Virus record (IMG/VR): IMGVR_UViG_3300046557_000516
Span: 1-64,000 of that record
Source of the DNA: a virus
Direction: 5' to 3' (one strand)
Length of the DNA stretch: 64,000 nt
The notes below the pieces were generated by a model. That model made no database searches, was not told the origin of the DNA, and saw only the letters and a list, made by a program, of their open reading frames with translations. The translations under genes were made by a program, and so were the position numbers. This document shows positions 1-64,000 of the stretch, piece after piece; the stretch's first letter is position 1; each line of letters opens with the position of its first letter.

Positions 1-2
1 AA

Positions 3-257
3 GATCCCGATGAGGTGAAGGACTACGCCGCGGAATGGTCCGCTCTTCTCGGGCCCGATACCATCGCCACCTCCACCTGGACCCTTTCCTCCGGATCCGG
101 TCTCGCCTTGGGCGCTCAGTCGAACACAGACAAGGCAACAACGATCTGGTTTTCAGGCGGGGTGGATGGATCGAACTACGTTCTGGTCAACCGGGTCACA
201 ACCGCGGCCGGCCGGACCTTCGATCGGTCCTTCACGCTTAAGGTCCGAACGCTGTGA
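3..257 (+). CDS. Phage fiber-tail adaptor-like protein, 5' end missing
   Basis: The reading frame is open from the first full codon (DPDEVKDY...), so the gene starts before the window. The visible 84 codons resemble small phage fiber-tail adaptor proteins: a DPDEV..DY..EW opening, an I.TSTW strand, a SGG...Y.V.N.V strand and TTAAGRTFDRS near the end. Such proteins usually follow a tail-fiber gene, and the broken fiber-like gene at the other end of the window (63738-64000) would fit that place. The stop overlaps the next start (GTGA at 254-257). The family call rests on pattern memory, not a search. Confidence 0.6.
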   Translation, partial: DPDEVKDYAAEWSALLGPDTIATSTWTLSSGSGLALGAQSNTDKATTIWFSGGVDGSNYVLVNRVTTAAGRTFDRSFTLKVRTL

Positions 258-394
258 AAACCGGCTTGGTCTATATCGCCTTGATGATTTCACTGGCGGG
301 CCTCCTCGGACTCGAGTGGAATTCTATCCCGGAAGAAAGCGGGCGGCTGCATATGGCCGCCATCTCCACAACCTCTCAACGCATAGGGGATTGA
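254..394 (+). CDS. Small membrane protein, 46 aa
   Basis: A GTG start overlaps the stop of the preceding gene (GTGA), so translation is probably coupled. Residues 4-19 (GLVYIALMISLAGLLG) form one hydrophobic segment, followed by a short polar tail. It could be an inner-membrane peptide or have an uncleaved signal anchor. It sits among tail and membrane genes, which would suit a role in lysis or in membrane interaction by the virion, but no family is recognised. Confidence 0.5.
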   Translation: MKTGLVYIALMISLAGLLGLEWNSIPEESGRLHMAAISTTSQRIGD

Positions 395-454
395 CAACAT
401 GCCGAATTTTGCAGGCTACGTAACGTTAGCTCTCATGCATCGGGGTGATTCGGC

Positions 455-697
455 ATGGACAAACTGATCGAAGCGACGATATCCTCCATCAACGCGTCTG
501 GTGTCGCCGCCCCCCTCGTCTTCGTTCTCATCTGCGGGTGCAGCATTTTGTACGCAACGTGTCGACGTCTCTTCACGTTGTACCAGGCTGCAATGGAAGC
601 TCGCATCGTCGAGAAGGAGGCCGTCTTGAAAACCGTTGCCGAATTCAGAACATCCATAGATCGTCTTTCAGACACCCTTAGGATGGGCGCAAAATGA
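455..697 (+). CDS. Small membrane protein with coiled-coil tail, 80 aa
   Basis: One membrane segment lies at about residues 17-36 (VAAPLVFVLICGCSILYATC). An amphipathic, charged helix follows to the end (EARIVEKEAVLKTVAEFRTS), which looks like a short coiled coil. The stop overlaps the next gene's ATG (ATGA at 694-697). This topology resembles phage accessory lysis or Rz-like proteins, but a dedicated spanin pair exists at 60366-61131. No family recognised. Confidence 0.6.
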   Translation: MDKLIEATISSINASGVAAPLVFVLICGCSILYATCRRLFTLYQAAMEARIVEKEAVLKTVAEFRTSIDRLSDTLRMGAK

Positions 698-900
698 GAG
701 TTCCGATTTGGAAGCTCATATTCTGGAAGCAGCCGATCGAGGCTGAAGAAGACGACGACGTCGCCCTGGCAATCAAGGCGGCTATCCGGGAAGTGCAGAA
801 AGCCCATTCAGAGCTCGACAAGACAATGGATGCCTTGCTCGAAAACAACCAACGACTGAGAGTCCAACGTGGCAAAGCTCATCTTCACCCGCCTCATTAA
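694..900 (+). CDS. Small acidic protein, 68 aa
   Basis: The ATG overlaps the previous stop, which argues for real, coupled translation. The sequence opens with a short hydrophobic stretch (IWKLIFW), then an acidic EAEEDDD patch and a helix (AIKAAIREVQKAHSELDKTM). The last 32 bases overlap the next gene in another frame. Function unknown; its place between two membrane-protein genes suggests it works with them. Confidence 0.5.
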   Translation: MRVPIWKLIFWKQPIEAEEDDDVALAIKAAIREVQKAHSELDKTMDALLENNQRLRVQRGKAHLHPPH

Positions 901-1423
901 ACTGAGATCGAACACGACTGTCCTGTGGATGGTTCTGCCGTTCGTAATGTTTTGGTCGATCTCCCTGTTCACTCCAACCGCTTTACTGATCCAGGTCTTG
1001 AACTGCATCCTGATCGCGATGGCGGCCGGGGTGGCGGCGACCTACTTCCCGACGGTTCGGGAAGGGGTGAGATCCGGCGAGATGCCGCGCTACACCCATT
1101 TGGCTGTCGGTATTTTCTTCGGCTGGATGGCGCTTGTCATGGCGAGATCGTGGTCCGGCATCAGCCGGGTCTATCCGGAATGGACGTGGATGAAGGACAG
1201 CAGCTTCGTTGCCTTCTACATCTTCACGTCGATCATGGCGGCCGTGTTTCACATCTCCGCCCCTGGAGCAATCAACGGGGTGATCCCAACGAAGAACTGG
1301 ATCCACATCGGCATTGCCGTGATGATCGGGGTTCTGATCGGCATCATCGCAACGTTCCTGGTGACCGGTATCAACCTCGCCGATGCAGCGGAATACGGCG
1401 GCGCGCTGCCGTCTATGTCTTAA
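869..1423 (+). CDS. Polytopic membrane protein, 184 aa
   Basis: Starts at GTG, preceded by GAGAG at a suitable distance. About five membrane segments can be seen, near residues 18-37, 41-58, 79-95, 115-131 and 146-167, with positively charged loops between them. No enzyme motif was seen. It is the last gene before the terminator at 1431-1470. It could be a holin-like or superinfection-exclusion protein, but I do not recognise a family. Confidence 0.65.
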   Translation: MAKLIFTRLIKLRSNTTVLWMVLPFVMFWSISLFTPTALLIQVLNCILIAMAAGVAATYFPTVREGVRSGEMPRYTHLAVGIFFGWMALVMARSWSGISRVYPEWTWMKDSSFVAFYIFTSIMAAVFHISAPGAINGVIPTKNWIHIGIAVMIGVLIGIIATFLVTGINLADAAEYGGALPSMS

Positions 1424-1430
1424 AAGCAAA

Positions 1431-1470
1431 AGGGCCGCTGGATTATCTCCGGCGGCCCCATTTTATTTAT
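1431..1470. terminator. Bidirectional intrinsic terminator
   Basis: GGGCCGC (1432-1438) pairs with GCGGCCC (1452-1458). On the plus strand the stem is followed by ATTTTATTTATT, and on the minus strand by TTTTGCTTTT. It lies between the end of the plus-strand genes (1423) and the end of the minus-strand operon (1463), so it can stop transcription from both sides. Confidence 0.85.
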
Positions 1471-1654
1471 TCAAAGCGTTTATCACTTTTCGAGCCGTCT
1501 TGGCGTATTGTCGCCAGAACCGGAAGCACGGTTCCCCTCGGACAACGGCATCGACGCCGTGGACATCCCCAGGCTCAAGATGGTCCGGGTCATGTCCGGC
1601 GCCCTCGCAAATGATGCGAGCGACCATCTCCACCTTCTCCCCCTTCGTCTTCAC
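1463..1654 (-). CDS. Hypothetical protein, 63 aa; last gene of early operon 1
   Basis: The GTG start overlaps the upstream stop (GTGA), which decides it over longer frames. It has a conserved-looking core with two cysteines (ICEGAGHDPD and GEPCFRFW) and a basic C-terminal helix. The H-D-P-D and H-G-V-D pattern with the cysteines could bind metal, but this is only a suggestion. It directly precedes the bidirectional terminator. Confidence 0.6.
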   Translation of the reverse strand: MKTKGEKVEMVARIICEGAGHDPDHLEPGDVHGVDAVVRGEPCFRFWRQYAKTARKVINALNK

Positions 1655-1833
1655 GCAAAATCCCCAACGCGGATCCCTTGATCCTCGAGGGCCGCACTGA
1701 TCTGCCGCAAGGTGTCCGTGATCAGTTGCTCGAGGCGCTCCATCTCGACTGCGTTCTTGAATGGATCCTCGGCGGCCAGCTTCTCCCACTGCGCCTTCCA
1801 CTCATCTGTCTGTGCGTAGTATTTGTCGATCAT
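1651..1833 (-). CDS. Hypothetical helical protein, 60 aa
   Basis: An upstream frame extension exists, but the start MIDKYYAQ is chosen because its ATG overlaps the preceding stop as ATGA. The protein is charged and likely all-helical. No motif recognised. It is translationally coupled on both sides within early operon 1. Confidence 0.55.
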   Translation of the reverse strand: MIDKYYAQTDEWKAQWEKLAAEDPFKNAVEMERLEQLITDTLRQISAALEDQGIRVGDFA

Positions 1834-2072
1834 CGCATCGATTCTCCTCTGATTATGAGCTTGGTCCCTTCCTGCTCGAGCCAAAATTTGCTGTCGGCTA
1901 CGTTGTGCACGAAGATGATGGAAACCCCGCCATCCAATCGGATCGACAGATCCTCTTTGGTGTAACCGGCTTCGTGAAGCTGTTTGGCTCGAGCCTCGAT
2001 TGCTCCAAGTAGCGTGGCTTTCACCTTGTCAAACAACTCGTCTCGTACGCGTTTGAAATCATCATCCTTCAT
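1830..2072 (-). CDS. Hypothetical protein, 80 aa
   Basis: The start MKDDDFKR overlaps the previous stop (ATGA). An amphipathic N-terminal helical half is followed by beta-like strands (SIRLDGGVSIIFVHNV and FWLEQEGTKLIIR). No known family was recognised. Tight coupling on both sides supports it as a real gene. Confidence 0.55.
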   Translation of the reverse strand: MKDDDFKRVRDELFDKVKATLLGAIEARAKQLHEAGYTKEDLSIRLDGGVSIIFVHNVADSKFWLEQEGTKLIIRGESMR

Positions 2073-2275
2073 TCGACTAGGTTCCTCTTGCATGCGCCAT
2101 CGCAATGGATGTGAATATGGTTCTTTCGGCCGTTAAGAGAGGCGTGAAGCGTGCCGGCGCATTTGGCGCACTTCACATCCACCTTGGTCTGCCCGCGCTT
2201 CAGCATCCTCGCTTTCAGCTTCAGGGACGCGACCAGGAACGCCATCATTTCTCTATCGGTCGCGTCGTCACGCAT
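2069..2275 (-). CDS. Small zinc-finger-like protein, 68 aa
   Basis: The C-terminal half holds CAKC (a CxxC knuckle) followed by HIHIHCDGAC, so four cysteines and nearby histidines could bind one zinc ion. The N-terminal half is a basic helix (LKLKARMLKRGQTK). This is the look of a small nucleic-acid-binding phage protein. It overlaps the upstream gene by 8 bases. Confidence 0.6.
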   Translation of the reverse strand: MRDDATDREMMAFLVASLKLKARMLKRGQTKVDVKCAKCAGTLHASLNGRKNHIHIHCDGACKRNLVE

Positions 2276-2516
2276 CGGCGCTCCCTGCTTTGACTCGGAT
2301 CACTGGCCGCCGGTATTCGATGACCTGTGTCTTCGGATTTTGATGAGCGATAACCCAATAGGATTTACCCGTTTTGGAGCTACCGTCCTGGATGACCAGC
2401 TCGCGGCGGAAAGTGGTGACGCGACCTGGGAAAAACTTATCCGCGAGGCTGAAGGCTGGCAGCGCTTCGAACGCCGCCAGTGTCATCTCCTCTCTTGCGA
2501 GCTGATCAAATCCCAT
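2268..2516 (-). CDS. Hypothetical protein, 82 aa
   Basis: A compact alpha/beta sequence (VTTFRRELVIQDGS, YWVIAHQN, RRPVIRVKAG). It has no cysteines and no signal peptide. Four bases separate it from the upstream gene and it overlaps the downstream one. Function not recognised. Confidence 0.55.
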   Translation of the reverse strand: MGFDQLAREEMTLAAFEALPAFSLADKFFPGRVTTFRRELVIQDGSSKTGKSYWVIAHQNPKTQVIEYRRPVIRVKAGSADA

Positions 2517-2520
2517 TGGA

Positions 2521-2871
2521 TTAATTCCACACGATGCGGTCGAACAGCACTGCGGTCCCGTAGATCGCCGGAAGGCTCTCCGGTGCGTCCTTGGGGTGAT
2601 GCGTCAACCAGTTGTTGCGATAGATCGCCGTCGCGGCTTCGTTCCGCGGCAACTGTTTTCTGACGCCGTGCTCATCGACGAACATGTCGGCGCGCTTGCC
2701 TTCATGCAGGACGGTGACGTGCTCGAGGTTGCAGTCCGGCCCCAAGAGCGGAAGGATGAGCGACCGATGATGGGTGAGCCCGGGCTCCGCTGGCCAAAGG
2801 ATTGCTCCCTTGGAGCTCGAGCCGTCGGCGTTGTAGACGGTGAAACCCGTCATGATTAGATCTTCGTTCAT
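2521..2871 (-). CDS. Hypothetical protein, 116 aa
   Basis: The start MNEDLIMTG is chosen because the frame further upstream is the shadow of the DUF968 gene, whose stop lies 2 bases before this ATG. The visible order is a beta-rich N-terminus (GFTVYNADGSSSKGAILWP), a middle part (LPLLGPDCNLEHVTVLHEGK) and a C-terminus ending FDRIVWN. No family recognised. Confidence 0.55.
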   Translation of the reverse strand: MNEDLIMTGFTVYNADGSSSKGAILWPAEPGLTHHRSLILPLLGPDCNLEHVTVLHEGKRADMFVDEHGVRKQLPRNEAATAIYRNNWLTHHPKDAPESLPAIYGTAVLFDRIVWN

Positions 2872-2873
2872 AG

Positions 2874-3260
2874 TCAAAATGCTCCTGCCATGATGATGGC
2901 TGTTGCGGGATCCACGGCGGCATCGCCGAATTCCGTGAAGAGACCCCAAATGATGAGGCAAGCGAGGTGCGGGTTAATCCGCTGGCCTCGCCAGAACGCG
3001 GCTTCGTCCATCGTGTGCTGTTCGTCATGCAGCGACTTAATCATCGGCAGCGTCCAGCGATCTCCCGCCTTCGACTGGCGGGCGCGGCCGTAGTGACCGT
3101 AATCCCGGTTCGGGAAGGAGACGTGGCATCCCTCGACATCGAAATGGCGACGCGTGATGATGCACGGTAGCTGGTGGATGAATTTCGTATAGGACGGTTC
3201 CTTCTTCGCGGTCTGTTTGACGAAGTAGGGATCCGCGGTTTTCTTAATCATCGATGCCAT
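2874..3260 (-). CDS. DUF968 / Ref-like HNH-type nuclease, 128 aa
   Basis: The pattern Cys33, Cys45-His46, GHYGRARQ, DRWTLPM, His78 and His82, then AAFWRG, matches alphaproteobacterial DUF968 proteins. These are HNH-like metal-binding nucleases related to phage recombination factors. The protein probably cleaves or processes DNA intermediates alongside the RecE/RecT genes in the same operon. The start MASMIKK shares one base with the upstream stop (TGATG at 3258-3262). Confidence 0.7.
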   Translation of the reverse strand: MASMIKKTADPYFVKQTAKKEPSYTKFIHQLPCIITRRHFDVEGCHVSFPNRDYGHYGRARQSKAGDRWTLPMIKSLHDEQHTMDEAAFWRGQRINPHLACLIIWGLFTEFGDAAVDPATAIIMAGAF

Positions 3261-3640
3261 CAGTATGGCCTCCTTCTCTCGATCGGGATCATGTCGGCGG
3301 CGTCCATCCAGCGCATCCACCGTCTCGGGTTGATATCGAAGCATTCGTGATCGAGGACGACGGAAAGCGTCCTCATAGCGCGGATGTAACGCTCCGGATC
3401 CTGGTCAAGCGCCAAGAACATAACAAACGCCATGGTCTCTTTGCGCATGAACCTGAAAACGTTCGGCATCTTCTGCAGCTCGATGCCCTTCTGATGCGCG
3501 AGATCAAACATCAGCCGCGCCGTGTAGTCGACGCTCCTCGACGTCGGGCAGATGTAGAGAACCATTTGCGGTCCATCCATCATCTCGAGGACGTCGAGGA
3601 GCTGGCGTGTCGTGCGGCCCGATCCGCGTCCTCCGTTCAT
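3260..3640 (-). CDS. Small P-loop protein, 126 aa
   Basis: Residues 3-10 (GGRGSGRT) form a glycine-rich P-loop of the GxxGSGRT kind, and LSVVLDHE near residue 95 resembles a Walker B strand. At 126 residues it is far shorter than ordinary helicases or terminases, so it is either a minimal NTPase or a decayed one. It is coupled to the DUF5131 gene by ATGA (3637-3640). Confidence 0.55.
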   Translation of the reverse strand: MNGGRGSGRTTRQLLDVLEMMDGPQMVLYICPTSRSVDYTARLMFDLAHQKGIELQKMPNVFRFMRKETMAFVMFLALDQDPERYIRAMRTLSVVLDHECFDINPRRWMRWMDAADMIPIERRRPY

Positions 3641-4569
3641 CGGCGTAGAACCGGGAAGGCATCGTGGACGACGCCGTTGATGGTCCGGCCGCTACGTCCC
3701 TTGCCAACCTTGCGCACCGTGGCGCCGTCCGGGAATTTGAAATGATCACCCGGTCCCTCGACCTCGGAAACCGATACCCACTCGCCATTTTGCTTGTGGT
3801 GATATGGAACCCTCCATTGAGCGCACTGATCCCGCAGCGATCGGAATGCCCCCGGATGCGTCGGACGCGCTCTGTGCGCTCCCTGATCGGTTTCTCCGCC
3901 TGTTATCACCCAATCGATGTAGTGAATAAGAGGCGGTTCCGTCGGTTTGCCCTGGCAACCGCACTCAAATCCACCGCAGCACCGTTCCGGGCCTCCAGGG
4001 AAGAGCGACTCCGGATACTCCAGATCGATGTGCTCGAGGAGCGGCTCGCAGGACAGAAACGCGAACAGAGCATCGTTGTCGTGCTTGGCCCTGATGAGAT
4101 GCGGGACATTGAGATCGGCGCGCTTTTGATCCTCGATCGTTGTTCCGATCGCAGCGTTGCTTGGCAAGCCGCCGGCCTCGAGCGCCAGCTTCGTGATGAG
4201 CTGCGGCCGCTTCGTCAGCAGCAGATAGATGAGGCGAGGCGTGTCCCTCATCACCTTGAAGGCGTCGGCCCGCCACTGCGGATCCCACTGGTTGTCGAAG
4301 ACGTCGGAAAGACTCGAGCAAAACACGAATGGCCGTGTCCCGTCGCGCTCCGCCTTGCGGTTCCATCTCGCCGGATCATTCCAGGTATACGCAGATGTCC
4401 GGACGCGCTCGCCGGCGCCGGCCCCAGGCTTGCCCCAATCGACGCGATGATAGCGCTTGTCCATCAGGTTTTCAGCGTAGCAGCCGTCGCATGCCGGCGA
4501 GACCTTGGCGCACCCGATCACAGGATTCCAGGTGTGGTCGCACCAACTGATATGTGTCACTTCACCCAT
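3637..4569 (-). CDS. Phage Gp37/Gp68 family protein (DUF5131), 310 aa
   Basis: The opening ISWCDHTWNPVIGC then C.KVSPACDGCYAE is the signature of the phage Gp37/Gp68 family (DUF5131). Its clustered cysteines recall radical-SAM or spore-photoproduct-lyase-like Fe-S sites. Further motifs are FVFCSSLSDVFD, LLLTKRP, IGTTIEDQ, LSCEPLL and VITGGETD. A second cysteine cluster (CCGGFECGC) sits near residues 195-205. The biochemical role is not settled; an Fe-S enzyme acting on nucleic acid is plausible. Confidence 0.85.
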   Translation of the reverse strand: MGEVTHISWCDHTWNPVIGCAKVSPACDGCYAENLMDKRYHRVDWGKPGAGAGERVRTSAYTWNDPARWNRKAERDGTRPFVFCSSLSDVFDNQWDPQWRADAFKVMRDTPRLIYLLLTKRPQLITKLALEAGGLPSNAAIGTTIEDQKRADLNVPHLIRAKHDNDALFAFLSCEPLLEHIDLEYPESLFPGGPERCCGGFECGCQGKPTEPPLIHYIDWVITGGETDQGAHRARPTHPGAFRSLRDQCAQWRVPYHHKQNGEWVSVSEVEGPGDHFKFPDGATVRKVGKGRSGRTINGVVHDAFPVLRR

Positions 4570-4570
4570 T

Positions 4571-4789
4571 TTATTCGGTCCCCCGTATAGCCATGATCTT
4601 GAGTTTGTTTTGGGCGGCGATCTTGCGCATAGAGTCGATCGCCTTGCCGATATCGGGCGCCTGCTGCGGGATCAACGCATCCGCAACAAGCTTCTTTGTG
4701 AGATCGTGCATCGCCGTCTTCAGGCTGACATGCGGGCGACACCTCAGATACCAGTTGAGGAAGTCGATCTGGCGTTGCGCGTCCATCAT
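4571..4789 (-). CDS. Hypothetical protein, 72 aa
   Basis: A soluble, mainly helical protein (QIDFLNWYLRCRPHVS, DIGKAIDSMRKIAAQ). Its ATG overlaps the stop of the preceding membrane-protein gene. It lies 1 base before the DUF5131 start, so it may be cotranslated with that gene. No family recognised. Confidence 0.55.
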   Translation of the reverse strand: MMDAQRQIDFLNWYLRCRPHVSLKTAMHDLTKKLVADALIPQQAPDIGKAIDSMRKIAAQNKLKIMAIRGTE

Positions 4790-4968
4790 AGTGTTTCCAT
4801 CTTCGCGAAGACGACAACGGCGGTCCAGACGACAACGGCGACAGCAACCCCGTAGATGACGAGGGAGAGCGGCGTATCAGCGTTGTACAATTCCCTGAAT
4901 GTAGCCATGACCGACAGCATCAGGCCGGTGCGCGCCAGCCACGCGTTCTTTTTCGTGAGCTTCATCAT
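4786..4968 (-). CDS. Small membrane protein, 60 aa
   Basis: A basic N-terminus is followed by a strong membrane segment at about residues 35-54 (LVIYGVAVAVVVWTAVVVFA), with a weaker hydrophobic stretch at 10-23. It is coupled by ATGA to a second small membrane-protein gene upstream, so the two may form a pair. No family recognised. Confidence 0.6.
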   Translation of the reverse strand: MMKLTKKNAWLARTGLMLSVMATFRELYNADTPLSLVIYGVAVAVVVWTAVVVFAKMETL

Positions 4969-5153
4969 AGGGCACCTATCCAGATGAGGGCGATAACGAA
5001 CAGGATGGTTAGCCCGATGAGGCCGACGGTCCCGGTGACAACGGAGACGCCCATGGCTGTGTCGTTATCCGCCCCAGGGCGCGACCTGAAGGTGGCGCGG
5101 AGCGAAAGAACGGTGACAACAATGAGCGCGGCGACAATGAGATAGATCAGCAT
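4965..5153 (-). CDS. Small two-segment membrane protein, 62 aa
   Basis: The start MLIYLIVAAL is chosen because the upstream gene ends 1 base before it and the longer frame is a shadow. Two hydrophobic helices flank a basic loop and a short acidic stretch: residues 1-17 and about 37-59. Small early-operon membrane proteins of phages often act in host takeover or exclusion, but no family is recognised. Confidence 0.6.
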   Translation of the reverse strand: MLIYLIVAALIVVTVLSLRATFRSRPGADNDTAMGVSVVTGTVGLIGLTILFVIALIWIGAL

Positions 5154-5154
5154 T

Positions 5155-5445
5155 TTATATCCCCATGGCCCTTTCGATGGCCTGTTTCCTGATGATGGCC
5201 CATGACTTATCGAGGAGCCTGGCGAGCCTGGCCGCTTCGATCCGCTTCTTAGACCCGGCCGGGAATTCCCAAAACGCGGTCTTGCCGAAGCGTTTGATGT
5301 AGCGGCGCAAAAGCATGCTATCGCGCCGCCGCATGTATTTGGGGACAAGCGGCCAATGGCGGCCGCAGATCCATTCTGTTCCGCCTTGTGTCAGCGTCTT
5401 CGTCCGCCGGCAATGCGGGACGCAGCATGGGGTCCGATCCGTCAT
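5155..5445 (-). CDS. Small zinc-ribbon-like protein, 96 aa
   Basis: The start MTDRTPCC overlaps the previous stop. Residues 7-12 (CCVPHC) and the later WICGRHW supply four cysteines and histidines, a likely zinc site. A strongly basic helical C-terminal half follows (YMRRRDSMLLRRYIKRFGK). This combination suggests nucleic-acid binding. Related small HW-motif proteins occur in phages of alphaproteobacteria. Confidence 0.6.
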   Translation of the reverse strand: MTDRTPCCVPHCRRTKTLTQGGTEWICGRHWPLVPKYMRRRDSMLLRRYIKRFGKTAFWEFPAGSKKRIEAARLARLLDKSWAIIRKQAIERAMGI

Positions 5446-6245
5446 GGATAGAGCCGATCGATGTTGCCCTCGAGGACGGTGAAGGAGTAGGCAACGATAA
5501 ACGGGTTCTTTGCCCAAGACCCCTTCCCATGAAGTTTCTCCCAAAGGCTCTTGTAGCTGTCGTGCGGCTCCACGAAGGGGACGACAGAATGAGCGTGCGG
5601 CGTTCCATCCGGATAAACCTCGTAGTCTTTCCATAAGGTTTCGCCCGGGGATCTGTCATCGTAGACCGGCTCGATACCTTCGGCGATGCAGTCGGTATCC
5701 GTGATCTCGTTAAGGCGCTCGATGTATACGCCGTCGACAACAAGCGTGAGGCGCGAGACGACTCGAGGCATATGCATAGCCTGGCGAAACTTGCCGTATG
5801 GAGCCATGTCGCGCTCATCTTCGTCCCGTAAGAATTCCCGCCCAGGTTCCTTGCCGATCGACAATCCTCCGCCGGCCTCGTAGCGGATCCCGGCGCCACG
5901 ACCGCCAGCCAGCAGGTTCTTCGGCATGTGATCCTCGCACGTCGAATCGAAGGAGGCGAAGGTCCGCCACGGCTCACGCACGTAGAGGAGGTCGCCGATC
6001 TCATATTTCGGCTCATAGGTTTCCGTCATGATCCCCTCGCCGCCAACTGCGGAGACGCTGAATCGAAACGACTTCGGCCGCTTCGGGTAGAATGCGGTTA
6101 TGGCGGGAACGACGTCCAGCTTGATATCGCCGTCGTAATAGCCGCCTTCAAACGGCTGCTCGATGAGCCGGCGCGTCTGTCTCTTCCGCTTGGCGCGCAA
6201 AGCCTGGACCATTGGAACGCCGAAAGTGATGGGGCGCTTCCTCAT
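5442..6245 (-). CDS. ASCH-like (PUA-fold) domain protein, 267 aa
   Basis: The pattern PITFGVPMVQALRAKRKRQT, then YEIGDLLYVREPWRTF, RVVSRLTLVVDGVYIERLNE, and a C-terminal LWEKLHGKGSW..NPFIVAYSF is typical of phage ASCH-like proteins. These are PUA-fold proteins thought to bind RNA or modified nucleotides. The basic KRKRQTRRL stretch would suit nucleic-acid contact. Both ends overlap their neighbours by 4 bases. Confidence 0.7.
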   Translation of the reverse strand: MRKRPITFGVPMVQALRAKRKRQTRRLIEQPFEGGYYDGDIKLDVVPAITAFYPKRPKSFRFSVSAVGGEGIMTETYEPKYEIGDLLYVREPWRTFASFDSTCEDHMPKNLLAGGRGAGIRYEAGGGLSIGKEPGREFLRDEDERDMAPYGKFRQAMHMPRVVSRLTLVVDGVYIERLNEITDTDCIAEGIEPVYDDRSPGETLWKDYEVYPDGTPHAHSVVPFVEPHDSYKSLWEKLHGKGSWAKNPFIVAYSFTVLEGNIDRLYP

Positions 6246-6526
6246 TGGCCACGCTCCACATCCGCAGCAAGCATCTTGGAGAGCTCGATCGGCAACAGCT
6301 TCTCCATCGATCTCCGGTAAACCTTGCGGCCATGAGGGTCATCGATCGATGCCAGAAACGATGCCTGGAGCCGAACAAAGGCGGCAACAAAGGCGCGCGG
6401 GTCCGGCTGGCGCCCTTGCTGCTTCACCTTGCGGGTGATTTCCGAAAACACGGTGGAGAACCCGGCGATGAGCTCTTCGGTCTGGACGTCCATTTCGGAC
6501 TTTTTGCGCTCACTCGCGGTCATCAT
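6242..6526 (-). CDS. Hypothetical helical protein, 94 aa
   Basis: A highly charged, probably all-helical protein. Its ATG overlaps the preceding TGA. No motif was recognised. The tail LLPIELSKMLAADVERG may form a terminal helix. It lies between the ASCH gene and a gene with an SH3-like start. Confidence 0.5.
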   Translation of the reverse strand: MMTASERKKSEMDVQTEELIAGFSTVFSEITRKVKQQGRQPDPRAFVAAFVRLQASFLASIDDPHGRKVYRRSMEKLLPIELSKMLAADVERGQ

Positions 6527-6975
6527 ATCGGTTCTCCTCCAAGGGAAAGATCGTTGGGCGGCGTCTCGGCGCGCGGCGGGCTCAAGACCTCCTGAAGCAC
6601 GGCTTGCAGCCTGTCGCCCGTCGGCGCCGATGCCGGGAGATCCGATAGGGGCGGCCTATCCTCGATCTCATCGAAGTCCGGATCCGGCCGGCTCAAATCG
6701 CCAAGCGCCACGGTATGGAATTGGTCGAAGCTCATGACCCAGGCGACATCGTGATTCTTGTCGATGCCGATGATGACGCCTTTCAAATCACCGCCATCCC
6801 AAACGACCAAGTCGTCGATTGCGAAAGCGGCGCGATGCATGACAGCGTCGGTTTGGTTGACGAAGATCGAATAGCCCTTCGGCATCTCGATTTTCATATT
6901 GTTTTCGTCCCCATCGACCCACTTCACCTCGCCCATCACCATGACGAGATCACCTTTTTTGAACAAATCAGCCAT
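6523..6975 (-). CDS. Hypothetical protein with SH3-like N-terminus, 150 aa
   Basis: The start MADLFKKGD overlaps the upstream stop by 8 bases and is preferred over MGNSRIRQ. The first 85 residues show two short beta modules with the pattern KKGDLVMVMGEVKWVDGD and IDDLVVWDGGDLKGVIIGID, resembling small SH3/KOW-like barrels. An acidic, proline-rich linker and tail follow. Likely a binding protein; partner unknown. Confidence 0.55.
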   Translation of the reverse strand: MADLFKKGDLVMVMGEVKWVDGDENNMKIEMPKGYSIFVNQTDAVMHRAAFAIDDLVVWDGGDLKGVIIGIDKNHDVAWVMSFDQFHTVALGDLSRPDPDFDEIEDRPPLSDLPASAPTGDRLQAVLQEVLSPPRAETPPNDLSLGGEPI

Positions 6976-7297
6976 TTGACGTATCCTTGAATTCCCCATG
7001 CAGGGATTTGATGCGCGGTAGGGAGATCACCATGTTGAGCTGGCGCATCCCGACGAACCGTTCGCGCTCCATGGTGACCTTGTCGATCGTTTCCGTCGGT
7101 CTGGCTCGACGATTGTCTTCCCGGCCGGCGTTGGTATCCCTGCGGTTCCCCTCAAAGATCCGGCCGCGGGCGGAGGCGACGACGTCGCGCCCCACGCCCA
7201 ATTCCTTGGCGATCTGGCCGGTGCTCTTGCCGGCGTCGAAATGCGTTCGGATCAAACCGTCCGTTGGTAGCGGATCTGATTTCGTCCTCTTCGTCAT
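6968..7297 (-). CDS. HTH DNA-binding protein, 109 aa
   Basis: Residues 22-46 (AGKSTGQIAKELGVGRDVVA then SARGRI) form a helix-turn-helix of the resolvase/sigma-like kind. A basic C-terminal half follows. The start overlaps the recT-like gene's stop by ATGA. It may regulate phage or host promoters. It is a single-domain protein without a sensor part. Confidence 0.65.
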   Translation of the reverse strand: MTKRTKSDPLPTDGLIRTHFDAGKSTGQIAKELGVGRDVVASARGRIFEGNRRDTNAGREDNRRARPTETIDKVTMERERFVGMRQLNMVISLPRIKSLHGEFKDTSNG

Positions 7298-8538
7298 TTC
7301 GCAGCCGCCTTCTTCACCGGCAGATCCTTGTCGTCGAAGCCGGCGAGCCCGTTGATGTATTTGCGCATCGGCTCCGGCTTCTTACGATCCATGACAACAT
7401 CCATGCAGGTATCGAAAATGGCCGATGCCTTCTCACGGATCTCCATGGCAACGGCGTCCGACGGATAGGTCGCCAAGAAACCGTTGCGCTGCGCCTTTAG
7501 AACAAGCACGTCGCCGCCCGGGTTCGTCGCCGCCCAAAGTGACGTTGTCAGGTTGCGCAGCCACTCCCAATCCATGGCCGTCGGTCGACCATTGTTGGCG
7601 ACGGGGAGATCCTTCTGGACCTCCTCCTTCTCGGCAATATCAGGGGACGCCGAGTTGGCGACGTCCCCGGTGGAGGGCTCTTCATTGGAGATGGAGTGGC
7701 CCTCCTCTTCCGCGGCTGAACCACTCACGGAATCTGAATTCGATTTGGTCTCATCGACCTTTCCGCCATTCGTATCGGCGTTGATCCGATCGGCATCGAA
7801 GCCGTCGGTCTTTTCGGACTGCGAAGCCCTCAGGCGGGCCAAGACGTCGTCGCCGGCACTGGACTGGCGAACCGGGGTGACGTCGCGCATCCCCTGCTGC
7901 TGCGGTTCGTATTCGTCTGTAGCCATGATGCCAAGCATTGCGCCTGGTTCGTGCAGGCGAGCCCACTCGCGGACGCCGCGGTTGAAGAGCATCTTCCGCC
8001 AGTCGTGCGGCTTCCCCCAGGCGGAGTTCACGCCTGTTGTCTTCCAGCCGTTGACGTAGCCGTCGACATAGCGGCCGACACTGCCGTCGGGAAGCTCCTC
8101 ATAGACGCGGATCGACAAGTCCTCGTTGGGAGTGACCTCGCCGACCTTGGTTTCCTTCATGTCCGAATCCCACTTGCCGAAGACGTGCTTCAGCTTGACG
8201 GACAGGACGGAGTCGAGAACGGCGGCGACAAGCTTGCCTTCGAACATCAGCCGGCCGTGAACGATCGACGTCGCTTGCGCAACCGCTACGGCGCGCATCC
8301 CCCATCCGTTGGCGATATCGACAATCATCATGCAGTTCGCCACGATCCTTTCGAACGGCAATTCCACTTTCGGGTTTGCCGTCATGTCCATCATCAGGCT
8401 TTCCGGGATGATCGACGCCATCGCCATCTGTTGGGCGACGGCCAAAGTCCGATTGAAGTAACCCTCCTCGAGGAGAGGGTTAGCGTTGGCCTTGGCGATC
8501 GGGAAAAACTGTTCTTCGGTTGCTACTATGTCGTTCAT
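7294..8538 (-). CDS. RecT-like single-strand annealing protein, 414 aa
   Basis: The N-terminal 230 residues carry the look of phage RecT-type annealing proteins: LPFERIVANCMMIVDIANGW, GMRAVAVAQATSIVHGRLMF then EGKLVAAVL, and HDWRKMLFNRGVREWARLHEP. An acidic, low-complexity linker (about 270-330) leads to a second C-terminal module, possibly for partner binding. The start MNDIVATEE is set by ATGA overlap with the exonuclease gene. It should pair DNA strands in recombination-dependent replication or repair. Confidence 0.75.
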   Translation of the reverse strand: MNDIVATEEQFFPIAKANANPLLEEGYFNRTLAVAQQMAMASIIPESLMMDMTANPKVELPFERIVANCMMIVDIANGWGMRAVAVAQATSIVHGRLMFEGKLVAAVLDSVLSVKLKHVFGKWDSDMKETKVGEVTPNEDLSIRVYEELPDGSVGRYVDGYVNGWKTTGVNSAWGKPHDWRKMLFNRGVREWARLHEPGAMLGIMATDEYEPQQQGMRDVTPVRQSSAGDDVLARLRASQSEKTDGFDADRINADTNGGKVDETKSNSDSVSGSAAEEEGHSISNEEPSTGDVANSASPDIAEKEEVQKDLPVANNGRPTAMDWEWLRNLTTSLWAATNPGGDVLVLKAQRNGFLATYPSDAVAMEIREKASAIFDTCMDVVMDRKKPEPMRKYINGLAGFDDKDLPVKKAAAK

Positions 8539-9470
8539 GGGTGAAATCCATCCATTGCTATGGCTTTGACGAGGCGATCGCGTTCGAATTTCTTCATCCG
8601 GATCGATTGGTTTTCCCGGGTGTAGACCGCGACCCCGGGCCATTCGCCGGTGTCGAGACCATGCCGGATCTTGTGCAGTGCGTAGTTGACGGTGGCGATG
8701 CCGATGAGGATGTCTTCCTCATCCATCACCCTGAAGTCGCTGTCGGCGTAGTCCTTAGACAGCGTGTAAAACAGCGTGAAGGAGTGGAACGGGATCTGCA
8801 GCAAGTCGCAAACCATCTTGGTCATCGCCGCCTGCAGGTAGTAACCCATGTCGCCGATCTGCTTCTCGAGGAAGTCCGGATCCATGGATGATGTCGTCTT
8901 CACGTCGCCGAAGTCGCCATCGGCGGCGCGCACGTCTGGCCTCGAGCGCAGCCAGATCCCGGTACGTGGGCATCTGGCAAACATCGAGATTTCGACGTCG
9001 CCGTTCAACCCGCCGGCCTGGACGAACGGATGCTTCGACGCATCATCGGCCATGCGCTTGATCTGCTCGAGCTGTTCCGTCGACAAGGTGACGAGACCGG
9101 ACTCCGCCATACGCTTGAACCAGTTCTGCCAGACGCGCTTGTTGCCATGATAGGTCTCGCCTTCGACCTTCTCCGGGATGATGACAAACTTATCCTTGAA
9201 GACTTCATCACCCAAAAGGATGGCGTGGACCGCCTTGCCGAAATCCATCTCGCGCGATGAGGGGCGTTTGATGCGATTTGGGTTGCCGGCGTAATGCTGG
9301 AAAAACCGTTTCGGCGTGCCATTGGGCGGCGCAAGATGCTTGACGCTGGACTTCGAAACAGACGGTCCGGAGAGGAGCGTGGTGTCGTTGTGATAGACCT
9401 CGAGCGGGATGCCGCGGTAAAGACCCGGCTTTGTGATCGTGGTCCCCTCTTCCCAATCTATAATCTCCAA
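8535..9470 (-). CDS. RecE-like PD-(D/E)XK exonuclease, 311 aa
   Basis: The RecB-family nuclease motifs appear in order: His82 in GKAVHAILLG, Asp179 in RSRPDVR, Asp189-Val-Lys191 in DFGDVKTT, and Tyr210..Gln213 in YYLQAAM. It would resect double-strand ends and hand single strands to the RecT-like protein encoded next to it. Length and motif order fit the DUF3799/RecE-like group. The first bases overlap a small membrane-protein gene. Confidence 0.85.
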   Translation of the reverse strand: MEIIDWEEGTTITKPGLYRGIPLEVYHNDTTLLSGPSVSKSSVKHLAPPNGTPKRFFQHYAGNPNRIKRPSSREMDFGKAVHAILLGDEVFKDKFVIIPEKVEGETYHGNKRVWQNWFKRMAESGLVTLSTEQLEQIKRMADDASKHPFVQAGGLNGDVEISMFARCPRTGIWLRSRPDVRAADGDFGDVKTTSSMDPDFLEKQIGDMGYYLQAAMTKMVCDLLQIPFHSFTLFYTLSKDYADSDFRVMDEEDILIGIATVNYALHKIRHGLDTGEWPGVAVYTRENQSIRMKKFERDRLVKAIAMDGFHP

Positions 9471-9655
9471 AGAAGTATTCCTCGTGTGTTGATGCAGCAG
9501 GCTGCAACGGCGAATATCGCCGCGCAGATGACGAAGAGGGCGGAAGAGCTTTTACAGCTCCTCCAGATCATGCCGGACATCAGCAGGAACCCGGCGGACT
9601 CGACGATCAGGAGCGCGGTGGCGATCTCGATTAAACCGCTCTTCATATCGCGCAT
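9458..9655 (-). CDS. Small membrane protein, 65 aa, overlapping its neighbour
   Basis: The start MRDMKSGLIE is preceded by a strong AGGAGG ribosome site. Two membrane helices are visible, near residues 7-29 and 37-54. Codon third positions are GC-rich in this frame but not in the overlapping one, so this is the coding frame downstream of 9655. It overlaps the gene 9552-9746 by 104 bases in another frame and the nuclease gene by 13. Confidence 0.65.
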   Translation of the reverse strand: MRDMKSGLIEIATALLIVESAGFLLMSGMIWRSCKSSSALFVICAAIFAVAACCINTRGILLWRL

Positions 9656-9746
9656 ACTTCCTCCTGTTCCCTTTGAGGTACATCCCGATGCCGACGGCGC
9701 CGGCGATACAAAAACCAAACCAGACCGAAAGCCCGAAGACGATCAT
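9552..9746 (-). CDS. Small single-pass membrane protein, 64 aa
   Basis: The ATG overlaps the stop of the coiled-coil gene (ATGA, 9743-9746). Residues 2-23 (IVFGLSVWFGFCIAGAVGIG) form a membrane helix, followed by a very basic tail (KGNRRKYARYEERFNRDRHR). The second half of the frame overlaps the start of the next membrane-protein gene, so the tail composition is constrained by two frames. Confidence 0.55.
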   Translation of the reverse strand: MIVFGLSVWFGFCIAGAVGIGMYLKGNRRKYARYEERFNRDRHRAPDRRVRRVPADVRHDLEEL

Positions 9747-11008
9747 GCGATGACAAGCCCAACATTGCGGATCTTGCCGTGAACGATGGCAACCGCGATG
9801 TTGCCGGCCGCTTGTGTCCTGCCCGTCGAAGTCACGATAACCTCCGTGATGTCGGCGACGATCTCTTCAAAGATCCGCTGGCTTTCTTCGGTCCGGATCC
9901 GCTGGCGTTCGGTCTCCGCAGCGGCGGCCGCCCTGGCGTCGGCGTCTTCCTTCTCGAGGCGGAGACGTTCGTTCTCGGCGGCGATGTCGTCGTCGATCTT
10001 CTTCTGTGCTGCGGCCTGCCTGTCGGTTTCCTCCTTCTCGAGGCGGTCCCGTTCAAGCTTGTCGGCGCGCTCCGTGGCGTCGAGGGCGTCCTGCTCCGCC
10101 TTCTTCACCCGGGCGTCGGCGTCGGCGATCGCCTGCAGACGCTCTTCCTCGGCCTTGTCAGCGGCGGCGGCTTCATCCTTCTCCACGTAGAGCTTGCGGA
10201 GCGCGCCGTTGTAGGCTTGCGTCGCCTGATCGCGGAGATCGCCATAGCTGGCATCGATCTGCATGCCATCGAGGGCCTTGAAGCGGGCCGCCAGTTCGGC
10301 CTTCTCACCATCCAGGAAGCCGTTGCCGATATCGATGATGACGCGGATCGAGTCCTTGGCCGCCTGTTCACGCTCCGCCTTGTCGGCCTTGTCGCGGAGA
10401 GCGGCGAGCTCGAGCCGGTTCGTTTCGGCCACTGCGGCTTCGGCTTCAGCGTTGATCGCCGCCGTCTTCGCCCTGACCAGATTGGTGTAAGCGGCCTCGA
10501 TGACGAGTTTGGCCTCATCCTCGAATTCGTCATAGGTCGACATCTCATCCGTCGGCAGCGAGTCGATGCGCGCCTGGATCTGTGTCGACGTCTCGCCGAA
10601 GTTGACCTGGCCGGCGAGGCGGGCGGCATCGATCTTGGCCTGGAGGCGTTCCTTGCGCTCCTTCTCGGCCTCTTCGAATTTCGTCAGCGGATCCCGGACC
10701 GTCTTCTGGCGCGTCTCGAGCTCATCCCAAATCTCGGAACGATCGGCGTTGACCTGGTTGACAACAAGCTGCGCCTCTTCCTTGCGCTTCGCTCCAGCTT
10801 CATCGATGCGGTTCTTCAGCGAGGCAAGGGCGGCGGCCGTCGACTTCAGGACGTCGCGCTCCTTCTTCGACTCAATGGTTGTCGGAACGTCCTTCAGAAC
10901 GACGTCGAGCTGCTCGAGGAACGCGGTACGGGCATCCTTGCCGAGATCGGGGTGGAAGAGCTGCAGAACCTTTGCAGGCTCCAATGTCATGATTTCAAGT
11001 TTAGCCAC
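9743..11008 (-). CDS. Long coiled-coil protein of the recombination cluster, 421 aa
   Basis: It is almost entirely charged and helical, with alanine- and glutamate-rich heptads through most of residues 50-390 (for example EAEKERKERLQAKIDAARLA). The GTG start follows AAGG. Recombination clusters of other phages often place a coiled-coil (DUF1351-like) gene beside RecE/RecT. By position this could be an accessory factor for them. The C-terminal 30 residues are less charged and may form a small domain. Confidence 0.65.
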   Translation of the reverse strand: MAKLEIMTLEPAKVLQLFHPDLGKDARTAFLEQLDVVLKDVPTTIESKKERDVLKSTAAALASLKNRIDEAGAKRKEEAQLVVNQVNADRSEIWDELETRQKTVRDPLTKFEEAEKERKERLQAKIDAARLAGQVNFGETSTQIQARIDSLPTDEMSTYDEFEDEAKLVIEAAYTNLVRAKTAAINAEAEAAVAETNRLELAALRDKADKAEREQAAKDSIRVIIDIGNGFLDGEKAELAARFKALDGMQIDASYGDLRDQATQAYNGALRKLYVEKDEAAAADKAEEERLQAIADADARVKKAEQDALDATERADKLERDRLEKEETDRQAAAQKKIDDDIAAENERLRLEKEDADARAAAAAETERQRIRTEESQRIFEEIVADITEVIVTSTGRTQAAGNIAVAIVHGKIRNVGLVIA

Positions 11009-11012
11009 GGTG

Positions 11013-11189
11013 TTATCGCCTTTCGAGCCGGAGGTAAGCGGAGATGCAGACGCGCGCCTGATCCATGAATTCTTTCTTGATCGCCGGCCGCATGTTGCGC
11101 CAGCGGGTGTCGGCCCATTTAGGATCCTTCACTTGGGCCCAAAACTCCCACATCGCCTTTGCCGCGGGCTCGATCGACTTTTCTTCCAT
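11013..11189 (-). CDS. Hypothetical protein, 58 aa
   Basis: ATG at 11189, TAA at 11013. The product opens MEEKSIEPAAKAMWEFW and continues with a basic helix (RPAIKKEFMDQARVCISAYL). It fills the space between two accepted genes and overlaps the 3' end of the upstream one by 71 bases. Codon third positions are GC-rich. The aromatic helix (AMWEFWAQVKDPKWAD) is typical of small phage proteins; no family recognised. Confidence 0.6.
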   Translation of the reverse strand: MEEKSIEPAAKAMWEFWAQVKDPKWADTRWRNMRPAIKKEFMDQARVCISAYLRLERR

Positions 11190-11310
11190 CAATCAGTTCC
11201 TCGTATTCGTTCCGATATTGCTGGCGCAGCTCGGCGTTGGGTTCGTTGACTAAAAGCCATTCCAATTCCTTGATCTGGCCGGCGATCGGGAGATGCGAGT
11301 TACGCTTCAT
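11119..11310 (-). CDS. Hypothetical protein, 63 aa
   Basis: Starts MKRNSHLP, with the ATG 11 bases inside the upstream gene. Helical and charged (QIKELEWLLVNEPNAELRQQ). Its last 24 codons overlap the next gene in another frame and become basic and glycine-rich, so the end may be under dual coding constraint. Function unknown. Confidence 0.5.
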   Translation of the reverse strand: MKRNSHLPIAGQIKELEWLLVNEPNAELRQQYRNEYEELIDGRKVDRARGKGDVGVLGPSEGS

Positions 11311-11542
11311 CGGGCTTCTTCTCCGCGGGAGGGGTTAGAGTTGTCCAGCCGCACATGATGGCTATGGCGCAAACCCTTGCGAGGCCATGGCCGAGACTGA
11401 CGTCCCCGAAGGCGGCCTCGACCAGGCCGGCGCAGCGTTCGCGTTCGGCCCGAAGAGCGTTGAGATGATCGGCGTTCGTGATGTAGTGGCCACCCAATTG
11501 CTCCTCCATCTTCCCGCACATATGCGGCGAGTAGCGCTTCAT
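11300..11542 (-). CDS. Hypothetical protein, 80 aa
   Basis: The start MKRYSPHMCG overlaps the preceding stop (ATGA). The middle has a charged helix (DHLNALRAERERCAGLVEAA) and the rest contains a short hydrophobic segment (ARVCAIAIMCGW). No motif recognised. The helix resembles those found in small phage proteins that precede a conserved GWTTLTPP end. Confidence 0.5.
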   Translation of the reverse strand: MKRYSPHMCGKMEEQLGGHYITNADHLNALRAERERCAGLVEAAFGDVSLGHGLARVCAIAIMCGWTTLTPPAEKKPDEA

Positions 11543-11832
11543 TCCGGAAACTCCGGAGGCGCATCGAACATCGGCGCCCAGGCGTAGAGGTCTCGGTCGG
11601 TTTTGATGCCGGCCCACCATCCCGTTGGGTGCTGCTTCGTCGGTTCCGTCCGGTACGTCGGGATCCACTTCATCACCCCGGCATCGATGACGGCGCCAAG
11701 GATCGGCTCCGCCTTGAACGATGTCGTTGTCCGCGTGCCACCCTTGCCGTCCGGCCCGGTATGAACCAGCGTCTTGCCTCGAGGCGCGTTCTCGACGTCG
11801 TAGCGCCACATGAAAATAACTGTCCTGCTCAT
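11539..11832 (-). CDS. Hypothetical beta-rich protein, 97 aa
   Basis: The start MSRTVIFMWR is set by ATGA overlap with the LuxR-type gene. It shows beta strands and aromatic motifs (TVIFMWRYDVEN, MKWIPTYRTEPT, TGWWAGIKTDRDLYAWAPMF). It is likely a small soluble domain. No family recognised. Confidence 0.55.
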   Translation of the reverse strand: MSRTVIFMWRYDVENAPRGKTLVHTGPDGKGGTRTTTSFKAEPILGAVIDAGVMKWIPTYRTEPTKQHPTGWWAGIKTDRDLYAWAPMFDAPPEFPE

Positions 11833-12341
11833 AAGACTATCCATCCTCTTTGAAGGGCGATCGCCACAGCGGCGACCGTATTTCTGACGTTCAGTTTGTT
11901 GCGGATCGCCGTGTTCGCATGAACCATCGAGCTCCCCGATTTCTTCAGGATCCGCCCGATCTCCGCATTGGTATGACCGTGCGCAGACAGAGAAAGGATC
12001 TCCTTCTCGATGACGGTAAGCGGAGAGCGCGACGACGCGTCGATCCTGTCCATCGCCTTCGCCACCAACTGGATCGCGTCTAGCAGCTCGCTGCCGTTGT
12101 CCGTTGTTGTCGGGGTTCGAAACGCGGCCCGGAGCTGGCGAGCCGATGCGATCAGCGTGAGATCGCCGACCGGCGCGATGCGCTCCATCATGTCGAAATC
12201 TTCGGCAAGAGCGTTGGCGCAAGCCTTCCACCCGTCACGCCATCCAGCCATGCGGCTTTCCGGTTCATGCTTATGCTTTGGCATATTGGCATAGGACTTG
12301 AGGACGTCGCGCCAACCCGTCGGTATCGGAGGCTTCGTCAT
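11829..12341 (-). CDS. LuxR-type HTH protein, 170 aa
   Basis: Residues about 106-166 form a GerE/LuxR helix-turn-helix: LTVIEKEILSLSAHGHTNAE, then IGRILKKSGSSMVHANTAIR and NKLNVRNTVAAV. The N-terminal 100 residues match no sensor domain I know. It may act as a transcription regulator of the early region or the host. The start MTKPPIP is chosen for ATGA coupling; an in-frame start 30 codons upstream would overlap the previous gene. Confidence 0.7.
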   Translation of the reverse strand: MTKPPIPTGWRDVLKSYANMPKHKHEPESRMAGWRDGWKACANALAEDFDMMERIAPVGDLTLIASARQLRAAFRTPTTTDNGSELLDAIQLVAKAMDRIDASSRSPLTVIEKEILSLSAHGHTNAEIGRILKKSGSSMVHANTAIRNKLNVRNTVAAVAIALQRGWIVL

Positions 12342-12535
12342 ATCGGTCTCCTCGTGAAGTGCATCCGATAACAGCCCTTGGCAAATTTCGATGGCTCGAA
12401 TGGCTCTCTCACCAATGATGTCCCGGTCCATTGCATTCCGTTCTCTTTTGCGAGGGCCCTGGCGGCGTCCCGTTCTGCGTTTGAGGCGACGACGACTTCA
12501 GCACGATCGTCTCTTATCCTGAGGCACAGCGTCAT
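12338..12535 (-). CDS. Hypothetical protein, 65 aa
   Basis: The start MTLCLRIRDD overlaps the stop of the ProQ-like gene. It has a beta strand (LCLRIRDDRAEVVVAS), a helix (AERDAARALAKENGM) and a basic end (CYRMHFTRRPI). It is the second gene of the operon, directly after the RNA chaperone. No family recognised. Confidence 0.55.
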   Translation of the reverse strand: MTLCLRIRDDRAEVVVASNAERDAARALAKENGMQWTGTSLVREPFEPSKFAKGCYRMHFTRRPI

Positions 12536-13260
12536 TTCGCGTCGCGCTCGCGGATCCGGCGCTCCAGCTCGGCGATCGCGGCGTCGTCCTTGGCCTTGCT
12601 GCCGTCGGAATGATACCAATTGTTGCTCATCGAAGCGGCGTATTGGAAATATTTGAGGCGCTCCAGTTCTTGCTCGAGCGTCAGCGGAATAGTCGCCGTG
12701 ACTATGCTACCATCTAGCCGCATGATTGCCATTCCAGAGGTTGCCGCCGCATCAAGCCCGATGACTCGCGCCGGCAAACCCATGACATCGGCCATGTGCT
12801 TGCGGTTCATCCCCGCCCACTGTTCATAGGAAAGCACAAGTGGATCGGCAGTCGGAGCGCCAAACAATGCCTCGCCGACCTGGACCGGTCCTGCAGGGTC
12901 TCGCTTGGGATTAGGAATGCGTTTGCCGGCGTTGAGGAGCGCGATACACGCCTTGGCGTATTCTGCGGCGTCATCGTCCACGAAGCCGGAGAACGTGCCT
13001 GCGAGCCCTACCCTGACAGCGCCCTTGCGGCATGCCTGGAAATAATGGATGCCGGTGACGTAGTCGGTCATGAAGGCGGAGATATGCCGATGAGACAGAC
13101 CCGGGAATTTCTCGCGGGCATCCTTCAGCAGATCTCTCTTGATACCAATTTTCAGGGGACGCTTTGCAAGCCCTGGGGCGACGAAGCAATTCGGATACTC
13201 GTGCACCATAGCGGTGCGGAGCTGGTTCATTTCCAGCTTAGAAACCCGTTTGCGGGACAT
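12532..13260 (-). CDS. ProQ/FinO-family RNA chaperone with unusual C-terminal extension, 242 aa
   Basis: Residues about 14-110 match the ProQ/FinO fold: YPNCFVAPGLAKRPLKIGIK, then LSHRHISAFMTDYVTGIHYF, CRKGAVRVGLAGTFSGFV and DDAAEYAKA. Family members bind structured RNAs with terminator-like 3' hairpins. The C-terminal ~130 residues replace the usual Tudor part; ARVIGLDAAATSGMAIMRLD looks like the first strand of an RNase H/RuvC fold, but the rest of such a fold was not seen. The start MSRKRVS follows TTGGAG at a good distance. It is the first gene of early operon 1, just after promoter PL. Confidence 0.8.
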   Translation of the reverse strand: MSRKRVSKLEMNQLRTAMVHEYPNCFVAPGLAKRPLKIGIKRDLLKDAREKFPGLSHRHISAFMTDYVTGIHYFQACRKGAVRVGLAGTFSGFVDDDAAEYAKACIALLNAGKRIPNPKRDPAGPVQVGEALFGAPTADPLVLSYEQWAGMNRKHMADVMGLPARVIGLDAAATSGMAIMRLDGSIVTATIPLTLEQELERLKYFQYAASMSNNWYHSDGSKAKDDAAIAELERRIRERDAK

Positions 13261-13289
13261 TGATTCCATCTCCAAGGAACGATGGATTA

Positions 13290-13317
13290 TGTATACCTTT
13301 CTGATTAGAAAGCGCAA
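13290..13317 (-). promoter_or_regulatory. Promoter PL of early operon 1
   Basis: Read on the minus strand: -35 TTGCGC (13312-13317), a 16-base spacer and -10 TATACA (13290-13295). A start about 7 bases downstream would leave a leader of roughly 20 bases with TTGGAG before the ProQ-like ATG at 13260. The elements match those of PR. Confidence 0.65.
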
Positions 13318-13326
13318 TAGGTATAC
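13291..13326. promoter_or_regulatory. Inverted GTATACCT/AGGTATAC pair over PL
   Basis: GTATACCT (13291-13298) and AGGTATAC (13319-13326) form an inverted pair covering the -10 and the outer edge of the -35 of PL. The arrangement fits a dimeric repressor operator. A similar pair overlies PR. Confidence 0.5.
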
Positions 13327-13390
13327 GAATAAAAATATACAATTTTATCGACCTGGGATTAATCCCTATTGACGAGGCCGCGTCTAAGCC

Positions 13391-13433
13391 CGAAAAGAAA
13401 AAGCCCATGGAGGGAAAGATCCGACCATGGGCT
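13391..13433 (-). terminator. Minus-strand intrinsic terminator
   Basis: AGCCCATGG (13402-13410) pairs with CCATGGGCT (13425-13433), and the minus strand continues TTTTTCTTTTC. It lies upstream of PL, so it does not end operon 1; it stops a separate minus-strand transcript or read-through. Confidence 0.75.
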
Positions 13434-13522
13434 CTGTGAACCAACAATTGACCTGCTAAGGCAATTGAAGAGATTTATAAGGGAAAAACCCTGATCCTTC
13501 AATAGCGACGCGGTTCACAGAG
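13391..13522 (-). ncRNA. Candidate structured small RNA ending in an intrinsic terminator
   Basis: On the minus strand an 11-bp stem (CTCTGTGAACC at 13432-13442 with GGTTCACAGAG at 13512-13522) encloses an inner 7-bp stem (ATTGAAG/CTTCAAT, 13464-13470 with 13497-13503) tipped by AGGG/CCCT. A 9-bp terminator hairpin (13402-13433) follows, then TTTTTCTTTTC. I could not place a convincing promoter upstream, so the 5' end is unknown. It lies just before the ProQ-like gene, whose family binds such RNAs. Confidence 0.5.
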
Positions 13523-13916
13523 GCTAAAAAGCCCGGAAATGATGGGTCCGCTCGGTGGTTCCCGCCATTATTTCGAAGCTTTGAGGCTTGAGTGACGCGG
13601 TTTCCAAGTGATTCGCCCGCGCTGCCGATCTTTCCCGGACCATGAATTGCTTTGCGGTGCTGATGCCTGGCTCATCAGACGGAATCGATCAGGCTTAGAC
13701 CCCCTGCCGGGAACAACGCTTTTGCAAGGCGCCGGGAAACTCAACCAGATTATACCGAAGCCAAGACACGGCTTTCGCTCGTATTGCCCATAAATGATCG
13801 TGACGAGATCGATAAAAAGACTGGCAATGTTAGACGCAGTAGCGGCTGCGAAATCAAACCGAGGTTGAGATTAGGATGATTCCACGGATGCTTGGTGCTG
13901 AAGGGCTGCACCGGAA

Positions 13917-13948
13917 TAGACCGCTCTCGGTGTGTTAGAGACGGTCTA
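13917..13948. repeat. Hairpin in control region
   Basis: TAGACCG pairs with CGGTCTA, extended by CTCT/AGAG across a one-base bulge, with a 9-base loop. No U-tract follows on either strand, so it is not a standard terminator; it may be an operator or RNA element. Confidence 0.4.
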
Positions 13949-13987
13949 AAATGATACCTGTACCCAATCGATAGAATAATCATAAAA

Positions 13988-14030
13988 AGGTATACATTCC
14001 GCTTGCGCCGCTAACCCGGAATACGTATAC
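13988..14030. promoter_or_regulatory. GTATAC pair over PR
   Basis: AGGTATAC (13988-13995) and ACGTATAC (14023-14030) flank the -35 and -10 of PR, with imperfect inverted arms ATTCCG/CGGAAT between them. They match the sites over PL and suggest shared control. Confidence 0.5.
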
Positions 14031-14031
14031 A
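14003..14031 (+). promoter_or_regulatory. Promoter PR of the rightward early unit
   Basis: -35 TTGCGC (14003-14008), a 17-base spacer and -10 TATACA (14026-14031), about 32 bases before the ATG of the Cro-like gene. The two hexamers are identical to those of PL. Confidence 0.65.
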
Positions 14032-14063
14032 TTTATATGACGGCTTAATCAGTGAGAGTTAGA

Positions 14064-14306
14064 ATGCGAATCAAACATACCGCTACAGACCTGGGAGATC
14101 GGACCGGTGTCGCCGCTTTGTCAGCGACGCTTTTCCTCAACGAAGTCGCGGAGAAATTGGGGCTTTCGCACATTGCTGTTCGCAAGTGGTCACGCATCCC
14201 CAACAAGCATCTCGAGGCCGTACACGAGATGTCCGATATCCCGCTCCACATCCTCCGGCCCGATCGTTTCGACATCAACGGGCCAATCGAAAAAACCAAA
14301 TCATAA
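14064..14306 (+). CDS. Cro/YdaS-like HTH regulator, 80 aa
   Basis: Residues 21-45 (LFLNEVAEKLGLSHIAVRKW) make a helix-turn-helix, followed by SRIPNKHLEAVHEMSDIPLH and ILRPD, the pattern of YdaS/Cro-type phage regulators. The ATG at 14064 is preferred over GTG at 14052 because GAGAG stands 5 bases before it. As the first gene after PR, it is the natural candidate to bind the GTATAC sites over PL and PR. Confidence 0.75.
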   Translation: MRIKHTATDLGDRTGVAALSATLFLNEVAEKLGLSHIAVRKWSRIPNKHLEAVHEMSDIPLHILRPDRFDINGPIEKTKS

Positions 14307-14404
14307 AGCTTTCCCTGCAACCGTCTTGACGCTTGGGCAGGGGCGACACCGTGCGGAGAAATTAGGCGACGATCCGGATTAGATACCCGGGAAATGGAGA
14401 GGGG

Positions 14405-14459
14405 CCGGTGGAGAGCTCACCGGTGCAGGGTTCCCAGGGTAAGCACGTTCCCCCTGGGA
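14405..14459 (+). promoter_or_regulatory. Two leader hairpins upstream of the RMF-like gene
   Basis: CCGGTG/CACCGG (14405-14423) and TCCCAGGG/CCCTGGGA (14432-14459) form two consecutive stems in the 263-base gap between genes. No U-tract follows. They may shape the mRNA leader or act as weak attenuators. No gene was seen in this gap. Confidence 0.4.
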
Positions 14460-14569
14460 TGGAATTCATAACTCACCAAAATCGTCGCAAGTCGCCCATT
14501 TGTAGCACCGCGGGAAACCAGAAAATGAAACACTTTTCTCCGATGGAGATTAAGAAGGGAAGCAATAAA

Positions 14570-15340
14570 ATGGCGAAGAAACCCGCCCCAGGCGCAGGCC
14601 ACAACGGGACCGGACTTACCGAAGATCAGGAAAAGGTCTTTGTTGTCGAGCTTCAGAATTTCACGGATGCCGAATCCTCCATGGCGGAGAAAAAGGGTTC
14701 GATGTCCGGCATCATGAAACGCCTCGAGTCCGCCGGCTTCACCCCGGAACACATCAAGTGGGCGAAGCGTCTGAAGAAGGAAAACGTCGCGTCCATCATC
14801 GGCGATCTGAAGATGAAGATCGGCATCGCGCGCTTGCTCGGCCACGCCGCCGGTCGCCAGCTCGATATCTTCGATGATCGCACCCCGCTCGAGGACGCCG
14901 CCTATCTCGAGGGCTTGTCCGACGGCAAGATGGGCGTCGCCAATGCGAACCCCTACGGCATGGATACCGCAGCCGGCCAACGTTGGCAGCAGGGCAGCAA
15001 CGAAGGCCACACGCTCCGGAACGCTTGGCTGAACGAAGCCATCAACGGCAAGCCTCCTGCAGCCGAAATCATCAAGGGCGACACCGATGTTGAAGATGAG
15101 ACCGAAGAAGCTGGCAACGAAGCCGAAGCTGTCGCGGCTGTCGAAGCTGTTCAGGAAGCGCCCGCCGTGGCCGATATACCCTTCGCGGATGCCGCTGAAG
15201 ACGCTGACACCGGCAATTTGGGGCGGGGAGATGGTGTCGAGCGCGAAGAGGTCGCCGTTCCGGTGGAAGTAGCGCGGGCCGCCGCATCTGACGATTGGGA
15301 TAACGAATCTGATCCCGTCAGGACGCCGCCGGCGGCATGA
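14570..15340 (+). CDS. Protein with RMF-like segment and acidic tail, 256 aa
   Basis: The start MAKKPAPGAG follows AAGGGAAG. Residues 15-75 are a charged helical part. Residues 109-147 (DAAYLEGLSDGKMG then NPY and QRWQQGSNEG) follow the spacing of ribosome modulation factor (G...G......NPY......W..G). The last 90 residues are acidic and alanine-rich and probably disordered. RMF pairs ribosomes in resting cells; whether this protein touches ribosomes is an inference. Confidence 0.55.
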   Translation: MAKKPAPGAGHNGTGLTEDQEKVFVVELQNFTDAESSMAEKKGSMSGIMKRLESAGFTPEHIKWAKRLKKENVASIIGDLKMKIGIARLLGHAAGRQLDIFDDRTPLEDAAYLEGLSDGKMGVANANPYGMDTAAGQRWQQGSNEGHTLRNAWLNEAINGKPPAAEIIKGDTDVEDETEEAGNEAEAVAAVEAVQEAPAVADIPFADAAEDADTGNLGRGDGVEREEVAVPVEVARAAASDDWDNESDPVRTPPAA

Positions 15341-15383
15341 AGAATTAACCGGGCACCCCAAACGGCCGGTTAGTCAGTGCGTC

Positions 15384-15422
15384 AGGGGTGGATCTTAACG
15401 TCCGCATCGTGAGTCCACCCCT
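15384..15422 (+). repeat. Intergenic hairpin
   Basis: AGGGGTGGA (15384-15392) pairs perfectly with TCCACCCCT (15414-15422) around a 21-base loop, 36 bases before the nuclease gene. No U-tract follows; it may be a processing or stabilising stem. Confidence 0.5.
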
Positions 15423-15457
15423 CCGCTACCCAAATTACCTCCCCTACAAGCGATCAG

Positions 15458-16252
15458 ATGACAAAAGCCATTTTCAAATCGGAAGCGGAGCTTTGCCGCG
15501 CCTTCATTTCGCAGCTGCCAAAGGGCTGGACCGCTTATGCCGAGTCTTGCAATTTCGATATCGTCCTGGCGCACGCCGACGGGACACAGATCGGCATCGA
15601 AGCCAAGCTTACCTTGAATGCCAAAGTCATCCTCCAGGCCGTCGATCGCACCACGAAGTATCGGGAAAAGGGGCCGGATTTCCGCGCCGTGCTTGTTCCG
15701 GCCGGGACAGCAGGACACGAGATGAAGGCAATTGCCAAGCTCCTCGGGCTCACCACGATCGAGATGAAGTCGAAAGAGCTCTATCTCGAGACAAAACGGA
15801 AGTACATGGAGAACGACAAGTTCACACCGCACCTTCCCCTCGATCCTCGAACCGCATGGCGGGCCAATGATTACTGGATCGACTGCGCGCCGATAGACCG
15901 CCTGAAGCTGCCGGAATATGTTCCGGATGTCACCGCCGGCGCCTCCGCTCCCTCGCAATTGTCCGAGTGGAAAATCAAGGCGATCAAGATCTGCGTTCTC
16001 CTCGAGAAAATTGGTTACGTCACCCCGATGGATTTTGCCGAGATCGGCATCGACCGCGGCCGGTTCGTCACCATGGGATGGATCAAAATGAACCCGGAGA
16101 AGCGCGGTCACTATCTCCCCGGTTTCTGCGCCCTGGATCTCCGTCGCGTCCACCCACGCAATTACGTTGAGATCGAAGCCCATTTCGAAAAGTGGCGGCC
16201 GAAAAAGGGCATCCCGCAAACCGTCCTGACGATCGAGGGAGACGTCGTATGA
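15458..16252 (+). CDS. PD-(D/E)XK-type nuclease, 264 aa
   Basis: The N-terminal 110 residues show a restriction-nuclease-like core: Glu9/Glu11 in the first helix, Asp34 in CNFDIVLAH and Glu48-Ala-Lys50 in IGIEAKLTL, then LVPAGT. The C-terminal half (residues 150-260) may bind DNA; IKAIKICVLLEKIGYVTPMD reads like a winged-helix start. It overlaps the methyltransferase gene by 4 bases, so the two could act together as a cut/protect pair, which is only an inference. Confidence 0.7.
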   Translation: MTKAIFKSEAELCRAFISQLPKGWTAYAESCNFDIVLAHADGTQIGIEAKLTLNAKVILQAVDRTTKYREKGPDFRAVLVPAGTAGHEMKAIAKLLGLTTIEMKSKELYLETKRKYMENDKFTPHLPLDPRTAWRANDYWIDCAPIDRLKLPEYVPDVTAGASAPSQLSEWKIKAIKICVLLEKIGYVTPMDFAEIGIDRGRFVTMGWIKMNPEKRGHYLPGFCALDLRRVHPRNYVEIEAHFEKWRPKKGIPQTVLTIEGDVV

Positions 16253-16827
16253 GGCTCTTCAATTGGCCGTTCGGCGAGCTCGAGGCGCAAGCCTACAATT
16301 TCATCATGGCCGATCCACCCTGGCGGTTCGAACTGCGATCGGAGAAGGGCGAAGAGAAGTCCGCCCAATCGCACTACGAGACGATGTCGCTCGAGGAGAT
16401 CAACGAGCTGCCGGTCATGGATCTCGCCCGCAAGGATACTCTCCTATGGCTATGGGGCACGGCGCCGATGCTGAACCAGCAATTGACCACGGTGCGCGCC
16501 TGGGGCTTCCGGTTCATCACAGAGGGAGTTTGGGTGAAGATGACGACGCACGGCAAGGTCCACTTCGGAACCGGCTACGCACTCCGCGGATCTCACGAGC
16601 CCTTCATCCTGGCAAAACGCGGCAACCCCAAACTCACGAAGTCAACGCGATCCGTCATCTTCGGCAAGGTGCGCGAGCACAGCCGGAAGCCTGAGGAGGC
16701 TTATGAGGCCGCCGAAAAGCTGATGCCTGGGGCGACTCGAGCCGATCTCTTTTCCAGAACCAATCGACCAGGATGGACAGCCTGGGGCAAGCAAACCGGC
16801 AAATTCAACGTAGAGGAAGCGGCATGA
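16249..16827 (+). CDS. MT-A70-family adenine methyltransferase, 192 aa
   Basis: Asp22-Pro-Pro-Trp25 (IMADPPWRF) is the catalytic motif of the MT-A70 family, followed by HYETMSLEEI, LLWLWGTAPM, FILAKRG and HSRKPEEAYE. It would methylate N6 of adenine in DNA, perhaps protecting phage DNA from restriction. The ATG overlaps the stop of the nuclease gene (ATGA) and its own stop overlaps the RuvC-like start. Confidence 0.9.
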   Translation: MRLFNWPFGELEAQAYNFIMADPPWRFELRSEKGEEKSAQSHYETMSLEEINELPVMDLARKDTLLWLWGTAPMLNQQLTTVRAWGFRFITEGVWVKMTTHGKVHFGTGYALRGSHEPFILAKRGNPKLTKSTRSVIFGKVREHSRKPEEAYEAAEKLMPGATRADLFSRTNRPGWTAWGKQTGKFNVEEAA

Positions 16828-17408
16828 AAATTATGTGTTTGGACCCTGCGAGCAAGCTCGGTTGGGCAGTTCATACCATCGGCGACACCTTCAGCGGCGT
16901 CGAGCTCGGGACAATCCACCTCGAGGGCAAGGGACCATTCGCCAAGGTCAAGGCGGTCCGGAAATTGCTGCCGCCGCTCATCAAGAAATACCGTCCGGAT
17001 TATGTCGCCTTCGAATCGCCGCTGCAGTTCATCCCGAAATACGAACGGACCAAGACCGACATCTTCGGCGAGGATGAGACGACGTCAACAATGAACGCCG
17101 GCACGACGCTGATGCTGAACCGGATCTCCGGAGCGGTCCAGTGCGTCATCGAAGGCTTCGATATCCCCTGCGAGGAGGTGTTCCCGATCTCCTGGCAAAG
17201 CGTCATCGACAAGCGGATACCGAAGAAAAGCGCCAATGGCGACAAGATCTCGGTCAAAGAACGGATCCGGATGATGTGCGATCTGAACCGCATCGTCGGC
17301 GGCAACCAGGACGCCAAAGACGCCGCCGTAATGTGCATATGGGCGGCGCAGAAAAGTCAAATACTCAAGCAAATCATGAACCATGGGATGGAGCTAGACC
17401 TCGTATGA
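16824..17408 (+). CDS. RuvC-like Holliday junction resolvase, 194 aa
   Basis: The four acidic residues of the RuvC/RNase H fold are visible: Asp7 (MCLDPASKLGWA), Glu64 (YVAFESPL), and Asp163 and Asp166 (NQDAKDAAVM). It would cut four-way junctions and branched DNA before packaging. It is coupled by ATGA to the genes on both sides, in a replication and recombination cluster. Confidence 0.8.
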   Translation: MKIMCLDPASKLGWAVHTIGDTFSGVELGTIHLEGKGPFAKVKAVRKLLPPLIKKYRPDYVAFESPLQFIPKYERTKTDIFGEDETTSTMNAGTTLMLNRISGAVQCVIEGFDIPCEEVFPISWQSVIDKRIPKKSANGDKISVKERIRMMCDLNRIVGGNQDAKDAAVMCIWAAQKSQILKQIMNHGMELDLV

Positions 17409-18928
17409 CGCAAGACGATTTGAACGAACGCGCACCCGCCAACGCCTACGGCACGAACCGCGAGATGCCGAACAACATTGAAGCCGAACAGGCTTTGCTC
17501 GGCGCATGCCTCATCAACAACGCCGCCTACGGCCAAGTGAATGAATTCCTGAAGGCTCAACACTTCTACGAGCCAATCCACCAGCAGATTTACGAAATCA
17601 TCGGGGAGATCATTGTCGGCGGCAAGCGCGCCAACACCGCCATCGTCAAGAGCTTCATCAAATCTGACAAGCCGATCGGCGATATGACGGTCTCGCAATA
17701 CCTGGCTTCGCTGACCTCGAATGCCGTCTCCATCATCAACGCTCCGGACTATGCGCAAGCCATCCACGCCCTGGCGCTACGCCGCGAGCTCATCGACGTC
17801 GGGACCGAAATCGTCAACACCGCGTTCGACTCCGGACCAAGCCATGATCCGAAGAAGCAGGCGGATGAGGCCGGCCAAAAGCTTTACCGGATGACGCAGA
17901 CCAACGACGGGACAATCCAGACCTCCTATTCCGGTTCGGATCTGACGTCGGCCTACATCAATTCGCTCTCCAGGGATCCAACAAAGCGCAACAAGCGCGG
18001 CGTTCCGATCGTGCTGCGCGAGATCCAGACCGTGCTATCAGAAGAGCGGTTTGAACCAACGAACGCCTACTCGATGACGTCGAGCTCCGGCGAGGGTAAG
18101 ACATCGCTCACAATGCAGATCATGCACCATGCCGCGAGCCAAGGGCACCCCGTCGCATTTTTCAGTTTCGACCAGAATAACGTTCAATGCACTCAACAGA
18201 TGATCGCGCAGCAGATCGGCCTCGAGGTTCGTCGCCAGAAAGCCGGAGATCTCAACGATCGCCAGTACGACGCCGCGCTGCAGGAAGCTATCAAGATTGG
18301 CCAGATGCCGTTCAAGGTGTTCGAGTGCAATTCCATGTACGACACCATGGAAAAGATGATCCCGAAGGCGGTCCAGTTCGTCAAGGACTGCAGCCGCAAC
18401 CCGTTCACGGATGGGAAGACGCCGCTTTTTGTCTTCGACCACATGTCGGCGATCCCTCCAGTCAAGGAAGTCCGCAACGAAGATGCCGGATCAAAGGCTC
18501 TTTCGATTGGAAACTACGGTAAGGCGTTGGGTAAGATGACCCAGGGCGCAACGCTGTTCCTGCAACAGCGATCGGGGACAGGAACAAAGCGAGTCAACCC
18601 AAGGCCGATCCCCGCTGACCTTTTTGGTGGCGAAGCGGCCCGCCAAGCCTTCGACGCCGTATTCTATCTCTATCGTGCTGAAGAGTATTTGCGTCGCCAA
18701 TTGGACACAGCGGATGATGCAAAAGCAGAAGAACGCATCAATGCACGGTTTGCAAACGCATTTCCTGCAGCCTACGGGCTTGAAGGAACCGCGGAAATAG
18801 GCAGTTTGAAGGTGCGGTTCGGTAAGATCGGCATCAAGCGCTACGCCAAGTTCGTCGGCGAATACACGAAGTACACCGGGTTTCACGAGGATCTAGACAA
18901 CATTCTCGATACTGAGGGTTTCCTGTGA
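17405..18928 (+). CDS. dnaB: Replicative DNA helicase, DnaB-like, 507 aa
   Basis: An N-terminal domain like that of DnaB (IEAEQALLGACLINN, FYEPIHQQIYEII) is followed by a RecA-like core: Walker A SSSGEGKTS (226-234), FFSFDQNNVQ, Walker B LFVFDHMS (341-348), LQQRS, and RFGKIGIK. It should unwind DNA at the phage fork. The clamp gene sits in the opposite early operon and no polymerase gene was seen, so host polymerase III is the likely partner. The start is set by ATGA overlap. Confidence 0.9.
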   Translation: MTQDDLNERAPANAYGTNREMPNNIEAEQALLGACLINNAAYGQVNEFLKAQHFYEPIHQQIYEIIGEIIVGGKRANTAIVKSFIKSDKPIGDMTVSQYLASLTSNAVSIINAPDYAQAIHALALRRELIDVGTEIVNTAFDSGPSHDPKKQADEAGQKLYRMTQTNDGTIQTSYSGSDLTSAYINSLSRDPTKRNKRGVPIVLREIQTVLSEERFEPTNAYSMTSSSGEGKTSLTMQIMHHAASQGHPVAFFSFDQNNVQCTQQMIAQQIGLEVRRQKAGDLNDRQYDAALQEAIKIGQMPFKVFECNSMYDTMEKMIPKAVQFVKDCSRNPFTDGKTPLFVFDHMSAIPPVKEVRNEDAGSKALSIGNYGKALGKMTQGATLFLQQRSGTGTKRVNPRPIPADLFGGEAARQAFDAVFYLYRAEEYLRRQLDTADDAKAEERINARFANAFPAAYGLEGTAEIGSLKVRFGKIGIKRYAKFVGEYTKYTGFHEDLDNILDTEGFL

Positions 18929-19287
18929 TCGATTTTATGCCGGATACATCGACGATGCCTCGCCCTGGTGGCTACGGCGGTCTTTACAGGCTCTATGACA
19001 ACCAGCCATGGCGCCATGTCAGCGATCCAAAGACCGGGAAGCCAATCATCTTCCCTACCATCACGGAAGCAGTCAAAGGCGCAAAGCAGGTCATAAGGGT
19101 CAAGCTAAACCCGCACCTCAGATCGCAGCAGGCCGCTCCGACAGAGGAGGACGACGACATCCTGGGAATCGAAGAGTGGATGAAGGGGAAACAGGAAGAC
19201 ACCGCGAAAACCCGGGCGTTAATTAAAAACGGGAAACACTACAAGCCGTTCAAGGTTGAGATCCGCGCGCGGAAGAGGGGGAAGTAG
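18925..19287 (+). CDS. Hypothetical protein, 120 aa
   Basis: A GTG start overlaps the helicase stop (GTGA). Motifs include YGGLYRLYDNQPWRHVSDPK and an acidic patch TEEDDDILG. The C-terminus is basic (KVEIRARKRGK). It is probably linked to the helicase by coupled translation. No family recognised. Confidence 0.55.
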   Translation: MIDFMPDTSTMPRPGGYGGLYRLYDNQPWRHVSDPKTGKPIIFPTITEAVKGAKQVIRVKLNPHLRSQQAAPTEEDDDILGIEEWMKGKQEDTAKTRALIKNGKHYKPFKVEIRARKRGK

Positions 19288-19848
19288 ATGTGCAAGGTTG
19301 AAGGTTGCGAAAGAAAGATCCGCGCGCTTGGTTTGTGCGAAATGCATTACGGCCGCCAGCGGAGATTAGGGACGACGGAAAGAGGAACTTGGGGCCGGGC
19401 TCGAGCATTTTTCGATGAAGCCAAAGCGATGGAAACGGACGAGTGCATCCTTTGGCCTTTCGCGAAGACTAGTAAATCTCCCTTCTACGGAACAATCCGC
19501 GGGCACAAGGAGACATCGATCGTTAATCGGTTGATGTGTATAGAGGTTCATGGCCATCCTCCCACTCCGCAACATGAAAGCGCTCATAATTGTGGGGTCT
19601 CTTTGTGCATCAATAAGAGGCACCTGAGGTGGGCTACTCCCCTGGAGAATACCGCAGACCGAAAGATCCATGGAACTGAGGTGTTCGGGGAGAAAGTCAT
19701 CAATGCCAAGCTTTCCGCTGCGAAGGTTGTTGAGATCCGATCCCTCCGTGGGCGCATGTCTAATAGGGAAATTGCCGGTATGTTTGGGGTTTCAAAAACC
19801 ACGATTAGCTCGGTTATGACGAAGCAAAATTGGGCGTGGGTGGCATAA
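19288..19848 (+). CDS. HNH homing endonuclease, 186 aa
   Basis: A zinc knuckle opens the protein (Cys2, Cys7, Cys17, His20). An HNH core follows (HESAHNCGVSLCINKRHLRW then ATPLENTADR) and a C-terminal helix-turn-helix (MSNREIAGMFGVSKTTISSV). This is the layout of free-standing phage homing endonucleases. Codon third positions are less GC-rich than in the neighbours, in keeping with a mobile gene. It begins directly after the preceding stop. Confidence 0.85.
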   Translation: MCKVEGCERKIRALGLCEMHYGRQRRLGTTERGTWGRARAFFDEAKAMETDECILWPFAKTSKSPFYGTIRGHKETSIVNRLMCIEVHGHPPTPQHESAHNCGVSLCINKRHLRWATPLENTADRKIHGTEVFGEKVINAKLSAAKVVEIRSLRGRMSNREIAGMFGVSKTTISSVMTKQNWAWVA

Positions 19849-20259
19849 ATGGCTCCAGTTTTCAGGAATAAAGGAAATAAAAAGAAGCATCACAGCGAAC
19901 GGTTCGTTGCCCCTGGTCTGTGGGTTGAGCGATATTCGAATGCGAAGTGCGGCTTCATCGGGTTCTATCTCGGGCAGGCGAAGACATACGTGGAGGTTGC
20001 TGAAATAATTGGGGATGGCACTTCATCAGACACGCTCCGCCGCATGGTCGCTCTATGGAAACTTCCCGTCGACCGTGCTAGGCGAGGTTTCATCGTGAAT
20101 ATGACGACTCACAAGAAACGAAAGCTTGCCGCAAAATGCGAGCAACTCGGGATCGAGCCTGAAGAGTACCTTCGCCGCATCGCGGAGGCTGTCATCGGCG
20201 ACGATCTTTATGACGCAGTGACGGATGGTAAATTCGACAACAAGGGCAGCACCCGATGA
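19849..20259 (+). CDS. Hypothetical protein, 136 aa
   Basis: A basic N-terminus (RNKGNKKKHHSERF) leads to a possible helix-turn-helix region (KTYVEVAEIIGDGTSSDTLR then RMVALW). The C-terminal helix is acidic. It may bind DNA in control of this cluster. The stop overlaps the next start by ATGA. Confidence 0.55.
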   Translation: MAPVFRNKGNKKKHHSERFVAPGLWVERYSNAKCGFIGFYLGQAKTYVEVAEIIGDGTSSDTLRRMVALWKLPVDRARRGFIVNMTTHKKRKLAAKCEQLGIEPEEYLRRIAEAVIGDDLYDAVTDGKFDNKGSTR

Positions 20260-21023
20260 TCCAATGGACTCCAGGCGATGTGAAAGCGGCCCTGATCGAT
20301 GCGTTCCAAATCGATTACTTAATTGGGGGTAGGATTGGCCCGAAGTCTTTCGGCTCAAACATGCCCTCCGTCTTCCAGGATGAGATAGATTACAAGATCC
20401 TCGAGCTCCTTGATGCTGTCGACGAAGACGAGGGCGGCACCAAGGGCGAGCATTTCAACGCCATGAAGCGCGATCGCCTCGCCGCGATCTCAACGCGCCG
20501 CAAGATCACCCCGGCGGAAGTAAGCCGGATGGAAGCCGTGTTGATCGGAACGAAGACGACGCCGTCCTGGTTGTCGGGATTGCTGAAGGGGCAGGACGGC
20601 CAGCGCAATTGTCTCGGCGCCTATTCCGTCCAGTCCGCCTTTTGGGGATTGCGCGGGAGAGAATTCAAGGAAGCCCGATTTTGCAAACGGATTGGTTGGA
20701 ACCCGGATACCTTCGCGAACCGTCGCGACACCGGCGCCGCTATGGTGACCTTCCGGCTGAATTCAATTGGCGTCGGCTGCTGGACTCGAGACGCCGCTGT
20801 TCCGGTCCAGGTGAAGCCGGCAAAGATCCCGTTGACCTATCTTCTGCTGGAATTTCTGAAGGATGAGCCGAAAACCAAGTACCAGTTCATCAGCTACGCT
20901 CACACCCAAGGCATTTTGCCGGAGCGTGACATCCGAAGCGCCGCTGTGATCCAGGCGATCGGGAAATTGAAGGCCGCCGGCAAGATCTCAAAGCTCGCCG
21001 ACGGCCGCCTCTGCAGGGTCTAA
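20256..21023 (+). CDS. Hypothetical protein, 255 aa; last gene of the rightward early unit
   Basis: The central part (RDRLAAISTRRKITPAEVSR then MEAVLIG) and the segment KEARFCKRIGWNPDTFANRR suggest DNA-binding helices. The C-terminal 70 residues look like a winged helix (YQFISYAHTQGILPE then IQAIGKLKAAGKI). It could be a late-gene regulator placed, like lambda Q, at the end of an early unit; this is inference only. Its stop overlaps a convergent minus-strand gene by 4 bases. Confidence 0.55.
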   Translation: MIQWTPGDVKAALIDAFQIDYLIGGRIGPKSFGSNMPSVFQDEIDYKILELLDAVDEDEGGTKGEHFNAMKRDRLAAISTRRKITPAEVSRMEAVLIGTKTTPSWLSGLLKGQDGQRNCLGAYSVQSAFWGLRGREFKEARFCKRIGWNPDTFANRRDTGAAMVTFRLNSIGVGCWTRDAAVPVQVKPAKIPLTYLLLEFLKDEPKTKYQFISYAHTQGILPERDIRSAAVIQAIGKLKAAGKISKLADGRLCRV

Positions 21024-21199
21024 TTCTCTATCGCGCGAGCCAAGGCGGGAACCTTGCTCGCGGTCCAGTCCAAGACCTCGAGGACGATAGCCTCGAGGAC
21101 AGCCTCCGTGATGGTTTGACCCGCGAATTTCTCCATCAGGTGCTTTGAGATATCGACATCGTCTCGAGCGACAAATTCGAATTCAGTCCGCGCCGTCAA
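21020..21199 (-). CDS. Hypothetical protein with TTG start, 59 aa; last gene of early operon 2
   Basis: A TTG start overlaps the previous stop as TTGA; the product reads MTARTEFEFVARDDVDIS and ends ASKVPALARAIEN. It is helical and acidic. The frame has GC-rich third positions. It converges on the plus-strand gene with a 4-base stop overlap. The context and codon use support it. Confidence 0.55.
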   Translation of the reverse strand: MTARTEFEFVARDDVDISKHLMEKFAGQTITEAVLEAIVLEVLDWTASKVPALARAIEN

Positions 21200-21462
21200 C
21201 GCTGTATTCCCCCCGTTGCTGCGGCCGTAGATGCGCCCTTGAGCGCTTCAGCCAAGTCTACGATGTGTTTCCCCATCAGCGTCGCCGCGACGATGCGCGC
21301 CTCAGGAGCGATGACTTCGACGATGACGGCAACTGCCGTCCGTTCCACCGCTTCAAAAACCTGGAGTATGTCCAGGCTTTGGGCTTTTGCGCCCCGCTTT
21401 ATCATTGCAAGGATCTCCATCGATAAGCGTTCGATGCGATCTAAGTCCGTCACTTCCGCCAT
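21196..21462 (-). CDS. Hypothetical helical protein, 88 aa
   Basis: Starts MAEVTDLDRI after GAGGAACC. It is mainly helical, with alternating hydrophobic and charged residues (ILQVFEAVERTAVAVIVEVI). The protein from 21556-22038 shows a similar style, so the two may be distant relatives or partners. No family recognised. Confidence 0.55.
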   Translation of the reverse strand: MAEVTDLDRIERLSMEILAMIKRGAKAQSLDILQVFEAVERTAVAVIVEVIAPEARIVAATLMGKHIVDLAEALKGASTAAATGGIQR

Positions 21463-21555
21463 AATTTGGTTCCTCGTTTAATCAACCCAATTGGTATTCG
21501 AAATTCTGTCTGATTCGGCGATACTCCTTTCGGGATTGCAAACGGTTCATAGGGA

Positions 21556-22038
21556 TTAGTTGAGCGACTTCCTGTGAAGGCGTGACTTATTTATCGAGTC
21601 GAGCACGAGACCCGCATTGGTGGAAATCATTCCGACATCCGCCTTGGTCAAACCGAACGCCTCGTAAACGACGGCCATGGCCACCGTCATCGCATAGGCC
21701 GCTGTTTGCATAGGAAGCTTTTCGGCCTGGCAGGCGGAAAGCATCGCGGTCTGGATGAATTCCGACACCTTGTCCTCCGGATCTTTCACCATCTCCTGCG
21801 CCGGCCCGGTCTGTGCTTTGAGGTTCTTGTGCATGTCGTAGGCAAAATCGAGCAGGCTATCGATCTTGTAGCGCGGATCGACCCCCCTGAGGATCATGAC
21901 GTTAACCAAGCTCTGCGCGACGACTGACAGCACGGCGGGCGACATCGATTGCTTGCTGGCGTCGTGGACGATGATGGTTGCGAGTTTCTCGAGCAGGACT
22001 TTCGCCTGGATCTTTTCGCGGTCTGTTAGTTCGGTCAT
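21556..22038 (-). CDS. Hypothetical helical protein, 160 aa
   Basis: Helical throughout, with repeated small-residue helices (PAVLSVVAQSLVNVMILRGV and AAYAMTVAMAVVYEAFG). It is soluble rather than membrane-bound, because charged residues interrupt the helices. It lies 11 bases downstream of the HerA-like gene and may act with it. No family recognised. Confidence 0.55.
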   Translation of the reverse strand: MTELTDREKIQAKVLLEKLATIIVHDASKQSMSPAVLSVVAQSLVNVMILRGVDPRYKIDSLLDFAYDMHKNLKAQTGPAQEMVKDPEDKVSEFIQTAMLSACQAEKLPMQTAAYAMTVAMAVVYEAFGLTKADVGMISTNAGLVLDSINKSRLHRKSLN

Positions 22039-22049
22039 TTGATTTCCCT

Positions 22050-23465
22050 TCAGTGAATTGCGATTGCGATGAGAACGACGGACACGGCGAGCGCGACGAC
22101 GCCCTGAAGCATCTTGGTCCGGCCGATACGCCGACGCGCGTCCCTGGCCTCCTGTGGCGGCGCAGAAGGGCTAACGACATACTTTGCGAAGTCGCCCTCC
22201 ATCCAGGCGCCGGTCGGCTCGAGAATTGGCAAACCGCGCTCCGCCCGCATGCGGTTGTCGAATTGCTTCGCCGCTTCACCTTCCGTGGCCGAATAGGTGT
22301 ACTTGACACGGAGCGATGAACCCAGGTTGACGATCTCGCGCTCGAGCGTGGAAAGCGGCCCGATCTGTCCAGCCGGCAATTCCACCTTGACGCGCTCCAC
22401 CTTCGTCGGGACGCCGTCGGCCTCGATCACGGAAATGAAGGCTTCACCGATCCCAAGCGTGGTGACTTCCTTGACGTCGACTCCGCGGTTCGGCCGGAAC
22501 GATTTGATGGTTGCCTTGACCATGGTCTGATCGCGCGGGGTATAGACGCGCAAGGCGTGCTGGATCTTGGAGCCCAACTGCGCGAGGACGGTATCGGGAA
22601 CGTCGGCCACGGATTGGGTGACGAAGATGACGCCAACGCCCTTCGACCGAACCAGGCGCACGAGACGCTCGATCTGCTGGATCAACGGCTTCGGGCTATC
22701 CGTAAACAGCAGATGCGCTTCATCGAAGACAAAGACGATCTTCGGCTGCGATAGATCGCCGACCTCAGGCAATTTCCGGAAGAGCTCGGTTAGCAGCCAT
22801 AGCAGGAACGTCGCGTAAAGCTTCGGCGCCTCGATCAGCTTGTCGGCATGCAAAAGGTTGACGACGCCCTTCATTACGCCGCCTTCGAAGTCGAGTTGCC
22901 CGCGCAACAAATCCAGGATGTCGAACGGCGGCTCGCCGAATAACATCTCGCCGCCTTGTGACTCGAGCGTCATCAAATTGCGCTGGATCGCATTGATCGA
23001 AGAGCCGGTCACATTGCCGTATTTGTGCGAGATCTCATCCCGGTTGTCGATCATGTCGACAAGGACGTAGCGCAGATCGTCCAGGGTGAGCATGAAGTCT
23101 TTTTCGTCCTCGGCTTTCCTGAAGGCGATCGCCAGCGTTCCCGCCTGGGTCTCGTTAAGCCGCAGCATCGATGACAGCAGTTCGGATCCCATCGCCTGGA
23201 CAGATGTGCGGATTGGCAAGCCGTGAACCCCGAAGAGATCCCAAAATTGCGTTGGCGCCTTGGTTGCGATGCCGGAGAGATCGGACTTCACGTCGGAAGC
23301 GAAAACCGGAATGCCGTTGGCGGAGCATTGCTCCATGATGCGCTGCAAAGTCACCGTCTTGCCGCCGCCGGTGGAGCCGGTCACGAGCATGTGTCTGTTT
23401 AGGCGGGACAACGGGAGCGAGATGAGGCGGCCGTCGGCGGTCTTACCAATATCGATGTGCGTCAT
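22050..23465 (-). CDS. HerA/DUF853-like ATPase with C-terminal membrane anchor, 471 aa
   Basis: A HerA/FtsK-type core is clear: Walker A GSTGGGKT (30-37), a loop with ASDVKSDLSGI, Walker B KIVFVFDEAH (242-251) and sensor FVTQSVADVP (about 277-286). DUF853-type ATPases form hexameric DNA pumps. The last ~20 residues (GVVALAVSVVLIAIAIH) make a membrane helix, unusual for a DNA translocase and suggesting a membrane-tied ring. Neither a NurA-like nor a SIR2 partner is next to it. Confidence 0.85.
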   Translation of the reverse strand: MTHIDIGKTADGRLISLPLSRLNRHMLVTGSTGGGKTVTLQRIMEQCSANGIPVFASDVKSDLSGIATKAPTQFWDLFGVHGLPIRTSVQAMGSELLSSMLRLNETQAGTLAIAFRKAEDEKDFMLTLDDLRYVLVDMIDNRDEISHKYGNVTGSSINAIQRNLMTLESQGGEMLFGEPPFDILDLLRGQLDFEGGVMKGVVNLLHADKLIEAPKLYATFLLWLLTELFRKLPEVGDLSQPKIVFVFDEAHLLFTDSPKPLIQQIERLVRLVRSKGVGVIFVTQSVADVPDTVLAQLGSKIQHALRVYTPRDQTMVKATIKSFRPNRGVDVKEVTTLGIGEAFISVIEADGVPTKVERVKVELPAGQIGPLSTLEREIVNLGSSLRVKYTYSATEGEAAKQFDNRMRAERGLPILEPTGAWMEGDFAKYVVSPSAPPQEARDARRRIGRTKMLQGVVALAVSVVLIAIAIH

Positions 23466-23614
23466 TCTCTGATCTCCAGTTGCTTAAGGGCCTTGATGTA
23501 GCGCCGCGCTCCGGCCGCCAGTTTCTGGTAGCGTTTGATGTCCGCGATGTGTTCAGCAAGCTCGATTTTTGCCTTTGCGATGGCGTCGTCGATTTCTTTC
23601 CGCTCGTGCTTCAT
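23462..23614 (-). CDS. Small coiled-coil protein, 50 aa
   Basis: ATG at 23614 and TGA at 23462, overlapping neighbours on both sides by ATGA. The product is a single charged helix (KEIDDAIAKAKIELAEHIAD) with a basic end. Directly upstream of the HerA-like gene and translationally coupled to it, it is a natural candidate for a small partner of the ATPase. Confidence 0.6.
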   Translation of the reverse strand: MKHERKEIDDAIAKAKIELAEHIADIKRYQKLAAGARRYIKALKQLEIRE

Positions 23615-23790
23615 GATTTCCAGATCTCCAATCCCTTTGCGTAGGCGTAGCGCTTCAATCCGTTGATTTGCCTCATCTCCTCATCAATGGCCCGCTGTAT
23701 CCGCTTAATTTCCCGCAAGCCGAAGGCGAGCCGATACTGCGCCGTGACGAGGCTAGCGTTGAATTCCAGTTCCTCTTCAGCCTTGCTCAT
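23611..23790 (-). CDS. Small coiled-coil protein, 59 aa
   Basis: The start MSKAEEELEF overlaps the preceding stop. Another mostly helical, charged protein (FGLREIKRIQRAIDEEMRQI) of the same style as its neighbour, so the two may form a heteromeric coiled coil. Function unknown. Confidence 0.55.
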   Translation of the reverse strand: MSKAEEELEFNASLVTAQYRLAFGLREIKRIQRAIDEEMRQINGLKRYAYAKGLEIWKS

Positions 23791-24104
23791 TCGACGTCCT
23801 CCAGGTGATCGTCCGGAGCGCGCTCCAGGTACGGGAATTCGACCCCAGGCAATTGCTTGTCGGAAACGATGCGTTCCGCCGCCTCCTGGCGGGCATTGAT
23901 AATCATCGACGGATTGCCGGTGAAAATCGCCAGCACGATGGGAACCCAATACGGAATGTTATCTTCCCCATCGATCCAATTGTGGATGCGCTTCGGTTCG
24001 AACCCAAAGATCCGTGCAAAGGCATTGGGAACCATGCCGATCTGATCCAGCGCCCGGGCGAATTCCGGCCCCGTCAGTCGGACGTATTCAAATCTGCGGC
24101 TCAT
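23787..24104 (-). CDS. XRE-like HTH protein, 105 aa
   Basis: Residues 11-60 (TGPEFARALDQIGMVPNAFA then RIFGFEPKRIHNWIDGEDNI) resemble an XRE-type helix-turn-helix. The C-terminal part is acidic. It may regulate this operon. The start overlaps the stop of the next upstream gene. Confidence 0.6.
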   Translation of the reverse strand: MSRRFEYVRLTGPEFARALDQIGMVPNAFARIFGFEPKRIHNWIDGEDNIPYWVPIVLAIFTGNPSMIINARQEAAERIVSDKQLPGVEFPYLERAPDDHLEDVE

Positions 24105-24304
24105 GTCTTCCTCCTGGGGATGGATTTGATCGTCTTGACGACGAAAGCCTCCGGAGATTTACGCGTCGGCCAATTGTCCGCCACATAGGTATCCGTGTAG
24201 AATTCGCCGTGGATATTGTTCCGGATCTCCTTCAGCGCGTATTCGCGGCTGCAATTGCGATCGAACCGGACCTTGATCGAGAATTCGTGCGTCTTACTCT
24301 GCAT
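24101..24304 (-). CDS. Hypothetical protein, 67 aa
   Basis: A small alpha/beta protein (EFSIKVRFDRNCSREYALKE then IRNNIHGEFY) with a basic end. The pattern recalls small phage proteins with a ferredoxin-like fold. It overlaps both neighbours. No family recognised. Confidence 0.5.
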   Translation of the reverse strand: MQSKTHEFSIKVRFDRNCSREYALKEIRNNIHGEFYTDTYVADNWPTRKSPEAFVVKTIKSIPRRKT

Positions 24305-24656
24305 TGTCAGCGTACTCCCGGATCTCGCGCGTGACCTGGCCCAATTCGATCACGGCATTGGATGCCAGCCAAATCAGGATGTCGCGGATTGCATCGATGT
24401 CGCACGAGATCTCGCGCAATTCTGTTTTCATGACCTCGACGCCATCGAGGCGATAGCGCTCCGCCAGAATTGCTTTCGCATCCTCGACAGCGTGGTAATG
24501 CCTCATCCCGCCGTTTGACAGATAGATAGACTGTCCCTCCGCCCTGCGGACGTTGGGAATGTTGCGAGCGTGTTTCGAGTCCTTCAAGCGCTCCTGGAGA
24601 TGCGCGACTTGCTGGAGGAATTGCTCCAGCGTGGAATTAGGCTTTCGTTCAAACAT
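24294..24656 (-). CDS. Hypothetical protein, 120 aa
   Basis: The start MFERKPNS follows AAAGG; a start 9 codons upstream is possible. It is helical at both ends (LEQFLQQVAHLQERLKDSKH; CDIDAIRDILIWLASNAVIE), with a middle region MRHYHAVEDAKAILAERYRL. No motif recognised. Confidence 0.5.
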   Translation of the reverse strand: MFERKPNSTLEQFLQQVAHLQERLKDSKHARNIPNVRRAEGQSIYLSNGGMRHYHAVEDAKAILAERYRLDGVEVMKTELREISCDIDAIRDILIWLASNAVIELGQVTREIREYADNAE

Positions 24657-24697
24657 GGCATTGCCTTTCGTAATTGATCCCACGATTGGGATATGTG

Positions 24698-24724
24698 GGC
24701 GGAGCGTTACTGAAGCGCTCCGCC
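24698..24724 (-). repeat. Intergenic hairpin GGCGGAGCG/CGCTCCGCC, copy 1
   Basis: GGCGGAGCG (24698-24706) pairs perfectly with CGCTCCGCC (24716-24724). The same 9-bp stem recurs at 25109-25132, on the other side of the 67-aa gene. It lies in the 218-base gap 24657-24874, which holds no convincing gene. Confidence 0.6.
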
Positions 24725-24840
24725 GCTGATGTGGTTGCCCGATAGGCTCGCGTTAGAGCATGACGGCATTCTCCTCCTGTTTACTCGCCAGCGCGATCTA
24801 GTCCGCAGCACTGGCAATCCGTGGCGCGGCGCCTCTATGA

Positions 24841-24862
24841 GCGCGACGGGGTAACGTCGCGC
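24841..24862 (-). repeat. Intergenic hairpin GCGCGACG/CGTCGCGC
   Basis: An 8-bp perfect stem with a 6-base loop in the same gap, just downstream of the 67-aa gene in transcription order. No U-tract follows on the minus strand. It may be a processing or stabilising stem. Confidence 0.5.
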
Positions 24863-24874
24863 CTTAGAAGAGCC

Positions 24875-25078
24875 CTAGGAAAGGGCGGCTAGCGCACGGC
24901 GGAAATCATCCTTGGTAAGCTCCTTCCAGCCTACTACCTTTCCGTCCACGCGCACCTCCTGTCGATGCACGACATTGCCGTCGCGTAATGAGGTGTACTC
25001 GACACATGGCGCGATATCAGCAAACGGCTTCAGCGCCGCCCGCAGCATATCCAATTCCTTCTGATTATCCTCGTTCAT
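24875..25078 (-). CDS. Hypothetical protein, 67 aa
   Basis: The start MNEDNQKELD is chosen because the longer frame is a shadow of the clamp gene. It has a helical start, then beta strands with a basic/polar pattern (SLRDGNVVHRQEVRVDGKVV). It is flanked by the two copies of the GGCGGAGCG hairpin. No family recognised. Confidence 0.5.
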   Translation of the reverse strand: MNEDNQKELDMLRAALKPFADIAPCVEYTSLRDGNVVHRQEVRVDGKVVGWKELTKDDFRRALAALS

Positions 25079-25108
25079 GCCTGAATTCCTTTTGACCTGA
25101 GGGGATGA

Positions 25109-25132
25109 GGCGGAGCGAATTGCCGCTCCGCC
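25109..25132 (-). repeat. Intergenic hairpin GGCGGAGCG/CGCTCCGCC, copy 2
   Basis: GGCGGAGCG (25109-25117) and CGCTCCGCC (25124-25132) enclose a 6-base loop, 7 bases after the clamp stop on the minus strand. The stem is identical to the one at 24698-24724 but the loop differs. Confidence 0.6.
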
Positions 25133-25139
25133 AATTGGA

Positions 25140-26309
25140 CTAGACGCGCATTGGCATAAGAACCGCAGTCCAGCCGTCGCGGCCGTAGATGCGAGACGGT
25201 GAGCCGGCATCGCGGAAACCAATCCGCAGCTCGCCGCCGCCATGCGTGGCAATGGCTTCCAGGACGTAGCGGCCGTTGAAACCAATTTCGAATTCGTCAC
25301 CGCTCCAATGTGCAGGGATATCGGCGGAGGCCGAACCGTTGTCCGGATTGTTGCAATGGAGCTTTGACTCCGATTTACCCAACGAAAGCTTGAAAGCGCG
25401 TCCCTTGTCGGAAGCGATCAATAGGACAGACTTCACCGCTTCAGCCAATTCGTCCGCCTCAAACAAAGCGAAGTCAGCACTGTGGACCATATCCGGAATG
25501 GCGCGCTGATAGTCCGGAAACGTGCCGTCGATTGTTTTCGCCGTGATAACGACGTCGCCGAATTCGAATTCGAAGGCAAAGCGGATCCTGCGGCTTTTGC
25601 TGTCGTCCACCGTCACGGTTACGATACGCGGCGCGTTCTTGCCCTTTAGGAGCGCCTCCATAAGCTTTACGACACGAGTTGGCACGATGAGGCCAAGCGG
25701 CAACGTCGGGAATTCCTCCGGCTTGCCGACGTTCTGTCGATAAAGCCTATGCCCATCGGTCGCAACGAAGGTCAAAACGTCCGCGATTGTGTGAACAAAG
25801 ATCCCATTGAGGTAATAGCGCGTTTCCTCGGTTGAGATCGCGCCAGATGTCTTGTGAAAGGCGTTGTAAAGCGTGGACCCGTCGATATCGAAGGCAACGG
25901 AGTCCAGCGCGGGAACGTCCATGACCGGAAAATCGGCCGCATCAATTGTCGGCAGACTATAGCGAGCCTTTTCGAATTCGACTTTCAGATATGTCGGATA
26001 TTGCTCAAGCGCGACACAATAGGCTTTTGGCGCGTTCTTAAGCAGCTTCAGCACGTTGGACGCTGCGGCCGTTGTGTCGAGTCGCGAGTCAACGGCGGCC
26101 GCAATCTTCACCTGAATTTCGATATCCAGGTTCGTTGCCGTCATCGTGATATGCGAGCCCGAACCCTGAAGGCGGACGTTGTCCAGGACCGGAATTGAGT
26201 TGCGCGTCTCAACCGCCTTCGTGACGATCTCCATAGCGGCCGTAAAGGCGTCGCGCTCGATAACGGCGGAGGGGGCGAGTGTGGCGGAAATGGTTGCTGC
26301 GTTTTCCAT
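25140..26309 (-). CDS. dnaN: DNA polymerase III beta subunit (sliding clamp), 389 aa
   Basis: Typical DnaN features span the length: TRNSIPVLDNVRLQG at the start, PTIDAADFPVM, RYYLNGIFVH, FVATDGHRLYR in the middle, FPDYQRAIP, and the canonical end AVLMPMRV. Three clamp domains fit in 389 residues. The second ATG is preferred because AGGA stands 8 bases before it. The ring would hold the host polymerase, or repair enzymes, on phage DNA. Confidence 0.93.
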   Translation of the reverse strand: MENAATISATLAPSAVIERDAFTAAMEIVTKAVETRNSIPVLDNVRLQGSGSHITMTATNLDIEIQVKIAAAVDSRLDTTAAASNVLKLLKNAPKAYCVALEQYPTYLKVEFEKARYSLPTIDAADFPVMDVPALDSVAFDIDGSTLYNAFHKTSGAISTEETRYYLNGIFVHTIADVLTFVATDGHRLYRQNVGKPEEFPTLPLGLIVPTRVVKLMEALLKGKNAPRIVTVTVDDSKSRRIRFAFEFEFGDVVITAKTIDGTFPDYQRAIPDMVHSADFALFEADELAEAVKSVLLIASDKGRAFKLSLGKSESKLHCNNPDNGSASADIPAHWSGDEFEIGFNGRYVLEAIATHGGGELRIGFRDAGSPSRIYGRDGWTAVLMPMRV

Positions 26310-26389
26310 AGTCATGTTCCTTTTGTGATGCGGTGAACAATTTCACCCATGACGGCCGAACGTGGCGGCCGTCGCGGCTGGAATTGGTT

Positions 26390-26596
26390 TCAGTCTTCCT
26401 CATCGTCGCAAGTCTGGATTGACATCTCGCCGACATTGTTTCCGTTGATGTCGATTAAGTGCCAACTGTTGATATTCCCGTTTTCGAAGTCGTCCGCCAG
26501 CTTGCGCAAGATGCGCGCAATTTCGCTAGTTGGGCTTTCTTCAAAAGCCGCGTTGCTGGTTTCAATGTGAAGCGCGATGCGCTCAAACTTAGCCAT
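26390..26596 (-). CDS. Hypothetical protein, 68 aa
   Basis: The start MAKFERIALH shares one base with the preceding stop (TAATG). An acidic protein with a helical middle (TSEIARILRKLADDFENGNI) and a beta end with DINGNNVGEM. No family recognised. The 74-base gap to the clamp gene holds a GACGGCC/GGCCGTC hairpin. Confidence 0.55.
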   Translation of the reverse strand: MAKFERIALHIETSNAAFEESPTSEIARILRKLADDFENGNINSWHLIDINGNNVGEMSIQTCDDEED

Positions 26597-26964
26597 TAGA
26601 AAGCACTCCGTTGCGTGGAAAGGGTGATTGCGTCCTGCAGGATTGCGCACGCCTTGTCTGTATTCTCGCCGATGAGATCTAGCGCGGCTCGCATTGGCGC
26701 GAGGATGCCGTCTAGCACTTCGAAGGCGTCGGCCTCAGAGATATAATCACCCATCGCGCATGCGAGCATGTGGCCGCTGGTATCCGCGTAGTGGCCGTAT
26801 ACCGTCCAAAAGCTTTCGTGCGGTATAGAGGCGTCGTTCAATTGGCGTTCCACGCGCTCAAACTCCGCCTTGTTGGCGTAGGATGTCAAAGCCGTGGTCT
26901 CTACGCCTTCAACGGTTTCCGCGATCTCTATGCATGGCCTGATGTGGTAATAGTCAAAGCGCAT
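26596..26964 (-). CDS. Hypothetical protein, 122 aa
   Basis: The start MRFDYYHIRP is preferred over an upstream ATG because GGGTG precedes it at a better distance. It shows alternating strands and helices (CIEIAETVEGVETTALTSYA then NKAEFERVERQL). An acidic helix follows (YISEADAFEVLDGILAPMRA). Function unknown. Confidence 0.5.
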   Translation of the reverse strand: MRFDYYHIRPCIEIAETVEGVETTALTSYANKAEFERVERQLNDASIPHESFWTVYGHYADTSGHMLACAMGDYISEADAFEVLDGILAPMRAALDLIGENTDKACAILQDAITLSTQRSAF

Positions 26965-27757
26965 TGTCTTCACCCCCATAGATGAAACCGCAAGCGATCA
27001 TGTCGCTGCGGAATTGCTCGATAAGTCCAGGAAGGCGCGCGGCAAGCTTTGCCTTCAATTCCTCAGGCGGAGCGCACAATTCCTCGTCTGTCGCCTCGGG
27101 CCAAACGGCCGAACTGCGGGCTAAATCAAGCTGGCGTTCCTTGCCTTCACCCACGCGACACCACGGCCGCCAAACGAGCTGCAAGCCGTCGTCTTCCGGT
27201 TGTTCTGCGGAGTCGACCTGTTTCGGGATCTGATAGAGCGCGATCTCGAAACCATCCTTGTCCAGGGCGACGCGTTCCCATGCCGGCAATTTGGTCTTGC
27301 CGTTGACGATTTGGCGACGCTCGCCTTTCAGCAAGCCGGATGAATCGCGGTTGCTGGCGTGATAGACCGTGTTTGCGAGGTAGTGCATAGGGCCCGCCGT
27401 TCCGCACAAATGCCACTTGATGAGCGGAGCAAACTCCGGAAAGTGTTTGACAATATCGCCATGCGCTGCGCCGCCACCGCTTTCGCGCCAAAATCCGGAG
27501 CGCTCCTCATCAATCGAGCAAGTGATGCCGAAATCATCGTGGCCGTTCTGGCAATTGTCGTCGAAACGGAGCTCAACGCGCATCCGCATCTTGCGGCCGT
27601 TTTCATTGTAAAACCGCGTCGCTCCAAACGTCTGACTTGCAAGCGTGGTCAATTGTCCAGTCCAGCGGATGACGTTGAACATGCGGCCGGCAACGCCGTT
27701 GATGACGTGCGAGAATTCCTCGCGCACGATTTCGGAAGAAAGCTTTAGGCGGTTCAT
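26954..27757 (-). CDS. Conserved hypothetical protein, 267 aa
   Basis: Long uncharacterised protein with strong motifs: FNVIRWTGQLTTLASQTFG, FDDNCQNGHDDFGITCSI and HLCGTAGPMHYLANTVYHAS followed by NRD. The His/Cys-rich centre could bind metal. I associate such proteins with large alphaproteobacterial phages and plasmids that also carry DUF932 genes, as here. The partner and reaction are unknown. Confidence 0.6.
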   Translation of the reverse strand: MNRLKLSSEIVREEFSHVINGVAGRMFNVIRWTGQLTTLASQTFGATRFYNENGRKMRMRVELRFDDNCQNGHDDFGITCSIDEERSGFWRESGGGAAHGDIVKHFPEFAPLIKWHLCGTAGPMHYLANTVYHASNRDSSGLLKGERRQIVNGKTKLPAWERVALDKDGFEIALYQIPKQVDSAEQPEDDGLQLVWRPWCRVGEGKERQLDLARSSAVWPEATDEELCAPPEELKAKLAARLPGLIEQFRSDMIACGFIYGGEDNAL

Positions 27758-27797
27758 TGCAGTTCCCTTTCCAGTTTCGCCACCATTGGCGAGCGTC

Positions 27798-27836
27798 TTA
27801 AGGATGCGCCACGGTTGAGCCGTGGCGACACCTTAG
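27798..27836 (-). repeat. Covarying intercistronic hairpin, copy 1
   Basis: Outer stem TTAAGG/CCTTAG, a 3x3 internal loop ATG/ACA, inner stem CGCCACGG/CCGTGGCG and a 5-base loop (plus-strand letters). It starts 10 bases after the stop of the DUF932 gene on the minus transcript. Copies 2 and 3 keep the loop and spacing with different paired bases. Confidence 0.65.
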
Positions 27837-27846
27837 AACGCCTTGG

Positions 27847-28740
27847 TTATGCCGCGCGCTTGAACCCCTTCAGGGCGGCCATTTGCTCCGCCATGGCCCA
27901 AAGAGCCTTATTCAACTTGATATCGCCATCGATGTTTTTCACGGCGCGCATTGCCGGGCGACGGCCGTCGATACGTCCACGCGCGGTCAAATCGCCCTTA
28001 ATGGCATGTTCTTGGATGACGTTGAATTTCGTCCACAAGTCCGAACCGCCATCGTCGCGACGGTTCGGCCGCAAGAATTGTTCAGGCTGATAGGCGCGAA
28101 ACTGTGGCGTTTCCGGTTCGCCTTCAGCCGCTCCGAAACGGTACTCGTGTGCAGCGGCCGCCATAATCATTTGCTCGTCACGGTCTAGCGTGATCTGTCC
28201 CCAATCCTGAGGCGCGGCTAGCAGCAACTCGGCTGACTTCAGGACTTCATATGTCCCTTCAATCACCTTGCCCTGTATGGCCTCCGCCGTGCCAGTGTGA
28301 CGAACCTTGACGGAGTCGACAGTCGAGATTTGCGACACAAGCGAGTTTGTGCAGCGAATGCGGAACATGCCGCCCATCAAGTCATATGCGGCGGTTCCAT
28401 CGTTCGCGTTCTTGAGTAGGATTTCAAAAACCGAATCGCCGACACTGAATTTCTGATCCTGATCCAAGCGACGGAAGCGGAGCATATGCTTTGTGAAGTC
28501 GCGGCGGGTTTCGTCGCGTGTGCCGCCCTGTTTCGCGCCAACTGGCGAAAAGCCTTCGGACTGAAGAGCGCGAACGATCTCGATTGTTGGGATAGGCTGG
28601 AAACGATCGCTGCGGCTATCGTGCTTTTCAACCGCAAAGATCGAAGGCGCAACTTTGCGCATTTCATCCTCAGTCAAAGCGCGTGCGCTTCCGTCAAAAC
28701 GAGCGGTCTGATTGGCATAGATAGGATGCATGTAAGACAT
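27847..28740 (-). CDS. DUF932-domain protein, 297 aa
   Basis: The motifs SIFAVEKHDSRSDRF, FSPVGAKQGGTRD, KHMLRFRRLDQ, LMGGMFRIRCTNSLV and KVRHTGTAEAI are those of DUF932 proteins, common on plasmids and large phages. The function is unknown; roles in replication or recombination have been proposed for relatives. A GGAAAG ribosome site precedes the start. Confidence 0.8.
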   Translation of the reverse strand: MSYMHPIYANQTARFDGSARALTEDEMRKVAPSIFAVEKHDSRSDRFQPIPTIEIVRALQSEGFSPVGAKQGGTRDETRRDFTKHMLRFRRLDQDQKFSVGDSVFEILLKNANDGTAAYDLMGGMFRIRCTNSLVSQISTVDSVKVRHTGTAEAIQGKVIEGTYEVLKSAELLLAAPQDWGQITLDRDEQMIMAAAAHEYRFGAAEGEPETPQFRAYQPEQFLRPNRRDDGGSDLWTKFNVIQEHAIKGDLTARGRIDGRRPAMRAVKNIDGDIKLNKALWAMAEQMAALKGFKRAA

Positions 28741-28873
28741 GGTCTTTCCTTCATAATCGGCGAAATTGCCGGATTAGTGCAGCGCAAAGAAAGAAACGCG
28801 ACGCTGCATTAACGCAAGAAATTTCGTGCCGTCGGAAATTTTCCGGCTGGCAATTGTTTTTAGACCCCTGAAA

Positions 28874-29245
28874 CTAGGGGGTGGCGGCCGCCGTTTTCTC
28901 GCCGAAACCGTGGAAACCCGCCGTTTTCGCGCTTTCGCCCATAGAACCCCGTACGACGCGTTGCGCGCTTTCAGCCACGGTAGCCGCGCTTTCCTCAGAG
29001 ATCGCGCCCTTGACGCCCTCCGGCCGCTTTACGCGCTCCGTTCGGCACGTTGCCACAACTCCGGAGATGCGAGCCGCTTCGATGGCGTCGACACAATCTT
29101 GCATGGTCAAGCCATGGTCTGAAATGTCGGACTCCGAACCGTGGAACGTGATGAGCTCATAGCGCGCACCTGGAGCGGCCGGAGCTGCCAACGCGAACGA
29201 TGCCGCGAAAGCGAGGGCGCCAATGATGAGGACGGGTTTTGACAT
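28874..29245 (-). CDS. Exported small protein, 123 aa
   Basis: The start MSKPVLIIGA opens a clear signal peptide (basic start, LIIGALAFAASFALA, then APAAPGA at the likely cleavage site). The mature part has two cysteines (QDCVDAIEAA and VATCRTE) that could form a disulfide in the periplasm. Exported early phage proteins may block superinfection or alter the envelope. No family recognised. Confidence 0.65.
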   Translation of the reverse strand: MSKPVLIIGALAFAASFALAAPAAPGARYELITFHGSESDISDHGLTMQDCVDAIEAARISGVVATCRTERVKRPEGVKGAISEESAATVAESAQRVVRGSMGESAKTAGFHGFGEKTAAATP

Positions 29246-29249
29246 GACT

Positions 29250-29393
29250 TCAGCCTTTCGCGACAGAGATGGCGTGCAACCACTTGCCGCCGATGAGAAA
29301 CACAATCTTGCCGTCGCGGCTCATATGAGAGACCACGCCCTCGCGCGTCGCGCCGTAGTTCGAATAGGTGACCTTGTCGCCTTGCTTGAACAT
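29250..29393 (-). CDS. Small KOW/SH3-like protein, 47 aa
   Basis: ATG at 29393, TGA at 29250. The sequence MFKQGDKVTYSNYGATREGV then VSHMSRDGKIVFLI is a single small beta barrel of the SH3/KOW type. Such domains bind RNA, DNA or peptides. It lies 4 bases before the exported protein's start in the same operon. Confidence 0.6.
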   Translation of the reverse strand: MFKQGDKVTYSNYGATREGVVSHMSRDGKIVFLIGGKWLHAISVAKG

Positions 29394-29404
29394 GTCGAGC
29401 GCTC

Positions 29405-30088
29405 CTAAAACCGAAACTTGATGAGACCTTCAGCGCCAAAACGCGGATGGTTGCGGAGGCCATGCAAGACCGTGCCACGCTCGCCAATGGCGCGCGCTCG
29501 ATACCAGTCCAGCGCCAAGGCGTCTTTCCACTTGCGGCCATACTCCGCCGCATAGGACTTCAGCGCGTCGTATGCCTCCGGAGGCGTATACGGCAACGTC
29601 GCGTTCAACTCCGCTACCGCAGCGTCGCAATCCGACTGAAGAGCGCTAGCGGCTTTAATAACCACTACGTCCGCGCTTTTGTAGCCTTGCGAGCCGTCGA
29701 TATAGTCGCGACGCTCCGCAACCACTAGGGACTTGATGAAGTCGCCGAACTGGACAGAGAAGCGGTTTTCGTCTCGTGTCGCCAAAAGGTAATAAGCCGG
29801 TTCGCGCGCTGGCAACGGTTCAACCGGAGCGGCGGGAATGTTGCCCGTAACGAGCGGTCCCCATACAAGGTTAAAGACCGATGGGAAATACTCCGTGCTT
29901 TGTTCGTTTTCGTCATGGTCCGCCGTCATAACCCATACGCGGTTATGCCCGTTGTTCGGCCAGCCGCTCACAACAAAGGACTCGCCACGAAATGACGTGA
30001 CCGCGTCGCCAGCGGAAACCGGGCGGCCGTCGGCATGATACAACTGCGGAGTTTCGGCGGAGATGCGATGTGCGAAGGCGTTGGACAT
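29405..30088 (-). CDS. Hypothetical protein, 227 aa
   Basis: The start MSNAFAHRIS follows AAAGGAAAG. The first 80 residues include an SH3-like piece (DAVTSFRGESFVVSGWPNNG) with WVMTADHDENE. The middle has YYLLATRDENRFSVQFGDFI and a helix follows. The end is GLIKFRF. No family recognised; it may bind nucleic acid. Confidence 0.55.
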   Translation of the reverse strand: MSNAFAHRISAETPQLYHADGRPVSAGDAVTSFRGESFVVSGWPNNGHNRVWVMTADHDENEQSTEYFPSVFNLVWGPLVTGNIPAAPVEPLPAREPAYYLLATRDENRFSVQFGDFIKSLVVAERRDYIDGSQGYKSADVVVIKAASALQSDCDAAVAELNATLPYTPPEAYDALKSYAAEYGRKWKDALALDWYRARAIGERGTVLHGLRNHPRFGAEGLIKFRF

Positions 30089-30111
30089 GGCTTGCTTTCC
30101 TTTGTTGCGAG

Positions 30112-30155
30112 CGGTTGAGGATGCGCCAGCGCTGCGGCTGGCGACACCTAAGCCG
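30112..30155 (-). repeat. Covarying intercistronic hairpin, copy 2
   Basis: Outer stem CGGTTGAGG/CCTAAGCCG (one mismatch, one G-U), internal loop ATG/ACA, inner stem CGCCAGC/GCTGGCG and a 6-base loop. It begins 3 bases after the stop of gene 30159-30419. Confidence 0.6.
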
Positions 30156-30158
30156 TTC

Positions 30159-30419
30159 CTACTGCAACCATGCGCTTTCCGCCCACGCTGCAACGTCAAG
30201 CCGCGAACCGTCCTTGAATATGAACGTGCAACCGGTCAAATACTCCATCTCGCTTTCTGCGATCTCGTGTTTCCACTCCGCACGCATGGCGCTTTCGACT
30301 TCGTAGACATGCAAGCGGTCACTGCGCTCCGCAAGGATAGGCGTGAACTGCGCCAGCTCCGCAATGGTGACGGCCGAGTTGAAAATGTCGCCTGAGTTGT
30401 CGATAGAAATGCGGGCCAT
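30159..30419 (-). CDS. Hypothetical protein, 86 aa
   Basis: The start MARISIDNSG is preceded by AAAGGAG. It is an acidic alpha/beta protein with a beta end (CTFIFKDGSRLDVAAW). The 12 bases CGCAACAAAGGA before its start also precede the next gene (29405-30088), suggesting a duplicated translation-start module. Confidence 0.55.
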   Translation of the reverse strand: MARISIDNSGDIFNSAVTIAELAQFTPILAERSDRLHVYEVESAMRAEWKHEIAESEMEYLTGCTFIFKDGSRLDVAAWAESAWLQ

Positions 30420-30455
30420 GGGGTTCGCTCCTTTGTTGCGATGGAAACGGGTTCG

Positions 30456-30494
30456 TTTCAGATGCGCGGCCATGACGCGGCCGCGACACTGAAG
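30456..30494 (-). repeat. Covarying intercistronic hairpin, copy 3
   Basis: Outer stem TTTCAG/CTGAAG, internal loop ATG/ACA, inner stem CGCGGCC/GGCCGCG and a 7-base loop. It begins 6 bases after the stop of the exported-protein gene at 30501-30770. Confidence 0.65.
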
Positions 30495-30500
30495 CGCGCC

Positions 30501-30770
30501 TTAGTTCTGAGTTGCTTCGTTCTCGCCGAAAAAGGCAATGTTGGCGTAAAGGGTGTTGAGCTCCGCCCCGATCCCTTGCGCCTTGAAACGCGAGCCGTCC
30601 TTGATGCCTTCCGGAGCTGCGCCCTTGCATGCGGCGGCCAAATGTTCGGAGAGATGCGCCTTGGATGCGCAAACCGCCTTGAACTGCGAAGGCAAGTCAG
30701 CGGCCGGAGCTGCAACGGCGGAGAAGGCGGAAAGAGCGACGAAAGCGGATGAGATGAGAAGAGCGCGCAT
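30501..30770 (-). CDS. Exported small protein, 89 aa
   Basis: The start MRALLISSAF opens a signal peptide (LLISSAFVALSAFSAVAAPA). The mature part carries two cysteines (KAVCASKAHL and AAACKGAA), a possible periplasmic disulfide. It is the second exported protein of this operon; both share the alanine/proline cleavage region. Function unknown. Confidence 0.65.
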   Translation of the reverse strand: MRALLISSAFVALSAFSAVAAPAADLPSQFKAVCASKAHLSEHLAAACKGAAPEGIKDGSRFKAQGIGAELNTLYANIAFFGENEATQN

Positions 30771-30841
30771 AGCAGATGTTTCCTTTTCCAGTTTGGCACA
30801 ATCGCCAGATAAGCCGCGCGTCACTGCGGCTTGCCAAGCGA

Positions 30842-31045
30842 CTATGCATACAAAGGGTTAAAACCGTCTAAAGACCGGACGAGGGCGGCCATAGCAGCAC
30901 GCTCGACAAGGCGAGCGGTGCGCGCACGGTCTGTCACTGGCGACGACACGTAGAACGAACCGCCGACGCGGCCGACGCGCCAATGGATGAGACCGCCGAC
31001 TTGCTGGACAGAGACGTTCAAGAAAGACTGAAGGAAGGAGAGCAT
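30842..31045 (-). CDS. Hypothetical protein, 67 aa; first gene of early operon 2
   Basis: ATG at 31045 follows AAAGG. The sequence MLSFLQSFLNVSVQQVGGLI then HWRVGRVGGSFYVS is part hydrophobic, with basic residues after it. It may associate with the membrane. It lies about 50 bases after the candidate promoter at 31095-31121. Confidence 0.55.
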   Translation of the reverse strand: MLSFLQSFLNVSVQQVGGLIHWRVGRVGGSFYVSSPVTDRARTARLVERAAMAALVRSLDGFNPLYA

Positions 31046-31094
31046 GGGAGAGACCTTTCAAACCAGACTCACAAGCGAGCCGTTGAATGGAAAT

Positions 31095-31121
31095 GTATAC
31101 CTTTTTGCGGGAATGCCAAGG
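31095..31121 (-). promoter_or_regulatory. Candidate promoter of early operon 2
   Basis: On the minus strand -10 TATACA (31095-31100) lies in AAAAAGGTATACATTTCC, nearly identical to the sequence at 13984-14000 near PR. A CTTGGC -35-like hexamer (31116-31121) stands 15 bases upstream, closer than ideal. GTATACCT (31096-31103) matches the half-sites over PL. It could be a promoter, an operator or both. Confidence 0.5.
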
Positions 31122-31875
31122 GGGTGAAGTGACAAAATGTATAGGTCTATGCACTCCGGCGAAAAGAGTAATGAAATCAAGCGAAATGCGACGGCCGACT
31201 TTTCCGATACATGATGCCGGAAAGACCACGAAACGCGCCCTTGGCCCGCTATGGGCGAAACAACGCCTATCCCTGATAAAGCGACGCTCGCCGACTGGAC
31301 AGACGAGACCGCGCTCGCCGACACCACTTGCTGCGCTCCAATACTCCGGCAATACGCCAACGTGGATGTCGCTCGCCGACTCGGCCGTCACGGATAACAG
31401 GAAACGAATAGCCCTATAGGCGTATATGACTAGGCCACGTGTCCACACGAGCCAATGCACGCTGACTCGCTGCGCCCTTTGACGTCGCCCCGATGAAACG
31501 GCAATACGGCATGCACAAACGGATATGATGGCGACACATGACAAGGGGACAGACAAGCGTTGCGCTTGCGTCGACCTGATCGGCCACGAACCCATATCCA
31601 CCCTACCCCATAGCCCATATCGGCCATGACCCATGATGCACGTCGACATGATCTCGTGTCATAGCGCCTCAAGGGCGAGCGTGTGCCGTCGGCGGCCATC
31701 AACACCTATGACAGTGCCACGCACGCCGCCAGCGACGCGCTATGGGCACGAAAAGGCGCATTAGGGACCGTTTATCGGGTGCGGGCAGAGCGGAGCGCAG
31801 CCTCCCGTTCTGTCGCGCAAATTGAAAAATGTAAGGGGAGATCATCTCGTACCCCTGGAAACCCTGGAGAAATCG
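31104..31875. other. Non-coding interval with short repeats
   Basis: No open frame here has a ribosome site or phage-like codon use. GCTCGCCGAC occurs three times (31286, 31313, 31371) and CGCTATGGGC twice (31247, 31738). The interval separates early operon 2 from the late genes. A replication origin, a promoter region for late genes or a decayed gene are all possible. Confidence 0.4.
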
Positions 31876-32055
31876 ATGCCTTGCATGTGGTTTGGCGGAT
31901 TTTCCGATGGCGGCCGCTTCAAGGCTTGGCAACTCCATTATCAGGCAAAAGGCGCCTCGAGATGGAAGGCGACCGATCTCGCCTGGAAGAAATGCCAGAA
32001 CAAAACGACCTGGCCTCCCGGGTTGCAAAACGGTTGTAAAGCCGCCGCGGCGTAA
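31876..32055 (+). CDS. Small hypothetical protein, 59 aa
   Basis: The start MPCMWFGGFS follows GGAG at 8 bases. The product is aromatic and basic (FKAWQLHYQAKGASRWKATD; LAWKKCQNKTTWPP). This composition suggests nucleic-acid or peptidoglycan binding. It is the first gene of the rightward late region. No family recognised. Confidence 0.5.
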   Translation: MPCMWFGGFSDGGRFKAWQLHYQAKGASRWKATDLAWKKCQNKTTWPPGLQNGCKAAAA

Positions 32056-32161
32056 TACGAAAATGGCACCCATCCACCGGGCGGATACAACGTGTTTTTT
32101 GGCGATGTCCTTGAAAACGTTCGATCCGCTATCAGGACGTGTATGTCGCTCGGAGCTCGAA

Positions 32162-32335
32162 ATGGCCGGAAAGACAAAAACCTACGGCGTATACGCTTGG
32201 ATCGAAGGCGTGATCGCGAAAATCGGCGAGGTCCGCGGCCGGGATTGCACGATCGCCTTCAATGCGGCAAAAGCCAAACTGAAGCGGGACGATCTTTGGG
32301 TTAAGCCCCTGATGAAGGTCTACGCCAAAAACTAA
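32162..32335 (+). CDS. Small hypothetical protein, 57 aa
   Basis: The start MAGKTKTYGV follows GGAG; an in-frame ATG 35 codons upstream lacks a ribosome site. Basic alpha/beta protein (VYAWIEGVIAKIGEVRGRDC; AKLKRDDLWVKPLM). Function unknown. Confidence 0.5.
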   Translation: MAGKTKTYGVYAWIEGVIAKIGEVRGRDCTIAFNAAKAKLKRDDLWVKPLMKVYAKN

Positions 32336-32550
32336 TGCGCTCTCGAGGCCGTCACCTCGATTGAGCCTTCCCCGCTTCCGGAAGCAAAACCGGTCGCCGC
32401 GCAAGAGGGTGGATGTAGTTGCCACTCGGGGAGCCAAAAATACCCGCAGAGGAGACGCCGCGAGGGAAATGCCTCGCCGGATTCGTTAGGTCCGGCAAAA
32501 CAGCGGCCCACTTGCCCCAGGCCCAAATGGGCTAATCTCAGGAGAAACCC
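32336..32550 (+). promoter_or_regulatory. Leader region with several hairpins
   Basis: The 215-base gap before the acidic repeat protein holds GCGAGG/CCTCGC, GCCGGA/TCCGGC and GCCC/GGGC stems in a row, then CAGGAGAAACCC before the ATG. No gene or clear promoter was seen. It may be a structured 5' leader. Confidence 0.35.
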
Positions 32551-33441
32551 ATGACCACCTCAGTAATCGTCAATGCTGGCCACGGCTGGCCCGTCGACCT
32601 CGTCTTCAAGGATCCGAAGACTGGCGACATCCTCTCGACGCAGCGCATCGATGTCGACGGCAACCAGACGATCTACGTTCACCGCGGAGCCGACGTCCTC
32701 ATCCATGAAGTCCAGCCGGAAGAAATGGCTGCTGTGAGCTACGATGACGAAGCCTCTGCCGCCGCCGATCTCGCCGATGCGCAGAAGGTATCGGAAATCA
32801 CCGGAGATCCCATCCCGGATCCGCTGATCGACCAGGTTGTCAAGATCGACCCGGAAACGAACCAGATCGTCGATGAAACCTCGCCGGTTGCTGCTGTTGT
32901 CGCCGCCACTCCGGCCGCTGATGCCGCTCCGGCCGCCGTCGACACCCCTGTTGCCGTCCCCGTTGTCACCGATGGCGTCATTACCGCTGTCGAGGTCACG
33001 AACCCTGGCGCTCTTGTCGCTACGGATGACGTGCACGTTGCTGATTCTGCTGAAGAAACGCCTGCAGTAGTCGAAGCCCCGGTTGAGCCGGCTCCGGCCG
33101 CTGTTGTGGCCGAAACCCCGGCGGAAACCCCTGTTGAGGCCGCTGTCGTCGAAACTGCCCCGGTCGCTGCTGAAGTAGCCCCGGTTGCCGTCGAAGCTGC
33201 TCCGATCGAAGAAGTGTCCGTCGAAACGGCTCCTGTCGTCCAGGAAGTCGTAGAAACCCCGGCACCTGAAGAAATCCCGGCCGCCGTTGTCGAGGCGCCG
33301 GTAGAAGTTGCGGCTGAAGTGGCTGTCCCTGAAGTGGTCGAGGCTCCGGTTGAAACGCCGGTTGCCGAAACGATGTCTGATCCGGCTTTCGGCACGGACC
33401 CTGTCGACGAAGAAGCCCCAAAGCTTGACCAGCAGTCCTAA
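32551..33441 (+). CDS. Protein with long acidic Ala/Pro/Val/Glu repeat region, 296 aa
   Basis: The first 60 residues form a small beta domain (MTTSVIVNAGHGWPVDLVFK; DVDGNQTIYVHRGADVLIHE). Residues from about 110 on repeat motifs such as EAPVE, VETAPV and AVVEAP with almost no aromatic residues, so this part is extended or disordered. It stands first in the late region. It could be a virion-internal or stalk protein, or a DNA mimic; none is proven. Confidence 0.65.
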   Translation: MTTSVIVNAGHGWPVDLVFKDPKTGDILSTQRIDVDGNQTIYVHRGADVLIHEVQPEEMAAVSYDDEASAAADLADAQKVSEITGDPIPDPLIDQVVKIDPETNQIVDETSPVAAVVAATPAADAAPAAVDTPVAVPVVTDGVITAVEVTNPGALVATDDVHVADSAEETPAVVEAPVEPAPAAVVAETPAETPVEAAVVETAPVAAEVAPVAVEAAPIEEVSVETAPVVQEVVETPAPEEIPAAVVEAPVEVAAEVAVPEVVEAPVETPVAETMSDPAFGTDPVDEEAPKLDQQS

Positions 33442-33593
33442 GATCTGCATGGTCCGGCATCCCTAAGCGGTCCGGAACATATTCATCTGCACCAGCGAAT
33501 TGTTCGCATCACGGACCGTGCAAAGGACAGAGCCCTCGCCAAGCAATCGTGCCTGGCGGGGTTCGACCCCTCTCGAAAAGAGGACTTCAACCC

Positions 33594-33701
33594 ATGAATC
33601 CGACGAAAGCTATGACGGTGGCCTTGTTGTGCGTTCTTATCGTTGTTTGCATCACTCTCGGGTTCCTTCCGGCCATCGCGCCGTTATGGAGCAATAAATG
33701 A
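33594..33701 (+). CDS. Membrane peptide, 35 aa
   Basis: ATG at 33594 and a stop overlapping the next ATG (ATGA at 33698-33701). Residues 7-30 (MTVALLCVLIVVCITLGFLP) form one membrane helix. Its size and coupling suit a small accessory membrane peptide. Confidence 0.55.
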   Translation: MNPTKAMTVALLCVLIVVCITLGFLPAIAPLWSNK

Positions 33702-34123
33702 GCATTCTTGACAAAATCGAGGAAGACACGAAGCGCGGCGTCTCCGCAGCCATCGCCGCAGTCGAGCGGGTGGTTGCGCCTGGCGCAGCATCAACGGCGG
33801 AGTCGACGGCGCCGGCAACTATCCAGTCCTTTGCGGCTTCGGCGACCCAAAGCGCCCCTGCCGCCTCTTTGTCTGCAGGAAAGCCAACCGACCCGATTGC
33901 GGAAGTAGTCGCTCGCCTCGAGCAACTCCGAAAGACTATAAACGTCGTCGCAACGGTTCATTCGTCCTGGGATCGTATCGTGGATGCTGTGACGGCGACG
34001 ACGACGGATGCCGACGCCGCTTTTGCCAAGGTCAAAGCGCTGATCCCGATCGACGGCACCCCTGTACCGAAGGGGTTCGATGAGGCCGTTGCGTTCGTGA
34101 AGTCGATCGCGATCAAGCTTTAA
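33698..34123 (+). CDS. Hypothetical protein, 141 aa
   Basis: An alanine/serine/threonine-rich linker (residues 25-60) separates an N-terminal helix (MSILDKIEEDTKRGVSAAIA) from a C-terminal helical domain (DPIAEVVARLEQLRKTINVV). The C-terminal half has Trp90 (HSSWDRIVDAV). No family recognised; likely virion-associated or structural by position. Confidence 0.55.
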   Translation: MSILDKIEEDTKRGVSAAIAAVERVVAPGAASTAESTAPATIQSFAASATQSAPAASLSAGKPTDPIAEVVARLEQLRKTINVVATVHSSWDRIVDAVTATTTDADAAFAKVKALIPIDGTPVPKGFDEAVAFVKSIAIKL

Positions 34124-34155
34124 AAGTTCGGGGGTACGAAACCCGAAACAGGCGG

Positions 34156-34193
34156 AGATCTCCCCCATCCAGTGCTGCGTATGGGGGAGATCT
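34156..34193 (+). terminator. Perfect 13-bp hairpin, possible terminator or processing site
   Basis: AGATCTCCCCCAT (34156-34168) pairs without mismatch with ATGGGGGAGATCT (34181-34193) around a 12-base loop. TCGTTTC follows, not a full U-tract, so termination is likely partial. It separates gene 33698-34123 from gene 34229-34510. Confidence 0.5.
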
Positions 34194-34228
34194 TCGTTTC
34201 AAAGTTCCACGATGGAAGGAAAAATCCA

Positions 34229-34510
34229 ATGAGCTATTCGTTTTCAGTAACGGCGGACACAAAGCAGGAAGCTACCCACAAGATCAGAGAGAAGTTCGAC
34301 GAAGTTGTCCTGGCGCAGCCGAGTCACGTTGCGGACAGGGAAGCCGCGGTTGTTGCCGCCCAAACCTTGGTCCGCCTCTTGGCTGATCCCAAGGAAGGCG
34401 AGGAAATCGCCGTTAGCATGAACGGTTCGGTTGGCTGGAAGTATGACTCGCCTGAGGAATTTCTTCATGCGAACGTCACCATCAATACGTCGATGCGCAA
34501 AAAGAGCTAA
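34229..34510 (+). CDS. Hypothetical protein, 93 aa
   Basis: The start MSYSFSVTAD follows GGAAGG; upstream codons run through the hairpin. A compact alpha/beta sequence (SVTADTKQEATHKIREKFDE; VAAQTLVRLLADPKEGEEIA; VSMNGSVGW). The shape resembles small phage proteins encoded near packaging genes. No family recognised. Confidence 0.6.
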   Translation: MSYSFSVTADTKQEATHKIREKFDEVVLAQPSHVADREAAVVAAQTLVRLLADPKEGEEIAVSMNGSVGWKYDSPEEFLHANVTINTSMRKKS

Positions 34511-34517
34511 TAGGCTC

Positions 34518-34757
34518 TTAGATGCCGAGATCGGTCCGGAGAACGCTGTTGACCTTTGAGGTCCAGCCTTCTCCGTTGATGCTCTTCAACATGAAGACGA
34601 CGTCCTGATCGAGGCGCAAGCTAACAAGTTTCTTCGGTGATTTCAGATCGCCGGTCCCGATCGCAGCTTTGAGCGCATTGATCTGCGCCTTCGTCGGCTT
34701 CTTCACCTTCGCCTGCTTCGTGCGTTTCGCTGGAGCGATTTCCTTAAACCGGATCAT
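34518..34757 (-). CDS. BrnA-like ribbon-helix-helix protein without toxin, 79 aa
   Basis: The C-terminal 40 residues (LVSLRLDQDVVFMLKSINGE then GWTSKVNSVLRTDLG) match the ribbon-helix-helix of BrnA-type antitoxins; the N-terminus is lysine-rich. No BrnT-like toxin lies on either side. It is the only minus-strand gene in the late region and faces the head genes, so it may repress its own or the late promoter in the gap 34758-34828. Confidence 0.65.
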   Translation of the reverse strand: MIRFKEIAPAKRTKQAKVKKPTKAQINALKAAIGTGDLKSPKKLVSLRLDQDVVFMLKSINGEGWTSKVNSVLRTDLGI

Positions 34758-34828
34758 GCCCGAACCCTCGGTTTCCTTGCCGCGCGGCGACTCCACGCAT
34801 GCCGGAATATAGCGCGTGAGTGTGAAAA

Positions 34829-35422
34829 ATGAAAGTTACGGCAGAAGTCCACCAATCGAAGGATCTCATCACCTTCCTGCACAAGCTCGGCTCTCCGGAG
34901 TTGAAGGCGGCCGCGATCGTCGGATTGAATGAGCATGCCGGCGAACAGCGGAAGCAGTCGGTCAACCGCATGGTTGCCTATACCGGGATCCCCAAGGGCC
35001 GTGTCGGCGGCAAGACGAAGCTGATCAAGGCATCAGCCTCCGGATCCGTCAACACTGCGATCATCAGAACGGCCGACGTCGCGATCCCCCTCGCGGAGTA
35101 CGGAAACGCCGTCTGGACAAGGGATTTGAACCCCTTCGCTGATGGCCAAATGGGGGGATCAGTTTCGAGCATGAAAGGCGCGGAAGCGACTGGCTGGAAT
35201 GTCCGCCGGCAATTCCCTGGCGCCTTCATCGCCAACGGCCAAGTCGTGATCCGACGGGTTCATTCGGACCCGCGATCGGGCTTGCGCACCCTTTATGCCC
35301 CGGTCCTGGCGAATGAGCTGGCAAAACCGGAGCGCCCAAACGCACCCGCTGCGGAGCGGTATGCAGCTATGGACCTCGAGCGGAGGGTCATGGCTCAAGT
35401 CATCCGCGTTTTAGGAACCTGA
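34829..35422 (+). CDS. Minor-tail-Z / head-tail completion-like protein, 197 aa
   Basis: The pattern VGLNEHAGEQRKQSVNRMVA, then YTGIPKGRVGGKTKL, and FPGAFIANGQVVIRR resembles the prophage minor tail protein Z and HK97-gp10-like families, which act at the head-tail junction. It precedes the terminase genes here rather than following the head genes, which is unusual. The product ends AQVIRVLGT, 2 bases before the next start. Confidence 0.65.
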   Translation: MKVTAEVHQSKDLITFLHKLGSPELKAAAIVGLNEHAGEQRKQSVNRMVAYTGIPKGRVGGKTKLIKASASGSVNTAIIRTADVAIPLAEYGNAVWTRDLNPFADGQMGGSVSSMKGAEATGWNVRRQFPGAFIANGQVVIRRVHSDPRSGLRTLYAPVLANELAKPERPNAPAAERYAAMDLERRVMAQVIRVLGT

Positions 35423-35424
35423 AG

Positions 35425-36072
35425 ATGGCTAAGGCAGCACCCAAAGCCGTCGATGAGACAGAAACCGTCCCTCAAACGAGGGCGAAAAAAGTTACGTCGG
35501 CGAAAACCAAGACCAAAAAGAAAGCCCCGGCAAAGCCTGCAAAGCCACCGGAGCAACCCTCGAGAGGAGCGTGGATCCATGAATTCTGTACGATCACAGA
35601 GCTTTCGATCCTCCTCAACCTCTCGGTTCGCGCGCTTCATGACCAAAATGCTCGCGGCGTTCTTGTCCGTGGCGCCAAGGCCGGGACATACCGGACAATT
35701 CCGTCGATGGAAGCCTATATCGGAAACCTCCGGCTCGCGGCATCCGGTCGCGCCAAGGAAGTCCAATCGGTAGCGGCTGAAGAGCGCGGCAAGATCGAGA
35801 AGATCGAGCGCCAGATCCGTGAGCTGAAGCTGAAAGAGCTCCAGGGCGAGATCCTGCAGCTCGATGAAGTCTCTGAGGCGTGGTCGACGTTCGCCGGCCT
35901 TGTGAAGCAGGCGTTTTTGACCTTCCCGACGAAGGCTAGAGCCAAGATCCCGCATCTGACGGCCCATGACCAAGCGACGCTGACAACGATCGCCAAGGAC
36001 ATGCTCCTGGACATGGCTGCAGAGATCCGCGCGTCCGTCGTAGGGGGAGATGCCGATGTCCTCAAGAGCTAG
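35425..36072 (+). CDS. Terminase small subunit, Nu1-like, 215 aa
   Basis: A lysine- and alanine-rich N-terminus (residues 18-45) is followed by a helix-turn-helix like that of lambda Nu1 (TITELSILLNLSVRALHDQN) and by a coiled-coil (EERGKIEKIERQIRELKLKE). It would recognise the packaging site and bring in the large subunit encoded next. The genes overlap by 17 bases. Confidence 0.85.
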   Translation: MAKAAPKAVDETETVPQTRAKKVTSAKTKTKKKAPAKPAKPPEQPSRGAWIHEFCTITELSILLNLSVRALHDQNARGVLVRGAKAGTYRTIPSMEAYIGNLRLAASGRAKEVQSVAAEERGKIEKIERQIRELKLKELQGEILQLDEVSEAWSTFAGLVKQAFLTFPTKARAKIPHLTAHDQATLTTIAKDMLLDMAAEIRASVVGGDADVLKS

Positions 36073-37891
36073 CGCAGCCGTCAAATCGCTGTTCAAGGAC
36101 ATCTCCGCGGCGCTGACACCGCCGGTGGAGATGAGCTACTCCGAATGGGCGATCGCCAATTTCAGGCTTTCCGCCGTCGCCTCCGCCGATACCGGGCGGT
36201 TTCGCCCCTGGAAATTCCAGCGCGGGATCCTTGATGCCATCGGTGACCCGCTTTTCCCTCGCGTTTCGGTCATCAAGCCGACCCGAACGGGTTACACGAA
36301 GTCGCTTATCGCCGCGATCGGCGCCATTGCCGACAACGATCCGTCGCCGATCATCCTGTTGATGCCGACGGACGACGACGCCCGCGGGATCATGGTTGAC
36401 GAGGTCGACCCGGCCTTCAAGGAAAGCCCCAGGCTTCGCGGCCTGATGAGATCCGGCCGTTTCGACGGTAGGAACACCTTGACGCACCGGTCCTTTGCCG
36501 GCGGCGGCTCACTGAAGGCGATCGCAGCCGCGGCGCCACGCAATCTTCGCCGTCACTCGGCGAAATACCTGTTCTGCGACGAAGTCGACGGGATGAAAAT
36601 CACCTCAGAAGGTGATCCGTTGAAGATCGCGGAGAAGCGCACGGACTCCTATCCAGATCGCAAGATCGTGATGGGATCTACGCCAGTTGATGATGCCACC
36701 TCCATCATCATCACCCGGTACAACGAGAGCGACCAGCGCGTTTTCGAAATTCCGTGCGTTCATTGCAGCGTTCCCTTCGAACTGATGTGGGAACACCTGG
36801 ACTGGAAGCCTGGCCAGCCGGAGACGGTTGTCGCCAACTGCCCGAACTGCGGCGTCGAGATCGAGGAAAAATACAAGCCTCAGATGGTCGAGGCCGGCGA
36901 ATGGCGGGCAACGAAGCCTGAGGTCAATGGACATGCCGGTTTCCGGCTCAACGCACTGATCTCGATGTTCTCCAACGTCCGATGGGCAATGCTTGTCACG
37001 GAATATGAGAACGCCGTGAAGCAGGGCGCCTCGGCCATGCAGGTTTTCACGAACACCGTCCTTGGCCAAGTCTATTCGGCCGCGATCGACTATGTAAACG
37101 AAACCATGCTGATGGCTCGTTGCGAACCCTTTGGTCTCAGGCTCGAGCTTGGATCCGGCCAATGGGAAGAGAAGATCCCGGTGGAAGTCGGCTACATCAC
37201 AGCCGGCGTTGACGTCCAGGTCGATCGCGTCGAAATGACCTTCGTCGGTCATAGCCCGTCGCATCGCTACATCCTTGGCCATCACGTCGTCTACGGCGGC
37301 ACCAACCTCGATACGACCTGGGATGAGGTTCATTCAGTCCTGATGACGAAGTGGCAACATCCACTCGGCGGGACCATCGGCATCGAGGCCGCCGGCGTCG
37401 ACTCCGGTGACGGTAACAGGACGCAGAACGTCTACGACTTCGTCGAGCACACACAGGGACAGAAAATCGTCGCCATCAAGGGCGTCGCCGGTCCCCGCAA
37501 GGTGATCGAGGTCTCCAAGGTGAAGCGCAGAAACCGGACCGCCCCGCTCTATCTGATCGGCGTCGACCAGGTGAAACTCGACATCCTTGCCACCCTTCCG
37601 AAGGAAAAAACGGAGTCGCAAGCGTTCCGTTTCAGCAACACGTTGACAGAGGATTACTTCCTCCAGCTCAACGCGGAACGTCGTGTCCTCGTCTACAAAC
37701 AGGGCCGCCCGATCGAGCAATTCGAGCGGATCGGCAATCGAAAAGCAGAAGCGCTTGACACCGTGGTTTACGCCTTGGCGGTCAAATACCTCTGCAATTT
37801 CAACTATGAGAAGCGATACCTCGAGCTCAAGGGCGACGCTCCACCAAAGAGGAGCCTGAAGGACATCGTCTCCAAAATGCACAGGAAGTGA
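36056..37891 (+). CDS. Terminase large subunit, lambda gpA family, 611 aa
   Basis: The GpA-type ATPase is seen as KPTRTGYTKS (74-83, modified Walker A) and YLFCDE (171-176, Walker B), then MGSTPVDD. A zinc site follows (CVHC...CPNC). The nuclease half carries ITAGVDVQVDRVEM and the late acidic motif KAEALDTVVYALAV. The ATG at 36056 has GGGGGAG 6 bases before it and is preferred over that at 36050. It packages DNA into the prohead. Confidence 0.95.
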   Translation: MSSRASAAVKSLFKDISAALTPPVEMSYSEWAIANFRLSAVASADTGRFRPWKFQRGILDAIGDPLFPRVSVIKPTRTGYTKSLIAAIGAIADNDPSPIILLMPTDDDARGIMVDEVDPAFKESPRLRGLMRSGRFDGRNTLTHRSFAGGGSLKAIAAAAPRNLRRHSAKYLFCDEVDGMKITSEGDPLKIAEKRTDSYPDRKIVMGSTPVDDATSIIITRYNESDQRVFEIPCVHCSVPFELMWEHLDWKPGQPETVVANCPNCGVEIEEKYKPQMVEAGEWRATKPEVNGHAGFRLNALISMFSNVRWAMLVTEYENAVKQGASAMQVFTNTVLGQVYSAAIDYVNETMLMARCEPFGLRLELGSGQWEEKIPVEVGYITAGVDVQVDRVEMTFVGHSPSHRYILGHHVVYGGTNLDTTWDEVHSVLMTKWQHPLGGTIGIEAAGVDSGDGNRTQNVYDFVEHTQGQKIVAIKGVAGPRKVIEVSKVKRRNRTAPLYLIGVDQVKLDILATLPKEKTESQAFRFSNTLTEDYFLQLNAERRVLVYKQGRPIEQFERIGNRKAEALDTVVYALAVKYLCNFNYEKRYLELKGDAPPKRSLKDIVSKMHRK

Positions 37892-37893
37892 AA

Positions 37894-39576
37894 ATGGGCC
37901 TCAAGGAAGCATACCGGGCGTTTATGAAGCCGTCGGGCGGCGCCCCGACGCCGAAGTCCGCTTTCTTCCAGGGCGGCCGGCATGGCAACGGCGGCGGCGC
38001 GCTGCTGAATTCGTGGCGCCCGCAGCTCCGTGAAGCGCAAGCCGATATCGCGCTGTCATGGCATGAGGCCGCGGCACGAAGCGTCGATGGCATCCACAAT
38101 TCGGGGTTCTTGACCAAGATCCTCGAGACGGAAACCGGATCCGTTGTCGGCACCGGTCTCCGCTGGCTTTCCAGGCCCGACCCGATATCGCTGAACTGGA
38201 CGCCGGAAGATGCATCGAAGTGGGCGCGAATGGTCGAAAAGCGCTTCCGCGCCTGGGGACAGAACCCGGCCGAATGCGACGCCTCGGGCAAGATGACCTT
38301 CGACAAAATGCAGCAGGCCGCTTTCGCCTCCTACAAGTGCTTCGGCGAGATCCTGGCGATGCAGCCGTTGATCCGCCGGCCCGGTTCGTTGCGCCTCGGG
38401 CGTGTTTTGATGCTTCCGCCGACACGGTTGTCGCATCTGTCGAACGGCACCAACATCGTCCAGGGCGTCAAGGTCGACGATTGGGGTTTCCCCCAGGAGT
38501 ACACGATCCGCAAATTCTCCGCCCTTCTCGGATGGCAGGAACAGCAGTTCGCCGCCAACGATCGCGATGGCCGCCCGCAAGTGCTTCACATCTTCGACTC
38601 CGCCCTGGCGACGACTCGAGGGATCTCGCCGATGGCGAACATCCTGAAAGTAGTTCGCCAAGTCGACCAGTACGCCGATGCGACGCTGACTTCGGCTCTG
38701 ATCCAGACGATCTTTGCCGCGGTTATCAAGACCAACATCACCGGCCAAGGCGCCTTCGACGGTCTGATGACCAAGCAGGACGGCAAGGGCACCGGCATGT
38801 TCGACCTCGAGGACTTCGCGGAAGCGCAGCGCCAATGGTACGACGGTTCCTCGATCGACCTCACCCAACACGGTCGCATCGCGCAGCTCTTCCCGAATGA
38901 TGAGTTGACCTTCACGGAGGCAAAGCAGCCCGGGCAGCAGTACGACGCCTTCATGGGGTGGCTGATGCGAGAAGTCGCTGCAGGCTGCGGCGTCACCTAT
39001 GAGAGCGCAACGGGCGACTATCGCGGCGCTACTTACTCATCGATCCGCATGGCGGGCGCTGAAGCTTGGCTCACGGTTCTACGCCGTCGGGCCAATCTGA
39101 TCATCCCGTTCTGCGAAGCGGTTAAGTCGACCTGGCTGGACGAAGAAATCCAGACCGGGCGCATCCCGTTCCCGGGCGGGTATTTCGCCTATATCGCCAA
39201 CCGCGACGCCGCGAACATGGGTTCCTGGTCCGGACCATCGCAGCCTCAGGCCGACGACTTCAAAGCGGCGCGCAGCCATGAAGTCCTTCACAAGATCCAA
39301 GGCACCACGCTGTCGGAGATCTCCGCAGCTTACGGCCGCGATTGGGATGAGGACATGCGCCAGCGCGCCGAAGAGAACCGCTTGGCGGATGAGCTCGAGA
39401 TGCCGCGTCCCTGGATCCAGGCCATCGTCCCGCAACCGGAAACGGCCGACAAGGTCGCGGAGCTGGACAAAGAGCTCGCCGCGAAACCAGACGCTCCGGT
39501 CCCGGGGAAGAAAGTCGGCGCCCCGGCATCATCCGCTTCGGCAGACGCCGACGCGGAGCTCGAAGAGGAGACCTAA
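37894..39576 (+). CDS. Portal protein, lambda gpB family, 560 aa
   Basis: Lambda-type portal motifs are seen throughout: SWRPQLREAQADIALSWHEA, VVGTGLRWLSRPD, QVLHIFDSALATTRGISPMA and CGVTYESATGDYRGATYSSI. It forms the dodecameric ring through which DNA enters. The C-terminal 60 residues are acidic and low in complexity. A start 2 codons upstream (GTG) is possible; ATG with AGGAAG is preferred. Confidence 0.95.
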   Translation: MGLKEAYRAFMKPSGGAPTPKSAFFQGGRHGNGGGALLNSWRPQLREAQADIALSWHEAAARSVDGIHNSGFLTKILETETGSVVGTGLRWLSRPDPISLNWTPEDASKWARMVEKRFRAWGQNPAECDASGKMTFDKMQQAAFASYKCFGEILAMQPLIRRPGSLRLGRVLMLPPTRLSHLSNGTNIVQGVKVDDWGFPQEYTIRKFSALLGWQEQQFAANDRDGRPQVLHIFDSALATTRGISPMANILKVVRQVDQYADATLTSALIQTIFAAVIKTNITGQGAFDGLMTKQDGKGTGMFDLEDFAEAQRQWYDGSSIDLTQHGRIAQLFPNDELTFTEAKQPGQQYDAFMGWLMREVAAGCGVTYESATGDYRGATYSSIRMAGAEAWLTVLRRRANLIIPFCEAVKSTWLDEEIQTGRIPFPGGYFAYIANRDAANMGSWSGPSQPQADDFKAARSHEVLHKIQGTTLSEISAAYGRDWDEDMRQRAEENRLADELEMPRPWIQAIVPQPETADKVAELDKELAAKPDAPVPGKKVGAPASSASADADAELEEET

Positions 39577-39882
39577 ATGGCGATCGACTATTCGATCTTC
39601 GCCGCGGAGCCTTACGACCCATGCGCCGCTCTTGCGGTTCTACGGCCGGTCTACATGCAGTTGCGCGTCGAGGGCGGCGTCAAGCGGATCAAGTTCCGGG
39701 ATCGGGATACCGAATTCTCGCCTCCGGACATCGGTGACGTCGCCGCCCTGATCGCGCAGCTCGAGGCCGATTGCTCCGCCCAAAACGGCACAACAAGGAA
39801 GCGCTTTGCCATCACGGCGGGCGCGCGCGGACCCTGCGGCCCTGGCGGCTGGTGGGGCACAGGCGGAGGGGGATGTCCATGA
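39577..39882 (+). CDS. gpW-like head-tail joining protein, 101 aa
   Basis: The pattern LAVLRPVYMQLRVEGGVKRI, then KFRDRDTEFSPPDIGDVAAL and IAQLEAD matches the gpW family, which completes the filled head and seats the tail. The last 20 residues are glycine/proline-rich (GPCGPGGWWGTGGGGC) and extend beyond the usual domain. The GGAGGGGG in this tail codes for the ribosome site of the next gene. Confidence 0.8.
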   Translation: MAIDYSIFAAEPYDPCAALAVLRPVYMQLRVEGGVKRIKFRDRDTEFSPPDIGDVAALIAQLEADCSAQNGTTRKRFAITAGARGPCGPGGWWGTGGGGCP

Positions 39883-41129
39883 CGAAACACTTCATCGACT
39901 TCGCCGCCGCCTCCGGATGGGCGATGTGGCCCGATGCCGTCGACAACCTCGTCTCGATCGCCGAACGCGCCAATGAGACCACGCCGGAGCTGCTCGAGGC
40001 ATATCGGGCGCAAAGCGTGGAAAAGGGCGACCGCCTCAAAGCTCGAGACGGTGTCGGCCTCCTCTACGTCGAGGGACCGCTGTTCAAGAAGGCGAATTTC
40101 ATGACGGCGATGTCCGGTGCGACATCGTATGCCACGCTCGCCAAGGATCTCCAGGTCGCGCTCGACGATCCGTCGATCCACTCGATCGCAATGCTTGTCG
40201 ACAGCCCCGGTGGAGAGGCAAGCGGCGCCGATGAATTCGCGGCCGCAGTTCATGCCGCCAACAAGATCAAGCCGGTGACCTCCTTCGTCTCCGGAATGGG
40301 CGCCTCGGCGGCCTACTGGATCGCGGCGGCTGGCGGCAAGGTTTACCTGTCCGAAGGCTCGATGGTTGGTTCCATCGGCGTCGTTCTAGGCATCACAGAC
40401 ACCTCCGCTTCTGATGAAAAGCGCGGGGTTCGGAAACTGCAATTCGTGTCATCGAAGTCGCCGAACAAGCGACCCGACCCGACCACGGAGGCAGGAGCCT
40501 CGCATATCCAAGCCATGGTTGATGCGCTTGGGGATGTCTTCATCAACAAGGTGGCCTCGTATCGCAAGGTCACCGCAGAGGACGTTGTCGCCAAGTTTGG
40601 CGCCGGCGGAATGAAAATCGGGGCGGATGCCGTCGCTTCAGGAATGGCCGATGGTATCGGGCAGTTCGAAGGCGTCCTCGCCACCATCATCCAGGACGGT
40701 AAACGCCGGACTGCAAACCAACGCTCATACGGAGGGCTTTCCATGGCCGACGAAACCACCATAGACGCTGCTGCGATCGAAGAAGCGGCAGCAGCAAAAG
40801 CACAGGCTCGCATGAAGGCGATCCTTGCATCCGACGCCGGGAAGGCCATGCCGACCCTCGCTTCGCACCTCGCTTACGAGACGAAGATGTCGGCCGAAGA
40901 CGCCGTCAAGATCCTGACCTCTGCCAAGGCAGACGCTCCGGAAGCTCCCGCCGTCGTCGTCCCGCCCGCCGTCGATCCCGCTGCCGCCGCCGCCGCTTTC
41001 GAGGCATCCAAGCGCGACGCCGGCGCCCTCGGTCTTGGCCAACCAGGTCAGACCGGCGCCGAAAAGCCCGACGCTGCAGCCAGTTGGGCTAAAGCCGTCA
41101 AGACCGTCAACGCTCGCATCGGCGCTTAA
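39879..41129 (+). CDS. Prohead protease, S49 family (lambda gpC-like), 416 aa
   Basis: The S49 core shows LLYVEGPLF, MLVDSPGGEASG and the catalytic-serine region SGMGASAAYWIAAAG, then EGSMVGSIGVV. The C-terminal 130 residues are an alanine-rich scaffold part. The ATG at 39879 overlaps the gpW-like stop and has GGAGG 9 bases upstream. As in lambda, the protease and the scaffold share a frame (see 40743-41129). Confidence 0.92.
   Translation: MTKHFIDFAAASGWAMWPDAVDNLVSIAERANETTPELLEAYRAQSVEKGDRLKARDGVGLLYVEGPLFKKANFMTAMSGATSYATLAKDLQVALDDPSIHSIAMLVDSPGGEASGADEFAAAVHAANKIKPVTSFVSGMGASAAYWIAAAGGKVYLSEGSMVGSIGVVLGITDTSASDEKRGVRKLQFVSSKSPNKRPDPTTEAGASHIQAMVDALGDVFINKVASYRKVTAEDVVAKFGAGGMKIGADAVASGMADGIGQFEGVLATIIQDGKRRTANQRSYGGLSMADETTIDAAAIEEAAAAKAQARMKAILASDAGKAMPTLASHLAYETKMSAEDAVKILTSAKADAPEAPAVVVPPAVDPAAAAAAFEASKRDAGALGLGQPGQTGAEKPDAAASWAKAVKTVNARIGA
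40743..41129 (+). CDS. Nested in-frame scaffold protein (Nu3-like), 128 aa
   Basis: Inside the protease gene, ATG 40743 (MADETTIDAAAIEE) is preceded by ACGGAGGGCTTTCC, a strong ribosome site at the right distance. The product would be the helical, alanine-rich C-terminal part only, just as lambda Nu3 is made from the 3' end of gene C. It would guide capsid assembly and then be degraded. It depends on internal initiation and cannot be told apart by ORF calling. Confidence 0.7.
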   Translation: MADETTIDAAAIEEAAAAKAQARMKAILASDAGKAMPTLASHLAYETKMSAEDAVKILTSAKADAPEAPAVVVPPAVDPAAAAAAFEASKRDAGALGLGQPGQTGAEKPDAAASWAKAVKTVNARIGA

Positions 41130-41162
41130 TCGCAGCCCTTCCGCAACAGGAGTTCTTTTTCG

Positions 41163-41825
41163 ATGACCGTATTTACTGAATCCGCCCGTTGGGGTGAAGC
41201 CATCATGAGCGAGGCAAACTTCCACTTGTCTCGCGACAATGGCATCGTCGCTCTTTCGCAGACCGTGCTTATGAACGGCTTGGTGTCCAAGCTGGCGATC
41301 GTCGCTGGTGTCGACGTCACTCAGTCGTTCACCGGCACTGGCAACGGCGTCATGACCCCGGCCTCCCCGGCTGTGAACAGCATGGTCCAGGACGGAAACT
41401 ACCGTCTGACGTGCATCACGGTTGCCGCCAACGCCGGCACGTTCCTTGTCGAAGATCCAAGCGGCAAGAGCTTGGGTGAAGCCCAGGTTGGTGTCCTTTT
41501 CAACAAGGAAATCAAGTTCACGATCGCCGACGGTTCGACCGACTTCGTGCTTGGCGACCAGTTCCTCTTCCAGGTCGCGGCCAACGCCGACGACTTCCAG
41601 TACGTCGCCTTCAACCCGGCCGGCACCGATGGTTCGCAGAACCCCGTCGGATACTCGCCTTATCCGGTTGTCACCGATGGCGTGAACACGAAGAAGATCT
41701 CCGTTCTCAACGCGAGTTGCGAGCTGAACGGTAACTGCATCGCATGGCCGGCTGGCATCACTGCGGCGCAGAAGCAGGACGCCATCCAGGCGCTCGGCGT
41801 CAAGAACGTCAAGGTCCGCTTCTAA
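41163..41825 (+). CDS. Head decoration protein, lambda gpD-like, 220 aa
   Basis: The C-terminal 100 residues have the gpD-like pattern (VAFNPAGTDGSQNPVGYSPY then GVNTKKISVLNASCEL). The N-terminal half (FHLSRDNGIVALSQTVLMNG, TGTGNGVMTPASPAV) is the extra domain found in long decoration proteins. It would sit as trimers on the expanded capsid. CAGGAG precedes the ATG. Confidence 0.85.
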   Translation: MTVFTESARWGEAIMSEANFHLSRDNGIVALSQTVLMNGLVSKLAIVAGVDVTQSFTGTGNGVMTPASPAVNSMVQDGNYRLTCITVAANAGTFLVEDPSGKSLGEAQVGVLFNKEIKFTIADGSTDFVLGDQFLFQVAANADDFQYVAFNPAGTDGSQNPVGYSPYPVVTDGVNTKKISVLNASCELNGNCIAWPAGITAAQKQDAIQALGVKNVKVRF

Positions 41826-41908
41826 CCCGCGGGACTTCCCCCACCCACAACCCGTCACGCCCAACATAGCCCCGTCACGCGCGGATTGGCTGAGGAGAAA
41901 TTACGTCA

Positions 41909-42949
41909 ATGGCCGACATGTTCGACATCTTCAATCAGGACGCCTTCCGCGTCACCTCCATGGCAACCGCCATGAAGGAAATCAAATATGTACCAAGCTA
42001 CATCTCGAGCTTGGGCATCTTCCGGGAACAGACCGTCAACACGACGGACGTTGTCATCGAAAAGGACGCGGATCAGCAGATCTTCGTCGTCGGCTCCAGC
42101 CCTCGCGGCGGCGTCGGACAGACCTTCGGCAAGAACCGCCGCCAGATGCGCAAGCTCTCGGTTCCCCACTACCAGGTCGACGATGCGATCTACGCTGATG
42201 AAGTTCAGCAGGTTCGCGCCTTCTCCGACCCGGTTGCGACCGAAATGCTGCAGTCCCGCATCGCCCGCCGCGCCGGTGAAGTTTCTCAGTCCTTCGCGCT
42301 CACCGAAGAAAAGCAGAAGCTTGCCGTTGTTACCCAGGGCAAGGTTTTCGACGCCGACGGCACGCTGATCTATGACTTCTACGCCGAGTTCGGCGAAGCG
42401 GCCCCGGTCGAAATCGCCTTCGACCTCGACAACGCCTCCCCGGCCCGCGGCGCCCTCCGGAAGCTTTGCGCCTCCGTGGTTCGCGCCATGGGGACGACCC
42501 TCGACGGTATCCCCTTCTCCGGGATCCTGGCGATCTGCTCGGACACCTTCTACGACGCGCTCACCACGCACAACGAAGTCGAGAAGACGTTCGTCAATTG
42601 GTCCGAAGCGGTCAATCTGCGCGCGCCAATCGTCGGCACCGGCCAGAACGGCGGCATTTGGGCCGAATTCAAAATCTTTGGTATCACCTGGGTTAACTAC
42701 CGTGGTGGCCAGAGCGTCGGGATCACTACCGACAAGGTGTACTTCATCCCGATTGGCACCCCGGATCTCTTCCGGTCCGTCTATGCGCCGGCTGACTACA
42801 TCGAAACCGTCAACACTGAAGGCCAGCGTTTGTATTCGAAGGTATTCCGGATGCACAACGACAAGGGCATGAACATGGAATTCCAGTCGAACGTACTGCA
42901 TTACTGCGTTCGTCCTCGGGTCATCATGTCCGGCCGCAAAGGGTCTTAA
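41909..42949 (+). CDS. Major capsid protein, lambda gpE family, 346 aa
   Basis: Starts MADMFDIFNQDAFRVTSMAT and carries the gpE-type pattern IFVVGSSPRGGVGQTFGKNR, HYQVDDAIYADEVQQVRAF, TEEKQKLAVVTQGKV and YFIPIGTPDLFRSVYAP. It forms the icosahedral shell. GAGGAG precedes the ATG. The length is normal for the family. Confidence 0.95.
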   Translation: MADMFDIFNQDAFRVTSMATAMKEIKYVPSYISSLGIFREQTVNTTDVVIEKDADQQIFVVGSSPRGGVGQTFGKNRRQMRKLSVPHYQVDDAIYADEVQQVRAFSDPVATEMLQSRIARRAGEVSQSFALTEEKQKLAVVTQGKVFDADGTLIYDFYAEFGEAAPVEIAFDLDNASPARGALRKLCASVVRAMGTTLDGIPFSGILAICSDTFYDALTTHNEVEKTFVNWSEAVNLRAPIVGTGQNGGIWAEFKIFGITWVNYRGGQSVGITTDKVYFIPIGTPDLFRSVYAPADYIETVNTEGQRLYSKVFRMHNDKGMNMEFQSNVLHYCVRPRVIMSGRKGS

Positions 42950-42979
42950 CGGCTAAAGTCTGAAACCGGAGAGAGCCCG

Positions 42980-43417
42980 ATGTCCACCTTCCGCAGCCTC
43001 TACGAACCGCGCACCTCTGAACGCATCGACGCCTTCTATGGGGACCAAATCCTCATCGAGCGGATGACGAAGGGATCGTATTTCGGAGCGGTTGCGGATG
43101 GATCTCGGGCTCCTCTTGTTGTCACCGGCATCATCGACGTCAACCCAGTAACGGTGACGCTGAAAGTCGAAGGCAGCTATGACGGGTTGGTTCCGCAGCT
43201 CGCCGGTGAAAAGTACCATGTCAGCTTCGACATCAAGAAGTTTCCGACAACGTCCGATCTGCCGAAGCCGGATGACTTGCTCACCGCGGTTATCGTCACC
43301 GGCATCATTGGATCTCCGGTCTACACCCCGGACCCGAATTTCCCGAAACTGCGGGTGACGCGCGTCGATCCTGACGGGATCAACCGCATCATCTGCGTAT
43401 GCTCGAGGGCGCAATGA
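42980..43417 (+). CDS. Head-tail connector candidate, 145 aa
   Basis: A beta-rich protein (FYGDQILIERMTKGSYFGAV, VTVTLKVEGSYDGLVPQLAG). It follows the capsid gene, where head-completion or neck proteins are usual. I recognise no family. The stop overlaps the next start (ATGA). Confidence 0.55.
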   Translation: MSTFRSLYEPRTSERIDAFYGDQILIERMTKGSYFGAVADGSRAPLVVTGIIDVNPVTVTLKVEGSYDGLVPQLAGEKYHVSFDIKKFPTTSDLPKPDDLLTAVIVTGIIGSPVYTPDPNFPKLRVTRVDPDGINRIICVCSRAQ

Positions 43418-44208
43418 GCCTCGTATCGCAAGCATTGGTCATCGCGACCGAGAAAACGCTTAATGGCGCAACGTGGGCCGGTTCTAGGGTGCTTAGGCAA
43501 CCTATCGACCCCATCGCTGAAGTCCTTCGTGAGAATGGCGGAAACCAGATCCCGGTTATCGCTGTTTACGTCGAGGCCGCCACCTTCGATATCGAGGGCA
43601 GAGCGACCCAGGGCAACAAGGGCCAGCTCGATCTAAAGGTGTTCGTCTACATCGCCCCAGGGGTCACAAAGATCGACGACGGCACCTATGATTTCGTCAT
43701 GGATACGACGTCGGCCGGGTTAACGCTCGACATCATGGGCCGGCAAGTCGACGCCGCGCTGCACACATCGCTTTCCGCTTGGCTGGAGATCTGGCGCAAG
43801 ATCGTGATCTCAGTCTCGAAAAAGATCGAGAAGTACGCTTTGATCCAGATCGAGACCGGTGTCCGCGTCCCCGCGCTGGAGATCCTCTACTCGGTCCATA
43901 CCATCCCGGATCCCGACTTCGGCGTCGCGGTCGACGGCATGATCGCCTGGCGGATGATCGACGCGCAACTGCGCACCGAAGGCGCCGACGGCATCAAGCT
44001 GGCGGATCTCTTCAAGTCGCTGATCGAAACCCCGGCTGGCCTTCAGCCCTACCAGACCTTCGTCAACAACGCCGGCCTCACCGCTGCGGACTTCGCGTCT
44101 ACAGGTCTGGCGCCGGTTCCCGGATCGGCGGACCCGACGACTGGCGGCATGCCTATCCTCGAGGACGTCACGATCACGGTGACAGGAACAGGAACGGAGC
44201 CGCTCTAA
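43414..44208 (+). CDS. Tail completion or neck protein candidate, 264 aa
   Basis: Alpha/beta protein with strands (GQLDLKVFVYIAPGVTKIDD) and helices (LHTSLSAWLEIWRKIVISVS). The C-terminal 40 residues are proline- and threonine-rich. It lies between the head genes and the baseplate spike gene, where tail terminators are found. The start overlaps the preceding stop by ATGA; the stop shares a base with the next ATG. Confidence 0.5.
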   Translation: MSLVSQALVIATEKTLNGATWAGSRVLRQPIDPIAEVLRENGGNQIPVIAVYVEAATFDIEGRATQGNKGQLDLKVFVYIAPGVTKIDDGTYDFVMDTTSAGLTLDIMGRQVDAALHTSLSAWLEIWRKIVISVSKKIEKYALIQIETGVRVPALEILYSVHTIPDPDFGVAVDGMIAWRMIDAQLRTEGADGIKLADLFKSLIETPAGLQPYQTFVNNAGLTAADFASTGLAPVPGSADPTTGGMPILEDVTITVTGTGTEPL

Positions 44209-44765
44209 TGGCACTAGTCCAGGCCGCCGACGTCTCCGAATTGCTGCGCGACGTGATGATCCGCTTCCTCGAGTCGCAACGTCGCCAAGCTGGATCCGAG
44301 ATGTCCGGCAAAGTGACGGACGTCGACACTACGAAGCATCTCGCGCGCATCGAGATCGGCAAGGATGACGACGGTAACCAGGTGAAGTCGCCGTGGGTTC
44401 CCTACGCACAGATCGCGGGCGACCTGAAATTCCATCAGCCGCCCGTCAAAGACCAGTTGATGACGCTCCGATCGGAGAACGGGGATGTCGAGCAAGGCAC
44501 CCTTCATCCTTCTGGCTTCACCGACGCGAACCCGTCCCCATCGACGGATGCCGCAACCAACGTCATGACCTTCGGCGATGTCAAGGTGACGATCGCCAAG
44601 GACCATCTCCTCCTCGAGGTTGGCGGGACGTCCTGGAGGTTCTCGGCCGACGGGAAAGATCAGACCGGCGGCTACTCGAAACACGACGGGCATTCCGTCG
44701 ACAAGACACACAAGCATAGCGGCATCCTTCGTGGTGGCGCCTTGACAGACCCACCCGCAAACTGA
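44208..44765 (+). CDS. Baseplate spike protein, P2 gpV family, 185 aa
   Basis: An oligonucleotide-binding fold region (GKVTDVDTTKHLARIEIGKD) and a beta-helix stalk lead to the C-terminal DKTHKHSGILRGG. The HxH pair matches the iron-binding tip of P2-type spikes. It pierces the outer membrane at the centre of the baseplate. Confidence 0.88.
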   Translation: MALVQAADVSELLRDVMIRFLESQRRQAGSEMSGKVTDVDTTKHLARIEIGKDDDGNQVKSPWVPYAQIAGDLKFHQPPVKDQLMTLRSENGDVEQGTLHPSGFTDANPSPSTDAATNVMTFGDVKVTIAKDHLLLEVGGTSWRFSADGKDQTGGYSKHDGHSVDKTHKHSGILRGGALTDPPAN

Positions 44766-44775
44766 GGAGCCAATC

Positions 44776-44985
44776 ATGGCCAAGTACACAGTTCTTATCG
44801 AAGGCAAGATGGTCGCCGGCCTGAAGAGCCCCGGCGTCGGCGAGACCATCGAGATGTCCGATCTCCAGGCGGAACACCCGCTGCGCATCGGCGAAATCGA
44901 GGTCTACAAGACCCAGAAGGCTGCGGTTCCGACCCCGGCAGCAGAGGCGCCCGCACCCGCTCCGGCCTTGAAGCCGGCGGTTTAA
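44776..44985 (+). CDS. Small baseplate-region protein, 69 aa
   Basis: A beta-rich core (KYTVLIEGKMVAGLKSPGVG; IRIGEIEV-like strands) with a proline/alanine tail (TPAAEAPAPAPALKPAV). TGAGGAG precedes the ATG. It sits between the spike and the gpW gene; some P2-like phages have a small gene there. Function unknown. Confidence 0.6.
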   Translation: MAKYTVLIEGKMVAGLKSPGVGETIEMSDLQAEHPLRIGEIEVYKTQKAAVPTPAAEAPAPAPALKPAV

Positions 44986-44989
44986 ATCG

Positions 44990-45370
44990 ATGGCCGGGGT
45001 TGACCAGGTCACCGGTGGGGTTCTCGAGGGATGGGATCATGTCCAGCAGTCGCTTGGGGTGATCTTCTCGACGCGTCAAGGTGACCGCGTCATGCGCGAA
45101 TGGTTCGGCAACCCCGGCCTGAAGCTTCTCGGGAAACCTCAGAATGAGCCGACGGTCTTGATGTGGTTCAACATCATGTGGATGTTGACAGAGCTCTTTG
45201 AGCCTCGCTTCAAGATCATCCAGTTCGAAGTGAACGACCTATCGCAGCTTGGGTTCGGCAACTTCACCCTAAACGGTGAGTACCGGCCGTATGCTCATCT
45301 CGATTGGGTCCAGGCTCGAGCGTTCGTTTCCGTCAATGGCACCACGGTAACACTTAGCGGAGCGGATTAA
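44990..45370 (+). CDS. Baseplate wedge protein, P2 gpW / T4 gp25 family, 126 aa
   Basis: The pattern SLGVIFSTRQGDRVMREWFG, then NPGLKLLGKP and RFKIIQFEVND is typical of gp25-like wedge proteins, which join the sheath to the baseplate. The stop overlaps the next start (TAATG). Confidence 0.9.
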   Translation: MAGVDQVTGGVLEGWDHVQQSLGVIFSTRQGDRVMREWFGNPGLKLLGKPQNEPTVLMWFNIMWMLTELFEPRFKIIQFEVNDLSQLGFGNFTLNGEYRPYAHLDWVQARAFVSVNGTTVTLSGAD

Positions 45371-46248
45371 TGGCGATCGACCTTTCCTCACTGCCGGATC
45401 CGCAGATCATCGATCCGCTGGATTACGAGACCATCGTTGCGGATGCGAAGTCGACGTTCGCAACGCTATGGGCAGCGGTTCGCGCCGCTAACCCAGGACT
45501 CAATCTGCCGGCCTATGACGTCTCCATGCTGGAAACGGACCCGGTGGTTGTCACCATCGAGGCACAGGCGTATCGCGAGCTCGCCATCCGCTCCCGCATC
45601 AACGATGCAGCTAAGAGCAACTTGCTGAAGTTCTCCTGGGGAACAGATCTCGACAACCTGGCCGCCGATCACGACGTCACCCGGTTGACCGGCGAAACCG
45701 ACGATGCCTTGAAAGAGCGCATCATCCTGAAGGATCAGGGCTCATCCTCGGCGGGCCCTGAAGACTGGTACAAATATTGGGCGCGCACCGCGGATGTCCG
45801 CGTCAAGGATGTCTCGGTTTTCCGGGCGACCTTGGGCCCCGCGCTCACCATCGGGATCCTGTCGACCGACAATGGCGGCGTCCCGACTTCCGATATCTTG
45901 GCGAATGTGCTTGCCGTTGTGAACGCTTCGAATATTCGCGGCATGAACGACGTGCTCTCCGTTGTCGCCTCGACGACGCAGACCGTCAACATCAATGCCG
46001 ATATCTGGCTGTTGCCGGATGCGCCGCAGACTGTCTTCGACGGCCTCTCCGGCGTGCTGGCCATTGCCTGGGTTACGGAAGGCGGCATCGGCTTCGATCT
46101 CAATCTGAACTGGCTCTATGCCAAGCTGTCGCCATCTGGCGTTTCGAAGGTCCATATCAACGCGCCAACGATCGACACCGTGGCGCCGGATGTATCGTCG
46201 ATCGCGCTCGGGACGATCACGCTTAACTACATGGGAAGATCCCGTTGA
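45370..46248 (+). CDS. Baseplate protein J family, 292 aa
   Basis: The motifs YDVSMLETDPVVVTIEAQAY, LRARINDA-like ELAIRSRINDAAKS, NLLKFSWGTDLDNLAADHDV and ERIILKDQGSSSAGPEDWYK fit the gpJ/gp6 family. It forms the wedge that holds tail fibers. Length is normal. Confidence 0.92.
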   Translation: MAIDLSSLPDPQIIDPLDYETIVADAKSTFATLWAAVRAANPGLNLPAYDVSMLETDPVVVTIEAQAYRELAIRSRINDAAKSNLLKFSWGTDLDNLAADHDVTRLTGETDDALKERIILKDQGSSSAGPEDWYKYWARTADVRVKDVSVFRATLGPALTIGILSTDNGGVPTSDILANVLAVVNASNIRGMNDVLSVVASTTQTVNINADIWLLPDAPQTVFDGLSGVLAIAWVTEGGIGFDLNLNWLYAKLSPSGVSKVHINAPTIDTVAPDVSSIALGTITLNYMGRSR

Positions 46249-47321
46249 CCCTTGAAACGATACTTCCAACCAATGCGACGGACTATTTGCTCACCCTCGA
46301 GCAAGCGCTTGATATCACGACGCCAACCGCTGCTGCCGTCGCCTACATGCATGGTTGGAAGTATCATCGGCCGATCGCCGCCGATCTCGCCCCGTTCCTG
46401 ATCCACGAATACGGCTTGGGCCCGATCTCGGCATATTTCACCGATGTCAACGCCCTGATCGACCAGGGGCGGGAATGGCAAGAGATCCGCGGCACGCCGC
46501 AGGCTGTTATCGACGCCTTGGGGTGGATCGGCTACAGCTCGCCCGCCGTGCTCGACCAGGTGCTCGGTCGACTCCGCTGGCATCTGTACCAGATCAACAT
46601 GGGCGCCTTGCCGCTACCGAATGAGCCGAAACTGCTGGCAGATGCCGAGTATCTCGCCGACGTTTCCGATCGGGCGCGTTCCGAGTTCTGGCGCGGCTTC
46701 TACGGTTACGATGTCCGCGGCTTGACCTGGGGACGTTCGAAGTGGGGACGCTCTATATGGGGCGACAGCTCCGGCGTCGTTCTCCCGCCTGGAAAGGTGA
46801 AGTGGTCGCACGGCCGGCAATGGCAGGTTTCGATCACAGCTTCCGGCGGCGATGAGACCGCGCTCGGGGTCAACTACCACAATGGCGACCCGCTGACATG
46901 GTTGCCGACGCTGACATGGTCGACCCCCGGCATCGGCTGGAGCGGCGTCACCGATGCCGTCGCGCTCAAAGCGTGGCTGATGCAGCGGAAGGTGGCGCAT
47001 ATCGGGTTCTACGATTCGACGGGAACGATCATCGCTTACGCCCCTGTCTTCATGGCCCCGACCAGGATTGGCACGACGCCGGCAACGGTGCGCTATCAGA
47101 TCCGGACCGGCTTCGGCGTCGGCTTCGGATCAACCGTTGCCTCGGTTTCCATGGTTTTCGGCGGCGTCCCCGCTGCCGGGGTGAAGCCCGGGACAAAATG
47201 GCTGCTGCCGTCACAGATCACATTCCCTTCGGGACAGATCAAAGTTGGCACCGCCGCACTCGCTTTGAAGTTTCAACAGACATTCCGTGAGTTCGTGAAC
47301 GTGGATTTGGTGCTGCCGTAG
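46245..47321 (+). CDS. Tail protein I family with C-terminal extension, TTG start, 358 aa
   Basis: The first 190 residues match P2 gpI (LLTLEQALDITTPTAAAVAY; FYGYDVRGL). The rest is extra compared with P2 gpI, with WGRSKWGRSIWG and a beta-rich part ending REFVNVDLVLP. The TTG start overlaps the preceding stop (TTGA). It links the wedge to the fibers; the extension may replace part of a fiber base. Confidence 0.8.
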   Translation: MTLETILPTNATDYLLTLEQALDITTPTAAAVAYMHGWKYHRPIAADLAPFLIHEYGLGPISAYFTDVNALIDQGREWQEIRGTPQAVIDALGWIGYSSPAVLDQVLGRLRWHLYQINMGALPLPNEPKLLADAEYLADVSDRARSEFWRGFYGYDVRGLTWGRSKWGRSIWGDSSGVVLPPGKVKWSHGRQWQVSITASGGDETALGVNYHNGDPLTWLPTLTWSTPGIGWSGVTDAVALKAWLMQRKVAHIGFYDSTGTIIAYAPVFMAPTRIGTTPATVRYQIRTGFGVGFGSTVASVSMVFGGVPAAGVKPGTKWLLPSQITFPSGQIKVGTAALALKFQQTFREFVNVDLVLP

Positions 47322-47386
47322 CCTCCAGGCCGCGGAACGCGCTCCTCGTCTCTCTACGGCCCGACCAGCGGCGATAGGATCCCTAA

Positions 47387-50300
47387 ATGACCGACGGCAC
47401 CAACGTTTTCGACCCAACCTTGTTTCCGCAGTACGATGCGGTCCGCGATCGCCGGCCGATACGCCCGCAAATCGAGCGCACCTATTACCCGGAAGGAGCC
47501 TTCGCGCAGGGCGCCGATGTCAATGAAGGTTTCTCGATCGAGGTCGACAAGCGCAAAGCAATCGGCAACCTGATCGCATCTGACGGTGACCGGCTCTCCG
47601 GTGGCGATATCGTTGTCAACGTCGGCGCCTCGACCGTGTTCATCTCCGATGGTGAAGTCTACGCCCAGGGCGGCCGTCGCTCCATCGCTGCGAAAACGCT
47701 GACGGCTGTCCCGATGACCGGCGCCGTTACCTTGGGGTTCCGTCGCGTCGAAACCATCGTGACTTCAGACGATGACGCCATCTATCTCGGATTGGTCGCC
47801 GCGGCCGTCGAAAGCTACGGTGAGCCTGGGGCGATCCGGACGATCTGGACGTTCTCTTGGGCCTTCGACACCGATGGCGGCACCGGCGATTTCTTCGCCT
47901 ATGTCCACATGAAGGATGGAGTCGTTGTCGCGCAGAGCGCCCCTCCAACTCTGTCTGGCGTCCAGCAGCAGATCGCGGTCTACGACTACGACGCCCACGA
48001 AAACTACGTGGTGCGCGGCTGCAATGTGTCCGCACTCGGCAAGACTGGATCCTCCCAGGTGTTTTCGATCGCTGAAGGCGTCGCCAACATCATGGGGTTC
48101 AAGGCAACCCGCAATTCGGCGAACCTGTTCAACCAGGTCGAAAACCCGGATCTCGGGACGGTGAGCTCGGAGCCAAGCACCTTTGCCGATGGTGGCACCG
48201 GAACCGCGGTTATCACGACGCGCCGCTTCCCGATCGCGGCGGTCAATTCTGCCATCGTGACGAAGCAGCGAACCGTTACGATCACCAAGGGCGTCAACGG
48301 TTCTGTCGACGCGCTTCCGGATAGCGGGGTCACCACGATCCTTTCTGTTGTCCAGGGCGTCACAACGTACACGACGCCGACCAGCTACTCCCAAGTCGGC
48401 GACGCCGTCGACTGGACCTCAGGCGGCGCGCAGCCGACGACGGGATCGTCCTACCAGGTCACCTATCAGTACCTTGTAGCGGTCACCCCGACGGCCGTGA
48501 CACCAACAACGATCACCTTGACAGGCGGCGTCACCGGTTCGACCGTGCTGCTGATCTATACCTACAAGCTGCCTAGGATCGATAAGATCGGCCTCGACCA
48601 GGACGGCAACGTCGTCTACTTGACCGGGATATCGGCACAGACGAGACCGCAGCCTCCTCAGGTTCCGACCGTGATCCTGTCGCTGGCAACGATCACCAAT
48701 GACTGGCTGAACACCCCGACGGTGAAGAACGACGGCATCCGCGCCTACCCGTTCCCGCTGATCGACCGGATGTACAACAAGCTGCTCAACCTCCTCAACG
48801 AGGTCACGCTGCAGAAGCAGAGCTTGGACATCAACATCCGCTCCGCCGGATCCGCCAATGGCGTCTTCAGTGACCCATTGACATCGGACGTCTTCCGCGA
48901 CGCCGGCTACGGGCAGAACGGCGCCGTCTTCAACGGATCATTCCAGATACCGATCGCGCCGACGTTTCAGCCGATCTCGGCCTCAGGCCCTCTAATGCTG
49001 GACTTCCAGCAGGAGACCGTGATCTCGCAGACCTTGATTTCGGGGTGCGCGCCGATCAACCCGTATATGTCGTTCACCCCGCTGCCGGCGATCATCACGA
49101 TCACCCCGGGAGAGGATTATTGGACGCAGCAGCAGACGGTTTGGCTGTCGGAACAGACCCAGGTTTTCGGATCTGGCAACACGGAGCGCGTCGTCGACAC
49201 CACGGTTCTTTCCTCCGTGGCGTCGGCGCCGATCCGCTATCTCCGCCAGATCACCGTCGGGTTCACCATCTCGAAATTCGGGGTGGGCGAAACGCTGTCG
49301 AAGCTTGTATTCGCCGATCATGACGTCACCCCAGGCGGCCCGCTTACCGCCAACGGTTCCGGCATCATTACCGGTTCCTTCGTCATCCCGGCCGGCGTGC
49401 CTTCAGGCTCCAAGCTTGTTGTCGCAACCGGCGGATCCGGAGCGATCTGCGCCGCCACGTTTACCGGCCAAGGCATGCTCGAGATCACAGAGCTGCAACA
49501 GGTGACGTCGGTCCAGCGCTACCAGGTCAACCCGCCGGCCCGCTTGCCGGTTGTCCAGGTCAAGGCGTCGTCTGATCCCGCCGCTGCGAAGTCGTTTGTG
49601 ACGCAACGCGGCGGTCCGGACCCGCAGGCGCAAAGCTTCGTATTGGTGGACGGCCGGCACATCAGTTCGGTCGACATCAAGTTCTGCGCCATCGGCGACG
49701 TCACGAAACCAGTCATCGTCGAGTTTGTGACGATGGAGAACGGCTTCCCGACGCCAGTCGTGATCGCCCAGGCAGAGATCGACATGTCGACGGTCTTTGC
49801 GAACCAATGGACCAGCTTTGTTTTCCCGGTGCCGTTCTACTTGCCGGAGAACCAGTTCTTTGCCTTTGTCATCAAGACGAACGATCCGACGCACGCGATC
49901 TCGATCGCCGACCGCGGGCAGTTCGACGCGATCAACCAGAAATGGATTGCCTCGCAGCCTTATACGGTTGGAACCAGGTTCTCGTCATCAAACGCGGAAA
50001 CCTGGACCGTCCACCAGGACTCCGACATCACCTTCCGGCTGAACTGTGCCGTCTTCAACCCGGTATCAAAGACGGTTTCTCTCGGCGTTTTCGCCGTGAC
50101 CAACTGTTCCGATCTCATCATGCGGGGTGACATCTTCCTGCCAACGGATGACACCTCGGTTGCCTTCGATGTCACCTTCGGTTCGGAACCAACGGTCCGG
50201 GTGCTCCCCGACCAGGTCTTGGAGCGGACATCGTTCTTTACCGGCAACGTGACGATCAAGGCGATCTTGTCTGGATCGACCACGTTGAGCCCGGTTGTCG

Positions 50301-50629
50301 GCAAGGATCTGCTGGCCATCTTCGGCACCATGCAGGCAAACGGCGTCTATGTGTCCGATGCTTGGGCCATGGGAACCGCGATCAAGCTTGATGCCGTGAT
50401 GTCCTTGAAGCTGCCGGTTGGCTCCTCGCTTCTAGTCGAGGCGGACCCAACCACAAACACCTGGACCACGCTGCCGCAGATCGCCGCCATTGCGATCGAC
50501 GGCGGCTACACGGAAACGACCTTCGAAAAGACGCCGTACACCGCGCCACTTGGCAGGCTCCGGCTAACATTAACCGGGACACCGGCGGCTCGGCCGACTG
50601 TGGCCGATCTGCGCGCGTGGACGATTTAA
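47387..50629 (+). CDS. DUF4815-domain tail protein, 1080 aa
   Basis: The start shows the DUF4815 pattern (FDPTLFPQYDAVRDRRPIRP; ERTYYPEGAFAQGADVNEGF). These proteins are large beta-rich baseplate or fiber components of contractile phages. Residues 280-400 hold repeated strand segments (TTYTTPTSYSQVGDAVDWTS), and the last third (SFVLVDGRHISSVDIKFC; LPENQFFAFVIKTND) is a further beta domain. It probably forms part of the baseplate rim that carries the fiber encoded next. Confidence 0.8.
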   Translation: MTDGTNVFDPTLFPQYDAVRDRRPIRPQIERTYYPEGAFAQGADVNEGFSIEVDKRKAIGNLIASDGDRLSGGDIVVNVGASTVFISDGEVYAQGGRRSIAAKTLTAVPMTGAVTLGFRRVETIVTSDDDAIYLGLVAAAVESYGEPGAIRTIWTFSWAFDTDGGTGDFFAYVHMKDGVVVAQSAPPTLSGVQQQIAVYDYDAHENYVVRGCNVSALGKTGSSQVFSIAEGVANIMGFKATRNSANLFNQVENPDLGTVSSEPSTFADGGTGTAVITTRRFPIAAVNSAIVTKQRTVTITKGVNGSVDALPDSGVTTILSVVQGVTTYTTPTSYSQVGDAVDWTSGGAQPTTGSSYQVTYQYLVAVTPTAVTPTTITLTGGVTGSTVLLIYTYKLPRIDKIGLDQDGNVVYLTGISAQTRPQPPQVPTVILSLATITNDWLNTPTVKNDGIRAYPFPLIDRMYNKLLNLLNEVTLQKQSLDINIRSAGSANGVFSDPLTSDVFRDAGYGQNGAVFNGSFQIPIAPTFQPISASGPLMLDFQQETVISQTLISGCAPINPYMSFTPLPAIITITPGEDYWTQQQTVWLSEQTQVFGSGNTERVVDTTVLSSVASAPIRYLRQITVGFTISKFGVGETLSKLVFADHDVTPGGPLTANGSGIITGSFVIPAGVPSGSKLVVATGGSGAICAATFTGQGMLEITELQQVTSVQRYQVNPPARLPVVQVKASSDPAAAKSFVTQRGGPDPQAQSFVLVDGRHISSVDIKFCAIGDVTKPVIVEFVTMENGFPTPVVIAQAEIDMSTVFANQWTSFVFPVPFYLPENQFFAFVIKTNDPTHAISIADRGQFDAINQKWIASQPYTVGTRFSSSNAETWTVHQDSDITFRLNCAVFNPVSKTVSLGVFAVTNCSDLIMRGDIFLPTDDTSVAFDVTFGSEPTVRVLPDQVLERTSFFTGNVTIKAILSGSTTLSPVVGKDLLAIFGTMQANGVYVSDAWAMGTAIKLDAVMSLKLPVGSSLLVEADPTTNTWTTLPQIAAIAIDGGYTETTFEKTPYTAPLGRLRLTLTGTPAARPTVADLRAWTI

Positions 50630-50642
50630 GGGGCTCTGATCA

Positions 50643-52220
50643 GTGACCATCATTGACAACAGGACGGTGCATCGGAACTACCCGCTTCCGAACAACGCCA
50701 ATAATCTCTTGGATGACGTCGCCCGCCTCATCCTTTCGATCATCGATGTCGACGTTGACATCGATGCTCTCTACGCTGCGGTTGCCGCGGCGACGTCAAC
50801 GGTCTCTCCGCATTTCACCGGGACGCCCACTGCGCCGACCCCGACGGCCGGCGACAACAGCGGCACGCTAGCGACGACGGCCTTCATCACGACGGCCCTC
50901 GTCAACTTCCTGACGTCGCCTGCCTTCCTTGTCTCGCCAACGGCGCCGACGCAGATCGTTTCCGACAACAGCACGAAGCTTGCAAACACCGCGTTTGTCG
51001 CCCGGGCCGTTGCCAATCTGGTCAACTCATCGCCGGCGAGCCTCGACACCTTGAAGGAGCTCGCCGACGCGCTTGGCGATGATGCCAACTTCGCAACGAC
51101 GATCACAACGCTGATCGCAACGAAGCTGGCGCTGTCCGGCGGGACGATGTCTGGCGATATCGCCATGGCCGGGCACAACATCTCCGGCCTCGCGCAGATC
51201 AACGGCGCCGGGATCAAGGGGAACCGAAGCGCGGTCATCAATGGAAACTTTGATATCTGGCAGCGCGCTCTGTCGTCGACCGCGAACGGGTTCGGATCTG
51301 CAGATCGCAGCGCAGACCTTCATAGCGGGTCTACAAAAACGCACTCTCAGCAGGCGTTCACCCCAGGGCAGACGGCCGTGCCTGGGAACCCGAAGTTCTT
51401 CTCCAGAACCGCAGTCACATCCGTCGCTGGCGCTGGCAACTATGTCCTAAAGTCGTGGCCGATCGAGGACGTCAATACCTACGCCGGCAAGACGGTCACC
51501 GCGGTATTTTGGGCTAGATCGTCAGTCGCGCAAAACATGGCGTTCGATATGCGCCAGTATTTCGGCACCGGCGGATCTCCATCCGCCGATGTCACCGCGA
51601 TCGGGGCGCAGCGACTCGCCTTGACGACGTCCTGGCAGAAGTTCGCACTGGTTATCAGCGTCCCGCCGATCAATAGTAAGACGCTAGGAACCAATGGCGA
51701 TCACGCCTTGATCCCGACGATGTGGTTCGACGCTGGATCAAGTTTCAATGCGCGCACAGGCTCGCTCGGCCAGTTGTCAGGAACATTTGACATATCTCGT
51801 TTTGATCTCATCGAGGGCGACGTCAGCCTGGAGCCTGACCCGCACGCCAATGAGTCGCTATGGGAGACGTTGCGGAAGTGCGAACGGTACTGCGAAAAGT
51901 CATACGACTACGGGCTCTTCCAAGGAAGTTCAGGAAGCGGGCCAGTGTTTGAGACATCGTTAGATGTGCAGACTTTTCATGGGGCCGGTTACACTAAATT
52001 CAGGACTAGAAAAAGGGTTTCCCCTACCCTGACATTGTGGGCGGCCGTAACCGGAACCGCTGGTGTTTTTTATAATTATTCAACCTCGGCAAACCAAGGC
52101 AACACGGCTGTTTCCAGCGTTTGCGAGACAGCATTTCGGGCGTATTGCGGCAATAATGCGCTGACGGCTAACAACCTTTTTGGTTTCCAGTGGCTAGCAG
52201 AAAGCGAGTTGGCACCATGA
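50643..52220 (+). CDS. Tail fiber protein, 525 aa
   Basis: A GTG start opens MTIIDNRTVHRNYPLP. Two fiber repeats occur (SPHFTGTPTAPTPTAGDNSG and SPAFLVSPTAPTQIVSDNST), each followed by a TTAF- or NTAF-type end. A stalk follows (GDIAMAGHNISGLAQINGAG). From residue 195 a carbohydrate-binding-like beta domain begins (VINGNFDIWQRA, FDISRFDLIEGDVSLEPDPH), ending in a tip rich in aromatic and small residues. It is a likely receptor-binding fiber. Confidence 0.85.
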   Translation: MTIIDNRTVHRNYPLPNNANNLLDDVARLILSIIDVDVDIDALYAAVAAATSTVSPHFTGTPTAPTPTAGDNSGTLATTAFITTALVNFLTSPAFLVSPTAPTQIVSDNSTKLANTAFVARAVANLVNSSPASLDTLKELADALGDDANFATTITTLIATKLALSGGTMSGDIAMAGHNISGLAQINGAGIKGNRSAVINGNFDIWQRALSSTANGFGSADRSADLHSGSTKTHSQQAFTPGQTAVPGNPKFFSRTAVTSVAGAGNYVLKSWPIEDVNTYAGKTVTAVFWARSSVAQNMAFDMRQYFGTGGSPSADVTAIGAQRLALTTSWQKFALVISVPPINSKTLGTNGDHALIPTMWFDAGSSFNARTGSLGQLSGTFDISRFDLIEGDVSLEPDPHANESLWETLRKCERYCEKSYDYGLFQGSSGSGPVFETSLDVQTFHGAGYTKFRTRKRVSPTLTLWAAVTGTAGVFYNYSTSANQGNTAVSSVCETAFRAYCGNNALTANNLFGFQWLAESELAP

Positions 52221-52672
52221 TGACTGTGATCGGGTTTATCGACCCTACCATGACCACGATCCAAATAGAGGAAGACGGCGTCTCCAGCTCCGTCCCCAAC
52301 GACATAAGAAACACCCACCGCCAAGCCATCGCCGATTGGGAAGCGGAGGGCAATACGATCCCGCCCTACGCCGCCCCTCCCCCGCCGACTCCGGATCAGA
52401 TCAGCGATCGGCAGTTCTTTCAGGAGCTTTCGATCATGGGCTTGATTACCCAGGCGGAAGCGTTGTCCGCTGTTCAAGTCGGGACGATACCGGCCGCGAT
52501 GGAAACCTTCATCGGCTCTCTTCCATCTGCGCAGCAATTCAGCGCGCGGATGGTGCTGACCGGAGCGACCACATTCCAGCGCTCGCACCCGCTTGTCGCA
52601 ATGTTCGGCGCCGCCCAAGGGATGACGTCGGCGCAGATCGACGCACTATGGATCGCCGCCTCGGCGCTCTAA
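52217..52672 (+). CDS. Tail fiber assembly-like protein, 151 aa
   Basis: The start overlaps the fiber stop (ATGA). The opening MMTVIGFIDPTMTTIQIEED and the helical second half (ISDRQFFQELSIMGLITQAE) are common in small proteins encoded after fibers. It might help fold the fiber or be a minor structural part. Confidence 0.65.
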   Translation: MMTVIGFIDPTMTTIQIEEDGVSSSVPNDIRNTHRQAIADWEAEGNTIPPYAAPPPPTPDQISDRQFFQELSIMGLITQAEALSAVQVGTIPAAMETFIGSLPSAQQFSARMVLTGATTFQRSHPLVAMFGAAQGMTSAQIDALWIAASAL

Positions 52673-52734
52673 ACTGAAGTCCACCCAAGCCGGCGCCTCG
52701 CCGATAATTCCCCAACCACATAGGAGAAAACTCG

Positions 52735-54210
52735 ATGACTCAGGTCATGGGTATCAAGATGCTGCGCGACGGCCTGTCGCCGCAGTCTGTTATCGGCGCG
52801 GACATGGCCGTCATCGGTGTCGTCGGCACCGCCCCGCTTGCCAATGCGACGCTGTTCCCGCTGGACACGCCGGTCCTGGTCAACACCAATGACGCCGTCA
52901 TGGTCGCCGCGCTTGGCTCCACCGGCACGCTGGCTGATGCCATCAAGGCGATCTCGGCGCAGATGAACAACACGGCGGCCGCCAAGGTTGTCGTTTGCCG
53001 CGTCACGTACGATGCGGTCACCGCCAACCAGATCACGAACCTGCTCGGGTCCGAAGGCGCTGGCACTGGCATCTGGTCGCTGCTCGAGGGCCCGCAGACC
53101 CTTGGTCTCACCCCGCGCCTGCTCGTTGTGCCTGGCTTCTCGTCGCAGACTGAGAACGGCGTCGCCTCCATCGCGATCAACACCCCGGGTATCAACTACA
53201 CCGCTGACTTCGCTGTCACCGCAACGGGCGGCGGCGGCACCGGTTTCGCCGGCATCGCCCACGTCGCCGATGGGGCCATCCAGTCGATCGAGATCACGAA
53301 CCCGGGAAAGAGCTACACGACTCCCCCGACCCTCGTGCTCACCGCAGGATCCGGCACCACTGGCGCCGCGACTGCAACGCTTGGCGCCGTCGGCAATCAG
53401 ATCTGCGCGACGATGCCAACCATCGCCGGCCGTCTGAAAGCGAAGTGGATCCCGGAAGGCCCGACCACGTACTCGGCTTGGCTCACCTGGCTCGGCACGC
53501 TGCCCCGCGACATGAACACGCTGCACCCGCTGCAGCAGAGCGCACTAGTAACGGTTGCCGGTTCCACGGTATCAAAGCCGCTGTCGCCCTACGTCGCCGC
53601 TCTCTACGCGCAGCAGGACAATGCCAACGGCGGCATCCCTTCGCACTGCGTCGCCAACCAGCCGATCCTCGGTATCGTCGGGGTGTCACCCGCGATCGTC
53701 CTGGACATCACCAACGATTCCAGCCCGGGGATGGCGGCCATCTTCAACCACGCCGGTATCGTGGTGAAGGGTGACAGCTCCGATGGTGCGTTGTCGGACG
53801 GCGGCTTCACATTTTGGGGCACGGACACGCTGTCGTCGGATACGCAATGGCTCTTTGCCAACGTGGTCCGCCTCCGCGACTACATGGAATTGTCGCTGAC
53901 CCGCACGCTGCGGTTCTACCTCGGCAAGTTCAATCTGACGCTCCAGACCGTCCAGGCCGTTGTCAACACGATGGAGACCTTCCTCTCCAGGCTGCGGGCG
54001 GACAATCACATCATTGATTTCCGGATCGGCTTCGATCCGAACGCCAATGACCCGGCGTCGCTCCGCCTCGGTTTCCTCACGCTTCAGTTCGAAGCGGAAG
54101 AGCCGGCGCCGTTGCGCTTGCTGACCATCAGCTCGCGTCGTTACGCAGATGCTTTGACGACTCTCGTGTCGAACATCTCGATCGCTCTCGGAACCCTCGC
54201 CGCCGCCTAA
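52735..54210 (+). CDS. Tail sheath protein, P2 FI family, with inserted domain, 491 aa
   Basis: The P2-type sheath frame is clear (IGVVGTAPLANATLFPLDTP; LGLTPRLLVVPGFSS; FWGTDTLSSDTQWLFANVVR; FRIGFDPNANDP). Residues about 139-221, right after VPGFSSQTE, form an extra beta-rich, glycine-rich domain with two PG..Y repeats (PGINYTADF and NPGKSYTTPP). Ordinary P2 sheaths lack it. It probably decorates the outside of the tail. AGGAG precedes the ATG. Confidence 0.92.
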   Translation: MTQVMGIKMLRDGLSPQSVIGADMAVIGVVGTAPLANATLFPLDTPVLVNTNDAVMVAALGSTGTLADAIKAISAQMNNTAAAKVVVCRVTYDAVTANQITNLLGSEGAGTGIWSLLEGPQTLGLTPRLLVVPGFSSQTENGVASIAINTPGINYTADFAVTATGGGGTGFAGIAHVADGAIQSIEITNPGKSYTTPPTLVLTAGSGTTGAATATLGAVGNQICATMPTIAGRLKAKWIPEGPTTYSAWLTWLGTLPRDMNTLHPLQQSALVTVAGSTVSKPLSPYVAALYAQQDNANGGIPSHCVANQPILGIVGVSPAIVLDITNDSSPGMAAIFNHAGIVVKGDSSDGALSDGGFTFWGTDTLSSDTQWLFANVVRLRDYMELSLTRTLRFYLGKFNLTLQTVQAVVNTMETFLSRLRADNHIIDFRIGFDPNANDPASLRLGFLTLQFEAEEPAPLRLLTISSRRYADALTTLVSNISIALGTLAAA

Positions 54211-54246
54211 TCCGCGCGTCGCCTTTGAAATTGGAGAAACACGGAA

Positions 54247-54789
54247 ATGGCCGGAACCATTCTCAATCTCGACACCGCCAACTTGTTTGCCGGTGACGAC
54301 GATCCGAACAACTCACAGTTCCTAACCTTGAACAGCATCAAGTGGCCGGATCTCGATGAGAAGATGAAGGCTCACAACCCGGGCGGCGGCGTCATGGCCG
54401 TTGACGTCGGGATGCGTTCCCTCGACCCGATGACGCTTAGCTTTAAGCTCGCCGGGATACAGCCGGATGTCATGAACCAGTTCATGAACGGCTCGCCACG
54501 CCGCAAGAAGTACACGATACGCGGCAACTTGAATGACCTAAAGACACAGGCCGACATCCCTGTTCTCGGGGTTATCGAGGGCCGGATGATCTCGGTCAAG
54601 GTTGGCGAATTCACCAAGGACAACGGCCTCGACACCGACTACATGATCAAAGAGGTTGTCTCCTACTCGCTCTTCATCGACGGCGTCGAGAAGCTCTATT
54701 TCGACCTCTTTGCCGGCCCGCGTGGGGTTCGCATCGATGGCGTTCCGATCTTCAATGACGTCGCCCGCAACATCGGATTGGGTGTCTAA
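54247..54789 (+). CDS. Tail tube protein, P2 FII family, 180 aa
   Basis: It starts MAGTILNLDTANLFAGDDDP and shows the FII-type pattern IKWPDLDEKMKAHNPGGGVM, then RSLDPMTLSFKLAGIQPDVM. It stacks as rings inside the sheath. Length is normal. The stop shares one base with the next ATG. Confidence 0.92.
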   Translation: MAGTILNLDTANLFAGDDDPNNSQFLTLNSIKWPDLDEKMKAHNPGGGVMAVDVGMRSLDPMTLSFKLAGIQPDVMNQFMNGSPRRKKYTIRGNLNDLKTQADIPVLGVIEGRMISVKVGEFTKDNGLDTDYMIKEVVSYSLFIDGVEKLYFDLFAGPRGVRIDGVPIFNDVARNIGLGV

Positions 54790-55148
54790 TGACCGACAAA
54801 ATCGCAGCACAGACAACGCAGTCGGCGACCCCGCCGGCTGCAGAGGAAGGCCCGAAGCTTGCCAAGATCGTGACCACGAAGGTCATCGAGCGGTTCGTCG
54901 ATCTCGACTACCCTGTCGAATACGACGGCACGCTCTACACGGCGATCCGCGTCCACCGTGTCACCGGGACGGCGATCAACGAGTACGTCGAGAAGATGGG
55001 CACGCCTGAAGAGTCTCCCTTCCCTCCCGCCATCGATTGCCCGGTTCCTGTCTGGAAAGCCATGGATGCCGATGACATCGACGCCGTCGCGGAGGCGGCA
55101 ATGGATTTTTTGCCCCGAAGGATGAGGAAGGGAATCGAGTCGACCTGA
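54789..55148 (+). CDS. Tail assembly chaperone, P2 gpE-like, zero-frame product, 119 aa
   Basis: It has the gpE-like core (DYPVEYDGTLYTAIRVHRVT then GTAINEYVEKM) after a polar N-terminus. It lies between tube and tape-measure genes, where the E/E' or G/GT chaperones are found. A slippery site near its end allows the longer product 54789-55309. Confidence 0.85.
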   Translation: MTDKIAAQTTQSATPPAAEEGPKLAKIVTTKVIERFVDLDYPVEYDGTLYTAIRVHRVTGTAINEYVEKMGTPEESPFPPAIDCPVPVWKAMDADDIDAVAEAAMDFLPRRMRKGIEST

Positions 55149-55309
55149 GATCCTGGCGGCAATATGTCGGGCTTGTCAGCGCCACGTTCTCCACCTCGAT
55201 CGACCAGGTCACCGCCTGGGAGTGGTTGAAAATACTGGAGTGGTATGTCGAAGCCTACAACATGAAGATCGTCGACATCTACATCCAAACGCGGATCGCG
55301 CAGAGGTAA
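54789..55309 (+). CDS. Tail assembly chaperone fusion by -1 frameshift, E+E'-like, 173 aa
   Basis: Reading changes to the -1 frame at 55106-55112 and continues to TAA 55307-55309, joining 108 zero-frame codons to 65 new ones (DLRSWRQYVGLVSATFSTSI; AWEWLKILEWYVEAYNMKIV). The -1 frame has no useful start of its own, and the pattern is known from P2 tail gene E. The product should help the tape measure protein assemble. Confidence 0.85.
55106..55112 (+). other. Slippery site TTTTTTG for -1 frameshift
   Basis: Zero-frame codons GAT TTT TTG place T TTT TTG in the X XXY YYZ register. The same heptamer is used in gene E of P2. The site lies 36 bases before the zero-frame stop. Confidence 0.9.
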
Positions 55310-55315
55310 GGGACT

Positions 55316-57478
55316 ATGGCAAAGACGTTCATCGGCGAGCTCATCCTTCGCTTCAAAGACGAAAGCTCCGCGGGTGCTAAGAAATCCGCGGCCGACATCA
55401 CCGGCGCCCTCGGGAAGATCGAGTCGGCCGCGAAGCGTCTCAACGAGATGCCTTGGGGTGGGAAGTTTACGCAGCAGCTCGACAAGCTCGGCGCCTCCTC
55501 CAAGGATCTCGACAAGCTGAAGATGGCGTGGAACAGTCTCTACGCCGACATCGAGACCCGCAATCTTTCCAAGGCGCTGAAGAAATCAGAGCTCGGAAAC
55601 TGGAAGAACGCCACGCTGCAGCATTTCGTCCAGCAGCAGCAGGCGATGCGATCGGAGCTCGACAAGTCCGAGAAGAAAGCGCGCTCATGGTCGAAGAACA
55701 TGAAGTCGATGATGGAAGTCGGTCTCGTCACAATGGGCGCTTACACCGGCGCGTACATGGGCGGCCTCGTTCTCAAGAGCGGCGTCAAGGCATCGGCCGA
55801 TTGGGAACGTGAGAAGTACCGCCTCGCGCAGACCGGCTACAGCGCCGCCGACCAGAACGCCGCGATTTCGAACGCGCAAGCGCTCACCATGAAGTACCCG
55901 CAGATCTCGGGCACAGAAAATCTCGAGCTGACAAAGTCGGCGATCGCCGCAACCGGTGGCGTCAATGAAGGTATCGAGATTGCGAAGATCCTGGCTCGGG
56001 CGCAAGTCATCGCGCAGACGCAAGGCAAAGAATCCAACATCACCGGCGACATGGCCAAGTTCACCAAGGGCGGCGAGCTTGCCGGCTTGATTAAACCCGG
56101 CCCCGGTGGGCAGGAACGGTTCAAGACGGCCCTCGAGAATTGGGTGAAGTTCTCGCAGATCGAAGGCCAATACATGAGCATGGCGGATTTCTTCTCCATG
56201 ACCCGCCGCGCCAAGGGAACCTTTGCCGGCGCCTCCGATGAATTCATCGCCTTGCTTCCATCGCTCGGCGTCGACATGACCGCGCCTGGCGCCGGTACTG
56301 CTTTGAGCTCTCTCAACAAGGCGTATACGGGCAACGTCGGGGGCGGCAACGGCAAGCATAACTTCGAAGAGCAAAAGCGCATCGGGATCCGCGATGAAAA
56401 CGGGATCGTTGCTGCCGATGAATATCGAGCCAATGCTTTCGCGTGGACGCAGAAGTATCTCATTCCGGCGCTGACCAAGGCCGGGATCAACGTCAATGAT
56501 TCAGGATCCGTCCAGGGGGAATTGGCCAAGCTGATCGGCAATGCCAATGCTGCGGCCGTCCAGGGGACGATGATTAATCAGCGGGCATCGATCCAGAAGT
56601 CGATCGACCAACGCAACGGCGCCGAAGGCACCACAACGGCTGAGAACGCTCGCTACCAGGATCCCTATTCTGGCTGGCAGGGGTTCATGAATTCGCTGCA
56701 AAACTTTGCGGCGGCGCTTGGCGAAGGCGGCCCGATGAAGTCCGCTGTTGCCGGCTTGAACGCAATGACCGACGCGATCAACCGGATGCAAGATGTCTGG
56801 CGCAACGGTGGCGCGCTTGGGAAGATGGAAGTCGGCGGCGGTCTTATGGCTGGCGGCTTCGCCGGTTACAAGCTGATCTCCGGCATCTATGCCATTGCCA
56901 CGGCCGGTCCCGCCTTGAACGCATCTGCTGTTGCCCTTGACGGCGCCGCAGCAGCGCTCACAGAGGCGGCCGGCGTTTCCGCGATAGGGAAGGGTCTCCC
57001 CGGCAAGAAAGGCGGCGCTGGCTCTTGGGCGGCATGGGGTCTCGCCGGCATGGCGATCGGCGGCATCGACTCGCTGTTCCGTCCTGGCGACGGCTTAACG
57101 GGCGCTCCCCGGACGCATTGGGGGGTCGACGACGTGCTCCGCAGGCTCATCGCGGTCTCCGGCGCTGGCCCAGGTGCAGGGACGCCGACTTCAGTCCTCG
57201 ACGCTCAACGAGGCGGCGCAGGATCGAACCCGCTACAAAGCGCCATCGACCACGCCTCCGCATTGGGCGGCGCCCTTAACGTCAAAGCGAAACCAATGGT
57301 CGACGTCTCATCCATTGAGGCGGCGATCGGCAAGGCGAACCAGCTCGTCAGCATCCTCGGCGTTGCGCAGAGCGCAGCTCGAGCCTCGACCAACTTCGAT
57401 CTGCCATCGACAACGGGCGCCGGATCCGTCGGCCGTGAAATGAATAGAAACCTCGCCGACCATGGAGTCGTACCGTAA
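55316..57478 (+). CDS. Tail tape measure protein, 720 aa
   Basis: It starts MAKTFIGELILRFKDESSAG and has the long helical N-terminus of tape measure proteins (GALGKIESAAKRLNEM; SELDKSEKKARSWSKNMKSM), a TP901-like central part (AATGGVNEGIEIAKILARAQ) and hydrophobic glycine/alanine-rich segments near residues 500-580. It sets tail length. The stop overlaps the next ATG (TAATG). Confidence 0.9.
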   Translation: MAKTFIGELILRFKDESSAGAKKSAADITGALGKIESAAKRLNEMPWGGKFTQQLDKLGASSKDLDKLKMAWNSLYADIETRNLSKALKKSELGNWKNATLQHFVQQQQAMRSELDKSEKKARSWSKNMKSMMEVGLVTMGAYTGAYMGGLVLKSGVKASADWEREKYRLAQTGYSAADQNAAISNAQALTMKYPQISGTENLELTKSAIAATGGVNEGIEIAKILARAQVIAQTQGKESNITGDMAKFTKGGELAGLIKPGPGGQERFKTALENWVKFSQIEGQYMSMADFFSMTRRAKGTFAGASDEFIALLPSLGVDMTAPGAGTALSSLNKAYTGNVGGGNGKHNFEEQKRIGIRDENGIVAADEYRANAFAWTQKYLIPALTKAGINVNDSGSVQGELAKLIGNANAAAVQGTMINQRASIQKSIDQRNGAEGTTTAENARYQDPYSGWQGFMNSLQNFAAALGEGGPMKSAVAGLNAMTDAINRMQDVWRNGGALGKMEVGGGLMAGGFAGYKLISGIYAIATAGPALNASAVALDGAAAALTEAAGVSAIGKGLPGKKGGAGSWAAWGLAGMAIGGIDSLFRPGDGLTGAPRTHWGVDDVLRRLIAVSGAGPGAGTPTSVLDAQRGGAGSNPLQSAIDHASALGGALNVKAKPMVDVSSIEAAIGKANQLVSILGVAQSAARASTNFDLPSTTGAGSVGREMNRNLADHGVVP

Positions 57479-57897
57479 TGCTCGCTTGTCTCGGACCCGT
57501 AGTTTTCGACATCCGCGTTGATCTGCAGTCGATCTCGGAAACCGAGAAAAGCAGCTTTGCGAAACACGAGATCCTTGGCGGCTCGCCGATCTATGAGCCC
57601 GTCGGGGAAGAGGAAGGGAAGATCACGCTGAAAGGCACGCTCCTCCCCTACTTCCTCGGCGGCCTCAATGGTCTCGCCGCGATCCATCAAGCCCGCCTGC
57701 AGAAGCTACCGTTGCCGCTGATGCGTGGCGACTTCCAGCCGCGATCGTGGGTGCTCATCGACTCGATCACTCGAGAAGACACGGAGCTCGATGCCGGCGA
57801 AGGCATCGGACACAGCATCGAATACACGGTTGAGCTGATCAAAGTCGGGACGCCCGACATCTCTTCGGCGGCCTCCATCCTCCGCCTCTTCCTCTGA
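57478..57897 (+). CDS. Tail protein, P2 gpU family, 139 aa
   Basis: The pattern FDIRVDLQSISETEKSSFAK, then GGSPIYEPVGEEEGKITLKG, LPLPLMRGDF and HSIEYTVELIKVG is typical of gpU, a tail-tip component of P2-like phages. It follows the tape measure gene, as in P2. Confidence 0.88.
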   Translation: MLACLGPVVFDIRVDLQSISETEKSSFAKHEILGGSPIYEPVGEEEGKITLKGTLLPYFLGGLNGLAAIHQARLQKLPLPLMRGDFQPRSWVLIDSITREDTELDAGEGIGHSIEYTVELIKVGTPDISSAASILRLFL

Positions 57898-57907
57898 AGG
57901 AGCCGTA

Positions 57908-58144
57908 ATGGCAGACGCAACCATCCTGACTGAAACCGTTGGGGTGCAGGGGCTCACCCTGGCCGCGGCGATCTGGCGCAAGTTCAAGAAACAGCCGCAG
58001 GGCTTCCTCGAGAAAGTCCTCGACCTGAACCCGGGCCTCTCCGGATCCGACATCCTCCCCGTTGGAACCGTTATCAACTTTCCGCTCGAGGAGTTGACGG
58101 CTCCGGCGGGCAAGGATCCGAACGTCGTCAGATTGTGGGATTGA
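57908..58144 (+). CDS. Tail protein, P2 gpX (LysM-like), 78 aa
   Basis: The end LEKVLDLNPGLSGSDILPVG then TVINFPL is the LysM-like pattern of gpX, which anchors the baseplate hub. AGGAGCC precedes the ATG. It lies between the U and D genes, as in P2. Confidence 0.85.
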   Translation: MADATILTETVGVQGLTLAAAIWRKFKKQPQGFLEKVLDLNPGLSGSDILPVGTVINFPLEELTAPAGKDPNVVRLWD

Positions 58145-58148
58145 AACC

Positions 58149-59162
58149 ATGGGCTTCATGCTCGCAACGCAGTGTCAGGTCATCATCCAGGGGACCGACG
58201 TTACCTCGCGGTTCGACCCGCACCTGAAGTCGCTGAAGATCACCCGCACCCACGGTAAAGCCGCGGACGAATGCACGATCGACCTCGCAGATCCCGACGG
58301 TTACATCCTACTCCCCCAGGAACGCGCGACGGTTCTGGTCAACATCAATGGCCAGCAAGCCTTCAAGGGCTTCGTGTCCGATGTCGATTACAAGTTCGGC
58401 AAGGAAGGCCGCGAGCTGTCGCTGACGGCCTCGAGCGTCGACCACGGATCCAAGGTCAAGGAACCGAAGCTGAAGCACAAGGACGGCGGCTCTCTCCAGG
58501 ACGCCGCCTCGGAATTCGGCAAGTCGGCTGGATTGACCACGCACGTCGCCGGCTCGATCACTTCTGTCCAGCGCGACTATTGGCTGCAGCAGAACGAGTC
58601 CTTCATGGCCTGGGGGCAGCGGATCGCCAATGAAGTCGGCGCATCCTGGAAGATCATCGGGACCGACGCCTACATGGTGGCGATCTCGGAAGGGATCTCG
58701 ATCTCCGGCAAGACGCTGCAGGCGATCACGGCGACCTATGGCGACAACCTGCTTTCAGGATCGGTGTCACCAATCATCTCGAGGCCGAAGTTTTCGGACG
58801 TCAAGATCTCCTACTTCGATCGCGCCAAGGGCGAGAAGGTGGAGGAGACCGTCCCGACCGGCATCGATGACGTCGACACCGCTCTCCGGACCGTCATCAC
58901 GGCGGCGGACTCAAACCAGTCGAAGCAAAAGGCAAAGGCCCATGGCAAGCATTCGAAGCGGGAAAAGGGATCGGCCTCCATCGTCATCCTCGGCGACGTC
59001 CGCGCGGAGCCTGAGGCCATTGTCACCCTGGCAGGAATTCGTCCGGGGATTGACGGTGAATACCGCATCGGGTCCGTTTCCCACGACATCGGCAGGGGCG
59101 GCTTCACCACGAACCTTTCACTCAAAGAGCCCCAGGGCAAAGCAGGAATCGACAAGCGATGA
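58149..59162 (+). CDS. Baseplate hub protein, P2 gpD / late control D family, 337 aa
   Basis: Hub motifs are seen: VTSRFDPHLKSLKITRTHGK, ADECTIDLADPDG, DYWLQQNESFMAWGQRIANE and VGASWKI. The C-terminal IRPGIDGEYRIGSVSHDIGR, then GGFTTNLSL, is the last part of the gpD fold. It forms the hub around the spike. The stop overlaps the endolysin ATG. Confidence 0.92.
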   Translation: MGFMLATQCQVIIQGTDVTSRFDPHLKSLKITRTHGKAADECTIDLADPDGYILLPQERATVLVNINGQQAFKGFVSDVDYKFGKEGRELSLTASSVDHGSKVKEPKLKHKDGGSLQDAASEFGKSAGLTTHVAGSITSVQRDYWLQQNESFMAWGQRIANEVGASWKIIGTDAYMVAISEGISISGKTLQAITATYGDNLLSGSVSPIISRPKFSDVKISYFDRAKGEKVEETVPTGIDDVDTALRTVITAADSNQSKQKAKAHGKHSKREKGSASIVILGDVRAEPEAIVTLAGIRPGIDGEYRIGSVSHDIGRGGFTTNLSLKEPQGKAGIDKR

Positions 59163-59785
59163 TTAACCGCAAGATCTTCACGGACACACTGAGGAAGTCG
59201 ATCTTCTCGACCGGCTACACCGTCAACCAGATCGGCGGCATCGATGCGATCTTGACGAAGTGGGAAGCCTCCGGACTCACCGATCTGCGCTGGCTCGCCT
59301 ACATGATGGCGACGGCCTATCACGAGACGGCCCGCACGATGCAGCCGGTTCGCGAGACCCTCGCGGCGAACGACAACCAGGCCATCGCTATCCTGGAGCG
59401 CTCCTTTGCTCGAGGCTCGATGCCGTGGGTGAAATCTCCGTACTGGCGCCTCGATGCCGACGGCAAGTCCTGGCTCGGTCGCGGCTTGGTCCAGCTCACG
59501 TTCAAAGCCAATTACGAAAAGCTGGCCGCCTTGATCGGCGTCGACATCGTCAAAACCCCGGCGCTTGCCATGAACATGGATGTCGCTCTCGATATCCTCT
59601 TCGAAGGCATGACAAAGGGCGCCAGCAACCGCGGCGACTTCACCGGCGTCTCCCTCGAGGATTTCTTCAACGACAAGGTCTCGGACTGGACCAACGCCCG
59701 CAAAATCATCAATGGCCTCGAGTCGGCCGGCGTCATCGCAGGCTACGGCCAGACGATATATGCCGCGCTCAAACTCGCCGCATAA
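59159..59785 (+). CDS. Endolysin, glycoside hydrolase family 19-like, 208 aa
   Basis: The GH19 pattern includes MATAYHETARTMQPVRE (catalytic glutamate near residue 56), KSWLGRGLVQLTFKANYEKL and GASNRGDFTG. The enzyme cleaves the peptidoglycan backbone. It has no signal peptide, so release must depend on a holin. Two holin candidates follow and the spanin genes are near. Confidence 0.9.
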   Translation: MINRKIFTDTLRKSIFSTGYTVNQIGGIDAILTKWEASGLTDLRWLAYMMATAYHETARTMQPVRETLAANDNQAIAILERSFARGSMPWVKSPYWRLDADGKSWLGRGLVQLTFKANYEKLAALIGVDIVKTPALAMNMDVALDILFEGMTKGASNRGDFTGVSLEDFFNDKVSDWTNARKIINGLESAGVIAGYGQTIYAALKLAA

Positions 59786-59794
59786 GGAGCTACC

Positions 59795-60100
59795 ATGACC
59801 AGCAATTGCAACGTTGTTCTCTCCAAGCGATCGCCTGGAGTTATCGTCCTGTCCTTGGTCACCGCTGCGATCGACGACATGGATGACGTCACCGTCGGCG
59901 CATCCGCCGCGAACATCGGCATGACGGCAACCGGATCCGACCAGATTTGGGAAGTCACCCCTGATGTCGATGTCCGCGCGCTGTGGAGCCCTGGCGGATC
60001 CACGGCCGTAACGGCGACAACCGGCCGAAAGCTCAAAGCCGGCGTCCCCTACACCTTCGCTGCCGTGGCCGGTCAAGGCTGCAGCATGATGTTGGCCTGA
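59795..60100 (+). CDS. Small beta-rich protein, 101 aa
   Basis: Starts MTSNCNVVLSKRSPGVIVLS. Beta strands alternate with glycine-rich turns (VRALWSPGGSTAVTATTGRK). It might be a small decoration or tail protein placed in the lysis cluster. AGGAGC precedes the ATG. No family recognised. Confidence 0.6.
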   Translation: MTSNCNVVLSKRSPGVIVLSLVTAAIDDMDDVTVGASAANIGMTATGSDQIWEVTPDVDVRALWSPGGSTAVTATTGRKLKAGVPYTFAAVAGQGCSMMLA

Positions 60101-60102
60101 CG

Positions 60103-60369
60103 ATGAAGGGGCTCCTGCAGTACCTCAAGACCTCGACGCTGAAACGCGAGGCGTCGTCCCTTCTGATGCTGTGGCTTCTCACAATGGCTACAAGAGCGTT
60201 CTGGAATGCGGACGTCGCGACGCAGATCACCATCCTCGGAATGTTTATTCCGTTCGCCTTCGCGGCTTTCGCCGGCGCGTTTACCATGGATTGGGTCTCA
60301 AAGCAGACCACCATGGGCGGGCCGCCGACAAATGATATCGCGGTCAACCAGGATAAGGTTGCATCATGA
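60103..60369 (+). CDS. Holin candidate, 88 aa
   Basis: The start MKGLLQYLKT is used; the longer frame is a shadow of the preceding gene. Two hydrophobic helices are likely (LLMLWLLTMATRAFW and ITILGMFIPFAFAAFAGAFT) and the tail is hydrophilic. The size and position after the endolysin suit a holin. The overlap with the next gene is ATGA. Confidence 0.65.
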   Translation: MKGLLQYLKTSTLKREASSLLMLWLLTMATRAFWNADVATQITILGMFIPFAFAAFAGAFTMDWVSKQTTMGGPPTNDIAVNQDKVAS

Positions 60370-60902
60370 GCGTGATCTTCACCTTCGTTCTAGTGGCGCT
60401 CAAAGGCGCCCTTGTTGCCATCGGCGACTTCTTTGCCGCCGTCTACAAGGCGTTCGGAACCATTGGCATCGTCTGCGTCGGCCTGATCATCACGAACATC
60501 GGGACCGTCACCTATTACGAGGGTGTCCCGCTGATCAAAAACATCTGGTACATCGGCGATCTCCCCATCGTCGGCCGGCTCGCGATCGGCGAGGTGCAGC
60601 GCAGAGTGACCGTCGCGGTCCTATCGGCGCAACACGCATACGCCGTTGCCATGGAAATCACCGCCAGACGAGCGACGTTGGACGCAGAGGCGAAAAGTCA
60701 GGCTGAAGCACTCGTAGTGACATCCGGCTTCAAAGAGCTCCTGGCGCGCTCGCAGAAAACCGAAGACTTGAAAACGAAGGAATTGAAAGATGTGCTTGCT
60801 AAAGCGGCGGACAGCCGTCGTGCTGCTGGCGATCCTTGCGGCCGCATTGATGCTGCCCGCGTTGACCTCTTGCGTAAGCACGGATTCACAATCGTTAACT
60901 GA
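60366..60902 (+). CDS. Inner-membrane spanin (Rz-like), 178 aa
   Basis: Hydrophobic stretches at about residues 5-20 and 33-52 anchor the protein. A long charged helix from 75 to 150 forms the periplasmic coiled coil (RATLDAEAKSQAEALVVTSG). The outer-membrane partner gene 60790-61131 begins inside its 3' end. Together they would join the two membranes in the last step of lysis. Confidence 0.8.
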   Translation: MSVIFTFVLVALKGALVAIGDFFAAVYKAFGTIGIVCVGLIITNIGTVTYYEGVPLIKNIWYIGDLPIVGRLAIGEVQRRVTVAVLSAQHAYAVAMEITARRATLDAEAKSQAEALVVTSGFKELLARSQKTEDLKTKELKDVLAKAADSRRAAGDPCGRIDAARVDLLRKHGFTIVN

Positions 60903-61131
60903 TAGCGCAACGCTGATCGGCAAGTCGCGGGCGAGGCGACAGCTACCGGAGAAGCCGCTGGATTGTGCCGTCGAGGAAACCGACGTCGCCGTCGACCTCA
61001 ACGATCTCTCCGGCGCGCTGCTGCTCGAGGGCGATAAACTCCACCGGCAAAACGCGAGAACGCGCCGATGCATGGGCGTTGGAGGGTTCTACGACCGGGT
61101 TAAAGCTTCCCAGGAAAGGGCGACGCAATGA
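60790..61131 (+). CDS. Outer-membrane lipoprotein spanin (Rz1-like), 113 aa
   Basis: A lipoprotein signal ends in the lipobox LTSC near residue 27 (VVLLAILAAALMLPALTSC). The rest is short, charged and lacks a large fold, with two more cysteines. It starts in another frame inside the Rz-like gene and overlaps it by 113 bases, a layout common for spanin pairs. Confidence 0.8.
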   Translation: MCLLKRRTAVVLLAILAAALMLPALTSCVSTDSQSLTDSATLIGKSRARRQLPEKPLDCAVEETDVAVDLNDLSGALLLEGDKLHRQNARTRRCMGVGGFYDRVKASQERATQ

Positions 61132-63527
61132 GATCTCTGAATTCATTGAGGATGGGCAAGCTCACCCAAAGATCCGGCGCATTGGCATTGCAGAACGTCG
61201 CCGCGCGCGGCTGGATCATGAACGGCACAGCGACCCCAAGTGGGGTCAAGACCCGCTACAAAGGCATCTATCGGTTTACGATCGGCGCTGGCGGAGCAAA
61301 GTCACTCAGCCCGGTGTTCTCCAACTTCTGGATCAACAATGCAGTCACCCGCGAGGTGACTCCGGCGTCGTCCTACACCATTCGCAAGGCATCGATCTCG
61401 TTCAACAACGTTGTCGTTCCGCTCTACTTCAACGGCTCGCGATCGGTTGTCGTTCCTGCCGGCACGGTCGAGCTAAAGCCAGACCTCGTTACCCCGGCGA
61501 TGTTCGGTCGCACTGACTTCCCCCCAGGCTTCGTCGCCTTCGTCAAGGTCTCCATCGATATCGCGAGCGCTGCTGTCGTCGCTGCCCACCCATCGCCGAT
61601 GTACCTCGGCGGGGAGAGCCTGCTGGCTTACGATCCGGCCAACGATGTCGACGACATCGATCTGAATAGCTGGACCATCCCAACCGGCGCTGACCAATGG
61701 ATTGCCTTCCCAGGTCCGATCATGCTTGTCGGCGAGGCCGCGCTGCCCATGACTTCCGTCGTCGGTATCGGCGACTCGATCATGGACGGCTCCGTGGACA
61801 ATTCGGGTGACGGCTCTTCCGGCGGCGGCTGGCTTCGCCGCGCGACATACGCGGCCGGACTGCCGTTCTTTGGCGTCACGCGTACGGGAGACAAGGCGCA
61901 GTTCGTTGCCGGCAGCAATGCCAAGACCAAGCAGCTCATGAAATACTGTCATGCGGCTGTCGTTCAGCTTGGCAACAACGACATCCGAGACGGGCGTACC
62001 TATGCGCAGTTTCTCGCCGATCTTAGGACAACCTGGTCCATGCTCCGCGCTGGCGGCATCCAGTACGTCACCCAGGCTCAGCAGCTATCCGAGACGACAT
62101 CGACCAATCAGGCCACGACGATTGCAGGGCAGAGCATCACGACAAACTTTGGCGCGGCCGGCGTCCGCGACCAGATCAACACCACGATCGTCGCGCTCGA
62201 CGGCGGCAATATCGATGACCAGATAGACATCCCATCCGTAGTCCAGTCTCTCGGAAAATGGGACGTACCGAAGTTCAACTCGACGCTGGCAGCAGCTACG
62301 ACGGCCTGGAGCGGCTCGATTAGCACTGTCCTTGCGCCGCTGCCCGGCGACTTCCTATCGTTCGACCCAGGCACGCCCGCCAACCAGGACGTCGCCTATA
62401 CCCACGTCAATACGGTCTCCGGCAGCGGACCCTACACGGACACGATGACGGTAGGGCCGACCAAAGACCATGCCTCCGGTGTCGCGGTCGCCACATCCAA
62501 CTCTGGCGACGGCATTCACCCGCAGCAGGCAGCGCATATCGCCGCGGCTACCAAGTCGGCCTCGCCCATACGCCGCATCAAGGCGATCAAGACACCTTGG
62601 CTCAACGCCGCCAAGTCATTCGAGATCGACTTCGTCAACCGTCGAGCACAGTCAGGCGGGCTCATCGTCCCCGTGTCGACGCTGGCCTCCTGCGTCAGGG
62701 CCTCGTCTGGCAAGGCATATGATGGGCAGTCCTGGTACGATATCGTCGCCAACGCCTTGCGCTACGTCGACGGTGGAGGTCTGCATGTCGAACCCGCTAC
62801 GACCAACAACAACCGCAATAGCTCTGGAGCTGGCGCAGCCGCCCCAAGCACCCCTCCGAACCTATGGGGCCTGAACACCGGCACAGGCATAACCTATGCT
62901 GACTACGCCAAGGGCGTCGAGAATGGCATAGACTTCGTCGATATTCATGTGCAGGCGACCACCGCGGCTACCGGCACGACATGGGATGTCGAAAACACCA
63001 TCACTACCGTTGTCGGGGACATATGGACCAACACAATGTTCCTCGCCCTGTTCGGCGCGAACACGTCGGGCATCTCTTCGATCGTTCTAGCAGCGCGCGG
63101 GGGCAACGTCAGCAACACCGGCACAGAGTTTCCGCAGGGGGCGAATATCAAGCCCAACTTGAGCCGGAAGATGTCCAGGCAGACTAGCGGCCCATTGACG
63201 CTATCGAACGCCACTACCGTCAAGGTAAACCAGCGGCTCAACCTAAACCTCACTGCAGGGGCGGGGGGGGACTTCACCATCCGCGTCGGCTGGCCGCAGA
63301 TGGAGAAGGCATCGTTTTCCACGTCCCCGATCGCCACGACTTCAGCGGTAGCATCTCGCGCAGCCGACGCTGTCACGATCGCCTTGCCGACCGGCACGCA
63401 CACCCTGACCTTCACCTTCGATGACGCCTCTACCCAGGCAGTCGCCGGTCTGTCAGGAAACTACACCATCCCGACCAACCTGAATCGACAGATCATCAAC
63501 TCGATCTCGGCAGTGCGTACAGCGTAA
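61128..63527 (+). CDS. Tail spike with SGNH-hydrolase domain, 799 aa
   Basis: Residues 211-470 form an SGNH/GDSL hydrolase: VGIGDSIMDGS (Ser217), Asn284 in QLGNNDIRDG and Asp461-Gly-Ile-His464 in NSGDGIHPQ. Such domains remove acetyl or other acyl groups from polysaccharides. The N-terminal 200 residues and the beta-rich C-terminal 330 (AARGGNVSNTGTEF; FTFDDASTQAVAGLSG) look structural. It likely strips acyl groups from host surface glycans. ATGA overlap with the spanin stop. Confidence 0.85.
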   Translation: MRSLNSLRMGKLTQRSGALALQNVAARGWIMNGTATPSGVKTRYKGIYRFTIGAGGAKSLSPVFSNFWINNAVTREVTPASSYTIRKASISFNNVVVPLYFNGSRSVVVPAGTVELKPDLVTPAMFGRTDFPPGFVAFVKVSIDIASAAVVAAHPSPMYLGGESLLAYDPANDVDDIDLNSWTIPTGADQWIAFPGPIMLVGEAALPMTSVVGIGDSIMDGSVDNSGDGSSGGGWLRRATYAAGLPFFGVTRTGDKAQFVAGSNAKTKQLMKYCHAAVVQLGNNDIRDGRTYAQFLADLRTTWSMLRAGGIQYVTQAQQLSETTSTNQATTIAGQSITTNFGAAGVRDQINTTIVALDGGNIDDQIDIPSVVQSLGKWDVPKFNSTLAAATTAWSGSISTVLAPLPGDFLSFDPGTPANQDVAYTHVNTVSGSGPYTDTMTVGPTKDHASGVAVATSNSGDGIHPQQAAHIAAATKSASPIRRIKAIKTPWLNAAKSFEIDFVNRRAQSGGLIVPVSTLASCVRASSGKAYDGQSWYDIVANALRYVDGGGLHVEPATTNNNRNSSGAGAAAPSTPPNLWGLNTGTGITYADYAKGVENGIDFVDIHVQATTAATGTTWDVENTITTVVGDIWTNTMFLALFGANTSGISSIVLAARGGNVSNTGTEFPQGANIKPNLSRKMSRQTSGPLTLSNATTVKVNQRLNLNLTAGAGGDFTIRVGWPQMEKASFSTSPIATTSAVASRAADAVTIALPTGTHTLTFTFDDASTQAVAGLSGNYTIPTNLNRQIINSISAVRTA

Positions 63528-63546
63528 TCTCCTGGAGGAATGGCCT

Positions 63547-63735
63547 ATGAAACTGGCTGAAGCAACGATGGAGGAAATCACGGTTCGCGCTGTGATCACT
63601 CGCGCCGACGGTTCCGTCGAGGACTGCGGCACCATCGCTCATTGGCAGCGCGACGAACCAGAAACCCCTCTTTCCAAAAGATGGATTGGGGTGCTGAAGA
63701 ATTTCTTTTCACCCCCTGACATGAAGGACGATTGA
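63547..63735 (+). CDS. Small hypothetical protein, 62 aa
   Basis: GGAGGAATGGCCT precedes the ATG. Alpha/beta sequence (MKLAEATMEEITVRAVITRA; DGSVEDCGTIAHW), basic in its later part (SKRWIGVLKNFFSPP). It lies 2 bases before the broken fiber-like gene. Function unknown. Confidence 0.6.
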   Translation: MKLAEATMEEITVRAVITRADGSVEDCGTIAHWQRDEPETPLSKRWIGVLKNFFSPPDMKDD

Positions 63736-63737
63736 CT

Positions 63738-64000
63738 ATGGTTGCTCGCGTACAGAATGGCGGCTTGGCCCGCATCACGACATTGCTTGCCGCCGCTTCG
63801 TGGTGGCTGCAATGGGGAACCGGTTCGGCCGCTGCGGCGACCGCCAACGTGGTCACAACCACGACAACAACTGAGGCCCGCGCCTCGGCGACGCCGTCAC
63901 AGGTCACCGGAACCGTCACCAATGACACGCTCCGGCTGGCCGCCACGCTCACAGCGGCCGGCGCCCGGGCGATCACCGAAGTCGGCGCCTTCGATGCCGC
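63738..64000 (+). CDS. Tail-fiber cluster protein, 3' end missing
   Basis: Starts MVARVQNGGLARITTLLAAA and runs to the window end (87 codons visible). The alternating threonine/valine-rich segment (VVTTTTTTEARASATPSQVT then GTVTNDTLRLAATL) and ITEVGAFDA are like small virion proteins that precede the fiber-tail adaptor in many phages. The adaptor-like end at 3-257 would be its natural neighbour on a circular map. Confidence 0.6.
   Translation, partial: MVARVQNGGLARITTLLAAASWWLQWGTGSAAAATANVVTTTTTTEARASATPSQVTGTVTNDTLRLAATLTAAGARAITEVGAFDA

Follow-up and report, generated by a model that had tools for sequence, protein, structure and literature searches.

Many early-operon junctions in seven Rhizobiales phages and prophages hold a stable hairpin shortly past the stop codon together with a short hairpin ahead of the Shine-Dalgarno sequence. 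Three hairpins with an identical UGU/CAU core in one of these phages, at 27798-27836, 30112-30155 and 30456-30494 (copies 1 to 3), are probably post-stop stem-loops of this junction module, which would join a post-stop barrier to control at the start site. The short start-associated hairpin, whose six-base loop follows the consensus RANNGU, is a stronger new motif than the post-stop hairpin.

The three hairpins lie in the window, a stretch of 64,000 nucleotides (positions 1 to 64,000 of IMG/VR record IMGVR_UViG_3300046557_000516); the viral record analysed has 66,331 bases, and its early operon runs leftward, on the - strand, over 9-10 kb. No near DNA relative of the phage was found in the phage collection. 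Its terminase has relatives in viral contigs at 59-69% identity, and matches in Rhizobium sp. Root274 (68%), Mesorhizobium sp. LSJC280B00 (68%), a Salinarimonadaceae MAG (61%) and Microvirga brassicacearum (52%); from these relatives in rhizobial genomes it follows that the phage group infects Rhizobiales. For comparison we read three long viral relatives (G001, G002 and G003) and several prophage regions, with L137, L140 and L241 among the loci compared. Among the viral contigs, a 227-aa protein has no relatives and a 267-aa protein has one weak relative. The early operon includes the gene of a DUF932 protein (27847-28740, - strand; PF06067, E = 2e-31), which lies upstream of copy 1, and that of a DNA polymerase III beta clamp (25140-26315, - strand). 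Near the early operon end lies the gene of a HerA-like ATPase of 471 aa (PF05872; 22050-23465, - strand), whose C-terminus looks hydrophobic and for which each of the six relatives compared has a homologue. A 105-aa protein (23787-24104, - strand) without a match in Pfam or PHROGs is a candidate regulator; its homologues lie within the early regions of G001, G002, G003 and L137. As a binder gene shared in the early region, these two common genes were the ones considered, and neither is a known RNA binder.

All three hairpins share one orientation on the transcribed (-) strand and begin 3-10 nt past the stop codon of an early gene, exactly as the preliminary description had placed them: copy 1 follows the DUF932 gene, copy 2 the gene at 30159-30419 and copy 3 the gene at 30501-30770. 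On the mRNA, copy 1 reads 5'-CUAAGG-UGU-CGCCACGG-CUCAA-CCGUGGCG-CAU-CCUUAAG, copy 2 reads 5'-AGG-UGU-CGCCAGC-CGCAGC-GCUGGCG-CAU-CCU and copy 3 reads 5'-UUCAG-UGU-CGCGGCCG-CGUCA-UGGCCGCG-CAU-CUGAA, each with the core GUGUCGC...GCGCAUC. Hairpins with the ATG/ACA element, an inner stem of at least 4 pairs and an outer stem of at least 3 occur at only these three sites in the window. The pattern GATGCGCN{8,30}GCGACAC matches the 66,331-base record three times forward and never in reverse, the reversed control pattern of the core has no match in the same record, and by our own estimate the chance of the three-copy pattern is about 0.01. The folding z of the mRNA strand is -4.7 for copy 1, -2.6 for copy 2 and -3.1 for copy 3.

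The inner stems have 8, 7 and 8 pairs, respectively, all of them standard with one G-U. Inner pairs 1-3 are invariant, whereas pairs 4-7, and outer pairs 2-4 as well, differ on both sides among the copies. The compensatory stems reported earlier are borne out, although on the RNA strand the outer stem of copy 2 carries a C-A mismatch, where a G-T pair had been read, and a U-C mismatch. Likewise, the ATG/ACA element is invariant in sequence as had been claimed, but its reading as a symmetric open 3x3 internal loop has an alternative: in the RNAfold structures of all three copies, UG and CA are paired and one U is bulged per side. In each arm seven bases are identical in all copies and the stem tips vary with compensation. 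With three copies in one genome, this covariation is a small sample for such a claim, and the seven invariant bases per arm could also stem from recent copying.

The exact UGU/CAU core is absent from every relative examined, and a search for UGU/CAU hairpins over about 2.4 Mb of fetched loci gave no convincing copy in relatives. At the orthologous DUF932 junction of G002, whose DUF932 protein is 61% identical, the hairpin has a different inner stem, CGGGGCGG/CCGCCCCG; CGCAUCCU is kept on the 3' side, the 5' U is missing and there is no internal loop. The hairpin is therefore kept at this junction and the special loop is not, so the relatives examined do not support the earlier proposal of a conserved motif whose ATG/ACA loop is read by a specific binder. 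The pattern GGATGCGCCN{4,20}GGCGACACC returned 95 stretches in viral contigs, most of which either recur identically from contig to contig or show no pairing beyond the pattern itself, and none was accepted as a relative. In L241, the hairpin after the beta-clamp gene (about 10340-10390; GGGUGUCGAG...CUCGGCACCC) has the 5' arm GGUGUCG in common with copies 1 and 2, a likeness that may be chance. The UGU/CAU core is most easily explained as a trait of this one phage, in which one hairpin was copied to three junctions and its stems then drifted with compensation, and it may be a binding site after all.

Post-stop hairpins as such are far more widespread than this core. Other junctions of the window's early operon have plain hairpins that lack it, all on the - strand: at 30811-30832 (AAGCCGC...GCGGCUU), with orthologues in L241 and L137 whose stems have changed; before the beta-clamp gene at 26351-26373, with flanks CAGCCGC/AUGGGUG common to L241 and G003; after the beta-clamp gene at 25109-25132 (GGCGGAGCG...CGCUCCGCC); and at 24841-24862 (GCGCGACG...CGUCGCGC). 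A stable hairpin of unrelated sequence stands shortly past the stop codon in nearly all fetched homologues of the DUF932 gene, even those with as little as 38% identity. Over early-operon gaps of seven phages, chosen by hand, the post-stop segments have a mean z of -2.5, compared with -0.17 for random windows of the same strand. For gaps from six phages that were picked solely by the presence of a start hairpin, post-stop segments average a z of -2.1, against -0.18 for random windows (p = 1.6e-5). Some gaps have a z near 0 and no strong post-stop hairpin, among them gaps in G001 and L137 and the window gap at 28741-28873.

The stems of these hairpins are exchanged between fixed flanks. GGCAA, a varying stem and UUAUCUGGC follow one another in the window phage, L241 and L137; CAGCCGC is followed by GACGGCCG or by GACCGGC in the window phage, L241, G003 and G001; and in the DUF932 gap of the window phage and G002 the flanks are retained and the stem is exchanged. 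Therefore it is the pairing, and not the sequence, that is kept between phages, which supports selection on the RNA pairing of the post-stop hairpins.

The second element of the junctions is a hairpin with a covarying stem of 3-6 bp that stands 5-12 nt before the Shine-Dalgarno sequence and closes a hexaloop RANNGU, mostly AAUUGU or GAUUGU; the neighbouring Shine-Dalgarno sequence is A-rich, AAAGG(A). On the - strand of the window, it occurs before the gene at 30501-30770 (UGGC-GAUUGU-GCCA, 30794-30807), the gene at 26954-27757 (UCGCC-AAUGGU-GGCGA, 27777-27792), the beta-clamp gene (GGUGA-AAUUGU-UCACC, 26332-26347) and the next gene of the operon, which encodes 120 aa and ends at 24294 (AUCCC-AAUCGU-GGGAU, 24677-24692). 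A variant, CGGC-AAUUUC-GCCG, precedes the DUF932 gene at 28758-28771 and is a weak model match (11.5 bits, E = 3.7). The hairpin at 27777-27792 lies in the same gap as copy 1, so that this junction shows the full layout; no RANNGU hairpin adjoins copies 2 and 3, and copy 3 is followed by a GAACCC-hexaloop hairpin in its place. The relatives carry GGGAC-GAUUGU-GUCCC (G001), GGCUC-GAUUGU-GAGCC (G002), GCUC-AAUUGU-GAGC (G003), GGGC-AAUUGU-GCCC (L137) and CCGC-AAUCGU-GCGG (L140). In G002, two hairpins with GGATTGT/GATTGT stand in tandem before the DUF932 gene (36135-36175).

Two fair tests bear on this motif. The first is a count of RAYYGT hexamers made without any selection for pairing: of the 39 followed by a Shine-Dalgarno sequence and a start codon, 26 lie within a stem of 3 bp or more, compared with 35 of 1121 elsewhere in the same sequences. 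In the second, among all hexaloop hairpins with stems of at least 4 pairs before a Shine-Dalgarno sequence and start codon, AATTGT occurs nine times, GATTGT seven times and AATCGT three times, other loops being listed once each. Across 30 copies from six phages, 46 cells are altered on both sides, compared with 21 in shuffles, and the covariation score is 0.707, compared with 0.163 for shuffled copies and at most 0.14 for slid controls, figures that are inflated by the pairing filter with which the 30 copies were picked. The best matches of a model built from the six phages fall almost exclusively in early operons. Run on the prophage region L241, which is not part of the model, it found several copies (best E = 8.5e-5), and these widen the loop consensus to RANNGU. 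In a more distant prophage, L242 (G427:C1:561000-578838), the hairpin GGTC-CATNNG-GACC occurs three times (- strand; 12873, 13781 and 14283), each time immediately upstream of CAGGAG and a start codon; it may be a further start-associated type with a loop of its own.

The closest published kind that we found among open-licence papers, with an earlier description elsewhere being possible, is the SAS of cluster K mycobacteriophages (PMC3203893). These elements share a consensus of 13 bases and recur before the starts of different genes, mostly in one orientation, with an adjacent inverted-repeat element (ESAS) whose inverted repeats carry a subcluster consensus sequence; the function is unknown (PMC3203893). 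The likeness lies in a recurrent element just upstream of many starts in a phage group, here 30 copies in six phages plus those of L241. Unlike SAS/ESAS, the element here comes from phages of Rhizobiales and keeps only its hexaloop constant, its stem being free and covarying. The elements read here do not show the SAS motif 5'-GGGATAGGAGCCC before starts; they combine a RANNGU loop, the Shine-Dalgarno sequence AAAGG(A) and free stems. Among Rfam 15 families, no match in the window reaches the gathering threshold, and at E <= 1 the region 21500-31200 has one unrelated weak match.

Several other readings of the three hairpins deserve weighing. The irregular hairpins between early genes of phage T7 are RNase III sites, and the three hairpins may, by analogy, be processing sites of RNase III, or of RNase E acting between the two hairpins of a junction. 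We regard this as possible but somewhat doubtful, and it overlaps the junction-module reading. It would fit stems that are built in two tiers, are interrupted by minor internal defects and stand at junctions within one long operon, and the second hairpin that follows in some gaps would cap a new 5' end. However, helices of about 15-17 bp with two bulges are short for a classic RNase III site. The hairpins are also shorter than the T7 early-region sites and lie right at the stop codon.

It is unlikely that an RNA-binding protein of phage or host specifically recognises the UGU/CAU hairpins, for example the ProQ/FinO-domain protein that the phage encodes at 12532-13317 (- strand; PF04352, E = 7e-17) and that the preliminary description had put forward as one candidate binder. 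In favour of such recognition, seven bases per arm stay constant across the copies beside tips that vary with compensation, and ProQ and the core co-occur here with neither in three relatives, a single instance of co-occurrence (n = 1). On the other hand, the core was found in no relative examined, and other junctions of the same operon make do with plain hairpins. In the FinO-domain complex that has been solved, what the protein recognises is a hairpin whose 3' polypyrimidine end is free, rather than an internal loop (PMC9674577). The three hairpins resemble ligands of ProQ/FinO-domain proteins (PMC9674577, PMC9977716) as GC-rich hairpins ending a message, but as read from the genomic sequence, before any processing of RNA ends, no pyrimidine tract that could serve as a 3' polypyrimidine tail lies 3' of any of the three stems. 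Moreover, no ProQ gene was found in G001-G003, records that may be incomplete and that share the junction layout, so this layout probably does not depend on ProQ. ProQ is thus a poor candidate binder, and a preference of ProQ for UGU/CAU hairpins is not favoured.

That the hairpins are partial Rho-independent terminators, giving a decreasing gradient of early transcripts, is quite improbable. They are stable, GC-rich and right past stop codons, and some relatives have UUCG-type loops, but no T run follows any of the three and the - strand has no terminator-like site there; post-stop hairpins that lack a U tract are not ordinary terminators, and simple termination is therefore unlikely.

Stable hairpins past a stop codon inside an operon, with no U tract, are known from the E. 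coli REP elements and the intercistronic stem-loops of the Rhodobacter puf operon. The hairpins described here differ in having no conserved repeat sequence across relatives, in occupying many phage early junctions and in being accompanied by a start-site hairpin; REP-type elements have many genome-wide copies of a conserved sequence, and here there are three copies in the same operon. A DNA-level repeat with no RNA role, be it a REP-like mobile sequence or a protein-binding DNA site, would account for three copies sharing a constant core, but with one orientation on the coding strand, all copies immediately past stop codons and none in relatives, it is very improbable.

Under the junction-module reading, the order at a junction is stop codon, stable hairpin, short RANNGU-loop hairpin, Shine-Dalgarno sequence and start codon. 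From the positions, predicted pairing, covariation and recurrence in relatives, we infer that the post-stop hairpin would act as a stable barrier: once the RNA is cut at the junction, it would keep 3'-to-5' decay from reaching the upstream reading frame at its 3' end, and it would also separate two translation units. This is the simplest role for it, and junction processing would suit both hairpins. The start hairpin, with its fixed loop and free stem, is the likelier site for a specific binder, which would act on translation or on 5' ends. Tentatively, a putative phage- or host-encoded protein might read the RANNGU hexaloop and make the early operon a post-transcriptional, RNA-level regulon, with the post-stop hairpins isolating individually controllable units.

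To conclude, copies 1-3 appear as one visible part of a wider junction punctuation. A hairpin with a fixed loop and a free stem before many early genes suggests that these Rhizobiales phages, or else their hosts, have a regulator that binds RNA, and together the two hairpin types would offer a simple picture of a 9-10 kb early operon as a series of separately controlled units.
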